The notes under the pieces were generated by a model, which searched no databases, was not told the DNA's origin, and was given only the letters and a program-made list of their open reading frames with translations. From Billgrantia desiderata (lineage in GTDB: Bacteria; Pseudomonadota; Gammaproteobacteria; Pseudomonadales; Halomonadaceae): 64,000 bases of DNA. The position numbers and the translations under genes were made by a program. Shown piece by piece: positions 1 to 64,000 of the stretch. Location of the stretch: NCBI GenBank assembly GCA_011742915.1, contig JAAQTN010000015.1, positions 36,315 through 100,314 of the forward strand, read 5' to 3'. Positions within the stretch are counted from its first letter, which is position 1, and every line of letters starts with the position of its first letter.

Positions 1-378
1 ATGGCCGGCGACGATGTGGTGCTCAAGGTGCGCGACGAGTACCTGCCCGTAGTGGCGGTGCATGAAGCCCTTGACGTGCCCAAGGCCAAGACCGAACTGA
101 CCGAGACCATCGCCGTGATCGTGCAGGGGGAAGGGCGCCGCTATGCCCTGCTGGTCGATGACCTGGTCGGTCAGCAGCAGGTGGTCGTCAAGAACCTGGA
201 AACCAATTACCGCAAGGTGCCGGGCGTCTCCGCCGCCACCATCCTGGGCGATGGCAGCGTGGCGCTGATTCTCGACATCACCGGCTTGCATCGCCTGAGC
301 CGGGAAAAGAAGGAAAAGCGCCGGCCTGAGCGCAAACCGGCACTCGAAGCCCTCACCGACAAAGAGCTGGAGACCTGA
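1..378 (+). CDS. cheA: Chemotaxis histidine kinase CheA, C-terminal end only
   Basis: The frame is open to the left edge, so the gene begins before the window. The 125 residues seen form the CheW-like regulatory (P5) domain, which docks CheW and the receptors in the cytoplasmic signalling array. The strands [19 protein letters not shown] and [13 protein letters not shown] are typical of CheA. The domain is followed by a basic tail ([12 protein letters not shown]) and a TGA stop. The stop lies 2 bases before cheW, so the two genes are probably co-transcribed and coupled in translation. The phosphotransfer, dimerisation and ATPase domains are out of view. The identification rests on this domain plus the che gene order that follows. 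Confidence 0.9.
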
Positions 379-380
379 TC

Positions 381-875
381 ATGAACCAGACGAATGATGC
401 AGCACTGGCCGCCGCCGAAGCCCACAATCGCGAGTTCCTGGTGTTCTCGCTGGGCGAGGAAGAATACGCCATCGATATTCTCAAGGTGCAGGAAATTCGC
501 GGCTACGAGAACGTGACCCGCATCGCCAACGCCCCGGACTTCATCAAGGGGGTGACCAACCTGCGCGGCGTCATCGTGCCTATCGTCGACCTGCGCATCA
601 AGTTCCACCTCGACAAGGTGGAGTACGGCGGCCAGACCGTGGTGATCGTGGTGAACGTCGAAGATCGTGTCGTCGGTATCGTGGTGGATGGTGTATCCGA
701 CGTCATGACGCTCTCTCCGGACCAGATCAAGCCGGCCCCCGAATTCGGCGTCACCTTGTCATCGGATTTCCTCAGCGGCCTGGGCAGTCTCGACGATCGC
801 ATGTTGGTCATCGTCGACATCGACAAACTGCTCACCAGCGACGAGATGGAGCTGGTCGAGAGCGTCGCCGAGTGA
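381..875 (+). CDS. cheW: Chemotaxis coupling protein CheW
   Basis: CheW is the cytoplasmic adaptor that links chemoreceptors to CheA. The 164-residue product is a single CheW domain of normal length. It shows [21 protein letters not shown] near residue 18, the loop [15 protein letters not shown], and the second barrel motif [13 protein letters not shown]. The ATG at 381 follows the cheA stop almost directly. The gene is followed by a sigma-28 promoter (881-907), so the receptor genes downstream can be transcribed separately from cheAW. No odd features. Confidence 0.97.
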
Positions 876-880
876 GGTCG

Positions 881-907
881 TCAAGTTTCTGACGGACAAG
901 CCGATAT
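881..907 (+). promoter_or_regulatory. Sigma-28 (FliA) promoter upstream of mcp
   Basis: The -35 element TCAAGTTT (881-888) and the -10 element GCCGATAT (900-907) are separated by exactly 11 bases. The consensus is TAAAGTTT-N11-GCCGATAA. It lies just after the cheW stop and 47 bases before the GTG start of the receptor gene. It would place the receptors in the late flagellar class controlled by the FliA encoded at 18.6-19.3 kb. Confidence 0.85.
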
Positions 908-954
908 CACCATTACCGGCGGCTTGCTCGCAGGTAATTGCCAGGGGGAGAGAC

Positions 955-2319
955 GTGAAGCTACTCGATAACCTGACGGTCAGGGCCAGTTGGTTTCTGG
1001 TGTTGCTCTTTTTCGGCGGCATGATCGTCGTGCTGAGCGGTCTTGGGCTATATGCCTTGCAGCAAAGCGCCGTGGCCGTCACGGCCATGGCTCCGCATGC
1101 CGGGGAGTCGGGTGCCGCTTATCAGGCTGCGTTCGAGACAACGGCCAGCCTGATGCGCCTGGCCATCGTCGCCGCCCTGAGTGGCTCCCTGGTCGTCATG
1201 GTCATCGTCGTGTGGGGCATCAGCGTCAACGTGCTGAAGCCGCTAGCACGTCTGGTGGAGTACTTCGAAGGCCTGGCCAAGGGCGATCTCTCCCAACCGG
1301 TGGAGAATCGCGGCAACAACGAGATCGGTCGGCTCTTCACCTCGCTCAGGCACATGCAGGATGGGCTCTCCGAGACCGTCGGCACGGTGCGCAGCAGCAG
1401 CGAAGGCATCTACGTCGGTGCCCAGGACATTGCCGAGGGCAACGGCGAGCTATCGTCGCGGACCGAGCAGCAGGCCGCTTCGTTGGCCGAGACTGCCTCG
1501 AGCATGGAGGAACTGGCTTCCACCGTGGAGCAGAACGCCGACAATGCACGTCAGGCCAGTCAGTTGGCGGCCGAGGCTTCGCGCACCGCGGCTCAAGGTG
1601 GCGAGGTGGTCGGCGAGGTCGTTTCGACCATGCATGACATCAGCGAAAGTTCGCACAAGATGTCCGACATCGTTGGCGTGATCGATAGCATTGCCTTCCA
1701 GACCAATATCCTGGCGCTGAATGCCTCGGTGGAAGCCGCACGTGCCGGTGAGCATGGCCGCGGCTTTGCCGTGGTGGCCCAGGAAGTGCGCAGCCTGGCA
1801 GGGCGCAGTGCCGCGGCGGCGGGGGAAATTCGCACGTTGATCGCGGCTTCGCTGGAAAAGGTCGACGTCGGCACGGCGCGTGTCGACAAGGCGGGTCAGA
1901 CCATGAGCGAGATCGTTGCCGCCGTGCAGCGGGTGAGCGACATCATGGACGAGATCGCTTCGGCCTCGCTGGAGCAGAGCAACGGTATCGGGCAGGTCAA
2001 CCAGGCCGTGACCCAGATGGATCAGGTCACCCAGCAGAACGCCGCGCTGGTACAGCAGGCGGCGACGGCAGCGACTCAGCTCGAAGCCGAGGCGGCTCGC
2101 CTGCGGGAAGCCGTACTGCGCTTCCGTCTGGCTGGGCAGGCCGGCAACGCAGGGCAAGCACGTGCTGCGCGCCCCGCTGGCGGCAGCTCGCGCGTCGCCA
2201 GGCTGGCGCAAGATCCGCTGCCAACCAAGCGCCACGGTGCACAAGCAACAGCGCCGAGTGCCAAGCGGAATGAAAAAGAGCGTAATGAAAAAGAAGAGGA
2301 GCAGTGGGCTTCGTTCTGA
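955..2319 (+). CDS. Methyl-accepting chemotaxis protein with a minimal periplasmic loop
   Basis: A 454-residue transmembrane chemoreceptor. TM1 is about residues 12-34 and TM2 about 69-92, leaving only about 34 residues in the periplasm, far too few for a normal ligand-binding domain. A HAMP domain follows (about 93-145), then the signalling helices with the conserved hairpin tip around [20 protein letters not shown]. The protein ends in QWASF, which fits the xWxxF pentapeptide that tethers CheR and CheB. The GTG start at 955 is preceded by GGGGAGA. It is transcribed from the sigma-28 promoter at 881-907. The signal sensed is unknown; it could act through the membrane or through partner receptors. 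Confidence 0.93.
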
Positions 2320-2401
2320 GGCCTGGATGCCCCAAGTAAGCGGAGACGCTCGCGTCGCTACTTCGCTTCCTGATGAAACGCGGTAGTTAGGGGAATAATA
2401 C

Positions 2402-4597
2402 ATGCGCAATAACCAACCGGTTACGCAGCGGGAATACAAGCTGAACGATCAGCATCTGCTGATCACGCGGACCGATCTCGATGGCCGGATCACCTATGCC
2501 AACGCTGCGTTCGTCGAGGTCAGCGGCTTCGAGCACGCCGAGCTGATCGGTTCGAACCACAACATCATTCGCCATCCCGACATGCCACCCGAAGCTTTTG
2601 CCGACCTGTGGCAGGCAATCAAGCGCGGCGATTCCTGGCAGGGTGTGGTCAAGAACCGGCGCAAGAATGGCGATCACTACTGGGTCAATGCCACGGTCAC
2701 GCCGATCGTCGAGAATGGGCAGTGCCTCGGCTATACCTCGGTGCGTACCGCCGTTGAGCCCAGCGTTGCCGAGGCGACAGGGCGCGCCTATGAGCGAATC
2801 AGGGCAGGACGCTCAGGCCTCGCCATTCGCCAAGGGCAGGTGATACGTCGCGGGCCCCTGGGATGGCTGGCACGTACCAATCTGCACAGTATACGCGCAC
2901 GCCTCTCCTTGCTGACGTTTTTCGCGCTGCTGCTGCTCACCATCAGCGGCGGCGTCGGCCTGTACGGGCTGCAGGCGTCTGGCGAGCGTCTGGCGGAACT
3001 CAACCGCGATGGCTTGCAGGACGTGATTCGTCTGCAGCAGCTCGATCAGGCGATCGCCGATGCACCGCAGCAACTTTCGGGGCAGGAGCGAATGGCGTTG
3101 CTCAATGTACGCCACGACATCGCCGAATCCCTGCTGGTCGGAAGTGAGCGTCTGACCCAGCTGTGGCAGGAGTACCTGGCGCGGGAGGTCAACCGTACGC
3201 CGGCAGCCATGGAGTTCGATGCCGCACTCACCCGCTACATGCAAGAGGGCCTGGTGCCCATGGCGGAAGCGTTGGGTGGACCCGAGGCGTTCGATGCCAT
3301 GATGGCGTTGAACAACAATACGGCAGGACTGCGTGAGAGCGCCGATGCGCTGTCGGAACTGGTCAACCAGCTCGTGGAACAGCAGCGGCTCGCGGCGCTG
3401 AGCATGGCGGAAGAGGCCGAGCGCGGCCAGCAACAGATGCTGATCGGGCAGTTGGCTTTCCTGGCACTGGGTTTCGTGCTGCTGTTGGTCATCAGCGTAT
3501 GGATCATGCGTGCCATCACACGGCCGGTGCGACGTGCCATCGATTTCAGCCTGCAGATTGCGTCGGGCAACCTGGCGGTGCGTACGCCCAAGCAGAGCCG
3601 CGATGAAATCGGCGAGCTGCTGGGTTCGCTGGATACCATGCGCAAGAGCCTTTACAGCACCACGGCCAGCGTGCAGCAGGGCATCGACGTGGTAACGCCG
3701 GCATCGCGCTCCATCGCTCAGGGTAACGAGGACCTTTCCGCACGCACCGAACAGCAGGCCGCCTCGCTGCAGCAGACCGCCTCCAGCATGGAAGAGATGA
3801 CCACCACGGTGCAGCAGAACACCGACAACGCCCGTCAGGCCAGCGGGCTGGCGCTGGACAATGCCAGCCGCGTGCGCGACACCGGCGAGCTGATGCACGG
3901 CGTGGTACAGACCATGGGGCGCATCACGGCCGGCGCGGAGAAGATGAAGAACATCATCAACGTGATCGACTCCATCGCCTTCCAGACCAACATCCTGGCG
4001 CTGAACGCCTCGGTGGAAGCGGCGCGGGCGGGCGAGCAGGGGCGTGGTTTCGCGGTGGTGGCCGGGGAGGTGCGCAATCTGGCCGGGCGAAGCGCGGAGG
4101 CCGCCAAGGAGATTCGCCAGTTGATCGACGGTTCGGCCAGTGAGATTCACGAAGGCGCCAGCCAGGTGCAGCGGGCCGAGCAGGCGATGGCCGAAGTGGT
4201 GGCGGCCTCGCAGCGGGTCAACGACATCATGGGCGAGATCACCGCTGCCTCGGAAGAGCAGAGCAGCGGTATCGGCCAGATCAATCAGGCCATCACCGAG
4301 ATGGATCAGGTCACGCAGCAGAACGCCGAGCGCGTGCAGCAGAGCGCGCGGGCCGCCAGCGACCTGCAGCATCAGGCCGAGCAACTGGCACAGACCATCC
4401 GCGTGTTCCGCTTGCAGGGGGCTGGGCCCGAAAAGGTGCCGAGCCACTCGGGTAACCAGGAAGCAGAGACGCTTGATCGAGCCGGTACACAAAGAAAGCC
4501 GGCACATGCGCCAGCCTTGCAGCATGACCCTCTCCCCACCAGGCGAGCTTCGACCGGTAACCGGTCGGCGGCCGAGGAGGAGTGGGAAACGTTCTAG
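2402..4597 (+). CDS. Aer-like PAS-domain chemoreceptor, copy 1
   Basis: A 731-residue receptor with an Aer-type PAS domain at the N terminus (about residues 10-115; [13 protein letters not shown] and [13 protein letters not shown] are the FAD-PAS signature seen in Aer). TM1 follows (about 168-188), then a helical periplasmic region (about 190-346), TM2 (about 347-370), HAMP and the methyl-accepting signalling domain. It ends in EEWETF, the CheR/CheB-binding pentapeptide. E. coli Aer has one membrane anchor and no periplasmic domain, so this protein probably combines cytoplasmic redox sensing with an extracellular input. The next gene is a paralogue with the same layout and an almost identical signalling half. 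Confidence 0.93.
3635..4414 (+). repeat. Direct repeat, copy 1 (receptor signalling domain)
   Basis: This 780-base segment encodes the signalling domain of the first PAS receptor. It matches 5867-6646 in the second receptor without insertions or deletions. The differences seen are almost all synonymous. Among the few amino-acid changes are KMKN versus KMKD and EQLAQT versus ELLARA. The sensory regions upstream diverge much more. Confidence 0.85.
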
Positions 4598-4633
4598 TCG
4601 GGGACTCACACGAGGCGGTGAAGGATAATAACT

Positions 4634-6817
4634 ATGCGCGACAATCAACCGGTTACACAGCGGGAATACAAGCTGGACGATCAGCACCTGCTCATCACTC
4701 GCACGGATCTGGAGGGGCGTATCACCTACGCCAACTCCGCCTTCGTGGAGGTGAGCGGGTACTCCCATGAGGAGCTGATCGGGTCGCCCCACAATCTCAT
4801 TCGCCATCCCGACATGCCTCAGGAGGCCTTCGCCGATCTATGGAAGACCGTGAAGCGCGGCGACACCTGGCAGGGAGTGATCAAGAACCGGCGCAAGAAT
4901 GGCGATCACTACTGGGTACAGGCCACGGTCACACCGATTCTCGAGGAGGGCAAGTGCCTGGGCTATACCTCGGTGCGGACACGCGCCGAGGCGACCGCCG
5001 CGGAAGCGGCGGAGAGAGCCTACGCCCAGCTGCGGGAAGGACGCGGCAAGCTGACGTTCAGACAGGGGCGCCTGGTGCGTCGCGGGCCGATGGCAGCGCT
5101 GGCACGGCTCAATGTGCACACCATCCGTGCCAAGTTGGTCATGCTGACCGTGGTACCGGTACTGCTGCTGTTGCTCAGCGGTGCGGTGGGGCTATACGGC
5201 CTCAAGGTGTCGGGAGACCGGGTTGCCGAGCTGAACAATAACGGCGTTCAGGACATTGCCGACCTGCAGCGCATCGATCAATTGCTCAGCCAATTGATGA
5301 TCGACCTGGAGCGCCCAGTGCGCAATCCCAGGGCGCTGCGCCTGGAGCAGATTCACGAGCTTTCCGACGAGGCGGAGATTGTCGTCGAGCGAATCCAGGC
5401 CGCCTGGGCGAGCTTCCTCGATGGGGAGGATGTGACACGCAGCGAAGTGGCGGCACTGAATGCGCAGCTCGATGTCGCCATCGACGACGGTATCCGTCCG
5501 ACCCTGCAGGCACTGATCGACGGCAGTGGCTTTGCTGCCTATGAAGCCTACAACGACGTGCTGCGAGGGGAAGTCGATGCCATCGGCGGCAGCATCAACA
5601 CCTTGATTGCCGGCAAGCTCGACTATGCCAATCAGCTGGCCGTCGAAGCTGAGCGCGGTCAGCAGATGATGCTGGCCGGCCAGATCGCGGCGCTTTCCGT
5701 GGGCATCCTGTTCTTGATCCTGCTTGGTATCTGGACCCTGCGCGCGATTACGCGGCCGGTGCGCCGTGCCGTCGATTTCACCCTGCAGGTGGCTTCGGGC
5801 AATCTGGCGGTGCGCTCACCGGACCGCACCCGTGACGAGATTGGCGTGCTGCTTGGGGCGCTCAATACCATGCGCAAGAGTCTTTACAGCACCACGGCCA
5901 GCGTGCAGCAGGGTATCGATGTGGTGACGCCGGCATCGCGCTCCATCGCCCAGGGCAACGAGGACCTTTCCGCGCGCACCGAACAGCAGGCCGCCTCGCT
6001 GCAGCAGACCGCCTCCAGCATGGAGGAGATGACCACCACGGTGCAGCAGAATACCGACAACGCTCGTCAGGCCAGTGGGCTGGCGCTGGACAATGCCAGC
6101 CGCGTGCGTGACACCGGCGAGCTGATGCACGGCGTGGTACAAACCATGGGGCGCATCACGGCCGGTGCGGAGAAGATGAAGGACATCATCAACGTGATCG
6201 ACTCCATCGCCTTCCAGACCAACATCCTGGCGCTGAATGCCTCGGTGGAAGCGGCGCGCGCGGGCGAGCAGGGCCGCGGCTTCGCGGTAGTCGCCGGGGA
6301 GGTGCGCAACCTGGCCGGTCGCAGCGCGGAGGCCGCCAAGGAGATTCGCCAATTGATCGACGGTTCGGCCAGCGAGATTCACGAAGGTGCCAGCCAGGTG
6401 CAGCGGGCCGAGCAGGCGATGGCCGAAGTGGTGGCGGCCTCGCAGCGGGTCAACGACATCATGGGTGAGATCACCGCCGCCTCGGAAGAGCAGAGCAGCG
6501 GTATCGGCCAGATCAATCAGGCCATCACCGAGATGGATCAGGTCACGCAGCAGAACGCCGAGCGCGTGCAGCAGAGTGCGCGGGCCGCCAGCGACCTGCA
6601 GCACCAGGCCGAACTGCTGGCCCGTGCCATCCGCGTGTTCCGCTTGCGCGGAGCCGGCCCTGAGCAGGTGCCGAACCCACAGCAGAAACATTCTTTCGAT
6701 ACACGGACCGAACGAACGAGTGCCGCCCCCGCTTTGTCGCACGACCCGCTTCCCAGGAAGCAGGCCGTCGTCAAGCCGAGCAAAGCGGCCGCCGATGAGG
6801 AGTGGGAAACGTTTTGA
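4634..6817 (+). CDS. Aer-like PAS-domain chemoreceptor, copy 2
   Basis: A 727-residue paralogue of the preceding receptor: PAS domain (about 10-115), TM1, a helical periplasmic region of about 155 residues, TM2, HAMP, signalling domain and a terminal EEWETF pentapeptide. The PAS core keeps [13 protein letters not shown] and [12 protein letters not shown]. The periplasmic part differs strongly from copy 1 while the signalling half is almost identical, so the two receptors probably sense different things and feed the same array. The gene starts 36 bases after its twin with a similar leader (GATAATAACT before ATG). Its 3' end overlaps the likely cheR start. Confidence 0.93.
5867..6646 (+). repeat. 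Direct repeat, copy 2 (receptor signalling domain)
   Basis: Second copy of the 780-base signalling-domain repeat (see 3635-4414). The copies are 2232 bases apart in direct orientation. Homologous recombination between them could delete one sensory domain and leave a single chimeric receptor. Confidence 0.85.
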
Positions 6818-7680
6818 CACAGTTTCGGGCGCCCGGTAACGAACCGGGGCAATGGTCAGGGCTGGGTCACCTGGAGCGTGACCTGGTGCTGACCGATGAG
6901 GACTTCGCCAAGATTCGCCAGTTGATCTATCAGCGGGCCGGCATCGTGCTGGCGGAGCACAAGCGTGAGATGGTCTACAGTCGTCTGGCCAAGCGCTTGC
7001 GCCATCATGGCCTGACCCGCTTCAGCGACTATCTGGAAAAGCTGGCACGCCAGCCAGATGCGCGGGAGTGGGAGGCCTTCACCAATGCCTTGACCACCAA
7101 CCTGACAGCCTTCTTTCGCGAAATGCACCATTTCCCGTTGCTGGCCGAGCAGGTCGGCAAGGCCAAGGGGCCGGTGCGTATCTGGAGCGCGGCCGCCTCC
7201 ACCGGTGAGGAGCCCTACTCCATCGCCATGACGTTGCACGAGAGCCTGGGGGCAAGAGCCAGCGAAGCGCGTGTGGTGGCGACCGACATCGATACCGAGG
7301 CTCTGACCCATGCCCGGGCCGGGGTCTACCCCATCGAGCAGGTGCGCAAGCTCGATGAGGAGCGAGTCAGGCGCTTTTTCCAGAAAGGGCGAGGGCAGCA
7401 TGAAGGGCTGGCCAGGGTGCGCCCGGAAATCACGTCCATGGTGGAGTTCCTGCATATGAACCTGCTGGCTCCTCAATGGCCGATCAAGGGGCCTTTCGAC
7501 GCCATCTTCTGTCGTAACGTGATGATCTACTTCGACAAGCAGACCCAGGCACGCATCCTTGAGCGCTTCGCTCCCTTGCTCAAGCCCGATGGCCTGCTGT
7601 TTGCCGGCCACTCCGAAAACTTCTCGTACATCAGCAAGGTGTTTCGCCTGCGTGGGCAAACCGTTTACACCCTGGCCTAG
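6802..7680 (+). CDS. cheR: Chemotaxis protein methyltransferase CheR
   Basis: CheR adds methyl groups from S-adenosylmethionine to receptor glutamates. The product has the N-terminal helical domain ([28 protein letters not shown]) and the methyltransferase fold with the SAM-binding segment [17 protein letters not shown] and FCRNVMIYF. Length is normal at 288-292 residues. The start is uncertain: GTG 6802 overlaps the receptor gene by 16 bases, while TTG 6814 overlaps its stop by 4 bases (TTGA) and has GAGGAG 11 bases upstream. All the xWxxF-tailed receptors in the window are expected substrates. Confidence 0.95.
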
Positions 7681-7716
7681 CAAGTGTCCGTACTCGGTCA
7701 GTTTTCGGATAAAACC

Positions 7717-7743
7717 TAAAGTTTTTGGTTGCCGTGCCGATCA
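7717..7743 (+). promoter_or_regulatory. Sigma-28 (FliA) promoter upstream of cheB
   Basis: A perfect -35 element TAAAGTTT (7717-7724), an 11-base spacer and GCCGATCA (7736-7743) match the sigma-28 consensus in sequence and spacing. It lies between cheR and the cheB start preferred here (7803). Any cheB start at 7725 or 7734 would fall inside the promoter, which argues against those starts. Confidence 0.85.
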
Positions 7744-7802
7744 ATGAGGCATGCCCTTTGCTGCGGGTCGCAAAGACTCCCCTACGTGACAGGAGATTGG
7801 CC

Positions 7803-8864
7803 TTGGGATCGAACAGGATCAAGGTGTTGTGTGTTGATGATTCGGCGCTGATTCGTGATCTGCTCAGCGAGATCATCAACTCGCAGCCGGACATGGAAGT
7901 GGTGGCCGTGGCGCCGGATCCACTGGTCGCGCGCGATCTCATCAAGCAGCACAACCCCGATGTCCTGACGCTCGACGTCGAGATGCCGCGCATGGACGGC
8001 CTGGATTTTCTCGAGCGTCTCATGCGTCTGCGCCCGATGCCGGTACTGATGGTCTCTTCCCTGACCCAGGCCGGTTCCGAAATCACACTGCGTGCCCTGG
8101 AGCTGGGAGCGCTCGATTTCGTTGCCAAGCCGTCGCTAGGCATTCGCAGCGGCATGCTGGAATACGCCAACGACATCGCCGAGAAGATTCGAGCTGCCGC
8201 CAAGTCGCGACCGCGTCAGGCGCGCCAGGCTCAGGCTGCACCGCGTGCAGCACTCAAGGCGCCCCTGGTATCGAGTGAGAAACTGATCATCATCGGCGCC
8301 TCCACCGGCGGCACGGAGGCGATTCGTGCCGTGCTCGAGCCGCTGCCGGCCAACAGCCCGGCCATTCTGATCACTCAACACATGCCCGGTGGCTTCACCC
8401 GCTCTTTCGCCGAGCGGCTCAACCGCCTGTGCAGCATTACCGTGAAGGAAGCCAGCGACGGTGAGCGTGTGCTGCCTGGGCATGCCTATATCGCTCCGGG
8501 AGATGCGCATCTCAAGCTGGCGCGGAGCGGGGCGAACTACGTCGCCAGACTCGACGACGGTCCGCCGGTCAATCGCCACCGGCCGTCGGTGGACGTGCTG
8601 TTCCATTCCGCCGCCACTCAGGCCGGGCGCAACGCCATCGGCGTGATCCTCACCGGCATGGGCAAGGATGGTGCCGTCGGCCTGCTGGAGATGCGGCAGG
8701 CGGGCTCGGCCACCCTGGCACAGGACGAAGCGAGCTGCGTGGTCTTTGGCATGCCGCGAGAAGCCATCGCGCTGGGTGGGGCCGTGGAGGTGGTGGATCT
8801 CGACGAGATACCTGAACGCCTGATGGCGTTGGTGGCGGCCTCCGGTCGCGCCCAACGTGTCTGA
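7803..8864 (+). CDS. cheB: Chemotaxis response regulator protein-glutamate methylesterase CheB
   Basis: CheB removes receptor methyl groups and deamidates receptors. It has an N-terminal receiver domain (acidic pair in LCVDDSA, phosphorylated Asp about 58 in [12 protein letters not shown]) and a C-terminal methylesterase domain with the catalytic Ser in [12 protein letters not shown], His in [10 protein letters not shown] and Asp in [10 protein letters not shown] chose TTG 7803 because AGGAGA lies 6 bases upstream and the product then starts just before the receiver strand. The frame stays open back to about 7725, but that stretch contains a sigma-28 promoter. The product is 353 residues, normal for CheB. 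Confidence 0.94.
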
Positions 8865-8936
8865 CCTTTTAGTTTTCACCAAGAACAACAACAAGAAACA
8901 GGACTTCTGCCTGTCATTATCGCGAGGAACGCCGAA

Positions 8937-10682
8937 ATGAGCCGCATTTTACGCAACATCAGCATTCATGCTTCCATGATTGCCGTTCTGGTCTGCTTTG
9001 CCGTCCTGATCGGCGTGGTGGCACTGCTTTCGTTCATGTCGGATCGACAGGCCACTCGGATCATGGCCGATCTCGAGCGCATCAACGTTCAGCAGCTCAA
9101 CGAGATCAATCGTGCCGATGCGCTGCTCAACGTGGCGCGAGTGAGCCTCGAAATCGCATCCAACCAGATCATGCTGGGCCGCATGGCGGAGGCCAACCAA
9201 AGGCTCGATATTGCTGCAGATCGCATGGAATCTGCGGATATGCATTTTTCAAACTTCGTGGCCGCGCCCAAGTCAGAGCGTGCTACCGCGATGGCGCAGC
9301 GCATTGAGCAGAGTTTCGGTACGGTGTTGGGCCTGGTACGACAACAGCACACTGCTTTGGATGAGCTGAATACTCCTGGGTTCGGCAATCTTCGCGACGA
9401 GCTAATTGAGCCGAGTACTATGCTTGACGCTAGCATGACTGAATTCGTTCAGTATGCCTTTGGCAACGCTCAGGCCATGACCGGCGATTTTCAGACGCAG
9501 TCGAAGCGCTTCGTTTTCATCACCCTGAGCGCTGTGCTGCTGGCGCTGCTGGTACTGGTGCTGGTCTACGTGGGGCTGCGCAGCACGGTGATCCGGCCGC
9601 TCAACTCGGCGGTCAAGCACCTGCAGGCCATCGCCAAGGCCGATTTGACGGCCAGAATACCCGAGGGCAGCCGCAATGAGATCGGCAAGCTCTTCAATGC
9701 CATGCGCAACATGCAGCAGAGCCTGACGCGTATCGTCGCCCAGGTTCGAGACGGCAGCAGCTCGATTCATGTCGGTACGCGCGAAATTGCCAGCGGCAAT
9801 GCCGACCTCTCTTCGCGCACCGAGCAGCAGGCGGCTTCACTCGAGGAGACGGCTTCCAGCATGGAAGAGATCACCGCCACGGTGCGCCAGAATGCCGACA
9901 ACGCGCGTCAGGCCAGCGGCCTGGCACTGGATGCCTCGACCACGGCGGAGCGGGGCGGCGAAGTGGTGGATCGCGTGGTCAAGACCATGGGCGGTATCTC
10001 GGCCAGCTCGCAGAAGATCAGCGATATCACCAGTGTCATCGACTCCATCGCCTTTCAGACCAACATTCTGGCGCTGAACGCCTCGGTGGAAGCGGCGCGT
10101 GCCGGTGAGCAGGGTCGCGGTTTTGCCGTGGTGGCCGGTGAGGTGCGTAATCTGGCCAGCCGCAGCGCCACGGCGGCCAAGGAGATCAAGGAGCTCATCG
10201 ATGGTTCGGTGGCTCAGGTCAAGGAGGGGTCGCTGCTGGCCGAGCAGGCCGGTGAAACCATGGATGAGGTGGTCAAGGCCGTACGTCGGGTCACCGATAT
10301 CATGGATGAGATCTCTGCCGCTTCCCAGGAGCAGAGCGACGGTATCGAGCAGGTGAGCCAGGCGGTGGGTCAGATGGACCAGGTGACCCAACAGAACGCC
10401 TCGCTGGTGCAGCAGGCGACGGCAGCCGCCGCCTCGCTGGAGGAGCAGGCGAATCGCCTGGAGCAGGCCGTGGCCGTGTTCCGTTTGTCCGGCGACGTGA
10501 AGTCCGAAGCCAAGGCGGATGCCGGCGGCGAGGCCTTGACAAAGCGCGCCGGCGTACCTGCCCTGGCCGAACCGGGCGCCTCGCCGCGCAGTGCGTCGCG
10601 AGTACCGGCCGAGATCGACCCCAAGCCCAGCCGCAAGCGCCGCAAAGAGGCGGTGGCCGAGGGTGACTGGGAAGAGTTCTGA
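8937..10682 (+). CDS. Methyl-accepting chemotaxis protein, Tar/Tsr-like
   Basis: A 581-residue receptor with TM1 (about 12-34), a helical periplasmic domain of about 155 residues resembling the four-helix Tar/Tsr sensor, TM2 (about 191-214), HAMP, and the signalling hairpin with [20 protein letters not shown]. It ends in GDWEEF, an xWxxF pentapeptide for CheR/CheB. The linker before the pentapeptide is Pro-, Ala- and Lys-rich, as expected for a flexible tether. The base composition of about 9230-9480, inside the sensor domain, looks less GC-rich than the rest of the gene. The ligand is unknown. No clear sigma-28 promoter precedes it, so it may be read from the cheB promoter. Confidence 0.94.
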
Positions 10683-10760
10683 GTAGCGCAAACGAATCCC
10701 GACGGCACTTGGGCGGCCGTCGGTCATGGATCATTGCCTGGATAGAAGAGAGGAATCCCG

Positions 10761-11150
10761 ATGGCCGATAAGAACATGAGCTTTCTCGTGGTAGACGACT
10801 TTCCGACCATGCGTCGGATCGTTCGGAGCCTGCTCAAGGAGCTCGGTTACACCAACGTCGAAGAGGCCGAAGATGGCCAGGAGGCGCTGAGCAAGCTGCG
10901 CGCCGGTTCGTTCGAGTTCGTGGTGTCCGACTGGAACATGCCGAATCTCGACGGCCTGGAGATGCTCAAGCAGATTCGCGCCGATGCCGCGCTCAAGGAC
11001 CTGCCCGTGCTGATGGTCACCGCCGAGGCCAAGAAGGAGAACATCATCGCGGCAGCCCAGGCAGGTGCCAGCGGTTACGTGGTGAAGCCTTTCACCGCCG
11101 CCACGCTGGAAGAGAAACTCAACAAGATTTTCGAAAAACTGGGCAAGTGA
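10761..11150 (+). CDS. cheY: Chemotaxis response regulator CheY
   Basis: Single-domain receiver of 129 residues. When phosphorylated by CheA it binds the flagellar switch and changes motor rotation. All key residues match E. coli CheY numbering: Asp12-Asp13 (VVDDFP), phosphorylated Asp57 (VVSDWNMP), Thr87 (LMVTAEA) and Lys109 (YVVKPF). A good GAGAGGAA ribosome site precedes the ATG. The next gene is the phosphatase CheZ. Confidence 0.98.
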
Positions 11151-11189
11151 CGCCGGCTGGCCAGTCCTGCTTGCGAAGGAGGCAACAAG

Positions 11190-11864
11190 ATGAGCGCAAA
11201 CGAGTCGCCCGGTGCTGCCGGTGAGGACCTGGTCCAGCGGATCGGCCAGCTGACTCGCATGCTGCGGGAAAGCATGCGCGAGCTGGGGCTGGACAAGGAG
11301 ATCGAGAAGGCGGCCGAAGCCATCCCCGATGCAAGGGACCGGCTCAATTACGTCGCTACCATGACCGAGCAGGCGGCCGAGCGTGCTCTTAATGCCATCG
11401 ATCGTGCCCAGCCCCTGCAGGACTCGATCAGCAGCGGCGCCGAGTCGCTGGACAAGCGCTGGGCAGAGTGGTTCGCCGAGCCCAAGGAACTCGACGAAGC
11501 GCGCGAGCTGGTCAAGGAAACGCGCTCCTATCTGGCCGAGGTGCCCGACAAGGCCCAGGCTACCCAGAAGGAGCTGCTCGAGATCATGATGGCCCAGGAC
11601 TTCCAGGACCTGACCGGCCAGGTGATCAAGAAGATGATGGACGTGATCCGTGAGATCGAACACCAGCTTGTTCAGGTGCTGATCGACAACGTGCCCGAGG
11701 AGTTGGCCCGCGAGAGCATGCAGCGCAAGGCCAACGACCAGTGGGAGAACGATGCGCGGCGACGGGAAGAGGGGCTCAAGAATGGCCCGCAGATCAAGCC
11801 TGGCGCCGATGTGGTCACCAATCAGGATCAGGTGGACGATCTGCTCGATCAGCTCGGCTTCTGA
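11190..11864 (+). CDS. cheZ: CheY-P phosphatase CheZ
   Basis: CheZ dephosphorylates CheY-P at the array. The 224-residue, mostly helical product keeps the active-site segment [14 protein letters not shown] (Asp140 and the water-positioning Gln144, equivalent to Asp143 and Gln147 in E. coli). The C-terminal CheY-docking helix is [11 protein letters not shown]. Spacing after cheY is short (39 bases) and the start has GAAGGAGG upstream. Length and layout are normal. Confidence 0.97.
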
Positions 11865-12035
11865 GCGCCACTCAGCATCCTGCCAACGCCTTTCCGTAGT
11901 AGTCCGAAAACTGCACTACCTTCCTGGCGCCGAGGGTCGTGGTCGATAAAGCCACGATCATTGGCGCTTTTTGGCGTATCGCCATCCCCTCGTTGACGCC
12001 ACAATGGCCACCGTGCGGAAAAGTGTGCGGGAGCC

Positions 12036-13232
12036 ATGGCCGACCAGAGCAGCGATCAGGAGAAGACCGAAGAGGCCACGCCTCGACGCCTCGAGAAGGC
12101 GCGCGAGGAAGGCCAGGTCGCCCGCTCCCGAGAGCTGACCACCTTCATGTTGCTGTTGGGTGGTGTGGTCGGCATGTGGTCGATGGGGGCGCTGCTCTAC
12201 GATCAGCTCGGGTTGGTCATGGAGCAGGCCTTTCTGTTCGAGCGGCGTCAGGCCTTCGAGACCGGCCCCATGCTGAGCAATGTGCTCGATCTGGGAACGC
12301 GCACACTGCTGACCATGCTGCCGCTGTTTCTGTTGCTGACCCTGGTGGCCCTGGTCGCGCCGGCGCTGCTGGGTGGTTGGCTGATTTCGGCCAAGTCGCT
12401 CAAGCCGCAGATGTCGAAGCTCAACCCCTTCAAGGGTCTGAAGCGCATGTTCGGCACCCAGGCGCTGGTCGAGCTGTTCAAGGCGGTGGCCAAGTCGACG
12501 CTGATAGGCGGGGTAGGCATGGCCTACCTCTACTTCAACCGCGGCGAATACCTGTCGTTGATGGACCAGCCAACCACCCAGGCATTGGCCCGAGCGTTGA
12601 TGATGGCTGCCCAGGCCTGCGGACTGATGGTGCTGACCCTGCTGGTGGTGATTCTGATCGACGTGCCCTACCAGCTGTGGAGTCACGCCAAGAAGCTGCG
12701 TATGTCCAAGGAAGAGGTCAAGCGCGAGCACAAGGAGTCGGAGGGCGACCCGCACGTCAAGGCGCGGATTCGCTCCCAGCAGCAGGCGATGGCGCGTAGC
12801 CGCATGATGAGCAAGGTACCGGAGGCCGACGTGATCATCACCAACCCTACCCATTATGCCGTGGCGTTGCAGTATGACGAGACGCGCATGGGGGCTCCCC
12901 GCGTGGTGGCCAAGGGCGCCGACATGGTGGCGGTACGTATTCGTGAGCTGGGCGCGGAAGCCGGCGTTCCGCTGCTGCAGGCACCACCGCTGGCGCGGGC
13001 GCTGTATCATCACGTCGATCTGGACCGCGAGATTCCGCTGGATCTGTATACCGCCGTGGCGGAAGTGCTGGCCTGGGCCTTCCGTCTCAAGCACGTTACC
13101 CAAGAGGGGGGAGAGGTGCCGCCTACACCCGAAGACTTGCCCATTCCGGAGAGCCTGGCTGTGCCGGCTACCGACGCGGCCGATGGCATAACTGACCAGG
13201 GACCGTCCGTGTCCGATGGAGCGCGTCGATGA
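12036..13232 (+). CDS. flhB: Flagellar type III export switch protein FlhB
   Basis: FlhB is an inner-membrane component of the flagellar export gate that switches substrate class after self-cleavage. The 398-residue product has a charged N terminus (EKTEEATPRRLEKAREEGQV), four membrane helices and the cleavage motif Asn270-Pro-Thr-His (IITNPTHYAVAL), one residue from the E. coli position. A tail of about 45 residues rich in Pro and acidic residues follows the cytoplasmic domain. The stop overlaps flhA (ATGA). The 171 bases between cheZ and flhB hold no gene. Confidence 0.97.
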   Translation: MADQSSDQEKTEEATPRRLEKAREEGQVARSRELTTFMLLLGGVVGMWSMGALLYDQLGLVMEQAFLFERRQAFETGPMLSNVLDLGTRTLLTMLPLFLLLTLVALVAPALLGGWLISAKSLKPQMSKLNPFKGLKRMFGTQALVELFKAVAKSTLIGGVGMAYLYFNRGEYLSLMDQPTTQALARALMMAAQACGLMVLTLLVVILIDVPYQLWSHAKKLRMSKEEVKREHKESEGDPHVKARIRSQQQAMARSRMMSKVPEADVIITNPTHYAVALQYDETRMGAPRVVAKGADMVAVRIRELGAEAGVPLLQAPPLARALYHHVDLDREIPLDLYTAVAEVLAWAFRLKHVTQEGGEVPPTPEDLPIPESLAVPATDAADGITDQGPSVSDGARR

Positions 13233-15310
13233 AATCCCTGAGCCATATTATCGGGCGTCGTGACTGGCTGGGCGACGTGCGCATGAAGCTGCTGGCCGGT
13301 CCGATCCTGATCATCATGATCCTCGGCATGATGATCGTGCCGTTGCCACCCTTCGCGCTCGACCTGCTGTTCACCTTCAATATTGCGCTGGCGGTGATGG
13401 TGCTGCTGGTCAGCATGTTCACCCAGAAGCCGCTCGATTTTGCCGCTTTCCCGGCGGTACTGCTGTTCACCACGCTGCTGCGGCTGTCACTCAACGTGGC
13501 TTCGACCCGGGTCATCCTGATGGAAGGCCACCAGGGCGGTGATTCCGCGGGCAAGGTGATCGAGGCCTTCGGGCAGTTTCTCATCGGCGGCAACTTCGCC
13601 GTGGGCCTGGTGGTGTTCCTGATTCTCGTCATCATCAACTTCATGGTCATCACCAAGGGCGCGGGGCGTATCGCCGAGGTCGGCGCGCGTTTCATGCTCG
13701 ATGCCATGCCCGGCAAACAGATGGCCATCGACGCCGACCTCAACGCAGGCCTGATCGGCGAAGAAGACGCACGCAAACGGCGTGCCGAAGTGGCCCAGGA
13801 GGCCGATTTCTACGGCTCAATGGACGGTGCCAGCAAGTTCGTGCGTGGCGATGCCATGGCCGGCCTGGTGATCATGGTGGTCAACATCATCGGCGGGCTG
13901 CTGATCGGCATGCTGCAGCACGGCATGGGTTTCGGCGATGCCGCCAAGACCTACACCCTGATGACTATCGGCGACGGCCTGGTGGCCCAGATTCCCGCCC
14001 TGATCATTTCCACCGCTGCCGGTGTGACCGTGTCTCGCGTGAACACCGAACAGGACGTCGGCCAGCAGATGATCAGCCAGCTGTTCGTCAACCCCCAGGT
14101 CATGGTGCTGGCGGCGCTGGTCATGGGTCTGCTTGGCCTGGTGCCCGGCATGCCCAACCTGGTGTTCCTGATCTTCACCGGCCTGCTGGCCGGCCTGGCC
14201 TGGATGCTGACGCGCCAGAAGGAGCAGCAACTGGTGGAGCAAGAGCTGAATACCGAGCCACCACCCCCGCCCGAGGCACCCGAGGCCAGTTGGGACGACG
14301 TGCAACTGGTCGACACCCTGGGGCTGGAGGTCGGTCATCGCCTGATTCCGCTGGTGGATCAGCGTCAGGACGGCGAGCTGCTGGGCCGCATCAAGAGCGT
14401 GCGCAAGAAATTCGCCCAGGAGGTCGGGTTCCTGCCCGCCGTGGTGCACATACGCGACAACCTGGAGCTGGGTGCCAACACTTACGTGATCACCCTGAAG
14501 GGAGCCGAGATCGGCCGCGCCGAAGCCTTCCCGGGACAGTGGCTCGCCATCGACCCCGGTCAGGTCACCGGCCAGCTGCAGGGCACGCCGACCGCCGACC
14601 CGGCATTCGGTCTGCCGGCGATCTGGATCGACGCGGGTCAGCGCGAGCATGCCCAGGTGTATGGCTATACCGTGGTCGATGCCGGCACGGTGATCGCTAC
14701 CCATCTCAACCACTTGCTGCACCGTCATGCGCCCGAGATGCTCGGCCGCCAGGAGGTGCAGAAGCTGCTCGACAAGCTGGGCGAGGAGCAGAAGTCTCTG
14801 GTCGAGGATGTCGTGCCCAAGGCCGTCAACCTGACGGCGCTGCAACGTATCCTGCAGAATCTGCTGGAAGAGGATGTCTCCATTCGCGACATGCGTACCA
14901 TACTGGATACGTTGGCCGAGTACGCCCCGCACCAGCAGGACATCAACGAGCTGACGGCGCTGGTACGCATTGCCCTCGGGCGGGCAATTACTCAGCAGTG
15001 GTATCCAGGGCGCGATACGCTGAACGTGATCGGCCTGGATGCCCAGCTCGAGCAGGTACTGATGCAGGCCATGAACGGCAACGGATCGCTCGAGCCTGGG
15101 CTGGCGGAAACGCTGATGAGTCAGGCCGAACAAGCCGTCGAGCGGCATGAGGCCAGCGGAGAGCCGCCGGTACTGGTGGTTCAGCACAGCCTGAGACCGT
15201 TGCTGGCCAGGTTCCTGCGTCGGCGCATGCGCCATCTGGTGGTCATGTCGCAGGCGGAGATACCCGATGATCGGACACTGCGCGTCACGACGCTGGTGGG
15301 AGGTCGATAA
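13229..15310 (+). CDS. flhA: Flagellar export gate protein FlhA
   Basis: FlhA is the large export-gate protein of the flagellar type III apparatus, with about eight membrane helices (residues about 20-335) and a large cytoplasmic substrate-docking domain. Recognisable segments are the FHIPEP-family stretch around FPAVLLFTTLLRLSLNVAST, GDGLVAQIPALIISTAAG, and the cytoplasmic block IRDNLELGANTYVI. Length (693) is normal. A run of prolines (EPPPPPEAPEA, about 345) forms the linker between the two halves. It overlaps flhB by four bases and lies 3 bases before flhF, so the three are an operon. Confidence 0.98.
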   Translation: MKSLSHIIGRRDWLGDVRMKLLAGPILIIMILGMMIVPLPPFALDLLFTFNIALAVMVLLVSMFTQKPLDFAAFPAVLLFTTLLRLSLNVASTRVILMEGHQGGDSAGKVIEAFGQFLIGGNFAVGLVVFLILVIINFMVITKGAGRIAEVGARFMLDAMPGKQMAIDADLNAGLIGEEDARKRRAEVAQEADFYGSMDGASKFVRGDAMAGLVIMVVNIIGGLLIGMLQHGMGFGDAAKTYTLMTIGDGLVAQIPALIISTAAGVTVSRVNTEQDVGQQMISQLFVNPQVMVLAALVMGLLGLVPGMPNLVFLIFTGLLAGLAWMLTRQKEQQLVEQELNTEPPPPPEAPEASWDDVQLVDTLGLEVGHRLIPLVDQRQDGELLGRIKSVRKKFAQEVGFLPAVVHIRDNLELGANTYVITLKGAEIGRAEAFPGQWLAIDPGQVTGQLQGTPTADPAFGLPAIWIDAGQREHAQVYGYTVVDAGTVIATHLNHLLHRHAPEMLGRQEVQKLLDKLGEEQKSLVEDVVPKAVNLTALQRILQNLLEEDVSIRDMRTILDTLAEYAPHQQDINELTALVRIALGRAITQQWYPGRDTLNVIGLDAQLEQVLMQAMNGNGSLEPGLAETLMSQAEQAVERHEASGEPPVLVVQHSLRPLLARFLRRRMRHLVVMSQAEIPDDRTLRVTTLVGGR

Positions 15311-15313
15311 GCG

Positions 15314-17536
15314 ATGAGTGTGATGCGGTTCCTGGGAGCCAACAGTCGCGAAGCCATGCGCCAGGTGCGTGCCGCACTTGGTGACGAAGCGCTGATTCTG
15401 GCCAATCGACATACCGAACAGGGGGTCGAGATTCTGGCGATGGCCGAGTCGGCTACGCCGACGCCCAGCGAGGCGATTCGCCAAAAGCAGCCCGAGCCCG
15501 AGGCTCCCGCTGGGCAAGCGATGCCGACCGGCGCAGACCCGGCCCAGGCTCAGGTACAGGCTTTCGAGGCCATGAGTGCCAGGTTGCTCGAGGAGATGCG
15601 TGACATGCGCGCTCTGCTGGCGCGCGAGAGAAGCCGACCGGAGACGGGCGGCGCAGCCGGCGAGCAGTTCGTGCGGGCAATGCTCGAAGCGGGTTTCAGC
15701 CCGGCGCTGGCCGAAGAGGTCGTCGCGTCGTTGCCGGAAGAGCTGGCTGGTGTCGAAGCGCTGGACGAGCGTGCCATGGCTTGGCTCTTACGTCAGCTGT
15801 CCAAGCGACTCGAAGGCCTGGACGACGAAGCCGCCTTCATGGATCGCGCCGGCATCGTGGCGCTGATCGGTCCTACCGGCGTAGGCAAGACCACCACCAC
15901 GGCCAAGCTGACGGCACGCTATGTCATGCGCCACGGCACCCGGCCGGTGGCTCTGGTGACCACCGACAGCTTCCGTATCGGAGCCCATGAGCAGTTGCGT
16001 ATCTATTCGCGGCTGCTCGACGTTCCCATGTACGCCCTCAACGCCGACCAGCCGGTGTCGGATCTGCTCGAGCGGATGAAGGGCAAGTCCTGCGTCATCA
16101 TCGACACGGTGGGTATGAGCCAGCGCGATCAGCGTGTGATCGAACAGATCGGTCACCTGCGCGGCGGCAACACCTCGGTGCGGCTGGTGCTGCTGCTCAA
16201 CGCTGCCAGTAATCCGGAGACCCTGGAAGAGGTGGTGGTGCGCTATCGTCAGGCGGCCCAGGCGGCCGGTGGCGAGCTCAATGACTGCATCATCACCAAG
16301 CTGGACGAGGCGGGCAGACTGGCCCCGGTACTGGACATCGTCATGCGCCACGGGCTGCGACTGCTGTTCGTCTCTCACGGCCAGCGGGTGCCGGAGGACA
16401 TGGCCCTGGCCGAGCCCGTCTCGCTCATCGAGCAGTGTCTGGCCAATCGTGTGCCCCTGGCTCGTTCCACCACCTCGCCGACGGCCGCAGACATCTCCTC
16501 GCGCGGTGCCGGCAATCTGCTGGGGCAGGGGCGCCGCCTGGCAACGGTGCTGCAGGCGTTGCGCCAGCGCTTACCGGCCTTCGACGGGCTGGAAGCCGTA
16601 TGGAATCTGCTGGGTCTGCCGGCTTCCGTGCAGCAGCAGCGTCTCGATGCGCTACTGGCAGATCATCCCCGAGCCGGCCAGGCTCACGGCATGCTGTGGA
16701 GCGAGCGGCGACGCGTTCCTGGCGAGCACTGGGCGATGCCCGACGTGGCACTGAATGCACAAGGAACCTGGCTGGCGCTGCCGCTGTTGCAGCATCGCCA
16801 GGTGGCGGGCCAACAGGCCCGTCTCGAAGGCGCGTTGCAGCACCACGTTGCCGGTGTGCATCTGATGAATGGGCTACCCGATGCCGAGGCCGGCGACTGG
16901 CTGGAGCGTCAGGGCCTGTCCTGGTGCAGCCAGGTTCGGAGCAGCTTGCGGGTCGCCCATGCGGGCGAGCGTTACAGCTTGGCTGCGCTGGAGTCGATGG
17001 CCGAGCCCACCGGTCAGGTTCGCTGCCGTTTCCGCGGCGCGCCTGCACGCCTCATGCTCGCGACGCTGCCGGTAGAGGTGAGCTTCAAGGGCAGCCGCCG
17101 TGAACGGTCGGGCTTCGACGCGCAGGCCTGGTTTGGTGAGGTTCGCGATGCAGAGAGCGGCAAGGCCTTGGCCAGACGCTATTGGATCGTACCCGCCGGG
17201 CTGAGCCGCGACCCCGAACCGCTGCTGCTTGCGCTGCTGCAAGCCGATGTGCTGCCGCAACTCGCACGCCGCGCCTGGCAGCGTCTCGAGCCGACCGAGG
17301 CTGGCGACCTGCGTGCCGATGTCCGCTTGCTCATGGCCAGCGGTCTGGCCACGGTGGCAGCCCACCTCGACCTTGCCGAAGACGAAGCCGCCATGGATCT
17401 CAGAGCCGAGCTGCTGGGTCTTGGCGGTGGGCGTCGCCGACGCCGAGACGTGGCGCTGCTCGAGTCTCTGCTACAACTTTTCCTGGTGCGCGATGCCATT
17501 CGCCACCTTGGCCTCGGTGAACGGGAGACAGGCTAG
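15314..17536 (+). CDS. flhF: Flagellar SRP-type GTPase FlhF with a long C-terminal extension
   Basis: FlhF is an SRP-family GTPase that sets flagellar position and early assembly at the membrane. The B and N domains are followed by a complete G domain: P-loop GPTGVGKTTTTAKL (from residue 186), TTDSFRIGAHEQL, DTVGMSQRD and TKLDEAG. This core ends near residue 381, where ordinary FlhF proteins of about 370-490 residues would be complete or nearly so. Here an uninterrupted frame continues for about 355 more residues to 740 with no family that I recognise. Composition and codon use of the extension look like the host's, and no frameshift or stop marks the junction. The next gene starts directly at the stop codon (TAGATG). 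Confidence 0.93.
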   Translation: MSVMRFLGANSREAMRQVRAALGDEALILANRHTEQGVEILAMAESATPTPSEAIRQKQPEPEAPAGQAMPTGADPAQAQVQAFEAMSARLLEEMRDMRALLARERSRPETGGAAGEQFVRAMLEAGFSPALAEEVVASLPEELAGVEALDERAMAWLLRQLSKRLEGLDDEAAFMDRAGIVALIGPTGVGKTTTTAKLTARYVMRHGTRPVALVTTDSFRIGAHEQLRIYSRLLDVPMYALNADQPVSDLLERMKGKSCVIIDTVGMSQRDQRVIEQIGHLRGGNTSVRLVLLLNAASNPETLEEVVVRYRQAAQAAGGELNDCIITKLDEAGRLAPVLDIVMRHGLRLLFVSHGQRVPEDMALAEPVSLIEQCLANRVPLARSTTSPTAADISSRGAGNLLGQGRRLATVLQALRQRLPAFDGLEAVWNLLGLPASVQQQRLDALLADHPRAGQAHGMLWSERRRVPGEHWAMPDVALNAQGTWLALPLLQHRQVAGQQARLEGALQHHVAGVHLMNGLPDAEAGDWLERQGLSWCSQVRSSLRVAHAGERYSLAALESMAEPTGQVRCRFRGAPARLMLATLPVEVSFKGSRRERSGFDAQAWFGEVRDAESGKALARRYWIVPAGLSRDPEPLLLALLQADVLPQLARRAWQRLEPTEAGDLRADVRLLMASGLATVAAHLDLAEDEAAMDLRAELLGLGGGRRRRRDVALLESLLQLFLVRDAIRHLGLGERETG

Positions 17537-18121
17537 ATGGGATGGGACCAGGCCGCAGGCTTGCGCCAATGGGCAAATGGAACGACGCAGGATGAGTGCC
17601 CGACACACGTGGCCGAGATGCTGGTCGAGCTGGCCACGGGAAACAAGTCGGAGAATACCCGGCCCAAGCGGGCCAGCGCCCAGCCTGCCGCTGCCAAGGC
17701 AGCGCCTGTGCCGCCGCGGTCAGCGGGCAGTGCGCGGGAGCGGACGCTGATGGTGCTGGGGTTGCCGGGCACTGCCGAGCGACACACCGCACGGGTCAGC
17801 GAATTGCTCGAGAGCTGGGCCCAGGAGGGACGGAGCTGGGTGGGCGATCCCGGTACCTGGCGTATCGTGGCGCTACCGATTGCCAGCCCGCACCTGTCGC
17901 TGCTGGCAGCACAGCAATCTCAATGGGCACTGTGGATAGACGACGACCTGGAGGCGTTCCGCCGCGGCTATCGCATGCTCAAGCAGATCGCCGAGCAGGG
18001 TGGGCCGCGACGCTTGATTGCCGTGCATCCGCCGGGCGTGGGGCGGCAGGGGCTGCTGAGCAATCTCCAGTACGTTGCGCAAGCGTATTTCGATATCGAA
18101 CTGTTGGTATTGGCGAGATGA
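17537..18121 (+). CDS. FlhG-like protein without ATPase domain, possible FlhF activator
   Basis: This 194-residue protein sits where the MinD-like ATPase FlhG (FleN) is normally encoded. It lacks a Walker A motif (no GKGGVGKT). Two parts still look like FlhG. Residues 4-10 read DQAAGLR, which fits the DQAxxLR helix by which FlhG stimulates FlhF GTPase activity. The last ~70 residues (DDDLEAFRRGYRMLKQIAEQ, then LLSNLQYVAQAYFDIELL) resemble the C-terminal helices of the MinD fold in FlhG. Between them is an Ala/Pro-rich linker. The ATG directly follows the flhF stop, and the gene overlaps flhE by ATGA. A reduced FlhG specialised as FlhF activator is an inference; an unrelated protein remains possible. 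Confidence 0.75.
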   Translation: MGWDQAAGLRQWANGTTQDECPTHVAEMLVELATGNKSENTRPKRASAQPAAAKAAPVPPRSAGSARERTLMVLGLPGTAERHTARVSELLESWAQEGRSWVGDPGTWRIVALPIASPHLSLLAAQQSQWALWIDDDLEAFRRGYRMLKQIAEQGGPRRLIAVHPPGVGRQGLLSNLQYVAQAYFDIELLVLAR

Positions 18122-18534
18122 AACCGTTCAGCCTGCGGCAACTCTGTTTTCTGACTCTTGGCGGGCTGTGGGCGGGCCTGGCTCAGGCGGCCGGCAGTTG
18201 GGTGGCCACGGCTCCTGCGGTGCAGGTCGTCATGGCCGAGCGACCCGCCATGTCCGCTGCCTTGTTGCCGCCATCTCCCGAACTGGCACGTGGGCAGGTG
18301 ATGGGCCGCGTGGTCTGGCAGTTTGAGTCGCCCGCCGGCAGGGAGGTGAATGCCTGGCTCTGCCACCCGGGGGACTGCATTCGCCTGCCCGGGCCGCGAG
18401 GGCAGACCGAGGCCCTGGCCGGGGTGCCGGCCGATACACCACTCAACTTTCAGTTTTCCCTACAGGAGCGTGGGCAGCGTGCCGCAACCCTGCAGGGGCT
18501 GCAAGTGATCGTGAATCACGACGACCTGCAGTGA
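18118..18534 (+). CDS. flhE: Flagellar periplasmic protein FlhE
   Basis: FlhE is a small periplasmic protein encoded after flhA in enteric bacteria and linked to rod assembly and to preventing proton leakage through the export gate. The 138-residue product has a clear signal peptide (cleavage after GLAQA, about residue 24). The mature part matches FlhE in its landmarks: an N-terminal GSWVATAP, the disulfide-like pair WLCHPGDCIRLPGPRGQTEAL, LAGVPADTPLNF and the terminal VIVNHDD (E. coli ends in VIVNYR). The ATG overlaps the preceding stop (ATGA 18118-18121), which fixes the start. Confidence 0.88.
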   Translation: MKPFSLRQLCFLTLGGLWAGLAQAAGSWVATAPAVQVVMAERPAMSAALLPPSPELARGQVMGRVVWQFESPAGREVNAWLCHPGDCIRLPGPRGQTEALAGVPADTPLNFQFSLQERGQRAATLQGLQVIVNHDDLQ

Positions 18535-18597
18535 TTCTGACCCGTCGAGCGCCGATCGGCATCGCTCGAGGGAACCGTCAGCCGCGAGAGCAAGAGC

Positions 18598-19305
18598 ATG
18601 TACACAGCACGAGGCAAGATCGAACAGGCAGACCTGCTGGAGGAGTACCTGCCGCTGGTGAGGCGCCAGGCGCTGTCCATGCAGGTTCGACTGCCGGCAA
18701 GTATCGAGCTCGATGATCTGATCCAGGCCGGCACCGTGGGGTTGCTCGAGGCGATGGGTCGCTTCGATGCCACTCAGGGGGCGAGTTTCGCTACCTTTGC
18801 CAGCCAGCGTATCCGTGGCGCCATGCTGGACGAGCTGCGCAGCCGCGACTGGCTGCCTCGCAGCGTGAGGCGTAACGCCCGGGCGGTCGATGAGGCCGTG
18901 CGCAGTCTGGAACAGAAGCTCGGCCGGGCGGCAGACGAGCTTGAAATAGCCGCCGAGCTCGACATGGAGCTCGAGGAGTATCGCCAGCTACTCAGTGATA
19001 CCAACAGCGGCCATCTGCTGCCCTTCGAGGTGCTCGTCTCGGAAGGCGCCGAACCCGGCATCGAGGACGCTTCGCTCGATACGCCTTATCACATGCTCAT
19101 CGACGAGGAGCGGCGTCGACAACTGGTCGATGGCATCGAGGCACTGCCCGAGCGTGAAAAGCTGCTGATGGCACTCTATTACCAGGAAGAGCTCAACCTG
19201 AAGGAGATCGGCGCTGTGCTCGGTGTCACCGAGTCGCGAGTGTGCCAGCTGCACAGCCAGGCGGTAAGCCGGTTGCGGGCACGCTTGGCGGACAGCGACG
19301 CCTAG
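18598..19305 (+). CDS. fliA: RNA polymerase sigma factor FliA (sigma-28)
   Basis: FliA directs transcription of late flagellar and chemotaxis genes. The 235-residue product has sigma regions 2 (DLIQAGTVGLLEAMGRFD, SFATFASQRIRGAMLDELRS), 3 (RSVRRNARAVDEAVRSLE) and 4 (LPEREKLLMALYYQEELNLK, then the helix-turn-helix VTESRVCQLHSQAVSRLR). Length is typical. Four promoters of its class are visible in this window (881, 7717, 21637 and minus-strand 31977-32003), which supports its activity. Convergent with the EAL-HDOD gene downstream. Confidence 0.97.
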   Translation: MYTARGKIEQADLLEEYLPLVRRQALSMQVRLPASIELDDLIQAGTVGLLEAMGRFDATQGASFATFASQRIRGAMLDELRSRDWLPRSVRRNARAVDEAVRSLEQKLGRAADELEIAAELDMELEEYRQLLSDTNSGHLLPFEVLVSEGAEPGIEDASLDTPYHMLIDEERRRQLVDGIEALPEREKLLMALYYQEELNLKEIGAVLGVTESRVCQLHSQAVSRLRARLADSDA

Positions 19306-19360
19306 GTTTTTCCAAAGGTTTTCCCAAAGCCAACGGCGCAGGAAGGCATCTCTCGCAAGC

Positions 19361-20572
19361 CTAGAGGTTGTCCATCAGCGCCTTGGTGCTGGTCAGGGCA
19401 TTCATGTAGCACCCGTGCAGCCGGTCGGCGGGCACTTCTTCGAGGGCTTCCTCGACCTGGCGTTCGTGGTTCTCGCACAGCACCAGCACGGCGCCGAGAG
19501 GTCCGCTGCGATACTTCAATGCATTGATGATCGATTCACCCAGGGGCAGGTGGTCGAGCAAGGTATTGCGATCCTCTTCGAGCAGGGCATCCATCATCGA
19601 GAACAGTCCGGTGGTGAAGGCATCCTCGGGATCGAGAGCGGGGAAGGGGGCCGCCAGATAGCGGCACATGAAGGCGCGGATCAGCGCCATGCGCAGCACG
19701 ATGCGGGACGAGGGCTGCAGGCTTGCCAGGGTCAGGGTCAGAATCAGCCGGCGCAGTTCGATCAACCCCAGGATCTGTACCGCGCGATGCAGATCGACCG
19801 CCTTGCCGCCACGGTTGAAATAGGAGGAGTTGGCGCGGCGCAGAATCGCCACATGCAGATGGGGCACCTGCACCACCAGCTCGTGCAGCCGGTTGAGGTC
19901 ACTGCTGTCTTCCTCGTAGAGCGCGCGAATCAGGCGAATCTGGGCGGCACGGTTGCCGTGGCGTCCTCGGGACGGCGAGGCAATGAAGCTGGGGCGTGCC
20001 AGATAGTCGCCGTCGTAGTAATCGCAGCCCATCATCTGGTACCGCTCCAGGGCTGCGCGGCTGTCGAGATTTTCGACCAGCAGCTTGATATTGCGAGCCG
20101 GGAGCTTTTCCAGCGTCTTTTCATCCAGTTCGTTGGGTGAGGTCAGCTGTATGATGTCACAGTGGCCGAGCAGCGCCTCGGGATCCTGCTTGAACAATCG
20201 AGAAGGCACGATGACCCGGTAGCCTCGCTCGCGAATGTCGTCCAGACGCCCGAGCAGCTCGTTATCCAGCGTACGGGCCTCGGCAACGCCAAGCGCCAGC
20301 CGCGGTGCCGGGGTGGGCAGCAGTTCGGGGCGATCGAGCCATTCCAGGGGTAGGTCGACGAACAGCGTCCTGTCGCCCAACAGTCCGGCATCGCCAAGCT
20401 CGTAGACGGCGCTGGCCAGAGCCCGGGCGGTAGCGGACATGAGATCCTCGACTTCATCCTCGGCGTCGCTGCGCCGGGTGTAGACGAGACGATCCGCCAC
20501 GTGATGGTGGCTGGCATCGTGAACCGGATGGAGAGCGATGGTGAAAGGCTCTGGACCCCTTTGCTCGGGCAT
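19361..20572 (-). CDS. EAL-HDOD domain signalling protein (degenerate EAL)
   Basis: A 403-residue two-domain protein. The N-terminal half follows the EAL fold but lacks the catalytic signature: the E-x-L-x-R segment is replaced by ADRLVYTRR and no DDFG motif is present, so c-di-GMP hydrolysis is unlikely. The C-terminal half is an HDOD domain (VPHLHVAILRRANSSYFNR, AVQILGLIELRRLILTLTL). This is the YuxH-like arrangement; the Vibrio relative CdgJ affects motility. I chose ATG 20572 because GGGAG lies 9 bases upstream, although the frame stays open farther. The location beside fliA suggests a role in motility control, which is inference. Confidence 0.88.
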   Translation of the reverse strand: MPEQRGPEPFTIALHPVHDASHHHVADRLVYTRRSDAEDEVEDLMSATARALASAVYELGDAGLLGDRTLFVDLPLEWLDRPELLPTPAPRLALGVAEARTLDNELLGRLDDIRERGYRVIVPSRLFKQDPEALLGHCDIIQLTSPNELDEKTLEKLPARNIKLLVENLDSRAALERYQMMGCDYYDGDYLARPSFIASPSRGRHGNRAAQIRLIRALYEEDSSDLNRLHELVVQVPHLHVAILRRANSSYFNRGGKAVDLHRAVQILGLIELRRLILTLTLASLQPSSRIVLRMALIRAFMCRYLAAPFPALDPEDAFTTGLFSMMDALLEEDRNTLLDHLPLGESIINALKYRSGPLGAVLVLCENHERQVEEALEEVPADRLHGCYMNALTSTKALMDNL

Positions 20573-20672
20573 GTGGCTTGGCTCCCTGCTGAGTGCTGCA
20601 ACACCCAGGTATGTTCTCATGTTTCCAGATATGACGGCGGCTCCGGACCTGCTTTTCCTACGCTTGCTGCTT

Positions 20673-21449
20673 CTACAATGCCTGGCGCAGCGCCGCGAGG
20701 CCCGGTTCGAGATCCGGTGCGAGGCTCTCGAGGGCGGGGCGTGCATGAAAGAAGCCCTGCTGCTTCGGAATGCCGTGACGCCCCAGCCACAGTGCCTCGT
20801 CGCGGGTCTCCACGCCCTCGGCAATCAGGTCGATACCGAGCTCCCCGGCGAGGCTGACGAGGGCTCTGAGAATCGCCTGTCGGCGAACGTCGTCATCGCA
20901 ACCCATCACCAGGGCGCGGTCTATCTTGAGCCGGTCCGGGTGCAGTATCGTCAACAGATCGAGATTGGCGAAGCCGTTGCCGAAGTCATCCAGGGCAGTG
21001 GTGAATCCCATGCTGCGATAGGCTTCGATGATGTTGCGCAAGTGCTCCTGGTCCTGCACCTTTTCGCTTTCGGTAACCTCGAACACCAACCGCTCCGTCG
21101 GCCACCCTACCTGCTGGGAAATGGCCAGCGTCGCCTGAATGCACGCCTGGGGTTCGTAAACGGCATTGGGCAGAAAATTGATCGACAGGCTCTCGCGCAT
21201 GCCGAGCCGGCTGGCAAGCTCGATGGCGCGGATGCGGCAGGCCTGATCGAAGCGGTAGAGCAGGCGGGGCGTCACCTTGGCCAGGATGCTGCCTGCAGAT
21301 TCGCCGGCGGGCCCTCTCACCAAAGCCTCGTAGGTGATGACCCTGGCCGAGGTCAGATCGACGATCGGTTGGAAGGCCATGGTGAAGTCGAAGGGCAGCT
21401 CGCCTTCGCAGCGCTCGCAGTGTCCCTCCTTCTCAACGCATCGATGCAT
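20673..21449 (-). CDS. EAL-domain cyclic-di-GMP phosphodiesterase
   Basis: A stand-alone EAL domain of 258 residues predicted to hydrolyse c-di-GMP. The catalytic set looks complete: ITYEALVRG, SINFLPN, VFEVTES, LDDFGNG, LKIDRA, AEGVET and QGFFHARP. The N terminus has a short Cys/His cluster (MHRCVEKEGHCERC) before FTMAFQPIVD, which could bind metal or sense redox state. ATG 21449 is preceded by AAGGAG; the frame extends upstream without a better site. It lies 100 bases upstream of the EAL-HDOD gene on the same strand, so an active enzyme and a probable non-catalytic partner may be co-expressed. Confidence 0.93.
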   Translation of the reverse strand: MHRCVEKEGHCERCEGELPFDFTMAFQPIVDLTSARVITYEALVRGPAGESAGSILAKVTPRLLYRFDQACRIRAIELASRLGMRESLSINFLPNAVYEPQACIQATLAISQQVGWPTERLVFEVTESEKVQDQEHLRNIIEAYRSMGFTTALDDFGNGFANLDLLTILHPDRLKIDRALVMGCDDDVRRQAILRALVSLAGELGIDLIAEGVETRDEALWLGRHGIPKQQGFFHARPALESLAPDLEPGLAALRQAL

Positions 21450-21636
21450 GGCAACTCCTTCCCGAGCCTGTTCGGTATCGTCTGCGTGTTTGGGCAGTGC
21501 AGTGCACTCACCGTCTCGTCGAACCGTCACCGGTCAAGCCCACCTGCCCATCCTATCGGCAGTGCTGGGGAGAACTTTAGCTGCTCAGGAAAAATTGATC
21601 TGTATCAATTGTTCATGGGCAATCCCGTTATCGAAC

Positions 21637-21663
21637 TAAAGCGCTCGCTATCGCTGCCGATAT
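21637..21663 (+). promoter_or_regulatory. Sigma-28 (FliA) promoter of pomAB
   Basis: TAAA (21637-21640), 15 bases, then GCCGATAT (21656-21663) fits the sigma-28 consensus TAAA-N15-GCCGATAA. It lies 40 bases before the pomA ATG in the divergent gap with the EAL gene. AGGAG at 21694-21698 is the ribosome site. Confidence 0.85.
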
Positions 21664-21703
21664 TTTTCGTTAGACTCGATGCCTGCGCATCTCAGGAGCC
21701 TGA

Positions 21704-22528
21704 ATGAATCCCTCGACCATCATCGGCATGTTTGCCAGCATCGTGCTGCTCGTCAGCGTCTTGTTCTTCACTGCCGAATCGCCCCAGAGCTTTCTCAACC
21801 TGCCGGGATTGGCCATCGTGCTGGCGGGCACCATGGCGGCCACCTTCATCAGCTACCCGCTCAAGGAGGTCGTCAGGGTGGTGCGCCTGGTGGGGCTGGT
21901 GTTTCGGCGCGAGAACACCTACATAAGGGACGACATCAAGGAACTGGTCGACATTTCGCGGCTGTGGTTCAAGGGCGACGTCAGGGCCGTCGAGGCAGCG
22001 CTGGAGAAGGCGCGCAATCCCTTCCTGCGCACCGGCATTCACCTGGTCATTGCCAACACCAAGGAAGAAGAGATCTTCGATCTGCTGCGCTGGCGCATTG
22101 CCCGGCTCAAGGCCCGCGAGCACGCCGAGGCGCAGATATTTCGCACCATGGCAACCTATGCGCCGGCATTCGGCATGATCGGCACCCTGGTTGGGTTGGT
22201 CAACATGCTCGAGGTGATGGAGTCCGGCGACCTGCACGTGATCGGGCCGCGTATGGCCGTGGCCTTGCTGACGACCTTCTACGGCATCCTGCTGGCCAAC
22301 CTGGTGTTCAAGCCGATCGCCGTGAAGCTGGAGCGCCGCACCGAAGAGCGCCTGATCGCCATGAACATGGTACTCGAGGGCATCTCGCTCATCACCAAGC
22401 GGCGTCTGCCGTCGTTCATCGAGGAGACCCTCAACTCCTTTGTGGCCAACTATCACGACGAGATCCGCGATCCCAGCGTGGCCAAGCGCGACGTTATCGA
22501 CGATCAGGTGCAGAATGCTCGATCGTAG
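21704..22528 (+). CDS. pomA: Flagellar stator subunit, PomA/MotA type
   Basis: Ion-channel subunit of the flagellar stator in the inner membrane. The 274-residue product has four membrane helices (about 5-22, 33-50, and two in the stretches TYAPAFGMIGTLVGLVNML and MAVALLTTFYGILLANLVF) with the conserved prolines of the MotA/PomA family. The cytoplasmic loop carries the charged stretch that contacts FliG. The compact size and sequence style are closer to sodium-type PomA than to MotA, which would suit a halophile; the ion is inferred. Transcribed from a sigma-28 promoter and overlapping pomB by 14 bases. Confidence 0.9.
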   Translation: MNPSTIIGMFASIVLLVSVLFFTAESPQSFLNLPGLAIVLAGTMAATFISYPLKEVVRVVRLVGLVFRRENTYIRDDIKELVDISRLWFKGDVRAVEAALEKARNPFLRTGIHLVIANTKEEEIFDLLRWRIARLKAREHAEAQIFRTMATYAPAFGMIGTLVGLVNMLEVMESGDLHVIGPRMAVALLTTFYGILLANLVFKPIAVKLERRTEERLIAMNMVLEGISLITKRRLPSFIEETLNSFVANYHDEIRDPSVAKRDVIDDQVQNARS

Positions 22529-23201
22529 CACCCGCAACGTGCTGCATCCCCCGCCCACCGGCGAAGGGGATGAAGAGAGCTGGCTGGTCAGCTACCTGGA
22601 CGTATTGACGCTGCTGATCACTCTGTTCGTGCTGCTGCTCTCGCTGGCCGGGAACGGCCTGGCCGTGCAGGGCAGTCGTCATGGCGGCGAGGTGGCCACG
22701 GCGATCACGCCCCAGGCCGAGGCGGCGGCACGCATGGTGGCGGGAGCGGGGCTCAAGCCACAGCATGAGGGATTGCAGCCACGCTTGCCGAGCCTGAACA
22801 TCGAAGGCGTCAGCGTCGCCGAAGGGCAGCGCGGCATTACCCTGCGTATCGATGACAACCTGCTGTTCAGCAGCGGCCAGGCCACCCTGACGGCACAGGG
22901 GCGCGAGGTCCTCAGCGGCTTGCGCGAAACGCTGGAAAGATTCGACGGGGACATCTCGGTCGAGGGACATACCGACGACATTCCCATCGCCACCGCCCAG
23001 TTTCCCTCCAACTGGGAGCTCTCTTCAGCACGTGCGATCGCCGTGCTGCGCTATCTCTCCGAGCTCGGGGTGCCCACCCAGCGGCTGAGAGCGGTGGGCT
23101 ATGCCGACACACGTCCCATGGAGAGCAACGACTCCATCCAGGGGCGTGCCGCCAACCGGCGCGTCGAGCTGCTGTTGCATCAGGAACTGAGGGATAGCTA
23201 G
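22515..23201 (+). CDS. pomB: Flagellar stator subunit, PomB/MotB type
   Basis: Partner of the preceding stator subunit, anchoring it to peptidoglycan. The 228-residue product has one N-terminal membrane helix with the ion-carrying Asp29 (SYLDVLTLLITLFVLLLSL), a short linker and an OmpA-like domain (VEGHTDDIPI, WELSSARAIAVLRYL, RAANRRVELLL). ATG 22515 lies inside the end of pomA and follows CAGGTG, so the pair is translationally coupled. The frame is open upstream but that part lies within pomA and reads as shadow sequence. The stop forms part of a terminator hairpin shared with argF. Confidence 0.93.
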   Translation: MLDRSTRNVLHPPPTGEGDEESWLVSYLDVLTLLITLFVLLLSLAGNGLAVQGSRHGGEVATAITPQAEAAARMVAGAGLKPQHEGLQPRLPSLNIEGVSVAEGQRGITLRIDDNLLFSSGQATLTAQGREVLSGLRETLERFDGDISVEGHTDDIPIATAQFPSNWELSSARAIAVLRYLSELGVPTQRLRAVGYADTRPMESNDSIQGRAANRRVELLLHQELRDS

Positions 23202-23218
23202 GGGGCATCGAGCCCCCT
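23200..23218. terminator. Bidirectional hairpin between pomB and argF
   Basis: AGGGGGC and GCCCCCT pair as a 7-bp GC-rich stem with the loop ATCGA. The hairpin touches both stop codons (TAG 23199-23201 of pomB and TGA of argF on the minus strand) and fills the whole 16-base gap between the convergent genes. There is no T run, so it may act as a stop for both transcripts or just insulate them. Confidence 0.65.
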
Positions 23219-24138
23219 CAGTGATCGACCCGACCCAACAGCAGGAATTCGATCAGTGCCTTCTGGGCATGCAGGCGGTTGCCGGCTTCCTGCCAGACCA
23301 CGGCGCGCGGATCGTCGAGCAGCGTCTCGCTGATCTCCTCACCGCGATGGGCCGGCAAACAGTGCAGGAAGAGCACATCCGGCTTGGCCAGGTCGAGCAG
23401 CGCCTCGCTGACCTGGAAGCCGGCGAAGTCGGCTTCACGCTTGGCCTGTTCCTCTTCCTGGCCCATCGAGGCCCACACGTCGGTGGTGACCAGGTCGGCA
23501 CCGGCCACGGCTGCGGCAGGGTCGCGCAACAGAGTGACCCGGTCGCCGGCGGCAGCGAGAATGTCCTGGCGCGGCTCGTAGCCCTCGGGGCAGCATATCC
23601 GCAGCTGGAAGTCGAACTGCCGCGCGGCATTGATCCACGAGTGGCACATGTTGTTGCCGTCGCCGATCCATACCGCCGTGCGGCCGCGTACGCTGCCGCG
23701 CAGTTCGGTCCAGGTCATCACGTCGGCCAGCAGCTGGCAGGGGTGGTAATCGTCGGAGAGCGCATTGATCACCGGTACCGAGCTTGCCGCGGCATAGGTC
23801 TCGAGGCCGGCATGGGAGAAGGTGCGAATCATGACGATGTCGACCATCTCCGCGAGCACCCTGGCCGTGTCCTCGATCGGCTCGCCGCGACCGAGCTGAG
23901 TGTCGCGCGGCGAGAGGAACAGCGCGTGGCCACCGAAGTGCGCCATGGCGGTTTCGAACGAGACCCGGGTGCGCGTCGACGACTTCTCGAAAATCATCGC
24001 CAGCGTGCGATTGGTGAACGGCGCGTAGACAGGCCCTTGTGCGCGCAGGCGATTCTTGATCGTGATGGCGCGCTGGATCAGGTAGTGCAGCTCGTCGGGA
24101 CTCAGGTCCAACAGGGTCAGGAAATGGCGTGTCGCCAT
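23218..24138 (-). CDS. argF: Ornithine carbamoyltransferase
   Basis: Cytoplasmic enzyme of arginine synthesis that makes citrulline from ornithine and carbamoyl phosphate. The 306-residue product shows the carbamoyl-phosphate loop [12 protein letters not shown], the [11 protein letters not shown] segment, and the ornithine-binding [14 protein letters not shown] 24138 ([13 protein letters not shown]) has GGAGAGA upstream and gives the normal family length; the longer open frame is shadow. argG for the next step lies 2.3 kb away, in the other orientation. No recognisable ARG box was found in the 165-base divergent gap with grxD. Confidence 0.97.
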
Positions 24139-24236
24139 GGCGATCTCTCCGCGCGAAAAAACCACCATCCTATCCAGCCTGCGGGGGATGCGCAATTCGC
24201 CCGTCGTCAGTAGAATGGAGCCATGAGCAAGAGGTT

Positions 24237-24249
24237 GAGTGCTGCACTC
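24237..24249. promoter_or_regulatory. Palindrome in the argF-grxD divergent gap
   Basis: GAGTGC-T-GCACTC is a perfect 13-base palindrome 55 bases before the grxD ATG. Its place between divergent start codons fits an operator, but I cannot name the regulator. It could be chance. Confidence 0.35.
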
Positions 24250-24303
24250 GGGTATTTCCCACCCAGCATTCTCGGCCACCATATCTTCCAACAGGGAGCG
24301 CAC

Positions 24304-24654
24304 ATGAGCACTACCATCGAGAACATTCAGCGCCAGATCAGCGAAAACCCCATCCTGATCTACATGAAGGGCACGCCCCAACTGCCGCAGTGCGGCTTTT
24401 CCGCCCAGACCGTGCAGGCTCTGATGTCCTGTGGCGAGCGCTTCGCCTTCGTCAACGTGCTGGACAACCCCGACATTCGCGCCGAGCTGCCCAAGTATGC
24501 CAACTGGCCGACCTTCCCCCAACTGTGGGTCGAGGGCGAACTGGTGGGCGGCTGCGACATCGTCACCGAGATGTATCAAAGCGGCGAGCTGGAAAAGCTG
24601 ATCAAGGACGCGGCGGCCCGGGCCAACGCCAACGAGGAAGGCGGCAACGCCTGA
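24304..24654 (+). CDS. grxD: Monothiol glutaredoxin Grx4 (GrxD)
   Basis: A CGFS-type monothiol glutaredoxin that carries [2Fe-2S] clusters, partnering BolA and iron-sulfur assembly in the cytoplasm. The 116-residue product has [17 protein letters not shown] with the cluster-ligand Cys, the [16 protein letters not shown] glutathione-binding stretch and GGCDI. I chose ATG 24304, preceded by GGGAGCGCAC; the frame opens earlier at 24223 but that adds residues not found in the family. A strong hairpin terminator follows. Confidence 0.96.
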
Positions 24655-24671
24655 TCCCGTTTTCCAGGGCA

Positions 24672-24709
24672 CGACAAGGCCCACGAGCTTCGGCTCGTGG
24701 GCCTTGTCG
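24672..24709 (+). terminator. Strong hairpin terminator after grxD
   Basis: Perfect 17-base inverted repeat (left arm 24672-24688, right arm 24693-24709) closed by a TTCG tetraloop on a C-G pair, the very stable cUUCGg fold. It starts 18 bases after the grxD stop. There is no clear T run after it. The stretch 24710-24902 before hpf holds no gene that I can see. Confidence 0.85.
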
Positions 24710-24902
24710 CTATTGGGCAGGTGCTTGTTCGCTTACTTCGAGTTACCAAAACCCAGAGCAGAGTCGATTGAAATCCTTCGGCCCCACTACCACGCTGAAC
24801 GGGACAAGGCCCGAAATGGATTCAGGCAGCAGGTGGCTTCGAACGCAAGGCGAACAGCGCCGGGTCTGCGTTCGCCGCCTCCTGAAACGACAGGGAGGAA
24901 GC

Positions 24903-25541
24903 ATGCAAACGCCATTGGAAATCACCTACCAGCATGTCACGCGCTCGGCGTGGATCGATGAGTACGTGCGCTCTCGCGTGGCCAAGCTCGAACACTTCAG
25001 CAAGGACATCGTCTCCTGTCGCGTCACCATCGAGCAGACCCAGAATCCTCACAAGACCGGCAATCCCTACCGGGCGCTTGTCGAGGTGGTCTTGCCGGCC
25101 AAGGGCGAGCTCGTGGCCGAGAAGAGCGACAAGGTGACCGACCCCCAGGTCCAGCTTCGCCCTATCATTCGCAACGCCTTCGAAGCGATGGAGAAGCAGC
25201 TCAAGAAGCAGACCGCCAAGCGTGACGGCAAGGTCAAGCAGCACAACGACGAGCCGCTGCCACCGGTGGCGACGGTAGTACGCATGTTCGAGAAGGATGG
25301 CTACGGTTTTCTCAAGAGCGTCAGCGGCCAGGAATATTACTTTCACCGCAATGCAGTGCTGCACGGCGACTTCGACCGGCTGACCGTGGGCACCCGAGTA
25401 CGTTTCGAGCCCAACGAAGGCGACGAGGGGCTACAAGCCAGCTCCATACAGATCATCGACAAGCCCGGCGTGGGCGGCTCGGCGGATGGTGAGGATGACC
25501 TCGACATGCCCGCCGGCTGGGAGCAGGAGCCCCGTCACTGA
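24903..25541 (+). CDS. HPF/RaiA-type ribosome-associated protein fused to a cold-shock domain
   Basis: The 212-residue protein joins two domains. Residues about 1-105 match the S30AE/HPF fold that blocks the ribosomal decoding region in resting cells (MQTPLEITYQHVTRS, YVRSRVAKLEHFSKDI, RALVEVVLPAKGELV). Residues about 122-190 are a cold-shock-like OB domain (ATVVRMFEKDGYGFLKS, YYFHRNAVL, VRFEPNEGDEGLQASSIQII), a fold that binds single-stranded nucleic acid. Short HPF proteins stop after domain one. GGGAGGAAGC precedes the ATG. Inference: a hibernation factor with an RNA-binding arm. Confidence 0.9.
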   Translation: MQTPLEITYQHVTRSAWIDEYVRSRVAKLEHFSKDIVSCRVTIEQTQNPHKTGNPYRALVEVVLPAKGELVAEKSDKVTDPQVQLRPIIRNAFEAMEKQLKKQTAKRDGKVKQHNDEPLPPVATVVRMFEKDGYGFLKSVSGQEYYFHRNAVLHGDFDRLTVGTRVRFEPNEGDEGLQASSIQIIDKPGVGGSADGEDDLDMPAGWEQEPRH

Positions 25542-25573
25542 GAGTCCTGTAGCACCGAGAGCCCTGTAGCAGG
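25540..25573. repeat. 17-bp tandem duplication after hpf
   Basis: Two head-to-tail units, GAGAGTCCTGTAGCACC and GAGAGCCCTGTAGCAGG, start at the stop codon of the HPF-like gene and end 2 bases before the rnt stop. The unit resembles the 17-base repeat at 50553-50603 in period and in the GAGAGT core. Confidence 0.7.
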
Positions 25574-25575
25574 CG

Positions 25576-26241
25576 TCAGAGCTCCTCGAGACCCTGCTCA
25601 CGCTGCGCCAGCGCCCAGCCGCCCAGGTCCTTGTAGCGGTTGACGATGGCGCAGAACAGCTCGGCGGTACGCTCGGTGTCGTAGCGTGCCGAGTGCGCTT
25701 CCTGGTTGTCGAAGGGGATGCCCGCCGCACGACAGGCTCGGGCCAGAACCGTCTGGCCGTAGACCAGTCCCGAGAGGCTGGCGGTGTCGAAGCTGGAGAA
25801 AGGGTGGAAGGGGTTGCGCTTGATGCCACAGCGGTTGACCGCGGCATTGAGGAAGCCGTGGTCGAAGGCGGCGTTGTGGCCCACCAGCACGGCGCGGGTG
25901 CAGCCGTGGGACTTGATCGCCTTGCGTACCGGGCGAAAGATCTCGCCCAGTGCCTCGGCCTCGGAAAGTGCGATCTTCTGGCGCAGCGGGTCGTCGAGCT
26001 TGATGCCGGTGAAATCGAGCGCCGACTGTTCCACGTTGGCACCGGAGAAAGGCTGCACATGGTAGGCGTAGGTAGCGTCGGGCATCAGGTTGCCTTCCGG
26101 ATCCATCGTCAGCGTCACCGCGGCGATCTCGAGAATGGCGTCGCGTTCGGCGTTGAAACCGCCGGTTTCCAGGTCGACCACTACCGGCAGGAAACTGCGA
26201 AACCGCTGGGCCATCAACTCGCGGGTGATCGCCTCGCTCAT
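25576..26241 (-). CDS. rnt: Ribonuclease T
   Basis: RNase T trims the 3' ends of tRNA and other stable RNAs and belongs to the DEDDh exonucleases. The 221-residue product has [11 protein letters not shown] (first Asp/Glu), [15 protein letters not shown] (second Asp), and [13 protein letters not shown] with the catalytic His and last Asp. ATG 26241 ([17 protein letters not shown]) has GAGGAGAGGCGC before it; upstream residues in the open frame are not part of the family. Its gap with argG is divergent and about 200 bases long. Confidence 0.96.
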
Positions 26242-26399
26242 GCGCCTCTCCTCATCACTTCCCTCTCGCTGCCTGTCGCTGTCGTCGTGTCGTCTCGGTG
26301 TTGGTCCGCCGTGACCAGTCCGTCGCGTTATGGACGAAAAGTCTATCAGCTTGGCTGCGATACGTCCTGTCGCCGGTATTCGCCGGCCGGCAGCCACGC

Positions 26400-26405
26400 T
26401 ATACT
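26400..26405 (+). promoter_or_regulatory. Candidate -10 element for argG
   Basis: TATACT at 26400-26405 is a near-consensus -10 hexamer 37 bases before the argG ATG. The -35 at 17 bases upstream is poor, so an activator or extended contacts would be needed. No ARG box is evident. Confidence 0.35.
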
Positions 26406-26442
26406 GCTCGCTCTGTGACGTTTACCTGAGAGGAGCCCCCGA

Positions 26443-27660
<1,218 letters not shown>

Positions 27661-27663
<3 letters not shown>

Positions 27664-27872
27664 GGAAACGCTGATTTATTGCTGCGCTCGATATCTTGGC
27701 CGCCAGCGGTGCTCGAAATCCTCACCTAGTACCGCATAGGCTCCGGTTGACTCGCAGCCTTCGGCTTCTCGCCCTTCGGGGCCAGCCTATGGCTGTTTGT
27801 CGCTTCGCTCGGTACTGTGCTCCGGTGGCGGCCAACCTCTCTTCGCTCGCGACATAAATCAGACGTTCCCTG
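27661..27872. mobile_element. MITE-like element A, downstream of argG
   Basis: About 212 bases with imperfect terminal inverted repeats: left end TAAGGAAACGCTGATTTATT, right end (reverse complement) CAGGGAACGTCTGATTTATG. It encodes no protein. The inner block 27741-27825 recurs inverted at 28430-28514 in element B with only a few mismatches. It contains short hairpins (CCTTCGG, GCCCTTCGGGGC) and may serve as terminator for argG. No transposase is linked, so it would be a non-autonomous element; the parent family is unknown to me. Confidence 0.7.
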
Positions 27873-27935
27873 ATGAATGTCGGCGCCGGCCAATGGCCGG
27901 CGCTCTCGTTTGAAAAGTACGTGAGGGTGATAACA

Positions 27936-28235
27936 ATGCTGAAGAAACTCTTGGGTGGACTGTTCGGCAGCGGTGAGGCCAAGTCGGGCACGGCCAGGGC
28001 CGCCGAGCCAGTGGAGTACAACGGCTACCAGATCGTCTCGGAGCCGGTCGAGCAGGGCGGCCAGTACCGCGTCAGCGGCTGGATTCGCAAGCCCGGTGCC
28101 GACGGCGAGGTACTCGAGCATCGCTTCGAGCGCTCCGACCTGGTACCGGGTCGCGAGGCCTGCGACCAGCTGATGGTGAGCAAGGCGCAGCGCTACATCG
28201 ATCAGGTCGGCGACGGCATGTTCGAGCCGCGCTGA
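27936..28235 (+). CDS. Small HlyU-family-like protein
   Basis: A 99-residue protein resembling the HlyU domain family (the small protein family, not the ArsR-type HlyU of Vibrio cholerae): VEYNGYQIVSEPVEQGGQYR, SGWIRKP, EHRFERSDL and KAQRYIDQVGDGMF. The N-terminal 15 residues (MLKKLLGGLFGSG) look like an amphipathic or membrane-seeking helix. I chose ATG 27936 because GTGAGGGTGATAACA precedes it; the frame is open to 27873. The gene is bracketed by two MITE-like repeats in opposite orientation. Its role is unknown; members are often called transcriptional activators without a visible DNA-binding motif. Confidence 0.75.
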   Translation: MLKKLLGGLFGSGEAKSGTARAAEPVEYNGYQIVSEPVEQGGQYRVSGWIRKPGADGEVLEHRFERSDLVPGREACDQLMVSKAQRYIDQVGDGMFEPR

Positions 28236-28329
28236 GCGCCGGTCGTAGCGGAGGATTCGCGCCGCTTCCTCATCCCTTGGCCCAAGTGCCGGACCTGGCG
28301 CGTGTCGATACACTACTCCTAACGCATAT

Positions 28330-28613
28330 TAGCGAAACGCTGAACAAATCGCCGAGCGAGATGAAGCGGCTAGGTTCGTTCCCGACGAACCAACGCACTT
28401 CCCACATCCCTGTGGGTCGCAAGGCGCACGGAGCACAGTGCCGAGCGAAGCGACAAACAGCCGTAGGCTGGCCCCGAAGGGGCGAGAAGCCGAAGGCTTC
28501 GAGTCAACCGGAGCATATGGGGTATATGTGAGGATTCCGACGGTCCGACGCTTCGGCACCGCGCAACGCAGTGATTCGCTCGCGCAGGCATTTTGTTCAG
28601 TGTTTCCTTAGCG
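28330..28613. mobile_element. MITE-like element B, upstream of the DUF294 gene
   Basis: About 284 bases with imperfect terminal repeats: left TAGCGAAACGCTGAACAAAT, right (reverse complement) TAAGGAAACACTGAACAAAA. The block 28430-28535 is the inverted copy of element A's core (27716-27825). Its outer end also matches the outer end of element A (TAAGGAAACRCTGA), so the pair forms a symmetrical bracket. A hairpin CCCACA-TCCC-TGTGGG lies at about 28401-28416. The right end sits 12 bases before the next start codon. Confidence 0.7.
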
Positions 28614-28625
28614 ATGGGAGACGGT

Positions 28626-29753
28626 ATGCAACTACTCCACCGGGCCTCGCCCTGGCGTGAGCTCTTCGCCGACGATACGCCACCGGCGCCGGCAACCTTG
28701 CTGGCGCCACTGTGCGAAGCGCTGGACGAACTTGGGCCGAGCACCGATCTTCCTGCCGCCCATGCCTGGCAGCCGCGGCTGGTCGAGGCGCTCGAGCGGC
28801 TCGACCTGCCGGCCTGGCGCATCAGTCAGTTGATCAGCGATCACAACGAAATGCTTTACCGGCGGGCCATTCTACTCTCGCTCAACGAGATGCAGGGGCA
28901 GGGCTGGGGCAAGCCACCGGTGGCGTTCTGCGTACTGACGCTGGGTTCCGCCGGGCGTCATGAAAGCCTGCTGGGGCCCGATCAGGACAACGCCATGATC
29001 GTGGCCGACTATCCCGACTCCCGCCATACCGAGATCGACGGCTTCTTCCAGGCGCTGGGCGAACGTTTCACCGCACGCCTCGACGAGGCGGGCATACCGC
29101 TGTGCAATGGCCATGTGATGGCACGCTGGCCGATGTGGCGCAAGCGCCTCTCCGAGTGGTGTGAGCAGCTGACCCTGTGGACCCAGGACCGGCGGGTCAA
29201 GCGCGTACAGCAGAGCAACATCCTGCTCGACTTTCATCCCGCCTTCGGCGATGCCGATTTGGCCTCGGCGCTGGCCGAGCATGTTCGGCTCGTCATGCCC
29301 GGGGCCGGCCTGTTCCTCGACGAGATGGCGAATCTGCTCGATGAACTGCCGGTGGCGCTGGATCGCTTCGGGCGGCTGGCTGGGGACGGGGACGGAGCTC
29401 CCCACGAGAATGCACTGAATCTCAAGCGTCAGGGGCTGTTGCCGCTGGTCAATGCCGTACGCCTGTTGTCGTTGCGCCATGGCGTAAGCGTGCCCGATAC
29501 GCGTCTGCGGCTGCCGGCCCTGGTATTGAAAGGGGCGCTCACGGCACAGCAGGCCCGAGCAGGCACAGCGGCGTTGGACCGCCTGCAGGAGCTGTTGCTG
29601 CAAGCGCAGCTGGCGAGCCTGAAGGCGGGTGGGGCGCCGGATGGTTGGGTCGACGCGACCCGGCTGGAAGAGGACCAGCGGCTGCTGCTGCGTCACGACA
29701 TGCAGGTGATACGCCGTCTGGTGAAGACGGCACAGATCGCAAGCGGCAGGTAG
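28626..29753 (+). CDS. DUF294-type putative nucleotidyltransferase
   Basis: A 375-residue protein with a GlnD-like nucleotidyltransferase core: LTLGSAGRHESLLGPDQDN (Gly-Ser plus the Asp-x-Asp metal site, about residues 106-124), followed by an all-helical substrate-binding-like C-terminal region (about 220-375). Many relatives carry cyclic-nucleotide and CBS domains first; those are absent here and replaced by a helical N terminus. I chose ATG 28626 (MQLLHRASPW) because GGGAG sits 5 bases upstream. Upstream sequence belongs to MITE-like element B. Relatives often sit near DnaQ-like exonucleases and acetate/symporter signalling genes, as here (32-37.5 kb). Substrate unknown. Confidence 0.8.
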   Translation: MQLLHRASPWRELFADDTPPAPATLLAPLCEALDELGPSTDLPAAHAWQPRLVEALERLDLPAWRISQLISDHNEMLYRRAILLSLNEMQGQGWGKPPVAFCVLTLGSAGRHESLLGPDQDNAMIVADYPDSRHTEIDGFFQALGERFTARLDEAGIPLCNGHVMARWPMWRKRLSEWCEQLTLWTQDRRVKRVQQSNILLDFHPAFGDADLASALAEHVRLVMPGAGLFLDEMANLLDELPVALDRFGRLAGDGDGAPHENALNLKRQGLLPLVNAVRLLSLRHGVSVPDTRLRLPALVLKGALTAQQARAGTAALDRLQELLLQAQLASLKAGGAPDGWVDATRLEEDQRLLLRHDMQVIRRLVKTAQIASGR

Positions 29754-29779
29754 CCGTAGCCAAGGGCGGCTACCTGCCG
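29744..29779. terminator. Hairpin between the DUF294 gene and the convergent receptor gene
   Basis: A 13-base perfect inverted repeat, CGGCAGGTAGCCG at 29744-29756 and CGGCTACCTGCCG at 29767-29779, with a 10-base loop. It includes the TAG stop of the upstream gene and lies 12 bases before the stop of the convergent receptor gene, so it can serve both. Confidence 0.7.
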
Positions 29780-29790
29780 TGAGACAGGCG

Positions 29791-31788
29791 TTAGAAGGTT
29801 TCCCACTCCTCTTCGGCTTTCTTCTTACGCTTCCGGGGCTGTGGCTTCGGATCCACCGGTCGCGACGTGACGGATGGGGTTGCCGGAAGCGGGCGCTGCG
29901 GTTGGGCCCTAGGCGTCGAAACGCTGTTGGCAGGCGCATCGCCCAAAACGAAAGTGGACATCAGCTCGTCGAGCAGACGTGCATTCTCGTGCATGGTGGC
30001 TGCCAGGCTGGCGCTCTGATTGACCATGGCGGCGTTCTGCTGCGTCATGGTGTCCATCTCGGCCACTGCCGTATTGACCTGCTCGATGCCCGCGGTCTGC
30101 TCCCGTGCGCCGGCAGTGATCTCGCTGATCACATCCGACACCTGAACCACGCTTTGACGCAGCTCCATCATACGCTCGACGACCGCCTGCACGATCTCGC
30201 TACCCTCCTGAGTGTGCTTGACCGAGGTATCGATCAATCCGCGAATGTCCTTTGCCGCATCGGACGAGCGGCTGGCCAGGTTGCGCACCTCCTGCGCCAC
30301 CACCGCGAAACCGCGCCCGTGCTCGCCGGCACGAGCCGCCTCCACCGAGGCGTTGAGGGCCAGAATGTTGGTCTGGAAGGCGATGGAGTCGATCAGGCCG
30401 ATGATGTTGCTGATCTTGTTGGCCGATTCATCGATGGCTGCCATCTTGCTGCGCATTTGGGTCATGGCCTCGTTGCCTCGTTCGGCCACGCTCGCCGCAT
30501 TCACGGCCAGACCATTGGCTTGCTCGGAAGCCTGAGCCGTGTGCGACACGGTGGAGTGAATCTCCTCCATGGAGGCAGAAGTCTCCTGCAGGTTGGCTGC
30601 TGCCTGCTCGGTTCGCGATGAGAGTTCCTGAGTGCCATCGGCGATGTCGCCTGCGCCGGCCAGCACCGTACGGGCATTCTCGCGTACCTGAAGCAGCGTC
30701 TTCTGCATACGCTCGACGAAGGCGTTGAACTGGAGGGCGAGTTGGCCCACCTCGTCCTGGCTGTCCACCTGCAGGCGCTGAGTCAAATCGCCCTTGCCCT
30801 GGGCGATGTCGGCCATGGCAAGCGTGGTACGGCGGATGGGAGAGAGTACCTTGCGTGCCGAGATTGCCACGATGGTCAACAGCAGCGCCAGCGTGGCAAC
30901 GCCGGCGAGCAGCAGCGAGAAGAGCAGATTGCTGCTGACACGGGTGAAAACGGTATTGGGAATGGCGGCAGCCAGTACCCAGCCATCGGTTCCGTCTATG
31001 GGGTGCCATACCATGGTCACGGCTCCACCGACGGGAGAGATGACCCGACCGATGCCGGGCTCGCCCGCCATCATCAGCCGACCCAACGCATTGGCTCCCG
31101 TGAATCCGGCCTGGTCGGCTTCGGTGACCCGTAGCTCCATACGAACCTCAGGGTCCGGGTGGGCAACCACCACGCCGGTGCGGTCGACCATGTAGCCGTA
31201 GCTGCCTTCGCCAGCATCGATGGCCGAGGTGATATCGGAAACCGCCGCCATGGAGAGTGTGATGCCCAGCAGCCCGATGCGATTGCCGCGGTCATCGAAG
31301 ATCGTTTCGGCGACGATGGCCGTCGGCTTACCGCTGACCAACGATAGCACCGGGTTGCCGAGCAGTCGGTCAGCCGTACCGTCGACGACCAGCTCCTTGA
31401 AGTAGCCGCGCCCGGAGATGTCTGCCCGGGCGCCGGTATGGGTAATGGTGTCGCCAGTGGCATCGGCAAAGTAGAACGACTCGATGGTGGCATCGCCCGG
31501 GTGGCGGGACTTCAGCCATTCGAGATGCGACTCGACGTCGACGGATGCGGCCAGGCGTTCGTCCTTGGCCAGCCCGCTCAGCAGGGTGCGGTAGCCGGCG
31601 ATCCAGCGTCCGATCTCGTCGGCGCGGGCTTCCACCTGGCGCATGCTGGTGTTTTCCACCATGGGGGGAATGGCGGCGTTGAGTTGGGTATGCACGATGA
31701 CGCCAAGGGCCAGGAATGCCGCCAGCAGTGGCAGGCCGATGGCACCGAGCAGTTTTTGCGTAAGGGTCAAGCGGGACAATGCTCTCAT
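29791..31788 (-). CDS. Methyl-accepting chemotaxis protein with a dCACHE sensor
   Basis: A 665-residue chemoreceptor: TM1 (about 15-35), a large periplasmic region of about 265 residues with dCACHE features ([47 protein letters not shown]), TM2 (about 306-330), HAMP and a signalling domain with [20 protein letters not shown]. It ends in EEEWETF. ATG 31788 ([14 protein letters not shown]) gives a normal cytoplasmic N terminus; the frame continues upstream but that part has no receptor features and runs close to the promoter. Transcribed from a sigma-28 promoter at 31977-32003, so it belongs to the flagellar regulon although 8 kb from the stator genes. Ligand unknown. Confidence 0.93.
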
Positions 31789-31976
31789 TTGTGGCTCTCT
31801 TGCAGGCTCTTTTCTTTGGTCGTCGGGTCCCGTTCCGCCGAAGCAATGCTTTCGGACTGGCGTGCGGCCGCCTTTCACCTGGTGGGCGAAATGTGCCGAA
31901 GCAAGTTGCAGTGTTGTCGTTATGGAATGCGACGAACGGCTTGATGGAGAGAGGCCGGGGCCACTCAACACGGACG

Positions 31977-32003
31977 GTATCGGCTGACACCTAAGTTACT
32001 TTA
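31977..32003 (-). promoter_or_regulatory. Sigma-28 (FliA) promoter of the dCACHE receptor gene
   Basis: On the minus strand, TAAAGTAA (32003-31996), 11 bases, then GCCGATAC (31984-31977) fits the sigma-28 consensus with exact spacing. The transcript would have a leader of roughly 180 bases before ATG 31788. Confidence 0.85.
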
Positions 32004-32079
32004 GGATTTGCGCAAAATTTGCCGTCGGAAGGTAAGCAACGCTCTGGTCTTGCCTGAAAGCCGCCAAGTGCCGCGCCGT

Positions 32080-34845
32080 TCAGGCAGAGCCTTGTGTTTC
32101 TTCGGGTTTGGTTTCCGCGGCTGCCACGGGCAGCTCCATGACCAGACAGGCGCCCTTCAGCGTGGGAGCGTCGTCGACCCATAGCCGGCCGCCAAGATGG
32201 CTGATGATGCCCCGACTGATGGGCAGCCCCAGCCCGCTGCCACGCGGGCGGCCACGAGCCTTGCCGCTGGCGCCGCCATAGCGCTTGATCTGGTGGAACT
32301 TCTCGAACACCCGCTCGCGCTCCTCGGGACCGATGCCCGGCCCGTTGTCCTCCACGCTCATGCGGAAGCACTGTTCGTGGCGGGTCAGGTGAAGGCGTAC
32401 TTTGGGAGTTTCGTCGTCGGCGAACTTGCCGGCGTTGTCGAGCAGATTGATGATCACCTGCTCCAGGCGGTCGGTGTCGCCGACGATGGGGGCTTCATCG
32501 AGTTCCAGATCGACCTCGAGGGAAACGCCACGGTCCTCCTGTAGCCGATGCACGGCATCCACGCTATGGCGTATCAGTGCCACCAGGTCGAGACGCTGGG
32601 GGTTAAGCGTCAGTCGTCCGCTCTCCAGGCGTGCCAGGTCGAGGATCTCCTCGATCAGGCGTGACAGGCGCTGACTCTCCAGCACCACCACCTCGAGAAA
32701 ATGCACGCGCTTCTCTTCCGGCAGGTCCTTGCCGTCGCGCAGGATCTCGGCGAAGGCGCGTATCGAGGTGAGCGGAGTGCGCAGTTCATGGCTGACCATC
32801 GCCACGAATTCGTCCTTCAGCCGGTCCAGCTCGCGCAGGCGCTCGTTGGCGGCGCGCAGCTCCTCGCCGATCCGTGCCAGCTCGTGGGACTTCTGTTCCA
32901 GGCGGCGGTTGTATTCGAGGGTCTGGGAGGTGGTATCGAGAATGCTGAGAATGGACTCCAGGTCCAGCGCCTCGCCACGCACCACCGAGTTGATCAGCAC
33001 TCGCGCAGAGGCGCTGCCCAGCGCCCCGGAGAGCGCCTGCTCGGCGCGGGCGATCAGTGCCGGCGGGGCAGGTGCATCGTCGGCGGGGTTACCGTGCTGG
33101 TCGGCCAGGATTCGGGTCGTGGCGCCGGCGCCCAGGTAGCGGCTGAGCAGGCTCTTGAGTTCTCCCCGCGTGGTCTGGCCGCGCCACAGAGAGGTGTGCT
33201 GCAGGCCGGGATTCATCGCCTCGGTGAACAGCGCCGCTTGGGTCTGTTCCACCGGGCTCTGACGGGTGAACAGCGAAACGCCTACCAGCAATCCTACGTT
33301 GGCCAGCAGACTCCACATCAGCGAGTGGCTGTAGATGTCGAAACCCTCCAGGCCGAACAGCGCATAGGGGCGCAGCCACGCCTGACCCAGCAGGCCCTGC
33401 TCCAGGAAGGTGGCATCCAGCCATCCCGACTGGGCGAAGCCAGGTAGCAGCAGGGTGTAGAACCAGATGATGAAGCCGGCCAACAGGCCCAGCGTGGCGC
33501 CGGCGCGGGTCGCTCCGCGCCAGTACATGCCGATCAGCATGGCCGGAGCGAACTGGGCGGCGCCGACGAACGAGACCAGACCGATGGTCACCAGGCTGTA
33601 GGAGTCGCCGATCAGCGCGTGATAGAGATAGCCCATTAGCAGAATCAGCACGATGGCCACCCGGCGAATGCCGAGCAGCCAGCCGGCGAGCTCCCCCTGA
33701 GAGCTCAGATGCAGCCGCTTGGAGCGCAGCAGCAACGGCATTATCAGCTGGTTGCTGACCATGGTGGAGAGCGCGATGGTTTCCACGATTACCATGCCGG
33801 TGGCGGCCGAAAGCCCACCGATGAAGACCAGCAGAGGGATCCCCTCGATGCCTGCCGAGAGCGGCAGCGTGAGCACGAAGCTGTCGGGGTCGCTGTTGCC
33901 CACCGGCAGCAGCAGGCCGGCCATGGCAATGGGAATGACGAAGATGTTTATCGCCACCAGGTAGAGGGGAAACAGCCAGCTGGCGCGTTCCAGATGGCGC
34001 TCGTCGACGTTCTCCACCACCAGAACCTGAAACTGGCGGGGCAGGGTGAGGAAGGCGAGAAACGCGAGCACCAGCGTGCCCACCCAGCCGATGGCGCCGC
34101 CGGGCACGGCATCGAGGCCCAGTACTCCGGAGAGTTCGGGGCTGTCCGCTACCTGGCGGAAAAGATCTCCCGGGCCGTTGAACAGCACGAAGACCACGAA
34201 TACCCCTACCGTGAGGAAGGCAACGAGCTTGATCAGCGACTCGAAGGCGATGGCGGCCACCATGCCCTCATGACGCTCGCTGGCGTCCAGGTGTCGGGTG
34301 CCGAACAGGATGATGAAGACCGCCAGCACCAGCGCCACCCAGAACGACTTGTCGACCCAGAAGCTCTCGTCGGCAAGGCGGAATTCGGCGGCATCGGGGT
34401 AGTTGACCAGCACCGCATGGCTGAGGGTGATCGCCTTGAGCTGCAAGGCGATATAGGGGGTGATGCCGATCAAGGCAATGATCGCCACCAGCGCCCCGAG
34501 GCCGGAGCTCTTGCCGTAGCGGGCACTGATGAAGTCGGCGATGGAGGTGATGCGCTGGGTGCTGGCGATTCTGACCATCTTGCGGATGAGCATCGGTGCC
34601 ATCAGCATGGCCAGGGTCGGCCCTAGGTAGATCAGCAGAAAACTGGGACCGAACTCCGCTGCTCGCCCCACGCTGCCGTAGAAGGTCCAGGCGGTGCAGT
34701 AGACGGCGATCGACAGGGCATAGACGGTGGGGGAGCCGATGATGGAACGGCCCTGCTCGGCGCGCCGGTCACCCCAGGCGGCAATCACGAACAGCAATGC
34801 CAGGTAGCCGAAGGCGACCGTCAGCACCGTCGGATCGGTTCTCAT
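32080..34845 (-). CDS. Symporter-histidine kinase of the CrbS/MxtR type
   Basis: A 921-residue sensor kinase whose sensor is a whole sodium/solute-symporter (SLC5) domain of about 13 helices (residues about 1-560; TAWTFYGSVGRAAEFGPSF, GISPYIALQLKA-like motifs). A cytoplasmic linker follows, then the dimerisation domain with His686 (FVAMVSHELRTPLTSIRAF), N box EQVIINLLDNAGKF and G boxes DNGPGIG and GSGLGLPIS. CrbS in Vibrio and MxtR in Pseudomonas have this architecture and control acetate use. The start ATG lies 4 bases after the upstream small gene. No LuxR-type CrbR/ErdR regulator is visible here; the lone receiver at 37.1-37.5 kb is the nearest candidate partner. Confidence 0.92.
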   Translation of the reverse strand: MRTDPTVLTVAFGYLALLFVIAAWGDRRAEQGRSIIGSPTVYALSIAVYCTAWTFYGSVGRAAEFGPSFLLIYLGPTLAMLMAPMLIRKMVRIASTQRITSIADFISARYGKSSGLGALVAIIALIGITPYIALQLKAITLSHAVLVNYPDAAEFRLADESFWVDKSFWVALVLAVFIILFGTRHLDASERHEGMVAAIAFESLIKLVAFLTVGVFVVFVLFNGPGDLFRQVADSPELSGVLGLDAVPGGAIGWVGTLVLAFLAFLTLPRQFQVLVVENVDERHLERASWLFPLYLVAINIFVIPIAMAGLLLPVGNSDPDSFVLTLPLSAGIEGIPLLVFIGGLSAATGMVIVETIALSTMVSNQLIMPLLLRSKRLHLSSQGELAGWLLGIRRVAIVLILLMGYLYHALIGDSYSLVTIGLVSFVGAAQFAPAMLIGMYWRGATRAGATLGLLAGFIIWFYTLLLPGFAQSGWLDATFLEQGLLGQAWLRPYALFGLEGFDIYSHSLMWSLLANVGLLVGVSLFTRQSPVEQTQAALFTEAMNPGLQHTSLWRGQTTRGELKSLLSRYLGAGATTRILADQHGNPADDAPAPPALIARAEQALSGALGSASARVLINSVVRGEALDLESILSILDTTSQTLEYNRRLEQKSHELARIGEELRAANERLRELDRLKDEFVAMVSHELRTPLTSIRAFAEILRDGKDLPEEKRVHFLEVVVLESQRLSRLIEEILDLARLESGRLTLNPQRLDLVALIRHSVDAVHRLQEDRGVSLEVDLELDEAPIVGDTDRLEQVIINLLDNAGKFADDETPKVRLHLTRHEQCFRMSVEDNGPGIGPEERERVFEKFHQIKRYGGASGKARGRPRGSGLGLPISRGIISHLGGRLWVDDAPTLKGACLVMELPVAAAETKPEETQGSA

Positions 34846-34849
34846 CGTG

Positions 34850-35056
34850 TCAGTCGTCCTCCGGGCGGTGCTCCATCAGCCAGGCAGCCAAGGCTATCAC
34901 CAGCAGCCAGACCACGAAGATATAGAGCGGCAGCCACGACAGTGTGGCAGCAGGAGAGCGGTCGAAGATCAGCACCAGCGGCGGCGAGAAGAGCAGCACG
35001 GCCAGGCCGATCAGCGCCATCAGGCGAGCCCGAGCGGTGGAGGCGTTCATGTGCAT
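34850..35056 (-). CDS. Small two-helix membrane protein in the kinase operon
   Basis: A 68-residue protein with two membrane helices (about 12-30 and 37-58; RLMALIGLAVLLFSPPLVLIF and LYIFVVWLLVIALAAWLME). I do not recognise a named family. Size and position next to a symporter domain recall small symporter subunits such as YjcH or DUF4212, so it may be an accessory subunit of the symporter-kinase (inference). AAGGAGG lies 4 bases before ATG 35056; a second ATG at 35050 is possible. It overlaps the end of the exonuclease gene by 10 bases. Confidence 0.75.
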   Translation of the reverse strand: MHMNASTARARLMALIGLAVLLFSPPLVLIFDRSPAATLSWLPLYIFVVWLLVIALAAWLMEHRPEDD

Positions 35057-37110
35057 GCGTCCTCCTTGTCGAAGGCGGTGGCCTGCAGTGCCAGTACCTG
35101 CTCCAGGGTTTCGATGCCGCGTGCCTCCAGCCGCGGCAGCAGCGCCAGCCACAGCTCGGCCGTGACCCGGGCATCACCGAGGGCCGTATGTCGCGTGCCC
35201 GGCGGGAAGCTCAGGTCGTAGCGCTCGGCGAGGGTGTCCAGGTCGTGCCCGTCGAGACTCTCGTCCAGCGCCCGCGAAAGCAGCAGGGTGTCGAGTACCG
35301 GCATCTCCAGCGTGGTGCCGCTGCCCGGCGACTGCAGGGCCAGCAGATCGAAGGCGGCATTGTGGGCCAGAATCACGGCATCGCCGATGTAGTCGCGAAA
35401 GCGGGGCAGCACGACCGGCAGCGGCGGGGCGCCTGCCACGTCGTCGTCGGTGATGCCGTGTATCGCCGTGCTGGCAGGGGGGATCGGCTTGCCCGGGTCG
35501 ACACGCACGTCGAAGATGTCGCTGGCCAGCAGCCGGGCATTGACGATGCGGCAGGCGCCGATGCTGATGACGGTGTCGCCCCGGCGCAGCTCGAGGCCGG
35601 TGGTTTCGGTATCGAAGGCGACGATTTCGAGCGTGCGCAGCGAGCGCCGTGCCAGCTCGGCATCCGGCGGTGGCAGGTCGGCAATACCGAAGTCATGGAA
35701 CTCCGGGCGCGGCGGCAGTTGGCTGGGTGGCGCGCCGACGCGGTCCACCGCAGGCAGCGGCAGCCGCAGTCGGGCATGCTTGCCGTCGGGGTCTGCCAGG
35801 CTCCAGGCATCGCTGGCGTGCTGGCGCAGCAGGTCGCCTACCCTCGGCGACAGCGGCAACGTCTCCAGGCGCTGGGCGCACCAGGTCGACAGCTCACGCT
35901 GCGACAGAGGGCGTCCGGGCCAGATCAGGTCGAGATAGACACGTCGGTTGCCGAGCAGCATTTCACCTTCGAAATCGGCGGTGCCGGTATGCTCGCTCAA
36001 GCGCTCGAGCAAGGATTCGAGCATGACCAGCAGCGCCGGGGCATCGCCCTTGAACCAGGCCGGCATGCCGATGGGCAGAACCTCGATGGGATTGTCGCCG
36101 AGCCGCTCGTTGAGCGATTGCCACAGGTCGTTGGACCACAGCGGTACCAGGCGCTCTCCCTGTTGCTGCATGTCGTCGATCAGGCGGCCGAGGTTCTCGA
36201 TCTCCTGGCCGAGGGCGAGGCTCTCTTCCTCGATCACCGCTTCGAGGCGCTGACGCAGTGTCTCGTCGATATGCCTGGCATGGCGAACACTGCTCAGCGC
36301 TTCGGCGGCACTGGCCAGGCTGGCGCCGTGGCGGCGCAGCGGTGCCATGTGCTCCGCCAGGCCGGCACGAGCACCCATTTCACTGGTCCAGGCAGCGGTG
36401 GCATCGGTGAGAGTCAGCAGCGTCTCGCCGTTGCTCTGCGGGACGCGGCGCATGGCGACATGCAGCCAGCGCTCGCTGCACGGCATCAGCAGTTCCCGCG
36501 GCGAGCCGTCGTCGGGTAGCTGGGCGAGAGAATCCTGCAGGCTCGACACCGGCAGCAGCGCATCGAGCCGCTTGCCCAGGCCAAGCCCGGGGTGCCCTGC
36601 GAACAAGGCCTCGGCCGCCTGGTTGAAGAGCAGCAGGCGACGATGGTGATCGCACAGCAGCAGGGGGGTGTCGAGCACCTGCAGCAGCGTTTCCAACTCC
36701 TGACGTATACGAGCGGCGCTGCGTGCGCCTTCGGCATGGGCCGTGGCGAGACGCGTCCGGTCGCTGCGCCAGGCTTCGCGCACCCGCATCAGGTCGGGCC
36801 CCAGGCCGCGCAGCCAGCCTTCCGGCGGGTAGTCCTCGCGGGCGTCCGGGTTGGCTACCAGGCGCGCCAACTGGACCTGCAGGTGGCGCAGAGGGGTGAA
36901 CAGCATGCGCTCCAGCAGCAGCCCCACCAGGAAGATGGTGCCGCCGCCCGAGAAACAGCCCAGCCACAGCACCAGCCGGGCCAGCCCCTGGGGTTGGAAC
37001 AGGCTGTCCAGCCAGGCAGCGAAGATGGCCCCGCCGAGCAGACTGATGCCGCTGAGCAGCAGCCACAGGCCAATCAGGCGCTGGCGCTTGGGCAGCTTGC
37101 CGCCCTTCAT
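35047..37110 (-). CDS. Membrane protein joining a degenerate kinase-like region to a DEDDh exonuclease
   Basis: A 687-residue protein. Two membrane helices (about 10-35 and 43-68) are followed by a PAS-like region (about 140-250; VLDTPLLLCDHHRRLLLFNQ), helical segments where a kinase dimerisation domain would sit but without an H-E/D phosphate acceptor, and a vestigial ATPase-like part. The C-terminal ~185 residues are a DnaQ-type 3'-5' exonuclease with a complete DEDDh set: Asp500/Glu502 in FDTETTGLE, AIHGITDDDV, ILAHNAAFD, and RHTALGDARVTAEL. Annotation pipelines often call such proteins DNA polymerase III epsilon, but the membrane anchor and sensory layout argue against a replication role. 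Overlaps both neighbours in the operon. Confidence 0.85.
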   Translation of the reverse strand: MKGGKLPKRQRLIGLWLLLSGISLLGGAIFAAWLDSLFQPQGLARLVLWLGCFSGGGTIFLVGLLLERMLFTPLRHLQVQLARLVANPDAREDYPPEGWLRGLGPDLMRVREAWRSDRTRLATAHAEGARSAARIRQELETLLQVLDTPLLLCDHHRRLLLFNQAAEALFAGHPGLGLGKRLDALLPVSSLQDSLAQLPDDGSPRELLMPCSERWLHVAMRRVPQSNGETLLTLTDATAAWTSEMGARAGLAEHMAPLRRHGASLASAAEALSSVRHARHIDETLRQRLEAVIEEESLALGQEIENLGRLIDDMQQQGERLVPLWSNDLWQSLNERLGDNPIEVLPIGMPAWFKGDAPALLVMLESLLERLSEHTGTADFEGEMLLGNRRVYLDLIWPGRPLSQRELSTWCAQRLETLPLSPRVGDLLRQHASDAWSLADPDGKHARLRLPLPAVDRVGAPPSQLPPRPEFHDFGIADLPPPDAELARRSLRTLEIVAFDTETTGLELRRGDTVISIGACRIVNARLLASDIFDVRVDPGKPIPPASTAIHGITDDDVAGAPPLPVVLPRFRDYIGDAVILAHNAAFDLLALQSPGSGTTLEMPVLDTLLLSRALDESLDGHDLDTLAERYDLSFPPGTRHTALGDARVTAELWLALLPRLEARGIETLEQVLALQATAFDKEDACT

Positions 37111-37481
37111 CAGGCATCCTCGGCCAGCAGCGATTTGACTTTTTCCACCAGGGCCTGGGTCGAGAAGGGCTTGGTCACGTAGTCGTCGGCGCCCAGCGCC
37201 AGCCCTTTTTCCCGCTCCACCTCTCGCCCGTGGGCGGTGAGCATGATGATGGGGAGCCTGGCATGACGGGGGTCCAGGCGCAGCTGTTCCAGCACGTCGA
37301 AGCCGCTGATGCCGGGCAGGCTGATATCGAGAAGAATCAGATCGGGTGGCGACTCCTCGACTTTGGCCAGGGCACCTTCGCCGTCCTCGGCCGTGTCCAC
37401 GTCGAAACCGGCCTGCTGCATGAGGAACTCCAGCGACAGGACGATGTTCGGTTCATCGTCCACCACCAGTACCTTGGCCAT
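37110..37481 (-). CDS. Single-domain response regulator (receiver only)
   Basis: A 123-residue receiver with no output domain. Key residues are present: VVDDEP (acidic pair), [13 protein letters not shown] (phosphorylated Asp about 51), LTAHG (Thr) and YVTKPF (Lys). It is the first gene of a four-gene operon and its stop overlaps the exonuclease start. AAGGAGTG precedes the ATG. Likely phosphorylated by the symporter-kinase, acting by protein-protein contact, perhaps on the exonuclease protein (inference). Confidence 0.93.
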
Positions 37482-37628
37482 TCATCACTCCTTGGAACGT
37501 ATTTATGTCTTGTTAATCACCAGTCTAGTGCGCATACCGAGGGCAGCAAAGACGACCTTGGCAGAAGGCGTTCGGTATTGCCTGGAAAGGGATGTCAGGC
37601 AGCCGGGCAGGAGCGAGGGCGAGCCTCT

Positions 37629-37925
37629 TCAGCGGGGCTCGTCACTATCCTTTCCGAGATGACGGAATTTCGGTCCCAGGGGGCCGAGCCACAGCCACAC
37701 CTGCACCAGCACCAGCACCGGCAGCAGCCAGGGCGGGGCGCCGGTGGTGCGGGTCAGGACATGGAAGATCAAGTAGGCGGTGATGCCAGCAACCAGCCCC
37801 ACCAGGGTGAACGTGAAGGCGCGCGCCTGCCCCGGCCGGCGGGTGACCCGAAACAGCAGACCGATGAAGGCACCGAATGCACCGGCCATGGCGAGTTGGA
37901 GCAGACTTTCTGACATGGGGTTCAT
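37629..37925 (-). CDS. Small three-helix membrane protein of unknown function
   Basis: A 98-residue protein with three predicted membrane helices (LLQLAMAGAFGAFIGLLF, FTFTLVGLVAGITAYLIFHV, WLLPVLVLVQVWLWLGPL). I do not recognise the family. ATG 37925 and ATG 37916 are both possible and neither has a strong ribosome site. The gene lies between the receiver operon and cstA. Codon use and the clean helix pattern suggest that it is real. Confidence 0.6.
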   Translation of the reverse strand: MNPMSESLLQLAMAGAFGAFIGLLFRVTRRPGQARAFTFTLVGLVAGITAYLIFHVLTRTTGAPPWLLPVLVLVQVWLWLGPLGPKFRHLGKDSDEPR

Positions 37926-38042
37926 CGCTTTGCGTCGGGACTTACCTGGCAGCGTAACGCGCACCATTTGATGAGGCTGTACGACCTTGGATCAACGCGG
38001 CGCTTCCGGCTTGGGAGAATGTCGTCACGGCCGTTAGCTACG

Positions 38043-38116
38043 ACTTTAGAGTAATAAAGTGGACTGATTCAGGCCTGAAATTGGACTTGCCGGGCCGCTC
38101 TGGTCATCATTTCAGG
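38043..38116 (+). promoter_or_regulatory. Two inverted repeats in the cstA leader
   Basis: ACTTTA-N6-TAAAGT (38043-38060) and CCTGAAAT (38074-38081) paired with ATTTCAGG (38109-38116) lie 95-168 bases before the cstA ATG in a 285-base gap (37926-38210) without genes. They look like regulator binding sites or an mRNA stem. A link to the nearby acetate-type kinase is only a guess. Confidence 0.4.
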
Positions 38117-38210
38117 TCAGTGCAACATGCGCTGGACGACCTGACGCTTCGCGAAACATGCGAGGCAACAAGAAAGAAAAAGAACCTTCCTCAAAAAGGA
38201 GCCGATCGGA

Positions 38211-39887
38211 ATGAGTGCTATCGTTCTGCTGATCCTGGGTCTAGGCGGAATGGCAGCGGGGTATTTCCTTTACTCGCGCTTCATTGCCACCAAGATCTAT
38301 CGTCTCGATCCCGACTTCAAGACGCCTGCTCACGAATACGAAGACGGGGTGGATTTCGTTCCCACCAATCGATTCATCCTCTGGGGTCATCATTTCACCT
38401 CGGTGGCCGGTGCCGCGCCCATCGTCGGGCCTGCCATTGCGGTCATCTGGGGCTGGCTGCCGGCCTTCCTGTGGGTCGTGCTGGGCACCATCTTCTTCGC
38501 CGGGGTTCACGATTTCGGCGCGATCTGGGCCAGCGTGCGCAACAAGGCCAAATCCGTCGGTGCCCTGACCGGCGACGTCGTCGGCAAGCGCGCCCGCAGC
38601 ATCTTCATGATCGTCATCTTCCTCGTATTGCTGATGGTGAACGCGGTATTCGCCGTGGTCATCGCCGGTTTGATGATGAACTTCTCCACCGCGGTGGTGC
38701 CGGTCTGGGGCGCGATCCTGGTGGCGTTGATCATCGGCCAGTTGATTTACCGGCGCATTCTCAGCCTGCCGGTCGTCTCCATTCTCGGGGTCATTGCGCT
38801 CTACGTGCTGATCTTCATCGGCCCTGCCGTACCGGTACAGATGCCTGCCGAGGTGGGTGGGCTCTCCGGTAACGCCGTGTGGATCCTGATCCTGTTCGGC
38901 TACGCCGCAATTGCCTCGCTGTTGCCGGTATGGGTGCTGCTGCAGCCACGTGACTACATCAACGGCTTGCAGCTGTTCATCGGTTTGATCGTGCTCTACG
39001 GCTCGATCCTGTTCCTCAACCCGACGCTGGTGGCGCCGGCCATCAACCCGGACGTGCCGGCAGGAACGCCTTCGATGATACCGCTGCTGTTCGTCACCAT
39101 TGCCTGTGGCGCCATCTCGGGCTTCCACGGCCTGGTCTCTTCCGGCACCACGTCCAAGCAGCTCAACAAGGAAACCGACGCCCGCTTCGTCGGCTACTTC
39201 GGTGCCGTGGGTGAGGGCATGCTGGCGCTGGCCGCCATCCTTGCCGCTACCGCCGGTTTCGCCACCTTCGCCGACTGGCAGGCGATGTACACCGCCTTCG
39301 GCCAGGGCGGCGTCAATGCCTTCGTCGAGGGTGGGGCCTACATGATCCACAACGGCCTGGGCCTCAACGAAGTGACCGCGGCCACGCTGCTCACGGTCAT
39401 GGCGGCGCTGTTTGCCGGCACCACCATGGATACCGGCCTGCGCCTGCAGCGCTACATCTTCCAGGAGTGGGGTGAAATCTATAACCAGCCGTGGATGAAG
39501 AAGAACGCCCCGGCAACCCTGCTGGCCGTGGGCAGCTGTCTGCTGCTGGCCTTCGGCGCGGGTGGGGCGGACGGTACCGGCGGCATGATCATCTGGCCGC
39601 TGTTCGGTACCACCAACCAGCTGTTGGCCGGCCTGACGCTGCTGGTCATCACGGTCATGCTGGTTCGCCTGCGTCGCCCCATGTGGTACACCCTGGTGCC
39701 GCTGTGCTTCCTGCTGGTGATGACCATCGCGGCACTGCTGATCCAGCTGCGCGCCTTCTTCGAGCAAGGCAACTACTTCCTGCTGTTCCTCGACATCGTG
39801 GTGCTGATTGCGGCGATCCTGGTCGCCATGGAGTGCGCCTCGGCGCTCAAGCGTTCGCGGGAGGAAATGGCCGAGCAGCAGGAGTGA
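38211..39887 (+). CDS. cstA: Carbon starvation protein CstA family transporter, short form
   Basis: Inner-membrane transporter of the CstA family, which imports pyruvate and possibly peptides under carbon limitation. The 558-residue product has many membrane helices and the family motifs DFVPTNRFILWGHHFTSVAG, GPAIAVIWGWLPAFLWVVLG, FFAGVHDFGA, SGFHGLVSSGTTSKQL and the late LFGTTNQLLAGL. It is shorter than E. coli CstA (about 700). AAAAAGGAG precedes the ATG. Immediately downstream are a small Cys-Cys-ended protein and an ArsA/Get3-like ATPase rather than the usual YbdD. Catabolite or acetate control is plausible from the leader repeats but not shown. Confidence 0.93.
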   Translation: MSAIVLLILGLGGMAAGYFLYSRFIATKIYRLDPDFKTPAHEYEDGVDFVPTNRFILWGHHFTSVAGAAPIVGPAIAVIWGWLPAFLWVVLGTIFFAGVHDFGAIWASVRNKAKSVGALTGDVVGKRARSIFMIVIFLVLLMVNAVFAVVIAGLMMNFSTAVVPVWGAILVALIIGQLIYRRILSLPVVSILGVIALYVLIFIGPAVPVQMPAEVGGLSGNAVWILILFGYAAIASLLPVWVLLQPRDYINGLQLFIGLIVLYGSILFLNPTLVAPAINPDVPAGTPSMIPLLFVTIACGAISGFHGLVSSGTTSKQLNKETDARFVGYFGAVGEGMLALAAILAATAGFATFADWQAMYTAFGQGGVNAFVEGGAYMIHNGLGLNEVTAATLLTVMAALFAGTTMDTGLRLQRYIFQEWGEIYNQPWMKKNAPATLLAVGSCLLLAFGAGGADGTGGMIIWPLFGTTNQLLAGLTLLVITVMLVRLRRPMWYTLVPLCFLLVMTIAALLIQLRAFFEQGNYFLLFLDIVVLIAAILVAMECASALKRSREEMAEQQE

Positions 39888-39902
39888 ATCGCGGAGGACG
39901 AC

Positions 39903-40205
39903 ATGCACGACGATCATGACAAACCGCATGATCCTCGTCTCGAAAGGATTCGGGCCTGGCTCAGCCAGGCCCGTTTCTTCGCCGAGGAGGTCTACTCCTC
40001 GCGCTACCGCGGGGCCATCGCCCGGGCCCGCCGTGACGAGGACGACCTGTTCATGCTGCTGGTCTTCTCGGAGATGATGGGCGTGCCCAATCCGGCCGCC
40101 TATTACACCCTCGAGCTGCAGCCGCTGCTGCTGGAACGCTTCCATGACTGGCACAAGCGTATGGGCATGGAAAGATCGCCATTGGACCACTTCAAATGCT
40201 GTTGA
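39903..40205 (+). CDS. Small protein ending in Cys-Cys (cory-CC-star type)
   Basis: A 100-residue soluble protein that ends exactly in two cysteines (LDHFKCC, stop). The central part includes EEVYSSRYRGAIA and FSEMMGVPNPAAYYTLEL. I recognise it as the small family called cory-CC-star, which occurs beside CstA-type transporters and Get3/ArsA-like ATPases. It has the same terminal Cys-Cys as YbdD/YjiX, the small partner needed by E. coli CstA and BtsT, so an equivalent role is plausible. GGAGGACGAC precedes the ATG; gaps are 15 bases to cstA and 36 to the ATPase gene, so one operon. Confidence 0.85.
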   Translation: MHDDHDKPHDPRLERIRAWLSQARFFAEEVYSSRYRGAIARARRDEDDLFMLLVFSEMMGVPNPAAYYTLELQPLLLERFHDWHKRMGMERSPLDHFKCC

Positions 40206-40241
40206 GAATCCTGGCAGGACACTCGACACGTAGGATTCTGT

Positions 40242-41249
40242 ATGAAGGATTTACTTGATAAACGCCTGCTCTGGGTAGGCGGCAAGGGGGGCGTGGGCAA
40301 GACCACCGTGGCCGCATCCCTGGCGGTACTGGCAGCGCGACGGGAGCGGCGTGTGCTGGTGGTCTCCACCGATCCGGCGCATAGTCTGGGCGACGTGTTC
40401 GATCGCCAGTTGGGCGACGTGCCGCGGCGTCTGCTGCCCAATCTCGATGCCATGGAGATCGACCCGGATGCCGAGGTGGAGGCGCACCTGACGCGGGTCA
40501 CCGAGCAGATGCGTCGCTTCGCGGCACCGCAGATGATGGCGGAGCTCGAGCGCCAGATGCGCTTGACCCGACAGTCGCCGGGAACCCAGGAGGCGGCGCT
40601 GCTGGAGCGGCTCTCGCGGCTCATCACCGCCGAGGACCCCGAGCACGACCTGATCATCTTCGACACTGCCCCCACCGGCCATACCCTGCGCCTGCTCAGC
40701 CTGCCCGAAGCGATGGCCGCCTGGACCGATGGCCTGCTGGCCCACAATCGCAAGTCCGAGGAGCTGGGCAAGGTGTTGTCGCATCTGACGCCCAAGCGCG
40801 GGCGCGACGTTGCCACCCCCTTCGACGACCCCCAGGAGGACCCGCTCAGCGGTCTCGACGAGCGCACCCGGGACGTGGCACGCACCCTGATCGAACGGCG
40901 CCGGCTCTTCCACCAGGCACGCCGTCGGGTCGAGGATCCCGAGTGTACCGGCTTTCTCTTCGTGCTGACCCCGGAGCGGCTGCCGATCCTCGAGACCGCC
41001 CGCGCCGTGGCGGCACTCGAGGCGGTGAAGATCCCGGTGGCCGGCACGCTGGTCAACCGGGTGATTCCCGATGAGGCCGATGGCGACTTCCTGCGCGCTC
41101 GCCGCCAGCAGGAGGCCAGCTACCTGGCACGTATCGATGCCGAGCTGGGCCATCTACCGCGTCCCCGGCTGCCTTGGCTGCCCACCGACGTACAGGGCCT
41201 GGCCACCCTCGAGGAGCTGGCCGACCGGCTGGAAGCGATCGGGTTCTGA
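40242..41249 (+). CDS. TRC40/Get3/ArsA-family ATPase
   Basis: A 335-residue single-domain ATPase of the Get3/ArsA group. It shows the deviant P-loop GGKGGVGKTTVAASLA (from residue 13), switch I STDPAHSLGDVF, switch II FDTAPTGHTLRLL, and the family ending VQGLATLEEL. There is only one Cys, so the CxxC zinc dimer site of eukaryotic Get3 is missing, and no arsenic genes are near. Being third in the cstA operon, it may energise, assemble or load the transporter or its Cys-Cys partner (inference). Classical arsenite-pump ATPase ArsA is a less likely reading. Confidence 0.9.
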   Translation: MKDLLDKRLLWVGGKGGVGKTTVAASLAVLAARRERRVLVVSTDPAHSLGDVFDRQLGDVPRRLLPNLDAMEIDPDAEVEAHLTRVTEQMRRFAAPQMMAELERQMRLTRQSPGTQEAALLERLSRLITAEDPEHDLIIFDTAPTGHTLRLLSLPEAMAAWTDGLLAHNRKSEELGKVLSHLTPKRGRDVATPFDDPQEDPLSGLDERTRDVARTLIERRRLFHQARRRVEDPECTGFLFVLTPERLPILETARAVAALEAVKIPVAGTLVNRVIPDEADGDFLRARRQQEASYLARIDAELGHLPRPRLPWLPTDVQGLATLEELADRLEAIGF

Positions 41250-41396
41250 GAATGGACTGTTTCTGAGCAGAGAGCCTGAGAGTCTGTCGATTGCTGTCGT
41301 GGAGCAATAGTCTCATGTCGGGCACGTGGTGTTGCGAAGGCGTCACTCTGGCTACACTGGCGCCTTTCGAACCACCGGTGATTGGCAGGAGGGACC

Positions 41397-41807
41397 ATGT
41401 CCGACAGCGTGCAACTGATTCAGGATTACTACGCGGCCTTCAACCGCGGCGACTGGGAGGCGATGCTGGCTTGCCTCGACGAGGCGGTGGTGCACGATCT
41501 CAATCAGGGTGAGCGGGAGTACGGTCGCGAGACCTTCCGTGCTTTCCTGGCGCGCATGGACCGTAGCTACGTGGAGCGCCTCGAGGATATCGTCGTCATG
41601 GCCACGGCCGACGGCGCCCGGGCGGCCGCCGAGTACGTGGTGCACGGCGAGTACCGCGCCACCGACGAAGGGCTGCCGCCGGCTCAGGGCCAGCGCTACG
41701 TGCTGCCGGGCGGCGCCTTCTTCGAGGTACGCGACGGCAAGATCGCCCGGGTCACCAATTACTACAACCTGCAGGAGTGGCTGCGCCAGGTGGGGGCCGA
41801 GGCGTGA
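41397..41807 (+). CDS. SnoaL-like (NTF2-fold) protein, ketosteroid-isomerase related
   Basis: A 136-residue single-domain protein of the NTF2-like fold: an N-terminal helix (VQLIQDYYAAFNRGDWEAM), the pocket strand VVHDLNQGEREYGRETFRAF, and the closing strands GAFFEVRDGKIARVTNYYNL. Such proteins are isomerases, hydrolases or ligand binders. ATG 41397 is preceded by AGGAGGG; the frame begins 15 bases earlier at a TTG. The stop shares a base with the start of the nitrilase-family gene (TGATG), so the two proteins are coupled and probably act on the same compound. Confidence 0.85.
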   Translation: MSDSVQLIQDYYAAFNRGDWEAMLACLDEAVVHDLNQGEREYGRETFRAFLARMDRSYVERLEDIVVMATADGARAAAEYVVHGEYRATDEGLPPAQGQRYVLPGGAFFEVRDGKIARVTNYYNLQEWLRQVGAEA

Positions 41808-42733
41808 TGCGGGTCGCGGTGGCCAAGTACCCGATCGGCATGCCGGTGGATTTCGACGCCTTCGCCCGTCGCCAGGCGGCCTGTCTGGGGGAGGCCAAGG
41901 CGCTGGGTGCCCGCATCGCGGTACTCCCCGAGTACCTGAGCCTGGAGCTCGCGGCCGGTTTCGCCGCCGAGGTGCGCGACGACCTGCACGCCTCCCTGGT
42001 GGCGTTGCAGCCGCTGCGTCAGGCCTGGTGCGACCTCTACCGCCGCCTGGCACGGGAGCTCGATCTCTATATCGTGCCGGGCAGTTTCCTGCTCGAGGTG
42101 GGCGAAGGCCGCTACCGTAACCGCGCCGACTGGTTCGCCCCGGACGGCCTGCACGGCTGGCAGGACAAGCTGCAGCTCACCGGCTACGAGAAGTCCAGCG
42201 GCGTGATCGAGCCAGGCGATGCGCTGCACGGGTTCGACTGCGATGGCCACCGGGTGGGGATCGCGGTCTGCTATGACGTGGAGTTCCCGTTGCCGGTGCG
42301 AGCCCAGTACGAGGCCGGAGTGCGCCTGCTACTGGTGCCGAGCTGCACCGACACCGCAGCCGGTGCGACCCGGGTACGGGTGGGCTGTCTGGCCCGGGCG
42401 TTGGAGAACCGCTTCTTCGTGGCTCAGGCGGTCACGGCAGGTGAGGCGGCCTGGAGCCCGGCGTTGGACGTCAACACCGGCGAGGCGACGCTCTACGCTC
42501 CCATGGATCACGGTTTCCCCGCCGATGGGGTGCTGGCCGCCACCCACGGCGAGGCGCTCTGGGCCTGCCACGAGATCGATCTATCGGCCCTGGAGCGTAG
42601 CCGCGAATGTGCCCAGGTGGCCAACGACCGCGACTGGCCCGCTCAGCTTGCTACCCCTCTGCGCCGTTGGGAGGAGGCGATACCCCTGGCCGACGGCATG
42701 CCGGAGACAGAGCAAGTACCGGAGACAGCCTGA
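41807..42733 (+). CDS. Carbon-nitrogen hydrolase (nitrilase superfamily)
   Basis: A 308-residue amidase/nitrilase-type hydrolase with the Glu-Lys-Cys triad: Glu in VLPEYLSLE (about residue 43), Lys in WQDKLQLTGYE (about 120), and Cys in GIAVCYDVEFP (about 156). RLLLVPSCTDT and ARALENRFFVAQAV are family-typical. Cytoplasmic. Related enzymes hydrolyse amides of small amines or act as omega-amidases; substrate cannot be told from sequence. Start overlaps the stop of the SnoaL-like gene. Confidence 0.9.
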   Translation: MRVAVAKYPIGMPVDFDAFARRQAACLGEAKALGARIAVLPEYLSLELAAGFAAEVRDDLHASLVALQPLRQAWCDLYRRLARELDLYIVPGSFLLEVGEGRYRNRADWFAPDGLHGWQDKLQLTGYEKSSGVIEPGDALHGFDCDGHRVGIAVCYDVEFPLPVRAQYEAGVRLLLVPSCTDTAAGATRVRVGCLARALENRFFVAQAVTAGEAAWSPALDVNTGEATLYAPMDHGFPADGVLAATHGEALWACHEIDLSALERSRECAQVANDRDWPAQLATPLRRWEEAIPLADGMPETEQVPETA

Positions 42734-42794
42734 GCCGACAGGGCTCTCAGCGCCGCAGCAGCTGCCGGCGCACTGCCTGTTCGCCGCGTCCCAG

Positions 42795-43496
42795 TCACTC
42801 GTGCAGCGCCCGGGTGCTCTGATTGAGGTGGTAGGCGCGGGGCAGCCAGGCGGCAAGCCCCTCGGGCGGGGGGCTGGTGAACTCGGTGGGCGCCGGCACT
42901 ACGCTCAGGTCCTGGGCCTCGAACTCCGCCACGGCACGCGGCAAGTGCCAGGCCTGTGAGACCAGCGCCACCCGGGCGATGCCGTCGGCGCGCAGCATCT
43001 CGGCGCTCAAGCGTGCATTCTCGGCGGTATTGCGGCTGGCACCCTCCAGCCAGCGCACCGGCACGTCGAACACGTCGCGCAGAGCGGCTGCCATCAGGCT
43101 CGCTTCGGCACTGTTTTCGCCATGCACGCGACCGCCACTGACCAGAATCGGCAGTTCGCTCCGGCGGTGCAGATGGGCGCCGTAAGCCAGGCGGCGCCAG
43201 GTGGGGTTGGCCGGTGCATCGCCCCAGCCGAATTCGGGGGCCTCGTAGTCGCGCCCACCGCCCAGAATGACGATGGCCTCGGCGGTCTCCAGCTGGCTTG
43301 GCGAAGGCGGCGCGTAGGGCTCGAGCCCCTGACGCAGAGCATGACTGGCCATGGGCGTGGCCAGCAGCAGCAGGCTGGCCAGCCCCAGCGTGACCAGCAG
43401 AGCGCCAGACAAGCGCCGGATGCCGAGCATCAGGCCCAGCAGGATGAGCAGCGCGTTGAGCGTCGGGGGCAGCAGTAGAATCTTGAGCTCGCTCAT
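42795..43496 (-). CDS. YdcF-like (DUF218) membrane protein
   Basis: A 233-residue protein with two N-terminal membrane helices (about 12-28 and 36-56) and a periplasmic or cytoplasmic DUF218 domain: AEAIVILGGGRDYEAPEFG, ILVSGGRV, EGASRNTAENARLS and VALVSQAWHLPRAVAEF. The family includes ElyC/SanA/YdcF, linked to envelope integrity. ATG 43496 has CAGGAGTGATCGC before it; the longer open frame is shadow. Starts 5 bases after the carbonic-anhydrase-like gene, so they are co-transcribed. Confidence 0.9.
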   Translation of the reverse strand: MSELKILLLPPTLNALLILLGLMLGIRRLSGALLVTLGLASLLLLATPMASHALRQGLEPYAPPSPSQLETAEAIVILGGGRDYEAPEFGWGDAPANPTWRRLAYGAHLHRRSELPILVSGGRVHGENSAEASLMAAALRDVFDVPVRWLEGASRNTAENARLSAEMLRADGIARVALVSQAWHLPRAVAEFEAQDLSVVPAPTEFTSPPPEGLAAWLPRAYHLNQSTRALHE

Positions 43497-43500
43497 GCGA

Positions 43501-44562
43501 TCACTCCTGTGCCAGGAGTTCCAGTCGGCGGCTAGGCCAATGCACGACCGCGGTTCGCGACAGCATGCTGGCGGCCAGCCGCGGGTGTTCCCGGGAGATG
43601 ACCCGGGCGGCGAACTCCGACAGGAAGCGCGACTTGAGTTCGGCGCGGGCGCGATCCACGCCGATCGCCTCGTAGGGCGTCGAAGCCAGCAGCAGGAAGC
43701 CATCGGCGGGGATCCGCCCGGCCTTCATGTTGGCGTCGATGATGGCGGCGGCGGTGGCGATGGGTTCGGAAAGGTCGGGGCTGTAGGGGCCGACGATCAG
43801 AGCGGTATTGGGCAGGTGCAGGAAGTCGAACCCACGCCCGATGCAGATGACCCACTCGCGATGTTCGATATCCAGCTCGCGAGCGGTGCCGCGCAGGGAG
43901 TCGACGTGCTGCAGGTTGCCTTGCAGCAGCGGCAGCAGGTCGCGGCGGATGTCCCCGGGCATGTCGGGGCACACCTGAGCCACGCGTTGGTCGAGTTCGG
44001 CGCCTTCGGCAAGCGTCAACTCGCCGATGTCGAGGGTGACACCCTCGCTGCCGTGGACGATGAGGGAGTCGGTATCGGTCTCGAAGCCGCACACCAGCGG
44101 GTAGACGTTACGGTGGTCGCGACCGAAGACCTGTTCGGCCTGACGACGTATCTCATTGGCGTGAGCCAGGGCGGCCTCGGCGTCACAGGCGAACCCGGCA
44201 CAGCCGCGGGCCAGGTCGCCGCGAGAGAAGTGATAACTGATGATCAGCAGCACACCGTTGCCGCCATGAATGGCAGCGTGCACGGCATCGGTGAGCATCT
44301 CGCCGAGATAGGGCCAACCCAGGTGGAAGATACCCCCCAGGTTGCGGAAGGGGGTGATGATGCCCAGTGGCGTGCGGGTGGCATGGGGCAGATGTATCCG
44401 TCCATCCATGCACTTCATGGCCAGAATCCGGGTGGGGTGCTTGGCCAGATAGCGCTCGCGGGCCAGCCATGCCGAGGGGCTGCAGAACACGTCGGCATGC
44501 TCGCGTGAAAGTGCGAGCAGTGCCTCGATGCGCTCACCGATGGGGCGGTCGTGTAGTGGCAT
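43501..44562 (-). CDS. Carbonic-anhydrase-like protein (CsoSCA-related)
   Basis: A 353-residue cytoplasmic protein. Residues 51-55 read CMDGR, which fits the CxDxR zinc/Asp-Arg dyad of beta-type carbonic anhydrases. His111 with Cys121 (YHFSRGDLARGCAGF) could supply the other zinc ligands with a His-x9-Cys spacing close to that of carboxysomal CsoSCA rather than the His-x2-Cys of ordinary beta enzymes. No carboxysome or RuBisCO gene is in the window. I infer a CsoSCA-like fold; activity is unproven. No strong ribosome site precedes ATG 44562. Confidence 0.65.
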   Translation of the reverse strand: MPLHDRPIGERIEALLALSREHADVFCSPSAWLARERYLAKHPTRILAMKCMDGRIHLPHATRTPLGIITPFRNLGGIFHLGWPYLGEMLTDAVHAAIHGGNGVLLIISYHFSRGDLARGCAGFACDAEAALAHANEIRRQAEQVFGRDHRNVYPLVCGFETDTDSLIVHGSEGVTLDIGELTLAEGAELDQRVAQVCPDMPGDIRRDLLPLLQGNLQHVDSLRGTARELDIEHREWVICIGRGFDFLHLPNTALIVGPYSPDLSEPIATAAAIIDANMKAGRIPADGFLLLASTPYEAIGVDRARAELKSRFLSEFAARVISREHPRLAASMLSRTAVVHWPSRRLELLAQE

Positions 44563-44654
44563 GGTTCGGCCCGGATTATTGTTGTCGTTCCCGTCTCATC
44601 GTCTCTGACTGTGCCGAATTATGCAAAACCCTCATTCGTCTAATGTGACGACAC

Positions 44655-45290
44655 TCAAATATCCACCTTCTCCTTGTACTCGCACAGATCCTCTATCACG
44701 CAGCTGCCGCAGCGCGGGCGGCGGGCAACGCAGGTGTAGCGCCCGTGCAGGATCAGCCAGTGGTGGGCGTCGTGCAGGAACTCCTTCGGCACATGGCGCA
44801 GCAGCTTCTGCTCGACCTCGACCACGTTCTTGCCCGGGGCGATACGGGTGCGGTTGGAGACCCGGAAAATGTGCGTGTCCACCGCCATGGTGGGCTGCCC
44901 GAAGGCGGTGTTGAGAATCACGTTGGCCGTCTTGCGCCCCACGCCGGGGAGCGCCTCGAGTTCGGCGCGGGTGTCGGGTACCTCACCGCCATGCCGCTCG
45001 ACGAGGATGCGGCAGGTCTTCATCAGGTTCTCGGCCTTGGTGTTGTACAGGCCGATGGTCTTGATGTGCTCCTTGAGCGCATCGAGGCCGAGATCGAGAA
45101 TGGCCTGAGGCGTGTTGGCCACCGGGAACAGCCGTGCGGTGGCCTTGTTGACCCCCACGTCGGTGGCCTGGGCGGAGAGCAGCACGGCCGTGAGCAGCTC
45201 GAAGGGGGTGCTCCAGTCAAGCTCCGTGGTGGGGTTGGGGTTGTGCTCGCGCAGGCGGGAGAAGATCTCGTAACGTTTCTGGGCGTTCAT
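44655..45290 (-). CDS. nth: Endonuclease III
   Basis: Base-excision repair glycosylase/lyase for oxidised pyrimidines. The 211-residue product has the same length as E. coli Nth and the same landmarks: LLSAQATDVGVNKATA, the helix-hairpin-helix LPGVGRKTANVILN with the catalytic Lys, Asp in AVDTHIFRV, and the 4Fe-4S loop Cys-x6-Cys-x2-Cys-x5-Cys (CVARRPRCGSCVIEDLC). ATG 45290 (MNAQKRYEIF) is chosen by homology; ATG 45296 two codons upstream is an alternative. Follows the RnfB-like gene closely, recalling the rsx-nth operon of E. coli. Confidence 0.98.
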   Translation of the reverse strand: MNAQKRYEIFSRLREHNPNPTTELDWSTPFELLTAVLLSAQATDVGVNKATARLFPVANTPQAILDLGLDALKEHIKTIGLYNTKAENLMKTCRILVERHGGEVPDTRAELEALPGVGRKTANVILNTAFGQPTMAVDTHIFRVSNRTRIAPGKNVVEVEQKLLRHVPKEFLHDAHHWLILHGRYTCVARRPRCGSCVIEDLCEYKEKVDI

Positions 45291-45318
45291 TGGCATAACC
45301 GATTCGTGGCGGCAGGGT

Positions 45319-46104
45319 TCATTGTGGCGATTGCGACGCCGCCAGGGCGGCACGCGCCTCCTCGAGCAGTGCGTTGGCTCGCTCGAGCTGAGACTCGGCC
45401 AGGCGGCAGGCCTCCCGGTCATCACGCCGCCGGGCGCTCTCGAACTGCATACGAGCCCTGCGCACCGCCTGCTCGGCTGCCTTGATCGCCATTTGCCGCT
45501 GACGATGCTGTGGGGTCGGGCTCGTGCCGCTGCGCGAGCTTTGTGACTCGCGGCGAATCATGCGCCGCTGCCGCTCCAGGCGCTTCTCCCGCTCCAGACG
45601 TGCCAGCCGCTGTCGGCGTGCGTCATGACGCCTGCGACCCAGTTCCGCGCGACGCGCCAGGTAGGCCTCGCGCTCGGCTTCGTCGCTGGCCGCCTGCCAC
45701 TCGGGGTGTGGTACCAGGTCGATGCAGTCGACCGGGCAGGGCGCAACGCACAGCTCGCAGCCGGTACACTCCGTCGCGATCACACTGTGCATGCGCTTGC
45801 TGGCGCCGAGAATGGCGTCCACCGGACACGCCTGGATGCACTTGGTGCAACCGATGCACTCCGCCTCGCGAATCACGGCGGCCTGCGGCAATTGGGCCGG
45901 CTCCGCAAGAGGGCGCGGCGTACGGCCGGTCAGCTCGGCCAGCCGCGCGACGGTGGCCTCGCCGCCGGGCGGGCAGCGGTTGATCGCCTCGCCCTGGGCA
46001 ATGGCCTCGGCGTAGGGCAGGCAGCCCGGGTGCCCGCACTTACCGCATTGGGTCTGGGGCAGCAGGGCATCGATGGCCTCGATCAGCGTTGCGTCGCGCG
46101 TCAC
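45319..46104 (-). CDS. Soluble RnfB-like iron-sulfur protein
   Basis: A 261-residue ferredoxin-like protein. It has the RnfB cluster domain ([20 protein letters not shown], then INRCPPGG), followed by two 4Fe-4S motifs ([16 protein letters not shown] and [18 protein letters not shown]). The membrane helix that starts a true RnfB is absent, and the C-terminal ~110 residues are a highly charged Arg/Ala/Glu helix of coiled-coil type. No rnfA, C, D, G or E is nearby. GTG 46104 is preferred (AGGAG 5 bases upstream); GTG 46110 is too close to it. It may supply electrons to the Fe-S protein Nth or another partner (inference). Confidence 0.88.
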
Positions 46105-46142
46105 GTGCACTCCTGTTGGGCGCCGGTGAATCCAGGAGCCGT

Positions 46143-46148
46143 ATTATA
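46143..46148 (-). promoter_or_regulatory. Candidate -10 element for rnfB-like-nth
   Basis: A perfect TATAAT on the minus strand lies 39 bases before the GTG start. No good -35 hexamer sits at 16-18 bases spacing. Confidence 0.4.
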
Positions 46149-46228
46149 CACGCCTCGGATTGTCGCCGGGCACGTCGCTCGGGTCGTCTTCATGCGCAAG
46201 AAGGTCCGCCGGGCTTTGCCCAGCGGCT

Positions 46229-46251
46229 TGGCCAGGCCAGGCCAGGCCAGG
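46229..46251. repeat. Pentanucleotide tandem repeat after the GGDEF gene
   Basis: GCCAG is repeated four times in a row (46231-46250), with related bases on either side, directly after the stop of the GGDEF gene on the minus strand. Too short for a functional claim; slippage here could not alter the protein since it lies past the stop. Confidence 0.6.
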
Positions 46252-47838
46252 TCAGGAATCGAAGACCGTTGTCGGGTCGAGCGCCTGATAGGTCGCGGCT
46301 CGATTGCGACCACTGGCCTTGGCCTGATACAGGGCATGATCGGCGGCGCGCATGATGTCGCCCGGTGCCGCCGTGTTTGCCTGCTGAGTGGCAATACCGA
46401 TGCTGACGGTCACGTTGCGGCTGGTGGGTGAGGTTTCGTGGTCGAGTCCCAGCGCTTCGATCGCTTCGAGCAGCTCGCGGGCAAGTCGTAGCGCCTCGTC
46501 TTCCGAGGTATTCGGCAGCAGCACGCTGAACTCCTCGCCCCCGGTGCGGGCAACCAGAAACCCCAGCGGTTTGAGCTGCGCTTCCATGTGTTGGGCCAGG
46601 GTGATCAGGCAGGCATCTCCCGCCTGGTGGCCGTAGTGGTCGTTGTAGAGCTTGAAGTGGTCGATGTCGATCATCATGGCAGCATGGCACTGATGTGTGC
46701 CGCTGTGGTGAAGCAGCTCGGCCAGACGCTGGTCGAACAGCCGCCGATTGGCGACTCCCGTCAGGGGATCGTGCAGTGTCAACTCACGCAGCAAGTCCGA
46801 TTGCTGACGCTGGTGGTCGAGCAGGTTGCGAAATTCACGAGAGAGAGTGCCGATCTCGTCGTGGCGTGCCAGGAGTGGTCCGGGCATGGCAGGCGGTACC
46901 GCTTCCCGGTGAAGGCGCTGAGTGAAGGTGGCCAACTGGCGCAGCGGCAAGAGCACCATGCGCTCGAGCAGCCACAGCACGATGAGCAGCGTGGCGATCA
47001 GCACACCACTGGTCCAATAGAGGGCGAAGCGGAAGGTTTCGAGGCTGGCCTGGTAACGCTGGCGCGGCAATGCGGCATCGATATGCAAGGCGTGGCTCGA
47101 TGGCAGGGCCGGGACGAGGCGGCTAGCCGTCATATACGTGGGAGAAATGCGCTCCAGAACCTGTGCGAAGTCAGCTTGCGCCGGAACGGGACTGAGCTCC
47201 AGCTCGATGCCGGTAGTATCGCGCAGCTGCTCGATCCAGGGCTCGCTGAGCGGACGCACCATGGCCAGCCAGCCGGCGGCGGGCGTCTCCTGATGACTCT
47301 GATGGATCGGCGAGAGTCCGACCATGGCAAGCCCTGGCGCGGCCAGCAGCCAGGTATGGGTGGCATCTTCCAACCCTTGGGCGACATGGCGGCTGAGAAA
47401 CGCGATGGAAGCGTTGGCCCAATCGCATGGTGGCATGTTGCCCGGGCATGAGGCGAATTCACCGTGCTCATCGTAGCCCGCGACCCAGTAGGGCTCGTTG
47501 CTTGCATCAAGAAACACCATCAACTCGAGGTCTAGGGTCTCGAGCGTCGATTCGTAGAGGTTGGAATCGACGTACTGCGGTCGCAGGCCCTGAACGAAGT
47601 CGTAGGTGTCGTCCCAGTGCGCCCAGTCTTCCACCAGGCGGCGCATGTGATTGAGCTCGGCGCCCAGCGCACGTTCGATCCGGTCGAGCTCGGCGCTGGC
47701 GAATGCCTCTTCGTCTTCCAGCAGAATCGGCATGATCTGGAAGCGCGCGATGGCGACGAGTGAAAGCAATGCCAGGCACAGCACGGCGCAGAGCGACAGA
47801 AGAAAGCGATTACGCAGTGAGCCTTTGAGAGCCGTCAT
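46252..47838 (-). CDS. CHASE4-HAMP-GGDEF diguanylate cyclase
   Basis: A 528-residue membrane cyclase. TM1 (about 10-34) is followed by a periplasmic CHASE4 domain (VEDWAHWDDTYDFVQG is its hallmark), TM2 (about 270-292), HAMP, and a GGDEF domain (DPLTGVANRRLFDQRL, IDIDHFKLYNDHYGH, ARTGGEEFSVLLP). The active-site variant is GGEEF, which is catalytic. The RxxD product-inhibition site normally just upstream is absent (PLGFLVART), so feedback control may be lacking. ATG 47838 gives a normal cytoplasmic start. It probably makes c-di-GMP, opposing the EAL phosphodiesterase at 20.7-21.4 kb. Confidence 0.92.
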   Translation of the reverse strand: MTALKGSLRNRFLLSLCAVLCLALLSLVAIARFQIMPILLEDEEAFASAELDRIERALGAELNHMRRLVEDWAHWDDTYDFVQGLRPQYVDSNLYESTLETLDLELMVFLDASNEPYWVAGYDEHGEFASCPGNMPPCDWANASIAFLSRHVAQGLEDATHTWLLAAPGLAMVGLSPIHQSHQETPAAGWLAMVRPLSEPWIEQLRDTTGIELELSPVPAQADFAQVLERISPTYMTASRLVPALPSSHALHIDAALPRQRYQASLETFRFALYWTSGVLIATLLIVLWLLERMVLLPLRQLATFTQRLHREAVPPAMPGPLLARHDEIGTLSREFRNLLDHQRQQSDLLRELTLHDPLTGVANRRLFDQRLAELLHHSGTHQCHAAMMIDIDHFKLYNDHYGHQAGDACLITLAQHMEAQLKPLGFLVARTGGEEFSVLLPNTSEDEALRLARELLEAIEALGLDHETSPTSRNVTVSIGIATQQANTAAPGDIMRAADHALYQAKASGRNRAATYQALDPTTVFDS

Positions 47839-47971
47839 GAAGCCTGCCTGTGTCTGGTGCCGCTGCAATGGCCATGAGGGCGGCAATGGCAAAGGACACC
47901 TTGTAGGTGATTTCTTACACTGCTATCGGCTCAGGATGACAATTCTTTAGAAAAATTAGCCTCTCAGCGTT

Positions 47972-48007
47972 CGGCTATCCGCACGGCCGCAGCCGTGCGG
48001 ATAGCCG
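47972..48007 (-). terminator. Hairpin terminator after metG
   Basis: A perfect 16-base inverted repeat (47972-47987 and 47992-48007) with a 4-base loop, 10 bases past the metG stop. On the minus strand a T-rich stretch (TAATTTTT) follows after about 14 bases. The remaining 47839-47971 before the GGDEF start holds no gene. Confidence 0.75.
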
Positions 48008-48016
48008 CTTGCATCG

Positions 48017-50059
48017 CTATCTGACGCGCTGGCCGGGCTCGGCACCGGAATCCGGTGAGAGCAGGTAGATGCCGTCGTCGTTACCCGCTGCCAGTACCAT
48101 ACCCTCCGACATGCCAAAGCGCATCTTGCGCGGCGCCAGGTTGGCGACCATGACCGTCAGGCGGCCTTCCAGGGCTTCCGGCGAGTAGGCGGAGCGAATG
48201 CCGGCAAAGACGTTGCGCGTTTCACCGCCCAGATCCAGTGTCAACTGCAGCAGCTTGTCGGCCCCCTCGACATAGTCGGCCTTGGCGATCCGGGCGATGC
48301 GCAGGTCGACCTTGGCGAAATCGTCGAAGGCGATCTCGGCAGCAATGGGATCTTCGGCCAGCGGCCCCTTGGCCGCCTCCTTGAGTTTCTGCTCTTCCAC
48401 CAGGTCCTCCTTCGATGCCTCGATCATGGCATCGATCTTCTCCCGCTCGACGCGGGTCATCAACGGTTTGAACTTGGCGATCTCATGTCCTAGCAATACC
48501 TCATGGCGGCTCGCCCAGTCGAGGGAGGGCAGCCTGAGGAACTCGCGCGCCTGCTCGGCCATGGCCGGCACCACCGGGGCTAGATAGACCATCAGCTGGC
48601 GGAACAGGTTGATGCCCACCGAACAGATCTCCAGCACTTCCTGCTCGCGTCCCTCCTGCTTGGCCAGTACCCATGGCTCCTTGTCGGCAATGTAGATGTT
48701 GGCCTCGTCGGCCAGCTCCATGATCTTGCGCACGGCGCGGCCGAACTCGCGGGTCTCGAAGTCCTCGGCGATGGCGTCGCCGGCGGCGATGAAGCGTGCC
48801 ACCAGCTCCGGTTCGGCACAGTGGGCGGAGAGCCGGCCGTCGCCCAACTTCTTGACGAACCCGGCACAGCGGCTGGCGATGTTGACCACCTTGCCCACCA
48901 GGTCGGCATTCACACGGGCGGCGAAGTCTTCCAGGTTGAGGTCCAGGTCGTCGACCCGCGAGGTGAGCTTGGCGGCGAAGTAGTAGCGCAGGTATTCGGG
49001 GTTCAGGTGCTCGGCGTATGTTGCGGCCTTGATGAAGGTACCGCGCGACTTCGACATCTTGGCGCCGTTGACGGTAACGAAGCCATGGCAGTTCACCGCC
49101 GTGGGTGTGCGGAAATCGGCGCCATGCAGCATGGCGGGCCAGAACAGCGCGTGGAAGTAGACGATGTCCTTGCCGATGAAGTGATAGACCTCGGCTTCGG
49201 AGTCCTTCTTCCAGAAGGCGTCGAAATCGAGGCCGGTGCGGTCGCACAGGTTCTTGAAGCTGGCCAGATAGCCGATCGGTGCATCGAGCCAGACATAGAA
49301 ATACTTGCCCGGTGCGTCGGGAATCTCGAAGCCGAAGTAGGGCGCATCGCGGGAGATGTCCCACTCGTTGAGCCCGGATTCGAACCACTCCTGCAGCTTG
49401 TTGCCGATCTGCGTCTGCACGTGGCCGCCGCGGGTCCACTGCTTGAGGAAGTCGGCAAAGTCGGGAAGCTTGAAGAAGTAATGCGTCGAGCTGCGCACCT
49501 CGGGCGTGGCGCCGGAAATCGCCGATACCGGATCGATCAGCTCCGCCGGGGTATAGGTGGCGCCGCAGGCCTCGCAGTTGTCACCGTACTGGTCGGCGGT
49601 CTTGCACTTGGGGCAGGTGCCCTTGATGAAGCGGTCGGCCAGGAACAGGCCCTTTACCGGATCGTACATCTGCTCGATGTCGCGGGTGGCAATGTGGCCG
49701 CGGTCGCGCAGGCGGGTATAGATCAGCTCGCTGAAGTAGCGGTTCTCTTCGGAATGGGTCGAGTGGTAGTTGTCGAAGGCCACGCCGAAGGTGGCGAAAT
49801 CGGCCTGATGCTCGGCCGAGACACGCTCGATCAGCGCCTCGGAGCTGATCCCCTCCTGTTCGGCGCGCAGCATGATCGCAGTGCCGTGGGCATCGTCGGC
49901 GCACACATAGTGGCACTCGTTGCCGCGGCTCTTCTGGAAACGCACCCAGATATCGGTCTGGATGTACTCCAGCAGATGGCCGAGGTGGATCGAGCCGTTG
50001 GCGTAGGGCAGGGCACTGGTAACCAGGATCTTGCGCGGGGCGCTTGCGTTGTTCGACAT
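48017..50059 (-). CDS. metG: Methionyl-tRNA synthetase
   Basis: Charges tRNA-Met in the cytoplasm. The 680-residue product has the class I signature SIHLGH (HIGH motif, about residue 20), the zinc knuckle [18 protein letters not shown] (about 145), KMSKS in [12 protein letters not shown], the anticodon-binding helical domain, and a C-terminal Trbp111-like tRNA-binding OB domain ([20 protein letters not shown]). Length is that of the long, dimeric form as in E. coli. No odd features. Confidence 0.99.
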
Positions 50060-50288
50060 ATCGGCTCGGATATTCCCAGGAAAAACAGACCCTCGATTGT
50101 AGCTGTCTTCCTATCTCGCTGCATCTGCTGAGGCCCGGGATTGGCCTGCCACGGGTCGCTTGGAGTATCATGAACGTATCCACCGCTGTTGGCCTATGGA
50201 TGGGCCGCTGCGGCAGGACTCAACGCATGCCCGTTACGCATCATCCAAAAAACGAACGTATGACGTTTCACTTCGTGAGGATGATACG

Positions 50289-50561
50289 ATGAAACTGCGA
50301 CTTTCCGCTCTCCCCCTGTTTCTTGTAGCCACTCTGCTGGTGGGCTGCGGCACCAATGCCGTGGCACCGCGCTATACCAGCGAGAACCCCGACATCATGC
50401 GCATCGGCAACGATCGCCCCGCTGACCCGGAACGCCGCGTCGAGGATCTCGGTACCTACTGCGTCGAGGTCACCGAAACCTGGAACTCCCATGGCAGAAC
50501 GCCGGACGGCCAGACCCTGTGGGCCAAGGACACCCGGCGTGCCGTCGTCCCCTGTGACTGA
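50289..50561 (+). CDS. Small lipoprotein, paralogue 1
   Basis: A 90-residue predicted lipoprotein with a signal peptide and lipobox LLVGC (Cys about 19). The mature part is short and hydrophilic: APRYTSENPDIMRIGNDRP, YCVEVTETWNSHGRTPDGQ, TLWAKDTRRAVVPC. It has two further Cys that could pair. The protein at 56.7-57.0 kb has the same layout with the same WNxHGxTPDGQTLWAKDT core. I do not recognise the family. GTGAGGATGATACG precedes ATG 50289. The stop codon lies inside the first unit of a 17-base tandem repeat. Confidence 0.8.
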   Translation: MKLRLSALPLFLVATLLVGCGTNAVAPRYTSENPDIMRIGNDRPADPERRVEDLGTYCVEVTETWNSHGRTPDGQTLWAKDTRRAVVPCD

Positions 50562-50603
50562 GAGTGCCCTGTGACTGAGAGTGCCGTGTGACTGAGAGTG
50601 CCG
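50553..50603. repeat. 17-bp tandem repeat, three copies, overlapping a stop codon
   Basis: Units 50553-50569, 50570-50586 and 50587-50603 read TGTGACTGAGAGTGCC plus C, G and G. The first unit encodes the last residues Cys-Asp and the stop of the lipoprotein gene. Copy-number change would alter only the 3' untranslated region. Confidence 0.9.
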
Positions 50604-50622
50604 TGTGTATCCGGCAACACGA

Positions 50623-50649
50623 CCGGCCCGCGCCCATGGCGCGGGCCGG
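50623..50649 (+). terminator. Hairpin terminator after lipoprotein 1
   Basis: CCGGCCCGCGCC and GGCGCGGGCCGG form a perfect 12-base GC stem with the loop CAT. It follows the tandem repeat and is followed by CTCGTTT. Confidence 0.75.
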
Positions 50650-50770
50650 CTCGTTTAACCCGCGTTCGAGGCGCAGGCCAAAGGTGTCTTCGGTTCTCGC
50701 TGGCAGGGCTCGTCTCGGCGACTAGACTGGTAGGCACAAGCAAAAGGAACCTGCTGCCAGGAGAGTCGCC

Positions 50771-51997
50771 ATGGAACGCATAGGCCATCGTTCACGTATT
50801 TGCCCCCATTTCCCCGTTGCATCCCGTACGCTGATCGTCGAATCGCGCACGCTGCCGACCCCGCAACCGCTCGCCCGCTGGCGGGTCGGCGGGCTGGCAT
50901 TGGCGGCCGGTGCCGCCTTGGCTCTCGTCGTGGCCGGCATGGCGGAAGCCCAGGCACGGGAGCCCGATTCGGACAGGCTGATGGGCCAGGAGGCGGAAGC
51001 CGGGGAGTCCGGGCTCGAACACCCGAGCGAATATCTCGTGGTGACGGATTTTCCCGGTGAGCTGACCGACGCCGATCTTGCCACTTGGCAGGAGCACGTT
51101 CCCGACATCCAGGACGTGGAAATTCCCTCCTCGGCGGACGACTACCAACAGCCGGCACTGTTCTACGCGCCCGAAGGTGAAGAGGAACGGCCGCTGCTGC
51201 TGGTGCTGCACAGCTGGAGCACCGATTACCAGCAGAACATCGACATTCCTCTCGCCGAGTTCGCAGTGGCCAACGACTGGGCGTTCATCCATCCCGACTT
51301 CCGCGGCGCCAATGACGGGCGGCCCGAATCGACGGCTTCCGAGCTGGTCATCTCCGACATGGAGGATGCGCTGGAATATGCCCGGGAGAATGCCAGCGTC
51401 GATGAGTCGCGCATCTATCTACTGGGCTACTCGGGTGGGGCCATGAATGCGCTGCACCTGGCCAGCCGCCAGCCCGATACCTTTGCCGGCGTGGCCGCCT
51501 GGGTGCCGGTCTACGATCTGGTCAGCTGGCACGCATGGCACGAGGGAAGCGCCGAGGACTACGCCGAGCAGATCGAGGGCGCCTGCGGGGGCGTGCCGGA
51601 AGAGGGCAGCGAGGCACATGACGAGTGCGTCCAGCGCAGCCCCAAGGCCCACGTACCCGATGCGGCAGGCGAGATGCGGGTCGTGATCGCTCATGGCATC
51701 CACGATGACCTCGTCCCGGTCGATCAGGCGCTGCATGCCTACAACGATCTGGTCGAGGAAGAGGCTCGTCTCTCTCAGGAGCAGATCGAGGCGATCGAGG
51801 AGAATCGGGAAGTGCCGGACGAGCTGGTCGAGCGCTCGCTGCACCAGGAGCGCGAGTATCCGCACTTCGACGCTGCCGAGGCCTCGGTGCTGCTGCATCT
51901 GCAGTCCGGTCCGGCGGAACTGGTGCTGTTCGATGGCGAGCACGACATGCTGTATCGCCCCGGTCTCGAATGGCTTGCCAAGCAAGAACGTGAATGA
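50771..51997 (+). CDS. Exported alpha/beta hydrolase, prolyl-oligopeptidase-like
   Basis: A 408-residue protein with a long N-terminal region containing a membrane/signal segment (about 40-60; VGGLALAAGAALALVVAGMA) and then an alpha/beta-hydrolase domain of the S9 type. Catalytic candidates are Ser in LLGYSGGAMNAL, Asp in HGIHDDLVP and His in DGEHDML. The oxyanion region is LLLVLHSWSTD. Two Cys (GACGGV, DECVQ) may form a disulfide in the periplasm. It could be a periplasmic esterase or peptidase; substrate unknown. CAGGAGAGTCGCC precedes the ATG. mepA follows after 29 bases. Confidence 0.85.
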   Translation: MERIGHRSRICPHFPVASRTLIVESRTLPTPQPLARWRVGGLALAAGAALALVVAGMAEAQAREPDSDRLMGQEAEAGESGLEHPSEYLVVTDFPGELTDADLATWQEHVPDIQDVEIPSSADDYQQPALFYAPEGEEERPLLLVLHSWSTDYQQNIDIPLAEFAVANDWAFIHPDFRGANDGRPESTASELVISDMEDALEYARENASVDESRIYLLGYSGGAMNALHLASRQPDTFAGVAAWVPVYDLVSWHAWHEGSAEDYAEQIEGACGGVPEEGSEAHDECVQRSPKAHVPDAAGEMRVVIAHGIHDDLVPVDQALHAYNDLVEEEARLSQEQIEAIEENREVPDELVERSLHQEREYPHFDAAEASVLLHLQSGPAELVLFDGEHDMLYRPGLEWLAKQERE

Positions 51998-52026
51998 GGA
52001 TATCGCCCACCCAGCAAGGATGAATC

Positions 52027-52878
52027 ATGCTTTGCAATGTTCCGACTCGACGCCCAGGCAAGCTGGGCGTCCTCTTGTTTGCCTTGGTTACTCACCCCGT
52101 TTTCGCAGCAAGTCCACCGGCGGGCGGCGCTCCGCCTACCACGCCGGCAGACTGGTCGGAGGTCGAAGAGCCCGTGCTCGGGCCGCCGCGGGTCATCGGG
52201 CCTTTCGACGGCGGTTGCATCGCCGGTGCCGAGCGCCTGCCCGAGGAGGGCATCGGCTATCAGGCGGTGGATCTCGAACGCAACCGACACTATGGGCACC
52301 CCTCGCTGATCGACTACGTCGAGCGGTTGGGAGAACGCGTCAATCAGGCCGGCTTCGGTCCGATCCTGGTCGGCGACATGGCGCAGCCCCGCGGCGGACC
52401 GATGCCCTATGGCCATGTCAGCCACCAAACGGGGCTCGACGTCGACATCTGGTTTCGCCTCGACCTGCCGTTCCTCGAACGCAGCGAACGTGAAGACCTC
52501 GAACAGCCGATACTGGTCGATCCACGCACCAACCGCTTGGACGAGCGCTGGACCGATCAGCATGCCGAGCTCATCCGGCTGGCGGCGGACGACCCGCGCG
52601 TGGCACGAATCTTCGTCGACTCCGCCGTGAAGCGCGACCTCTGCGAGCGACAGTGGGACGACCGCTCCTGGCTGCGCCTGATCCGCCCCTGGCACTCCCA
52701 CGACGAACATCTGCATGTGCGGCTGCGGTGTCCGCCGGACCAGCCCGAGTGTATCGACCAACCGCCGCCGCCACCCGGCGACGGCTGTCAGGCGTTGGCA
52801 CCGACACCGCGCCCGGAGGTCTATCCTTCGCCGAGTCGTTCGTTGCCGCCGGCGTGCAGGGCGATACTCCAACAGTAA
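52027..52878 (+). CDS. mepA: Penicillin-insensitive murein endopeptidase MepA
   Basis: Periplasmic metallopeptidase that cuts D-Ala-meso-DAP cross-links in peptidoglycan. The 283-residue product has a signal peptide (about 1-27), the metal-binding MPYGHVSHQTGLDVDIWF and the second site WHSHDEHLHVRLRCP. Length is normal (E. coli 274). A Pro-rich stretch (QPPPPPGDGC) precedes the C-terminal Cys. Short gap to the upstream hydrolase gene suggests co-transcription. Confidence 0.96.
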   Translation: MLCNVPTRRPGKLGVLLFALVTHPVFAASPPAGGAPPTTPADWSEVEEPVLGPPRVIGPFDGGCIAGAERLPEEGIGYQAVDLERNRHYGHPSLIDYVERLGERVNQAGFGPILVGDMAQPRGGPMPYGHVSHQTGLDVDIWFRLDLPFLERSEREDLEQPILVDPRTNRLDERWTDQHAELIRLAADDPRVARIFVDSAVKRDLCERQWDDRSWLRLIRPWHSHDEHLHVRLRCPPDQPECIDQPPPPPGDGCQALAPTPRPEVYPSPSRSLPPACRAILQQ

Positions 52879-52920
52879 CGCTGTAACGACAGCCTCCGGC
52901 CTGCCCGGTAGAATGGTCGA

Positions 52921-55323
52921 ATGACGGGCAGGCGAGAGGCAGCGGTGGAACGGCAGGGTTTCGTGCTGACGCGGCACTGGCGGGATACTCCCGCAGGCTG
53001 CGAGGTGAGCTTCTGGCTGGCGACCGATGCCGGACCCTGCCACGTGCGCCTGCCGCCGCAGCCTGCGGTGGCGTTCCTGCCCGCCGCTCGGCGCCAGGAA
53101 GCGGAGCGACTGCTGCCTGCCGAGCCTGGTATCGAACTCAAACCCCTCGCGCTGCGCGATTTTCATCGACAGCCGGTGGTCGGGCTCTATTGCCGTCAGC
53201 AGCGCCAGCTGCAGCAGTGCGAGAGACGGCTGCGTGAAGGCGGTATCGCCCTCCTCGAGGCCGACGTGCGCCCGCCGGAGCGCTACCTCATGGAACGCTT
53301 CATCACCGCCCCGGTGCGCTTCAGCGGCGAGCGCGAGACCGACGGCATGTGGTCCAGCGTTCAGCTCAGGCCGGCAGAGCGCTATCGCCCTCGCCTAAGG
53401 CTGGCGTCGCTGGACATCGAGACCAGTGAGCGAGGTGAGCTCTACTCCATTGCGATTGCCTGCGGCGAGCAGCGCCAGGTCTTCATGCTCGGCCCGCCCA
53501 ACGGCCAGCAGGGCGAGGCCGAGCGTGAGCGGGACTTCGCCCTCGAATATTGCGATAGCCGCCAGGCGCTGCTCGAGTGCCTCAACGACTGGTTCGCCCA
53601 GCACGACCCCGACGCCATCATCGGCTGGAGCCTGGTGCAGTTCGACCTGCGCCTGCTGCAGCGTCACGCCGAGCAGCTGGGCGTGCCGTTGCTTCTGGGG
53701 CGTGGCGGCGAGCCGCTCGGCTGGCGCGCGCATGGCAGCAATGCCAACCACTACTTCGCCTCCGCGGCAGGACGATTGATCATCGACGGCATCGAAGCCT
53801 TGCGCCAGGCCACCTGGCAATTTGCCTCGTTCAGCCTGGAGCATGTCGCCCAGGAGCTGTTGGGCGAGGGCAAGGCCATCGACAACCCCTACCAACGCAT
53901 GGACGAGATCAACCGCATGTTCGCCGAGGACAAGCCCGCGCTTGCCCGCTACAACCTCAAGGACTGCGAGCTGGTCACGCGTATCTTCGACAAGACCGAG
54001 CTGATCGACTTCCTGCTGGAGCGGGCCAGCGTTACCGGTCTGCCGGCCGACCGCAGCGGCGGTTCGGTGGCCGCCTTCAGCCACCTCTATCTGCCGCGCA
54101 TGCATCGTCTGGGGTTCGTGGCGCCGAACCTGGCTCAGCCGGGGGAGCGAGAGGGCGACGATAGCCCGGGCGGTTTCGTCATGGACTCCCGGCCTGGGCT
54201 CTACGACTCGGTGCTGGTGCTCGACTTCAAGAGTCTCTATCCGTCGATCATTCGCACTTACCTGGTCGATCCGGTGGGGTTGGTGGTGGGGTTGGAGGAG
54301 TCCGAGTCGCAGAGCGTGCCCGGCTTTCGCGGCGCGCGTTTCTCGCGTACCTGCCATGCGCTGCCCGATCTGGTCGCACGCGTGTGGCAGGGGCGAGACG
54401 CCGCCAAGCGCGAAGGCAATGCACCGCTGTCACAGGCGCTCAAGATCATCATGAACTCCTTCTACGGTGTGCTCGGTTCGCGGGGCTGTCGCTTCTTCGA
54501 TCCGCGCCTGGCATCGTCGATCACCCTGCGCGGACACGAGATCATGCGCCGTACCCGCGAGCTGATCGAAGCCGAGGGCTACACGGTGATCTACGGCGAT
54601 ACCGATTCCACCTTCGTCTGGCTGGGCAGTGCCCATGAAGAGCCCGAGGCCCACGCCATCGGTCAGCGCCTGGCGGCGCGGGTCAATGGCTGGTGGGGTG
54701 AGCATCTGGCGACGGAATACGGCCTCACCAGTGCCTTGGAGCTGCAGTTCGAGACTCACTACCGGCGCTTCCTGATGCCTACCATCCGCGGCGCGGCAGA
54801 GGGCAGCAAGAAGCGCTATGCGGGACTGGTACGCGATGCACAGGGGCAGGAGCGTGTCGTCTTCAAGGGGCTGGAGACGGTGCGGGCCGACTGGTCTCCA
54901 TTGGCCAAGATCTTTCAGCAGGAGCTTTACCGGCGCGTCTTCGTCGGCGAAAGCTATCGTGACTTCGTGCGTGACTACGTGGGGCGCACCCTGGCCGGTG
55001 AGTTCGACGAGCGCCTGGTGTACCGCAAGCGACTGCGCCGCCGGCTCGATGAATATCGCCGTAACGTGCCGCCCCACGTGCGTGCCGCGCGCATGGCGGA
55101 TGAGCTCAACGACCGGCTGGGCCGCCCGCGGCAGTATCAGCAGGGCGGCTGGATCCGTTACGTGATCACCGTTGCCGGACCGGAGCCGCTCGAAGCCCGC
55201 CGCTCGGCCATCGACTATGACCACTATCTCTCGCGTCAGCTGCAGCCCGTCGCCGATGCCATTCTTCCTTTTCTGGGCGACGATTTCGTCAGCTTGATCG
55301 ACCGTCAGCTCGGCCTCTTCTAA
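52921..55323 (+). CDS. polB: DNA polymerase II
   Basis: Family B polymerase used in repair and bypass of lesions, usually under SOS control. The 800-residue product carries the 3'-5' exonuclease motifs ([37 protein letters not shown]) and polymerase motifs A ([15 protein letters not shown]), B ([12 protein letters not shown]) and C ([11 protein letters not shown]), plus KKRYAGLV. Length is close to E. coli Pol II (783). No clear LexA box was found in the 42-base gap to mepA. Confidence 0.98.
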
Positions 55324-55332
55324 TCCACCGGT

Positions 55333-56472
55333 CTACCTGCCGTTCGCTTCGGTGTTGCCAAAGGGCTGGCCGTTCATGAACTGGCGGCGCCAAGTGCGTA
55401 CTTTCTCATGCGGGTAAGCCATGTTGCAGGCCTCGAACAGCTCCTCGAGAAAGCGCTTGCGTTTGCCCTTGCATCTGCCGGCGAGTACGGTGGCCGCGAT
55501 TGACAGCTCGAGTACGCGAAACCTTTCTGAGCGCTCCAGCCGGCTGAGGGCAAAGCGTTGGCCGGGCCAGTCCACATCGATCGCATGCTGCCGATGCTGG
55601 AAGGTGTCGAGCAGGCGTGAGAGCAGATAGACATGGTTGGGGTGGGCATCCTGGTTGGCCATGATCAGTGCGCCAACCGTATGGAGCGCCACCCGTTGTG
55701 CGCGCTCGCTCAGCGGCTCTTGCTCCAGCCTGCCGATCATCGCTTCGATGGCAAAGGGGCCCAACGCCTGCTCGCGAGCCTTGATCATGATCCGCCAGGT
55801 GATGATGGCGTTCCAGGCGGCATACAGGGGGCCGGTGATCAGCGGTAGCAGGCCGCGCAGCGCCACGCGGCCCAGTACCCGGCGCAGGAAAATGCGTAGC
55901 AGGAAGCTGGTCACGCCCACCTTCAGGCGATACATCACCGACATGGCGATCAGCTGCCAGCGGCTCAGGTAGGCGTAAGGATCGATGCCGTAGATCCGGT
56001 GGCGTGGGCTGGGGAACTCGAGTGCGGCACGGCTCAGGCCCAGCAGGGTCAATTCGGCGAGCGGGCTGTCGTGCAGCGGTGCGCCGGCCAGCCGACTGGT
56101 GATGGCCACGCCGCGGAGGGCATTCCAATAGAGAAAGGCGATTTCCACTGCGCTGACCACGCCGGCAACGACAAAGAAACCGGTCCAGTAGGGCAGTTGC
56201 TCCGTCAGGCTCATGCCTTCCATGCCATCGAGCATGCCCTGGCGCATGTACCACTCCATGCCGCCGATGATGCCGCCGGAAACGATGCCCGCCAGCACGG
56301 CCCAGGCAACGCAGCCGTAAAAGGCGCGCTCGATACCTCGGAGTTCATGACGCCGCCGCGCCTGCCTGGGAGTGGCCCGGCGGCGGTTGTACTGCTGCAG
56401 AAAGCGTCCTGCCCAGCGCTCGAAGATGCTCGGTTGCGGGGCGTACTCCTGGTCCGGTCTTGTTTCGGCCAT
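55333..56472 (-). CDS. Membrane protein of unknown function
   Basis: A 379-residue protein I do not recognise. After a basic N terminus (FLQQYNRRRATPRQARRRHE) come two strong membrane helices (WAVLAGIVSGGIIGGMEWYM and WTGFFVVAGVVSAVEIAFLY), further hydrophobic segments around 180-240, and a soluble C-terminal ~130 residues including RVALHTVGALIMANQDAHPN and VLAGRCKGKRKRFLEELF. ATG 56472 (MAETRPDQEY) is preceded by AAGGG; the frame opens earlier at 56535. Convergent with polB and divergent from lipoprotein 2. Function unknown; its helices suggest an inner-membrane location. Confidence 0.75.
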   Translation of the reverse strand: MAETRPDQEYAPQPSIFERWAGRFLQQYNRRRATPRQARRRHELRGIERAFYGCVAWAVLAGIVSGGIIGGMEWYMRQGMLDGMEGMSLTEQLPYWTGFFVVAGVVSAVEIAFLYWNALRGVAITSRLAGAPLHDSPLAELTLLGLSRAALEFPSPRHRIYGIDPYAYLSRWQLIAMSVMYRLKVGVTSFLLRIFLRRVLGRVALRGLLPLITGPLYAAWNAIITWRIMIKAREQALGPFAIEAMIGRLEQEPLSERAQRVALHTVGALIMANQDAHPNHVYLLSRLLDTFQHRQHAIDVDWPGQRFALSRLERSERFRVLELSIAATVLAGRCKGKRKRFLEELFEACNMAYPHEKVRTWRRQFMNGQPFGNTEANGR

Positions 56473-56600
56473 GAAACCCTTGCCATGTCCCTGGTTCCGT
56501 TCGTTATCACCAGCGTAGCGTTGGTCTGGGCTCACGACGAGGAGACACGACCAACGGCATGGATCGTCCTGCTCTTGTCGTGCAGTCCAGCGACCTCATT

Positions 56601-56660
56601 CGTTCGCAAGCGAACGCTGTTCGAAAAAGATTGACGCTGTACCGAGGCGAATGATATTTA
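56601..56660 (+). promoter_or_regulatory. Palindrome and candidate promoter before lipoprotein 2
   Basis: CGTTCGC-AA-GCGAACG (56601-56616) is a perfect palindrome. Fifteen bases later TTGACG (56631-56636) and TATTTA (56655-56660), 18 bases apart, could be the -35 and -10 of the lipoprotein gene. The palindrome may be an operator in this divergent gap (56473-56716). Confidence 0.45.
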
Positions 56661-56716
56661 GCCGCTACCGGCAATGCCTGCCGGAGCGAAAACGACATTC
56701 TCGAGGGTTTGTGAAC

Positions 56717-56992
56717 ATGCCTCTGCGCCGCTGTTTGCCCGTAGTACTGGTAGCCGCCGCCCTGGTCGCCGGCTGCGCCAGCAATTCCACCATTGCGCCT
56801 CGCTATACCACCGAAAACCCCGATCTGCTGCGTATCGGTGGTGAGCGTCCGTCCAACCCGGACGTGCGTACCGAAAACGCCGGCTCCTTCTGCATGGAAG
56901 TGAGCGAGCGCTGGAACGACCATGGCAAGACGCCGGATGGCCAGACCCTGTGGGCCAAGGACACCATGCGCAAAGTAGTGCCCTGCCAGTAA
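56717..56992 (+). CDS. Small lipoprotein, paralogue 2
   Basis: A 91-residue predicted lipoprotein with lipobox LVAGC (Cys about 20). The mature part parallels paralogue 1 at 50.3 kb: APRYTTENPDLLRIGGERP, FCMEVSERWNDHGKTPDGQ, TLWAKDTMRKVVPC. The two genes share gene size, lipobox position and the final Cys. The start follows CGAGGGTTTGTGAAC. A strong terminator and a 14-base tandem repeat follow. Family and role unknown; outer-membrane placement is likely since residue +2 is not Asp. Confidence 0.8.
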   Translation: MPLRRCLPVVLVAAALVAGCASNSTIAPRYTTENPDLLRIGGERPSNPDVRTENAGSFCMEVSERWNDHGKTPDGQTLWAKDTMRKVVPCQ

Positions 56993-57009
56993 GCGACGTC
57001 ATTCTCGTC

Positions 57010-57045
57010 CAAGGCCCGGTGCAGTTCACACTGCACCGGGCCTTG
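57010..57045 (+). terminator. Hairpin terminator after lipoprotein 2
   Basis: A perfect 16-base inverted repeat (57010-57025 and 57030-57045) with loop TCAC, 17 bases past the stop. Followed by TCGTTTATG. Confidence 0.85.
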
Positions 57046-57060
57046 TCGTTTATGGCTTGT

Positions 57061-57100
57061 AGAGAGGGGCTTATAGAGAGGGGCTTATAGAGAGGGGCTT
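57061..57100. repeat. 14-bp tandem repeat
   Basis: AGAGAGGGGCTTAT occurs at 57061-57074 and 57075-57088, then 12 of the 14 bases at 57089-57100. It lies between the terminator and the RND operon. The remaining gap to 57239 holds no visible gene. Confidence 0.9.
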
Positions 57101-57239
57101 GCCGCGAGCGACGTGACTCTGTTTCAAACTTATGCTTGAATGTCCAGGCGCGCCTTACATTCAGGCTTGCATGGTCTATGGTTAGTCGTTCAGGGAGCCG
57201 GCGTCAGGCGCGGTAAAGTAGACACAGGGAGGTCGTTCG

Positions 57240-58295
57240 ATGAAGCGGGCAGTGGGGCTCATGGCGATGGTTGCGTTGGCGTTGGCCGGTTGCAACGGAG
57301 ACCAGGCTGAAGAGGACGAACCTGCGGTGCGTGTGGTGAAGCTCATGGAAGTGGGGGAACACACGCTGGTGCCGAGCCGCCGCTTCGTCGGCAGAGTGGA
57401 GGCCCTGCGCACGGTAGACCTGTCGTTTCGTGTCGGCGGCCAACTGATCGAGGTGCCACCGCGCCAGGGCGAGACCATCCCTCAGGGCGAAAGCGTCGCT
57501 CGCCTCGATCCGACCGACTTCGAGCTGGCCGTCAGGCGAGCCGAAGCCGAATACCAGCTGGCCAGGCGAGAGATGGAGCGTACCCGGCAGTTACTGGAGA
57601 CCAACGCCATCTCGCAGTCGGCCTTCGATGAGGTGCGTACCCAGTACGAGCTGGCCGCCGTGCAGCGCGACAGCGCGCGTCAGGACCTCTCCTATACCAC
57701 CATCGAGGCGCCGTTCGACGCCATGGTGACCCGCCGCCTAGTGGAGAACCACAGCAACGTACAGCCCAACACCGCCATCGTGCGGGTACAGGACGTGACG
57801 GAACTGCGGGTGAGAATCAACGTGCCCGAGACTCTGGTGCGAAATGTCGTGAATCCGGAGCGTTTCGAAGTCGAGGCCGAACTGCTCTCGGTGCCTGGCG
57901 AGAGTTTCCCCCTCGAATACCGTGAGCATGTCACCGAGCCAGACGACGTCGCCCAGACCTATCAGGTGGAGTTTGCCATCCCGGATCACGAGGCCGTGGG
58001 GGCAATGCCGGGCATGACGGCCTCCGTGTCGGTATCGCTGATCGATGCCATCGAACATGGTGCGCTGCGCATTCCCGTGGCCGCGCTCGATACGGACAAC
58101 GAGGGCAATTTCCGGGTCTGGGTTTATCGCGCCGACGATCAGCGCGTCGAGCCGCGCCAGGTGCTGGTCGGCCAGCTGCACGGCGACTCAGTGCCGGTGC
58201 TGGCGGGGTTGCAGCCCGGTGAGCGGATCGTGGCGGCAGGGGCCCACCTGCTGCATGAAGACATGCGCGTTCGCCCCATGGAAGCGGCCCTCTAA
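57240..58295 (+). CDS. RND efflux membrane-fusion protein (lipoprotein)
   Basis: Periplasmic adaptor of an RND efflux pump, anchored by a lipid (lipobox ALAGC, Cys about 18). The 351-residue product has the lipoyl/barrel halves around DLSFRVGGQLIEVPPRQGET and YTTIEAPFDAMVTRRLVENH, a short helical hairpin between them (about 95-145), and the beta-barrel and membrane-proximal parts (VGAMPGMTASVSVSL, VLAGLQPGERIVAAGAHLL). The pump gene follows after 30 bases. No outer-membrane channel gene is present, so a shared TolC is likely. Confidence 0.93.
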   Translation: MKRAVGLMAMVALALAGCNGDQAEEDEPAVRVVKLMEVGEHTLVPSRRFVGRVEALRTVDLSFRVGGQLIEVPPRQGETIPQGESVARLDPTDFELAVRRAEAEYQLARREMERTRQLLETNAISQSAFDEVRTQYELAAVQRDSARQDLSYTTIEAPFDAMVTRRLVENHSNVQPNTAIVRVQDVTELRVRINVPETLVRNVVNPERFEVEAELLSVPGESFPLEYREHVTEPDDVAQTYQVEFAIPDHEAVGAMPGMTASVSVSLIDAIEHGALRIPVAALDTDNEGNFRVWVYRADDQRVEPRQVLVGQLHGDSVPVLAGLQPGERIVAAGAHLLHEDMRVRPMEAAL

Positions 58296-58325
58296 GTACG
58301 GTCCGAAATCTGGCAGGAGCAGGAT

Positions 58326-61300
58326 ATGGATATCGCCAAGTCGTCCATCGAACGGCCGGTCGTCACCTGGCTCATCGTCGTCGTCTGCCTGGTTGGTGGC
58401 ATCTGGGGCTTCAACAACGTCGGCAAGCTCGAAGATCCCGACTTCACCATCCCCAATGCCATCATCAACACCCAGTACCCCGGTGCCACCGCACAGGAAG
58501 TGGAAGAGGAGGTCACCGAGCGCCTGGAGATGGCCATCCAGGAGCTACAGCAGATCGACGTGATCGAATCGCTCTCCATGCCGGGGCGTTCGGAAATCGA
58601 GGTGGAAGTGGCCTCCACCTATCGCAGTCATCAACTGCCGCAAATCTGGGACGAGCTGCGGCGCAAGGTCAACGATGTGCAGGGCTCGCTGCCGGAGGGC
58701 GCCTCGGCCTCGCAGGTCAACGACGATTTCGGTGAGGTTTACGGCATCTTCTATGCGGTGACCGCGCCGGGCTACGGCCACGACGAGATTCGCGACATCT
58801 CGCGCTTCCTGCAGCGGGAAATGCTGACGGTGCCCAACGTGGCACGGGTCAGTACGGCAGGGGAGCGCGACGAGACCATCTACATCGAAATCCCCAACGA
58901 GCGGCTCACCACCCTGGGCATACCCGTCGATCATGTGATCAACACCATCCAGACCGAGAACCAGGTCACCGATGCGGGGTCGATGCGCATCGGCGACGAT
59001 CACATACGCATCGTCGCCCGCGCGGGAGTGGACAGCGTGGCCAATATCGAGGCGATTCGCATCGGCCGGCCGGGCACCACCGAGCAGATCTCGCTGGTCG
59101 ACATCGCCAGTGTCTATCGTCAGCCGCTGGAAATTCCCAACCACCTGATCCGGCACAACGGCGAGCCGGCCTTCACGCTGGCCGTGGCGGGCGTGGCGGA
59201 GGCCAACATCGTCGAGGTGGGCGAGGCGGTGGAACGTCATCTGGAGGCCTTGGAAGCGCGTTTGCCGCTGGGTGTCGAGCTGCATCCCATCTACGAACAG
59301 CATCGTGTGGTGGATGAGGCCATCAACGATTTCCTCATCAACCTGGCCACCTCGGTGACCATCGTGATCCTGGTGCTGTGTCTGTTCATGGGCTGGCGTG
59401 TCGGCGTGGTGGTAGGGGCGACCCTGCTGCTGACCGTGCTGGGTACGCTGTTCTTCATGTGGGTGTTCGACATCGAGATGGAGCGGGTCTCGCTGGGTGC
59501 ACTGATCATTGCCATGGGCATGCTGGTCGACAACGCCATCGTGGTGGCCGAGGGCATGTTGATCAACATGCAGCGCGGCAGGCCGGTCAAGGAGGCGGCC
59601 AGCGAGGCTGCCGGGCGCACCCAGATACCGCTGCTCGGTGCCACGGTGATCGGCATCCTGGCCTTCTCCGGTATCGGCCTGTCGGATGACGTCACCGGGG
59701 AGTTTCTCTTCTCGCTTTTTGCCGTGATCGCCATTTCCCTGCTGCTGAGCTGGGTGTTGGCCATCACCGTCACGCCGCTGTTCGGCTACTACCTGTTTCG
59801 CGGCAGGCAGCTCGGCAGCGACAAGGACCCCCACGGCGGTCTGTTCTATCGTATCTATGCCCGCTTTCTCGCCCTGGCGCTGCACCTGCGGGTGCTTTCG
59901 GTGGCGCTGCTGGTGGGGATCACGGCGCTGTGCGCCTGGGGCTTCACCTTCGTTTCCCAGTCGTTCTTTCCCGACTCGAACACGCCGCTGTTCTACGTCA
60001 ACTACGAACTGCCCCAGGGCAGCGACATCCGTGCCACCCAGCGCGACGCCGAACGTATCGAGCGCTACCTGCTCGATCAGGAGGGCGTGGAGAACGTCTC
60101 GACCTTCGTTGGCCGTGGCGCGACTCGCTTCATGCTGACCTACGCCCCTGAACAGCCCAACCCCGCCTATGCGCAGTTCATCGTGCGGGCCGAGAGTCTG
60201 GAGCGCATCGCTGAACTCGATCCCCACGTCTATGCCGAGCTTCAGGCCGCGTTTCCCGAGGCGCGGGTACGCACCGAGCGTATCCAGTTCGGTCCGGGTG
60301 GGGATGCCCAGATCGAGGCGCGCTTCCAGGGCAGCGATCCGGCGGAGCTGCGCCGTCTGGCGGATGAGGCACAGCAGCGGATGCGGGCCAATCCGGCGGT
60401 GATCGACGTGCGTCAGAACTGGCGCGAACGTGAGGCCGTCGTGGTGCCGCTGTACAACGAGGAGCGTGCCCGCATTGCCGGGGTCACCCGCGACGAGCTG
60501 GCGCAAACCCTGCAGTTTGCTGCGTCGGGGGTACGCGCGGGGACTTACCGCGAAGGCGACAACCTGATCCCCATCGTCGCCCGTCCGCCGGCAGACGAGC
60601 GCGGCGACGTCGCGCTGCTGGCCGACCGTATGGTGTGGAGCAACGCCGAGCAGCGCTTCATTCCCATCGCGCAGATCGTCGACGGCTTCGAAACCCAGAG
60701 CGAGGAAGCGCGAATCCATAGGCGCAACCGCGTGCGCACGCTGACGGTACAGGCCGATCCGGCACCGGGTTACACCGCTGCGGCGGCCCACTCGGCCGTG
60801 CGCGCGGAGATCGAGGCCATTCCGCTGCCGCCGGGCTTTGCCATGTCATGGGGCGGCGAATACGAAGACTCCGCCGAGGCCCAGGCCTCGCTGGCGCAAC
60901 AGCTGCCGCTGAGCTTCGTGGCGATGCTGATAGTCTCGATTCTGATGTTCGGCAAGCTGCGCCAGCCGTTGATCATCTGGTTGGTGGTACCGATGTCGAT
61001 CTGCGGCGTGGTGATCGGGCTGCTGCTCACGGGGCTGCCGTTCTCGTTCACGGCTCTGCTGGGCATGCTCAGCCTGTCGGGGATGTTGATGAAGAATGCC
61101 ATCGTGCTGGTCGACGAGATCGACGCCCAGATCGAGACGGGCAAGGAGCGCCTGGCGTCGTTGATCGACGCCAGCATCAGCCGTCTGCGCCCGGTGCTGC
61201 TGGCGGCAGGCACCACCATCCTGGGCATGCTGCCGCTGTTGTTTGATGCCTTCTTCAGCAGCATGGCCGTGACCATCATGGGCGGGCTGGCGTTTGCCTC

Positions 61301-61415
61301 GCTGCTGACGCTGATCGCGGTGCCGGTGTTCTACTCGCTGTTCTTCGGCATTCCCTATCGCAGGGCAACCGAGAGCGACGAAGAGGAACCGTCGTCGTCC
61401 TCGGCAGGTGGTTGA
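58326..61415 (+). CDS. RND efflux pump, inner-membrane permease
   Basis: A 1029-residue proton-driven transporter of the AcrB/HAE family with 12 membrane helices in two halves and two large periplasmic loops. TM4 carries MGMLVDNAIVVAEGM: only one Asp where AcrB has two (Asp407-Asp408); an Asn at the second place is common in some subgroups. TM10 has the conserved Lys (LSGMLMKNAIVLVDEID). The very C terminus is a short Asp/Glu/Ser tract that overlaps the convergent PBP gene by 61 bases. Substrates cannot be told; biocides or drugs are typical. Confidence 0.94.
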   Translation: MDIAKSSIERPVVTWLIVVVCLVGGIWGFNNVGKLEDPDFTIPNAIINTQYPGATAQEVEEEVTERLEMAIQELQQIDVIESLSMPGRSEIEVEVASTYRSHQLPQIWDELRRKVNDVQGSLPEGASASQVNDDFGEVYGIFYAVTAPGYGHDEIRDISRFLQREMLTVPNVARVSTAGERDETIYIEIPNERLTTLGIPVDHVINTIQTENQVTDAGSMRIGDDHIRIVARAGVDSVANIEAIRIGRPGTTEQISLVDIASVYRQPLEIPNHLIRHNGEPAFTLAVAGVAEANIVEVGEAVERHLEALEARLPLGVELHPIYEQHRVVDEAINDFLINLATSVTIVILVLCLFMGWRVGVVVGATLLLTVLGTLFFMWVFDIEMERVSLGALIIAMGMLVDNAIVVAEGMLINMQRGRPVKEAASEAAGRTQIPLLGATVIGILAFSGIGLSDDVTGEFLFSLFAVIAISLLLSWVLAITVTPLFGYYLFRGRQLGSDKDPHGGLFYRIYARFLALALHLRVLSVALLVGITALCAWGFTFVSQSFFPDSNTPLFYVNYELPQGSDIRATQRDAERIERYLLDQEGVENVSTFVGRGATRFMLTYAPEQPNPAYAQFIVRAESLERIAELDPHVYAELQAAFPEARVRTERIQFGPGGDAQIEARFQGSDPAELRRLADEAQQRMRANPAVIDVRQNWREREAVVVPLYNEERARIAGVTRDELAQTLQFAASGVRAGTYREGDNLIPIVARPPADERGDVALLADRMVWSNAEQRFIPIAQIVDGFETQSEEARIHRRNRVRTLTVQADPAPGYTAAAAHSAVRAEIEAIPLPPGFAMSWGGEYEDSAEAQASLAQQLPLSFVAMLIVSILMFGKLRQPLIIWLVVPMSICGVVIGLLLTGLPFSFTALLGMLSLSGMLMKNAIVLVDEIDAQIETGKERLASLIDASISRLRPVLLAAGTTILGMLPLLFDAFFSSMAVTIMGGLAFASLLTLIAVPVFYSLFFGIPYRRATESDEEEPSSSSAGG

Positions 61416-63937
61416 ACCGCTTCGCCGTCGTCGGCGAAATGGTACTCCGGCCGCGGCGGCGGGCAGGTACCGACGCCTGGCACCAGGTAGGGGCGCAGGA
61501 TCGGCTCCATGCCCTTCAGTACCTGGACCGGCAGGGCCGAGGTGAAGCGGAAGTCGTCCGAGGCGCTGCCTGAGACGAAGGCAGTGAGGGTGCCGAAGTG
61601 GTCGTCGCCGAGGTAGAACACGAAGGTGGCCGTGCGGTTGCGGGCGCGTGAGCTGGTCACCTGGCCGCTGCGGCTGACCGTCTCGATGCGATTGTTGCCG
61701 GTACCGGTCTTGCCGCCCAGCACCAGCGGCGAGCCGTCTTCCAGGGTAAAACTGCCCTGCAACCGCCTGGCGGTTCCCCCTTCGACCACTTGCGACAGGG
61801 TTTCACGCAGCACGGCGGCCACTTCCGGCCGCATGACCCGCTGAGCCTGTCCGCCGGTGGGCACGAAGCGCGTCTCGTAGGGCGTGTCGGCAGCGAAGTG
61901 AAGCTCGTCGATACGCAGCGTAGGCAGCTTGACCCCATCGTTGAGAATGATGCCCATCAGTTCGGCCAGGGCAGCAGGGCGGTCGCCCGATGTGCCCACG
62001 GCGGTGGCCAGCGAAGGTACCAGGTGGTCGAAAGGATAGCCCAGGCGCTGCCAGCGTTCGTGAATGTCGAGGAATGCCTCGACCTCCAGCATGGTGCGAA
62101 TTCTCACGTCCCTGGCGCTGCGGTGCCGTGTACGGAACAGCCAGCCATACACCTCCTGCCGCTCCTCGGCACTGGCCGCCACCGCTTCGCCGAAGCTGGC
62201 CTCCGGATAGTCGAGCAGGTAGCCCAGCAGCCACAGCTCCAATGGGTGAACCCGTGCCACGTAGCCCTGGTCGGTCAGGCTGAAGTTGCCTGGTGCGTAG
62301 CGCTCGTAGAGCGCCGCGACCTCGCGTTCGCTGAGGCGGCTGCCGCTGGGCAGCCAATCGATGAGGAACGCATTGAACGTGTCCAGGTCGGCCTCGGGAA
62401 ACAGATAGCGATGCACGGCTGCCAGTCGCGGTGCGGAGACGTTGAGCCCCTCGAGGAAGGTGACAAGACGCGCTTCGCTGTCCTGATTGCGATACTTGCG
62501 CCAGAAGCGCTGCAGGAAGGTGCGTCCCTCACGGTCGGCGAACAGCCGTAGATACTCCTCGCGGCGTGGGTCTTTGTCGTTTTCCAGCACTTGCGAACGG
62601 TGCTCGGCGTGGTGAGTGCTGTAGCGTACCAGTTCGCGCATCAGCCGAATGAACGGAAGGTTGAGCGATTCGCGCATGGCTTCCGAGAGAGTCGGGTTGC
62701 GCCCGTTGTCCTCGCGACGGAAATTGCTGAAGGTATGGCGTCCGCCGCCGGTGAAGAAGGCCTCGGCCGGGCTAGCCGAATAGCGCCGCTCCATGGCTAT
62801 GCCAAGCAGCGCATCGAGGCTCAGCTCGGGATTCTCGATGAGGCGGTCCAGCACCCAGCGGCTGAGCGTGTCCTGACGGTCGGTTTCGATGGCGCGTAGC
62901 GCCTCTACGCTCTTGCCGAAATGACGACCGTGCACCTCGGCCACCATTTCGAGATAGGTGGCGAGTACCCGTAGCTTGGCGGTGGAGCCCAGCTCCAGCT
63001 TGCTGCTCTGGTTGATGTCGAAAGGCTGGTCGGTGTTGTCTGTCTGCACGCGGACCCGGAAGCCGTCCTCGCGGCGCTCGAACAGGGTGAAGCTGTAGTG
63101 CACGTCCTGGGTCCGCTCCCGTGACAACAGGCGATCCCCCAGCAGGCCGACTTCGGCGGCGAATTCCGGGTCTGCCAGGCGATGCAAGTAGTGAGTCACC
63201 TCACGCTGCAGGTCGGCATGCAGTGTGGTACTCGTTCTGAGGTCGAGCCGGTCGAGATCGTAGAACGACATGCCGAGCATGCCACCCAGACGTTGACGTG
63301 CCATCTGGACGCCCTTGTCGGGCTCGTTGCGCAGGTCGAACGGGGCCGTGCCGAAGTTACGGAACGTCAGGCGCTGCTCCAGCGCCGCCTGAGCGAGATC
63401 GTACGGCACCACCCCTTCCTGTCTCAGCAGCCGAAGATGGCTATCGGTCAGCTCCTCCAGGGCCTGCTTGCCACTGGTCAGATACCAGGAGGGGCGTCGC
63501 TGAGCGATCATCAGGGCCACCACCTGGCGCAGTGCCAGCCCGGTCTCCACACGTTCGTCGACGCCGTCGAAGCCGATCGCCAAGCGTCGGTTGAGGGTGT
63601 CGAAATCGGCGCCGAACCACACCCACAGGCCGTCACCGAGTCCATGCACCTCGCCGTATCCCGGTGCCGCCGACAGCGGCACGGTGTTGAGGTAGTCCAG
63701 TGCCACGTCCTGGCGAGCCGTCATGGTTTGCGGGCCCTGGCGATAGCTGCGCACGCTGGCCGACACCATCTGGCGCAGCTTTTCCATCGGCGAGTAGGTC
63801 AGCCCCTGGGGCGAATGGCGATATTTCTCCACTTGGGTGGCCAGGGTGCTGCCGCCTGCGGACTGCTCCGAGAGGTCCAGCGCGCGGCCCACCTGGGACA
63901 TGGCCGCTCGGGTGAAGCGCGGCCTGTCAAGCGACAT
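61355..63937 (-). pseudogene. Class A penicillin-binding protein, 5' end lost
   Basis: An 860-residue frame of a bifunctional peptidoglycan synthase. The glycosyltransferase part starts midway (AGGSTLATQVEKYRHSPQG, LDYLNTVPLSAAPGYGEVHG); the N-terminal membrane anchor and the catalytic Glu segment (usually E-N/D-R-E/R-x-x) are missing. The transpeptidase motifs are intact: STAK (LGSTAKLR), SLN (RESLNLPF) and KTG (GGKTGTGNN). The first codons (MSLD) lie in what looks like an insertion-sequence end at 63925. The remaining protein would be a soluble, probably non-functional remnant. About 170-190 residues appear to be missing compared with the family. The 3' end overlaps the RND gene. Confidence 0.8.
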
Positions 63938-64000
63938 CAGAAAGTGACCCCCTGGCGACAGTGAAATCTGACCCCCTTACCCTCTGACGACCTGCTCGTG
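63925..64000. mobile_element. End of an IS21-like insertion sequence (continues outside the window)
   Basis: From TGTCAAGCGACATCAGAAAG onward, two related 21-base units occur: CGACATCAGAAAGTGACCCCC and CGACAGTGAAATCTGACCCCC, separated by TGG. Such repeated units inside the end are typical of IS21-family elements, and TGT is a common first triplet. The junction coincides with the break in the PBP gene. The exact border (63925-63931) and the family are inferred; no transposase is visible. Confidence 0.6.

Follow-up and report, generated by a model that had tools for sequence, protein, structure and literature searches.

The flagellar operon of Billgrantia desiderata raises the question of what remains of FlhG when its ATPase is gone. 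In a December 2025 review (PMC12826062), FlhG is described as an ATPase of the MinD type that sets flagellar number and place through its ATP cycle and its stimulation of FlhF. In the window (the whole stretch of DNA that was analyzed, 64,000 nucleotides), flhF is followed directly by a gene for a protein of 194 residues without a Walker A motif. A search of titles and abstracts in the open-access literature gave no published description of an FlhG without its ATPase.

The gene between flhF and flhE

The features of the locus are listed below with window positions and strand.

12036..13232, + strand: flhB (PF01312, E 2.5e-129)
13229..15310, + strand: flhA (PF00771, E 4.2e-274)
15314..17536, + strand: flhF, SRP-type GTPase of 740 residues (TIGR03499, 224.7 bits, cut-off 174.15)
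17537..18121, + strand: ATPase-less FlhG remnant (P0001), ORF of 194 residues, assigned from the family profile and HHalign to FlhG
17546..17566, + strand: DQAAGLR, motif of the FlhF-activating (enhancer) helix, residues 4-10
17576..17740, + strand: hypervariable linker from helix to core, residues 14-68, defined by dN/dS values and length variation
17741..18118, + strand: core (residues 69-194), a homologue of the FlhG C-terminal half that stops before the FlhG C-terminal tail
17981..18088, + strand: stretch with K149, N176 and Y184, the equivalents of Geobacillus FlhG K177, R207 and F215 (numbering checked)
18118..18534, + strand: flhE (PF06366, E 1.7e-18), overlapping the FlhG remnant by ATGA
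18598..19305, + strand: fliA, flagellar sigma factor (TIGR02479, E 8.9e-82)

A first-pass annotation had reported a gene of this size between flhF and flhE, with DQAAGLR at residues 4-10 and no Walker A motif; open reading frame, motif and profile-defined neighbors were all confirmed. The protein starts with MGWDQAAGLRQW, and its ATG abuts the flhF stop with zero gap (TAGATG). The flhC gene of the FlhDC master regulator is located about 3.8 kb to the left of the window (G000:C14:31981-32496).

FlhF itself has G1/G3/G4-like motifs (GPTGVGKTT, IDTVGM and TKLDE). It carries a C-terminal extension of about 350 residues (approximately residues 390-740), for which no Pfam family is the best match. 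This extension was found in 28 of 28 tested halomonad FlhFs that are paired with a small FlhG, in two FlhFs of genus g8, and in 1 of 44 from Burkholderiales (G317, E 9.7e-15). It may stand in for functions of the missing FlhG parts.

For the small protein, no Pfam or NCBIfam match was listed at E-values up to 10, a range in which the HMMER filters discard most weak matches. Profile comparison was more informative. With the motif removed, HHalign gave 96.7% against Burkholderiales FlhG, 60.3% against other gammaproteobacterial FlhG, 28.5% against Pseudomonadales FleN and 0.2% against FlhF, with at most 0.8% for 20 column shuffles as a control. The FlhG-like part had been placed in the last 70 or so residues; the resemblance is real, but spans 84-106 aligned columns. 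Against 177,635 PDB sequences, the top three matches of the family profile were to the C-terminal region of P. aeruginosa FleN (E 0.036-0.041, marginal if taken alone). A scan of 398 genomes in the phylum (E 0.001) matched only three proteins from beyond the family, and all three were FlhG-like ORFs directly after FlhF. In the alignment to 4rz2, the protein ends at a strand corresponding to about residue 225 of the 258-residue modelled chain, and the C-terminal tail, which targets the membrane in known FlhGs, is missing. By sequence comparison, the 194-residue protein derives from FlhG.

A separate, complete flhG had been suggested as something to look for in the same genome (G000), and none was found with the PF13614 profile and a FleN query (106 contigs, stated completeness 100%). 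PF13614 gave eight matches, to proteins that look like ParA, MinD, an ArsA/Get3-like protein, a small ParA, two Wzc-like kinases, Mrp/ApbC and a CpaE/TadZ-like protein (labels assigned by eye from the sequences, not by profile). The best match of P. aeruginosa FleN, at 54.5 bits, was to a MinD-like ORF. The ArsA/Get3-like ATPase among the eight is encoded in the window at 40242-41249.

Conservation and distribution in the halomonad family

Using the single protein as query, we detected a relative in 78 of 151 family genomes (E 0.001). A profile of 49 rows raised this to 106 of 151, in 13 of 24 genera (E 0.01). FlhF was above the cut-off in 123 of the 151 genomes, and by comparison of the two tables by eye the remnant was present in 105 of these and absent in 18. 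Among the 28 genomes without FlhF above the cut-off, only G137 had the remnant, and there FlhF is split. Wherever the locus was inspected (57 halomonad loci from 55 genomes, with G005 and G139 represented twice), FlhF was immediately upstream on the same strand (57/57), with 2-40 nt between the flhF stop and the D of the motif.

The 18 exceptions fall into two kinds. In fifteen genomes (genera g3, g5, g22 and g24; six loci read directly) the FlhF frame is short, at 424-477 codons, and the other three belong to genus g8 and have a long FlhF (two read, L102 and L103). In the six short-FlhF loci (L096-L101), a Pseudomonadales-type flhF is followed directly by fliA with no FlhG between them, and the FleN query gave only matches of at most 68 bits in these six genomes. 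In g8, the small FlhG has been lost and flhF is followed by flhE; the stem of the g8 FlhFs is very long (1.56 changes per column), as if freed from constraint. The pair is not always part of the flagellar operon. At ten loci of g4 and g16, FlhF and the small gene adjoin, without FlhA, FlhE or FliA in the 8.5 kb taken, and the pair lies outside the flagellar operon near transporter, TetR-like or metabolic genes (L104-L112, labels by eye).

Conservation in our alignment A1 was not accepted as evidence for the motif: a pattern requiring DQA.GLR had been used to choose most of the rows, which makes the argument circular. In a recount free of this pattern filter, though with a profile derived from A1, 99 of the 106 halomonad copies were read (seven were not), and 98 of the 99 contained DQAxGLR (DQAAGLR in 82, DQASGLR in 13, DQAQGLR in 2 and DQATGLR in 1). 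The sole exception, G137, is a frameshifted copy with the motif in a different frame. The 21 nucleotides coding for the motif occurred in 84 different versions among the 98 copies, which shows that the motif is conserved as protein and not as DNA. Mean column entropy was 0.11 bits for the motif versus 2.05 bits for the core. None of the 98 motif-bearing copies has a P-loop, even by the loose pattern GxxxxGK[ST].

Substitution patterns were determined in a set of nine closely related copies, namely that of the window, those of seven named Billgrantia and that of one Halomonas MAG (36 pairs). Residues 4-13 differed by 106 synonymous and no nonsynonymous changes. The core had a mean dN of 0.087 and a mean dS of 1.005 (ratio approximately 0.09), and the linker, the length of which varies widely between relatives, had a mean dN of 0.583 and a mean dS of 1.23. 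The gene is thus under selection at both ends, in the motif and in the core.

Within the core, W101, L177 and L189 are invariant across all 98 copies. The C-ring docking residues reported for Geobacillus FlhG are K177, R207 and F215 (the text of the docking paper prints Arginine 277 and gives the result for R207E; we checked that residue 207 of the chain is an arginine). The K177 position is K or R in 90 of the 98 copies and the F215 position F or Y in 84, but the R207 equivalent is N in 89, so that only two of the three docking positions are mostly kept. N is likewise the commonest residue at the R207 equivalent in Burkholderiales FlhG (27/44).

Decay of the ATP site and origin of the halomonad pair

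For comparison with other lineages, we collected 44 FlhG-like ORFs from Burkholderiales (from 40 of 59 FlhF-bearing genomes, from G366, G396 and G504 by the halomonad profile, and from Burkholderia glumae by BLAST), and examined 20 of 52 loci from other Pseudomonadales (three of the 52 being halomonads) and 40 of 138 from other members of the class. Outside the halomonads, gammaproteobacterial FlhGs had the scored ATP-site positions intact without exception (57/57). In other Pseudomonadales, FlhG was present at 18 of the 20 loci, always with KGGxGK and never with DQAxxLR (0/18); no FlhG-like ORF was found at loci L183 and L185. Other class members had an FlhG at 39 of 40 loci, all with KGGxGK and 24 also with a strict DQAxxLR. 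The remaining locus, L230, showed no FlhG-like ORF; it belongs to family f11, which is listed under Burkholderiales though grouped here with the other class members.

Burkholderiales were different. DQAxxLR was found in 43 of the 44 ORFs (L165 being the row without it), and KGGxGK[ST] in none. GxxxxGK[ST] was missing in 36 of the 44, and 34 had no GK[ST] at all in the 60 residues past the motif; a named case of such a decayed ATP site is B. glumae WP_012734297.1 (pBGF2). The decay is graded, with K in the signature lysine column in 1 of 44 and in the P-loop lysine column in 14 of 44. We therefore ruled out a uniformly dead ATP site in Burkholderiales, and as 10 of the 44 keep a GK[ST], some of these FlhGs may still bind nucleotide. 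In length, all but one were MinD-like (237-331 residues from the motif in 42/43, median 285 for the 43). Counted in the same way, the window protein has 191 residues and the 98 halomonad copies a median of 168.5, so that the halomonad form falls short of its Burkholderiales counterpart by about 115 residues. The one short Burkholderiales protein (L171, G417:C1:590949-594719) represents an independent shortening to 106 residues, with DQAEGLRRLL beside the C-terminal half. A plasmid of Paraburkholderia sp. PGU19 encodes an orphan MinD/ParA-like protein without a DQA motif that is kin to betaproteobacterial FlhG (L133:2965-3867); the annotation of the surrounding stretch lists no flhF.

For FlhF, a tree of 95 NG domains was computed by a quick IQ-TREE search. 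Its groups had been thinned to 24 rows (to which the window was added), 28, 22 and 14 rows, with six short halomonad rows besides; L115 and six FlhF rows lacking the P-loop pattern were left out. The long halomonad FlhFs formed a group with Burkholderiales that also took in one long-branched row from elsewhere (SH-aLRT 96), and the short halomonad FlhFs fell within Pseudomonadales (SH-aLRT 98). FleQ at 40 bits or more was found in 0/18 long-FlhF halomonads, 0/5 short-FlhF halomonads, 0/24 Burkholderiales and 12/15 other Pseudomonadales, and FlhC in 18/18, 0/5, 11/24 and 0/15, respectively. In the genome of the window, FleQ gave no match at E 1e-5. A strict coupling to FleQ loss or to FlhC presence was rejected since exceptions exist, and the FleQ correlation is confounded by descent.

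The first-pass annotation had FlhG cut down to an FlhF activator. Because full-length FlhGs of Burkholderiales already lack KGGxGK and the long halomonad FlhFs group with theirs, the protein probably did not arise in halomonads by truncation of an active ATPase. Rather, the ATP site probably decayed first in a betaproteobacterial lineage, from which halomonads acquired the system and then shortened FlhG further. In this scenario the flhF-flhG pair would have come by horizontal transfer, in the direction from betaproteobacteria to halomonads, with the ATP site already decayed and FleQ absent.

A proposed role for FlhG without ATP

We consider it likely that the remnant is an ATP-free form of FlhG that combines the FlhF-activating helix with a C-terminal half carrying a C-ring docking surface, and that it resets FlhF during flagellar assembly. 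Such an adaptor is proposed because the parts that were kept work without ATP, and the missing parts need it. The glutamine of the motif is described as co-catalytic for the FlhF dimer (PMC12826062). B. subtilis FlhG Q8A resembles an flhG deletion; in the authors' interpretation, stimulating FlhF is the central role of FlhG in flagellar distribution, and FliY binding does not need nucleotide (PMC12327844). FlrA binds only the ATP dimer of FlhG, whereas FliM binds without nucleotide (PMC11236974); a requirement for the ATP dimer is reported for FlrA, GpsB and the membrane (PMC11236974, PMC12327844).

According to this proposal, the remnant would be made beside FlhF through coupled translation. 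Its N-terminal DQAxGLR helix would contribute its glutamine to the homodimer of the GTPase FlhF and thereby bring about GTP hydrolysis, as in known FlhGs; a loose linker would connect the helix with the MinD-like C-terminal half. That core would dock C-ring subunits in a nucleotide-free manner, via the surface known to bind FliM or FliY. As C-ring subunits arrive, the core would bind them and the helix would discharge FlhF, so that FlhF would be reset after each assembly step. With the P-loop and the membrane-targeting tail gone, an ATP dimer, membrane cycling and control of FleQ/FlrA would not be expected.

Four known systems come closest to this arrangement. The FlhGs of Shewanella and Vibrio are canonical ATP switches that dimerize in an ATP-dependent manner, bind FlrA and are recruited to the pole. 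In common with them would be FlhF stimulation by the motif, which is predicted for the remnant, and nucleotide-free FliM docking, which has been proposed to be shared (PMC11236974). The closest core profile match is Burkholderiales FlhG, exemplified by the B. glumae protein, which also has DQAxGLR, has lost KGGxGK and is encoded directly after flhF. It differs in its MinD-like length and in the GK[ST] that some members keep, and B. glumae, unlike the window, has no space for FlhE between FlhG and FliA. P. aeruginosa FleN, which acts on FleQ, has the same operon position (flhF-FlhG-fliA) and a homologous C-terminal half. It is otherwise the mirror image of the remnant, with an intact ATPase motif and no DQAxxLR (by its sequence and PMC12713375). 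FlhG/YlxH of Bacillus and Geobacillus (4rz2, 4rz3) shares the DQAxxLR helix, the C-terminal half and two of the three docking positions, and as in halomonads its gene directly follows flhF as a rule (PMC12826062). It has a P-loop (K36) and D60, whereas the remnant is without a P-loop, and the C-terminal membrane-targeting sequence and ATP-dependent dimer described for it (PMC12826062) contrast with the missing tail of the remnant.

Several other readings were weighed. The first-pass annotation saw an FlhF activator, and much of this stands, as the protein is FlhG-derived, has lost the ATPase motif and has the FlhF-activating motif as its most conserved part. If only the helix mattered, the core would be a passive appendage, folded but serving just the solubility of the helix, and the much lower entropy of the motif and the low similarity of the g4 and g16 proteins to the window protein (23-32% identity over the aligned length) would be in line with this. 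We regard it as rather unlikely that this is all, given the low dN/dS of the core, its three invariant residues and two mostly kept docking positions, and the retention of the C-terminal half even in the independently shortened L171. The least probable reading is that flhG is decaying here as a pseudogene or has left a product without function. Such decay would account for the many length variants, for the loss in g8 and for the frameshift in G137, but the frame is open in 98 of 99 copies from 13 genera and both motif and core are under strong purifying selection.

Kinship itself could be questioned, as an unrelated flavodoxin- or CheY-like protein might have acquired a DQAxxLR helix by convergence. 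The full-length structure model is weak (pLDDT 64.9, with a motif helix at residues 5-15 in the low-confidence model); in the VIA comparison FlhG ranked first for both models, but CheY-like and reductase folds scored nearly as high, and a reductase topped the Foldseek listing. Structure search was dropped as sole proof. The close scores of the other folds and the lack of a Pfam or NCBIfam match would speak for convergence, yet it is highly improbable in view of the motif-free HHalign result with its FlhF and shuffle controls, the three outside matches that are all FlhG-like ORFs after FlhF, and the operon position shared with FlhG. Somewhat less improbable, but still very unlikely, is a truncation of the family's own Pseudomonadales FleN without betaproteobacterial transfer. 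Halomonads do fall in the taxonomic order to which the FleN bearers belong. Against this stand the lack of DQAxxLR in all 18 FlhGs sampled from other Pseudomonadales (stated for Pseudomonas in PMC12713375), the greater similarity of the core to Burkholderiales FlhG, the FlhF tree, and the FlhF extension in common with one Burkholderiales genome.

A link of the remnant to lateral or several flagella, as suggested at first, found no support in the literature consulted. Billgrantia antri is described with one polar or with peritrichous flagella (PMC10690426), and Burkholderia cenocepacia, the FlhG of which was outside our sample, can carry one polar flagellum (PMC4905959).

A broader reading is that Burkholderiales and halomonads alike operate the FlhF switch although their FlhG has no working ATPase. 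FlhG would then act as an adaptor that needs no nucleotide and couples the arrival of the C-ring to the discharge of FlhF, with the halomonad protein as its minimal form; the loss of FleQ control would have let the ATP site decay, and the beta-type operon would then have moved into halomonads, as a step toward the enteric flagellum without FlhF and FlhG. We hold this tentatively, at a little less than an even chance, because 10 of the 44 Burkholderiales FlhGs keep a GK[ST]. Nature appears to have split two FlhG roles, with the helix but no ATPase motif in halomonads, and the ATPase but no helix in Pseudomonas FleN. Through this split, the contribution of the ATP cycle can be tested directly. 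Structural studies of FlhF and the C-ring gain a minimal partner protein in the remnant, which is also a candidate intermediate for how enteric bacteria came to lack FlhF and FlhG.
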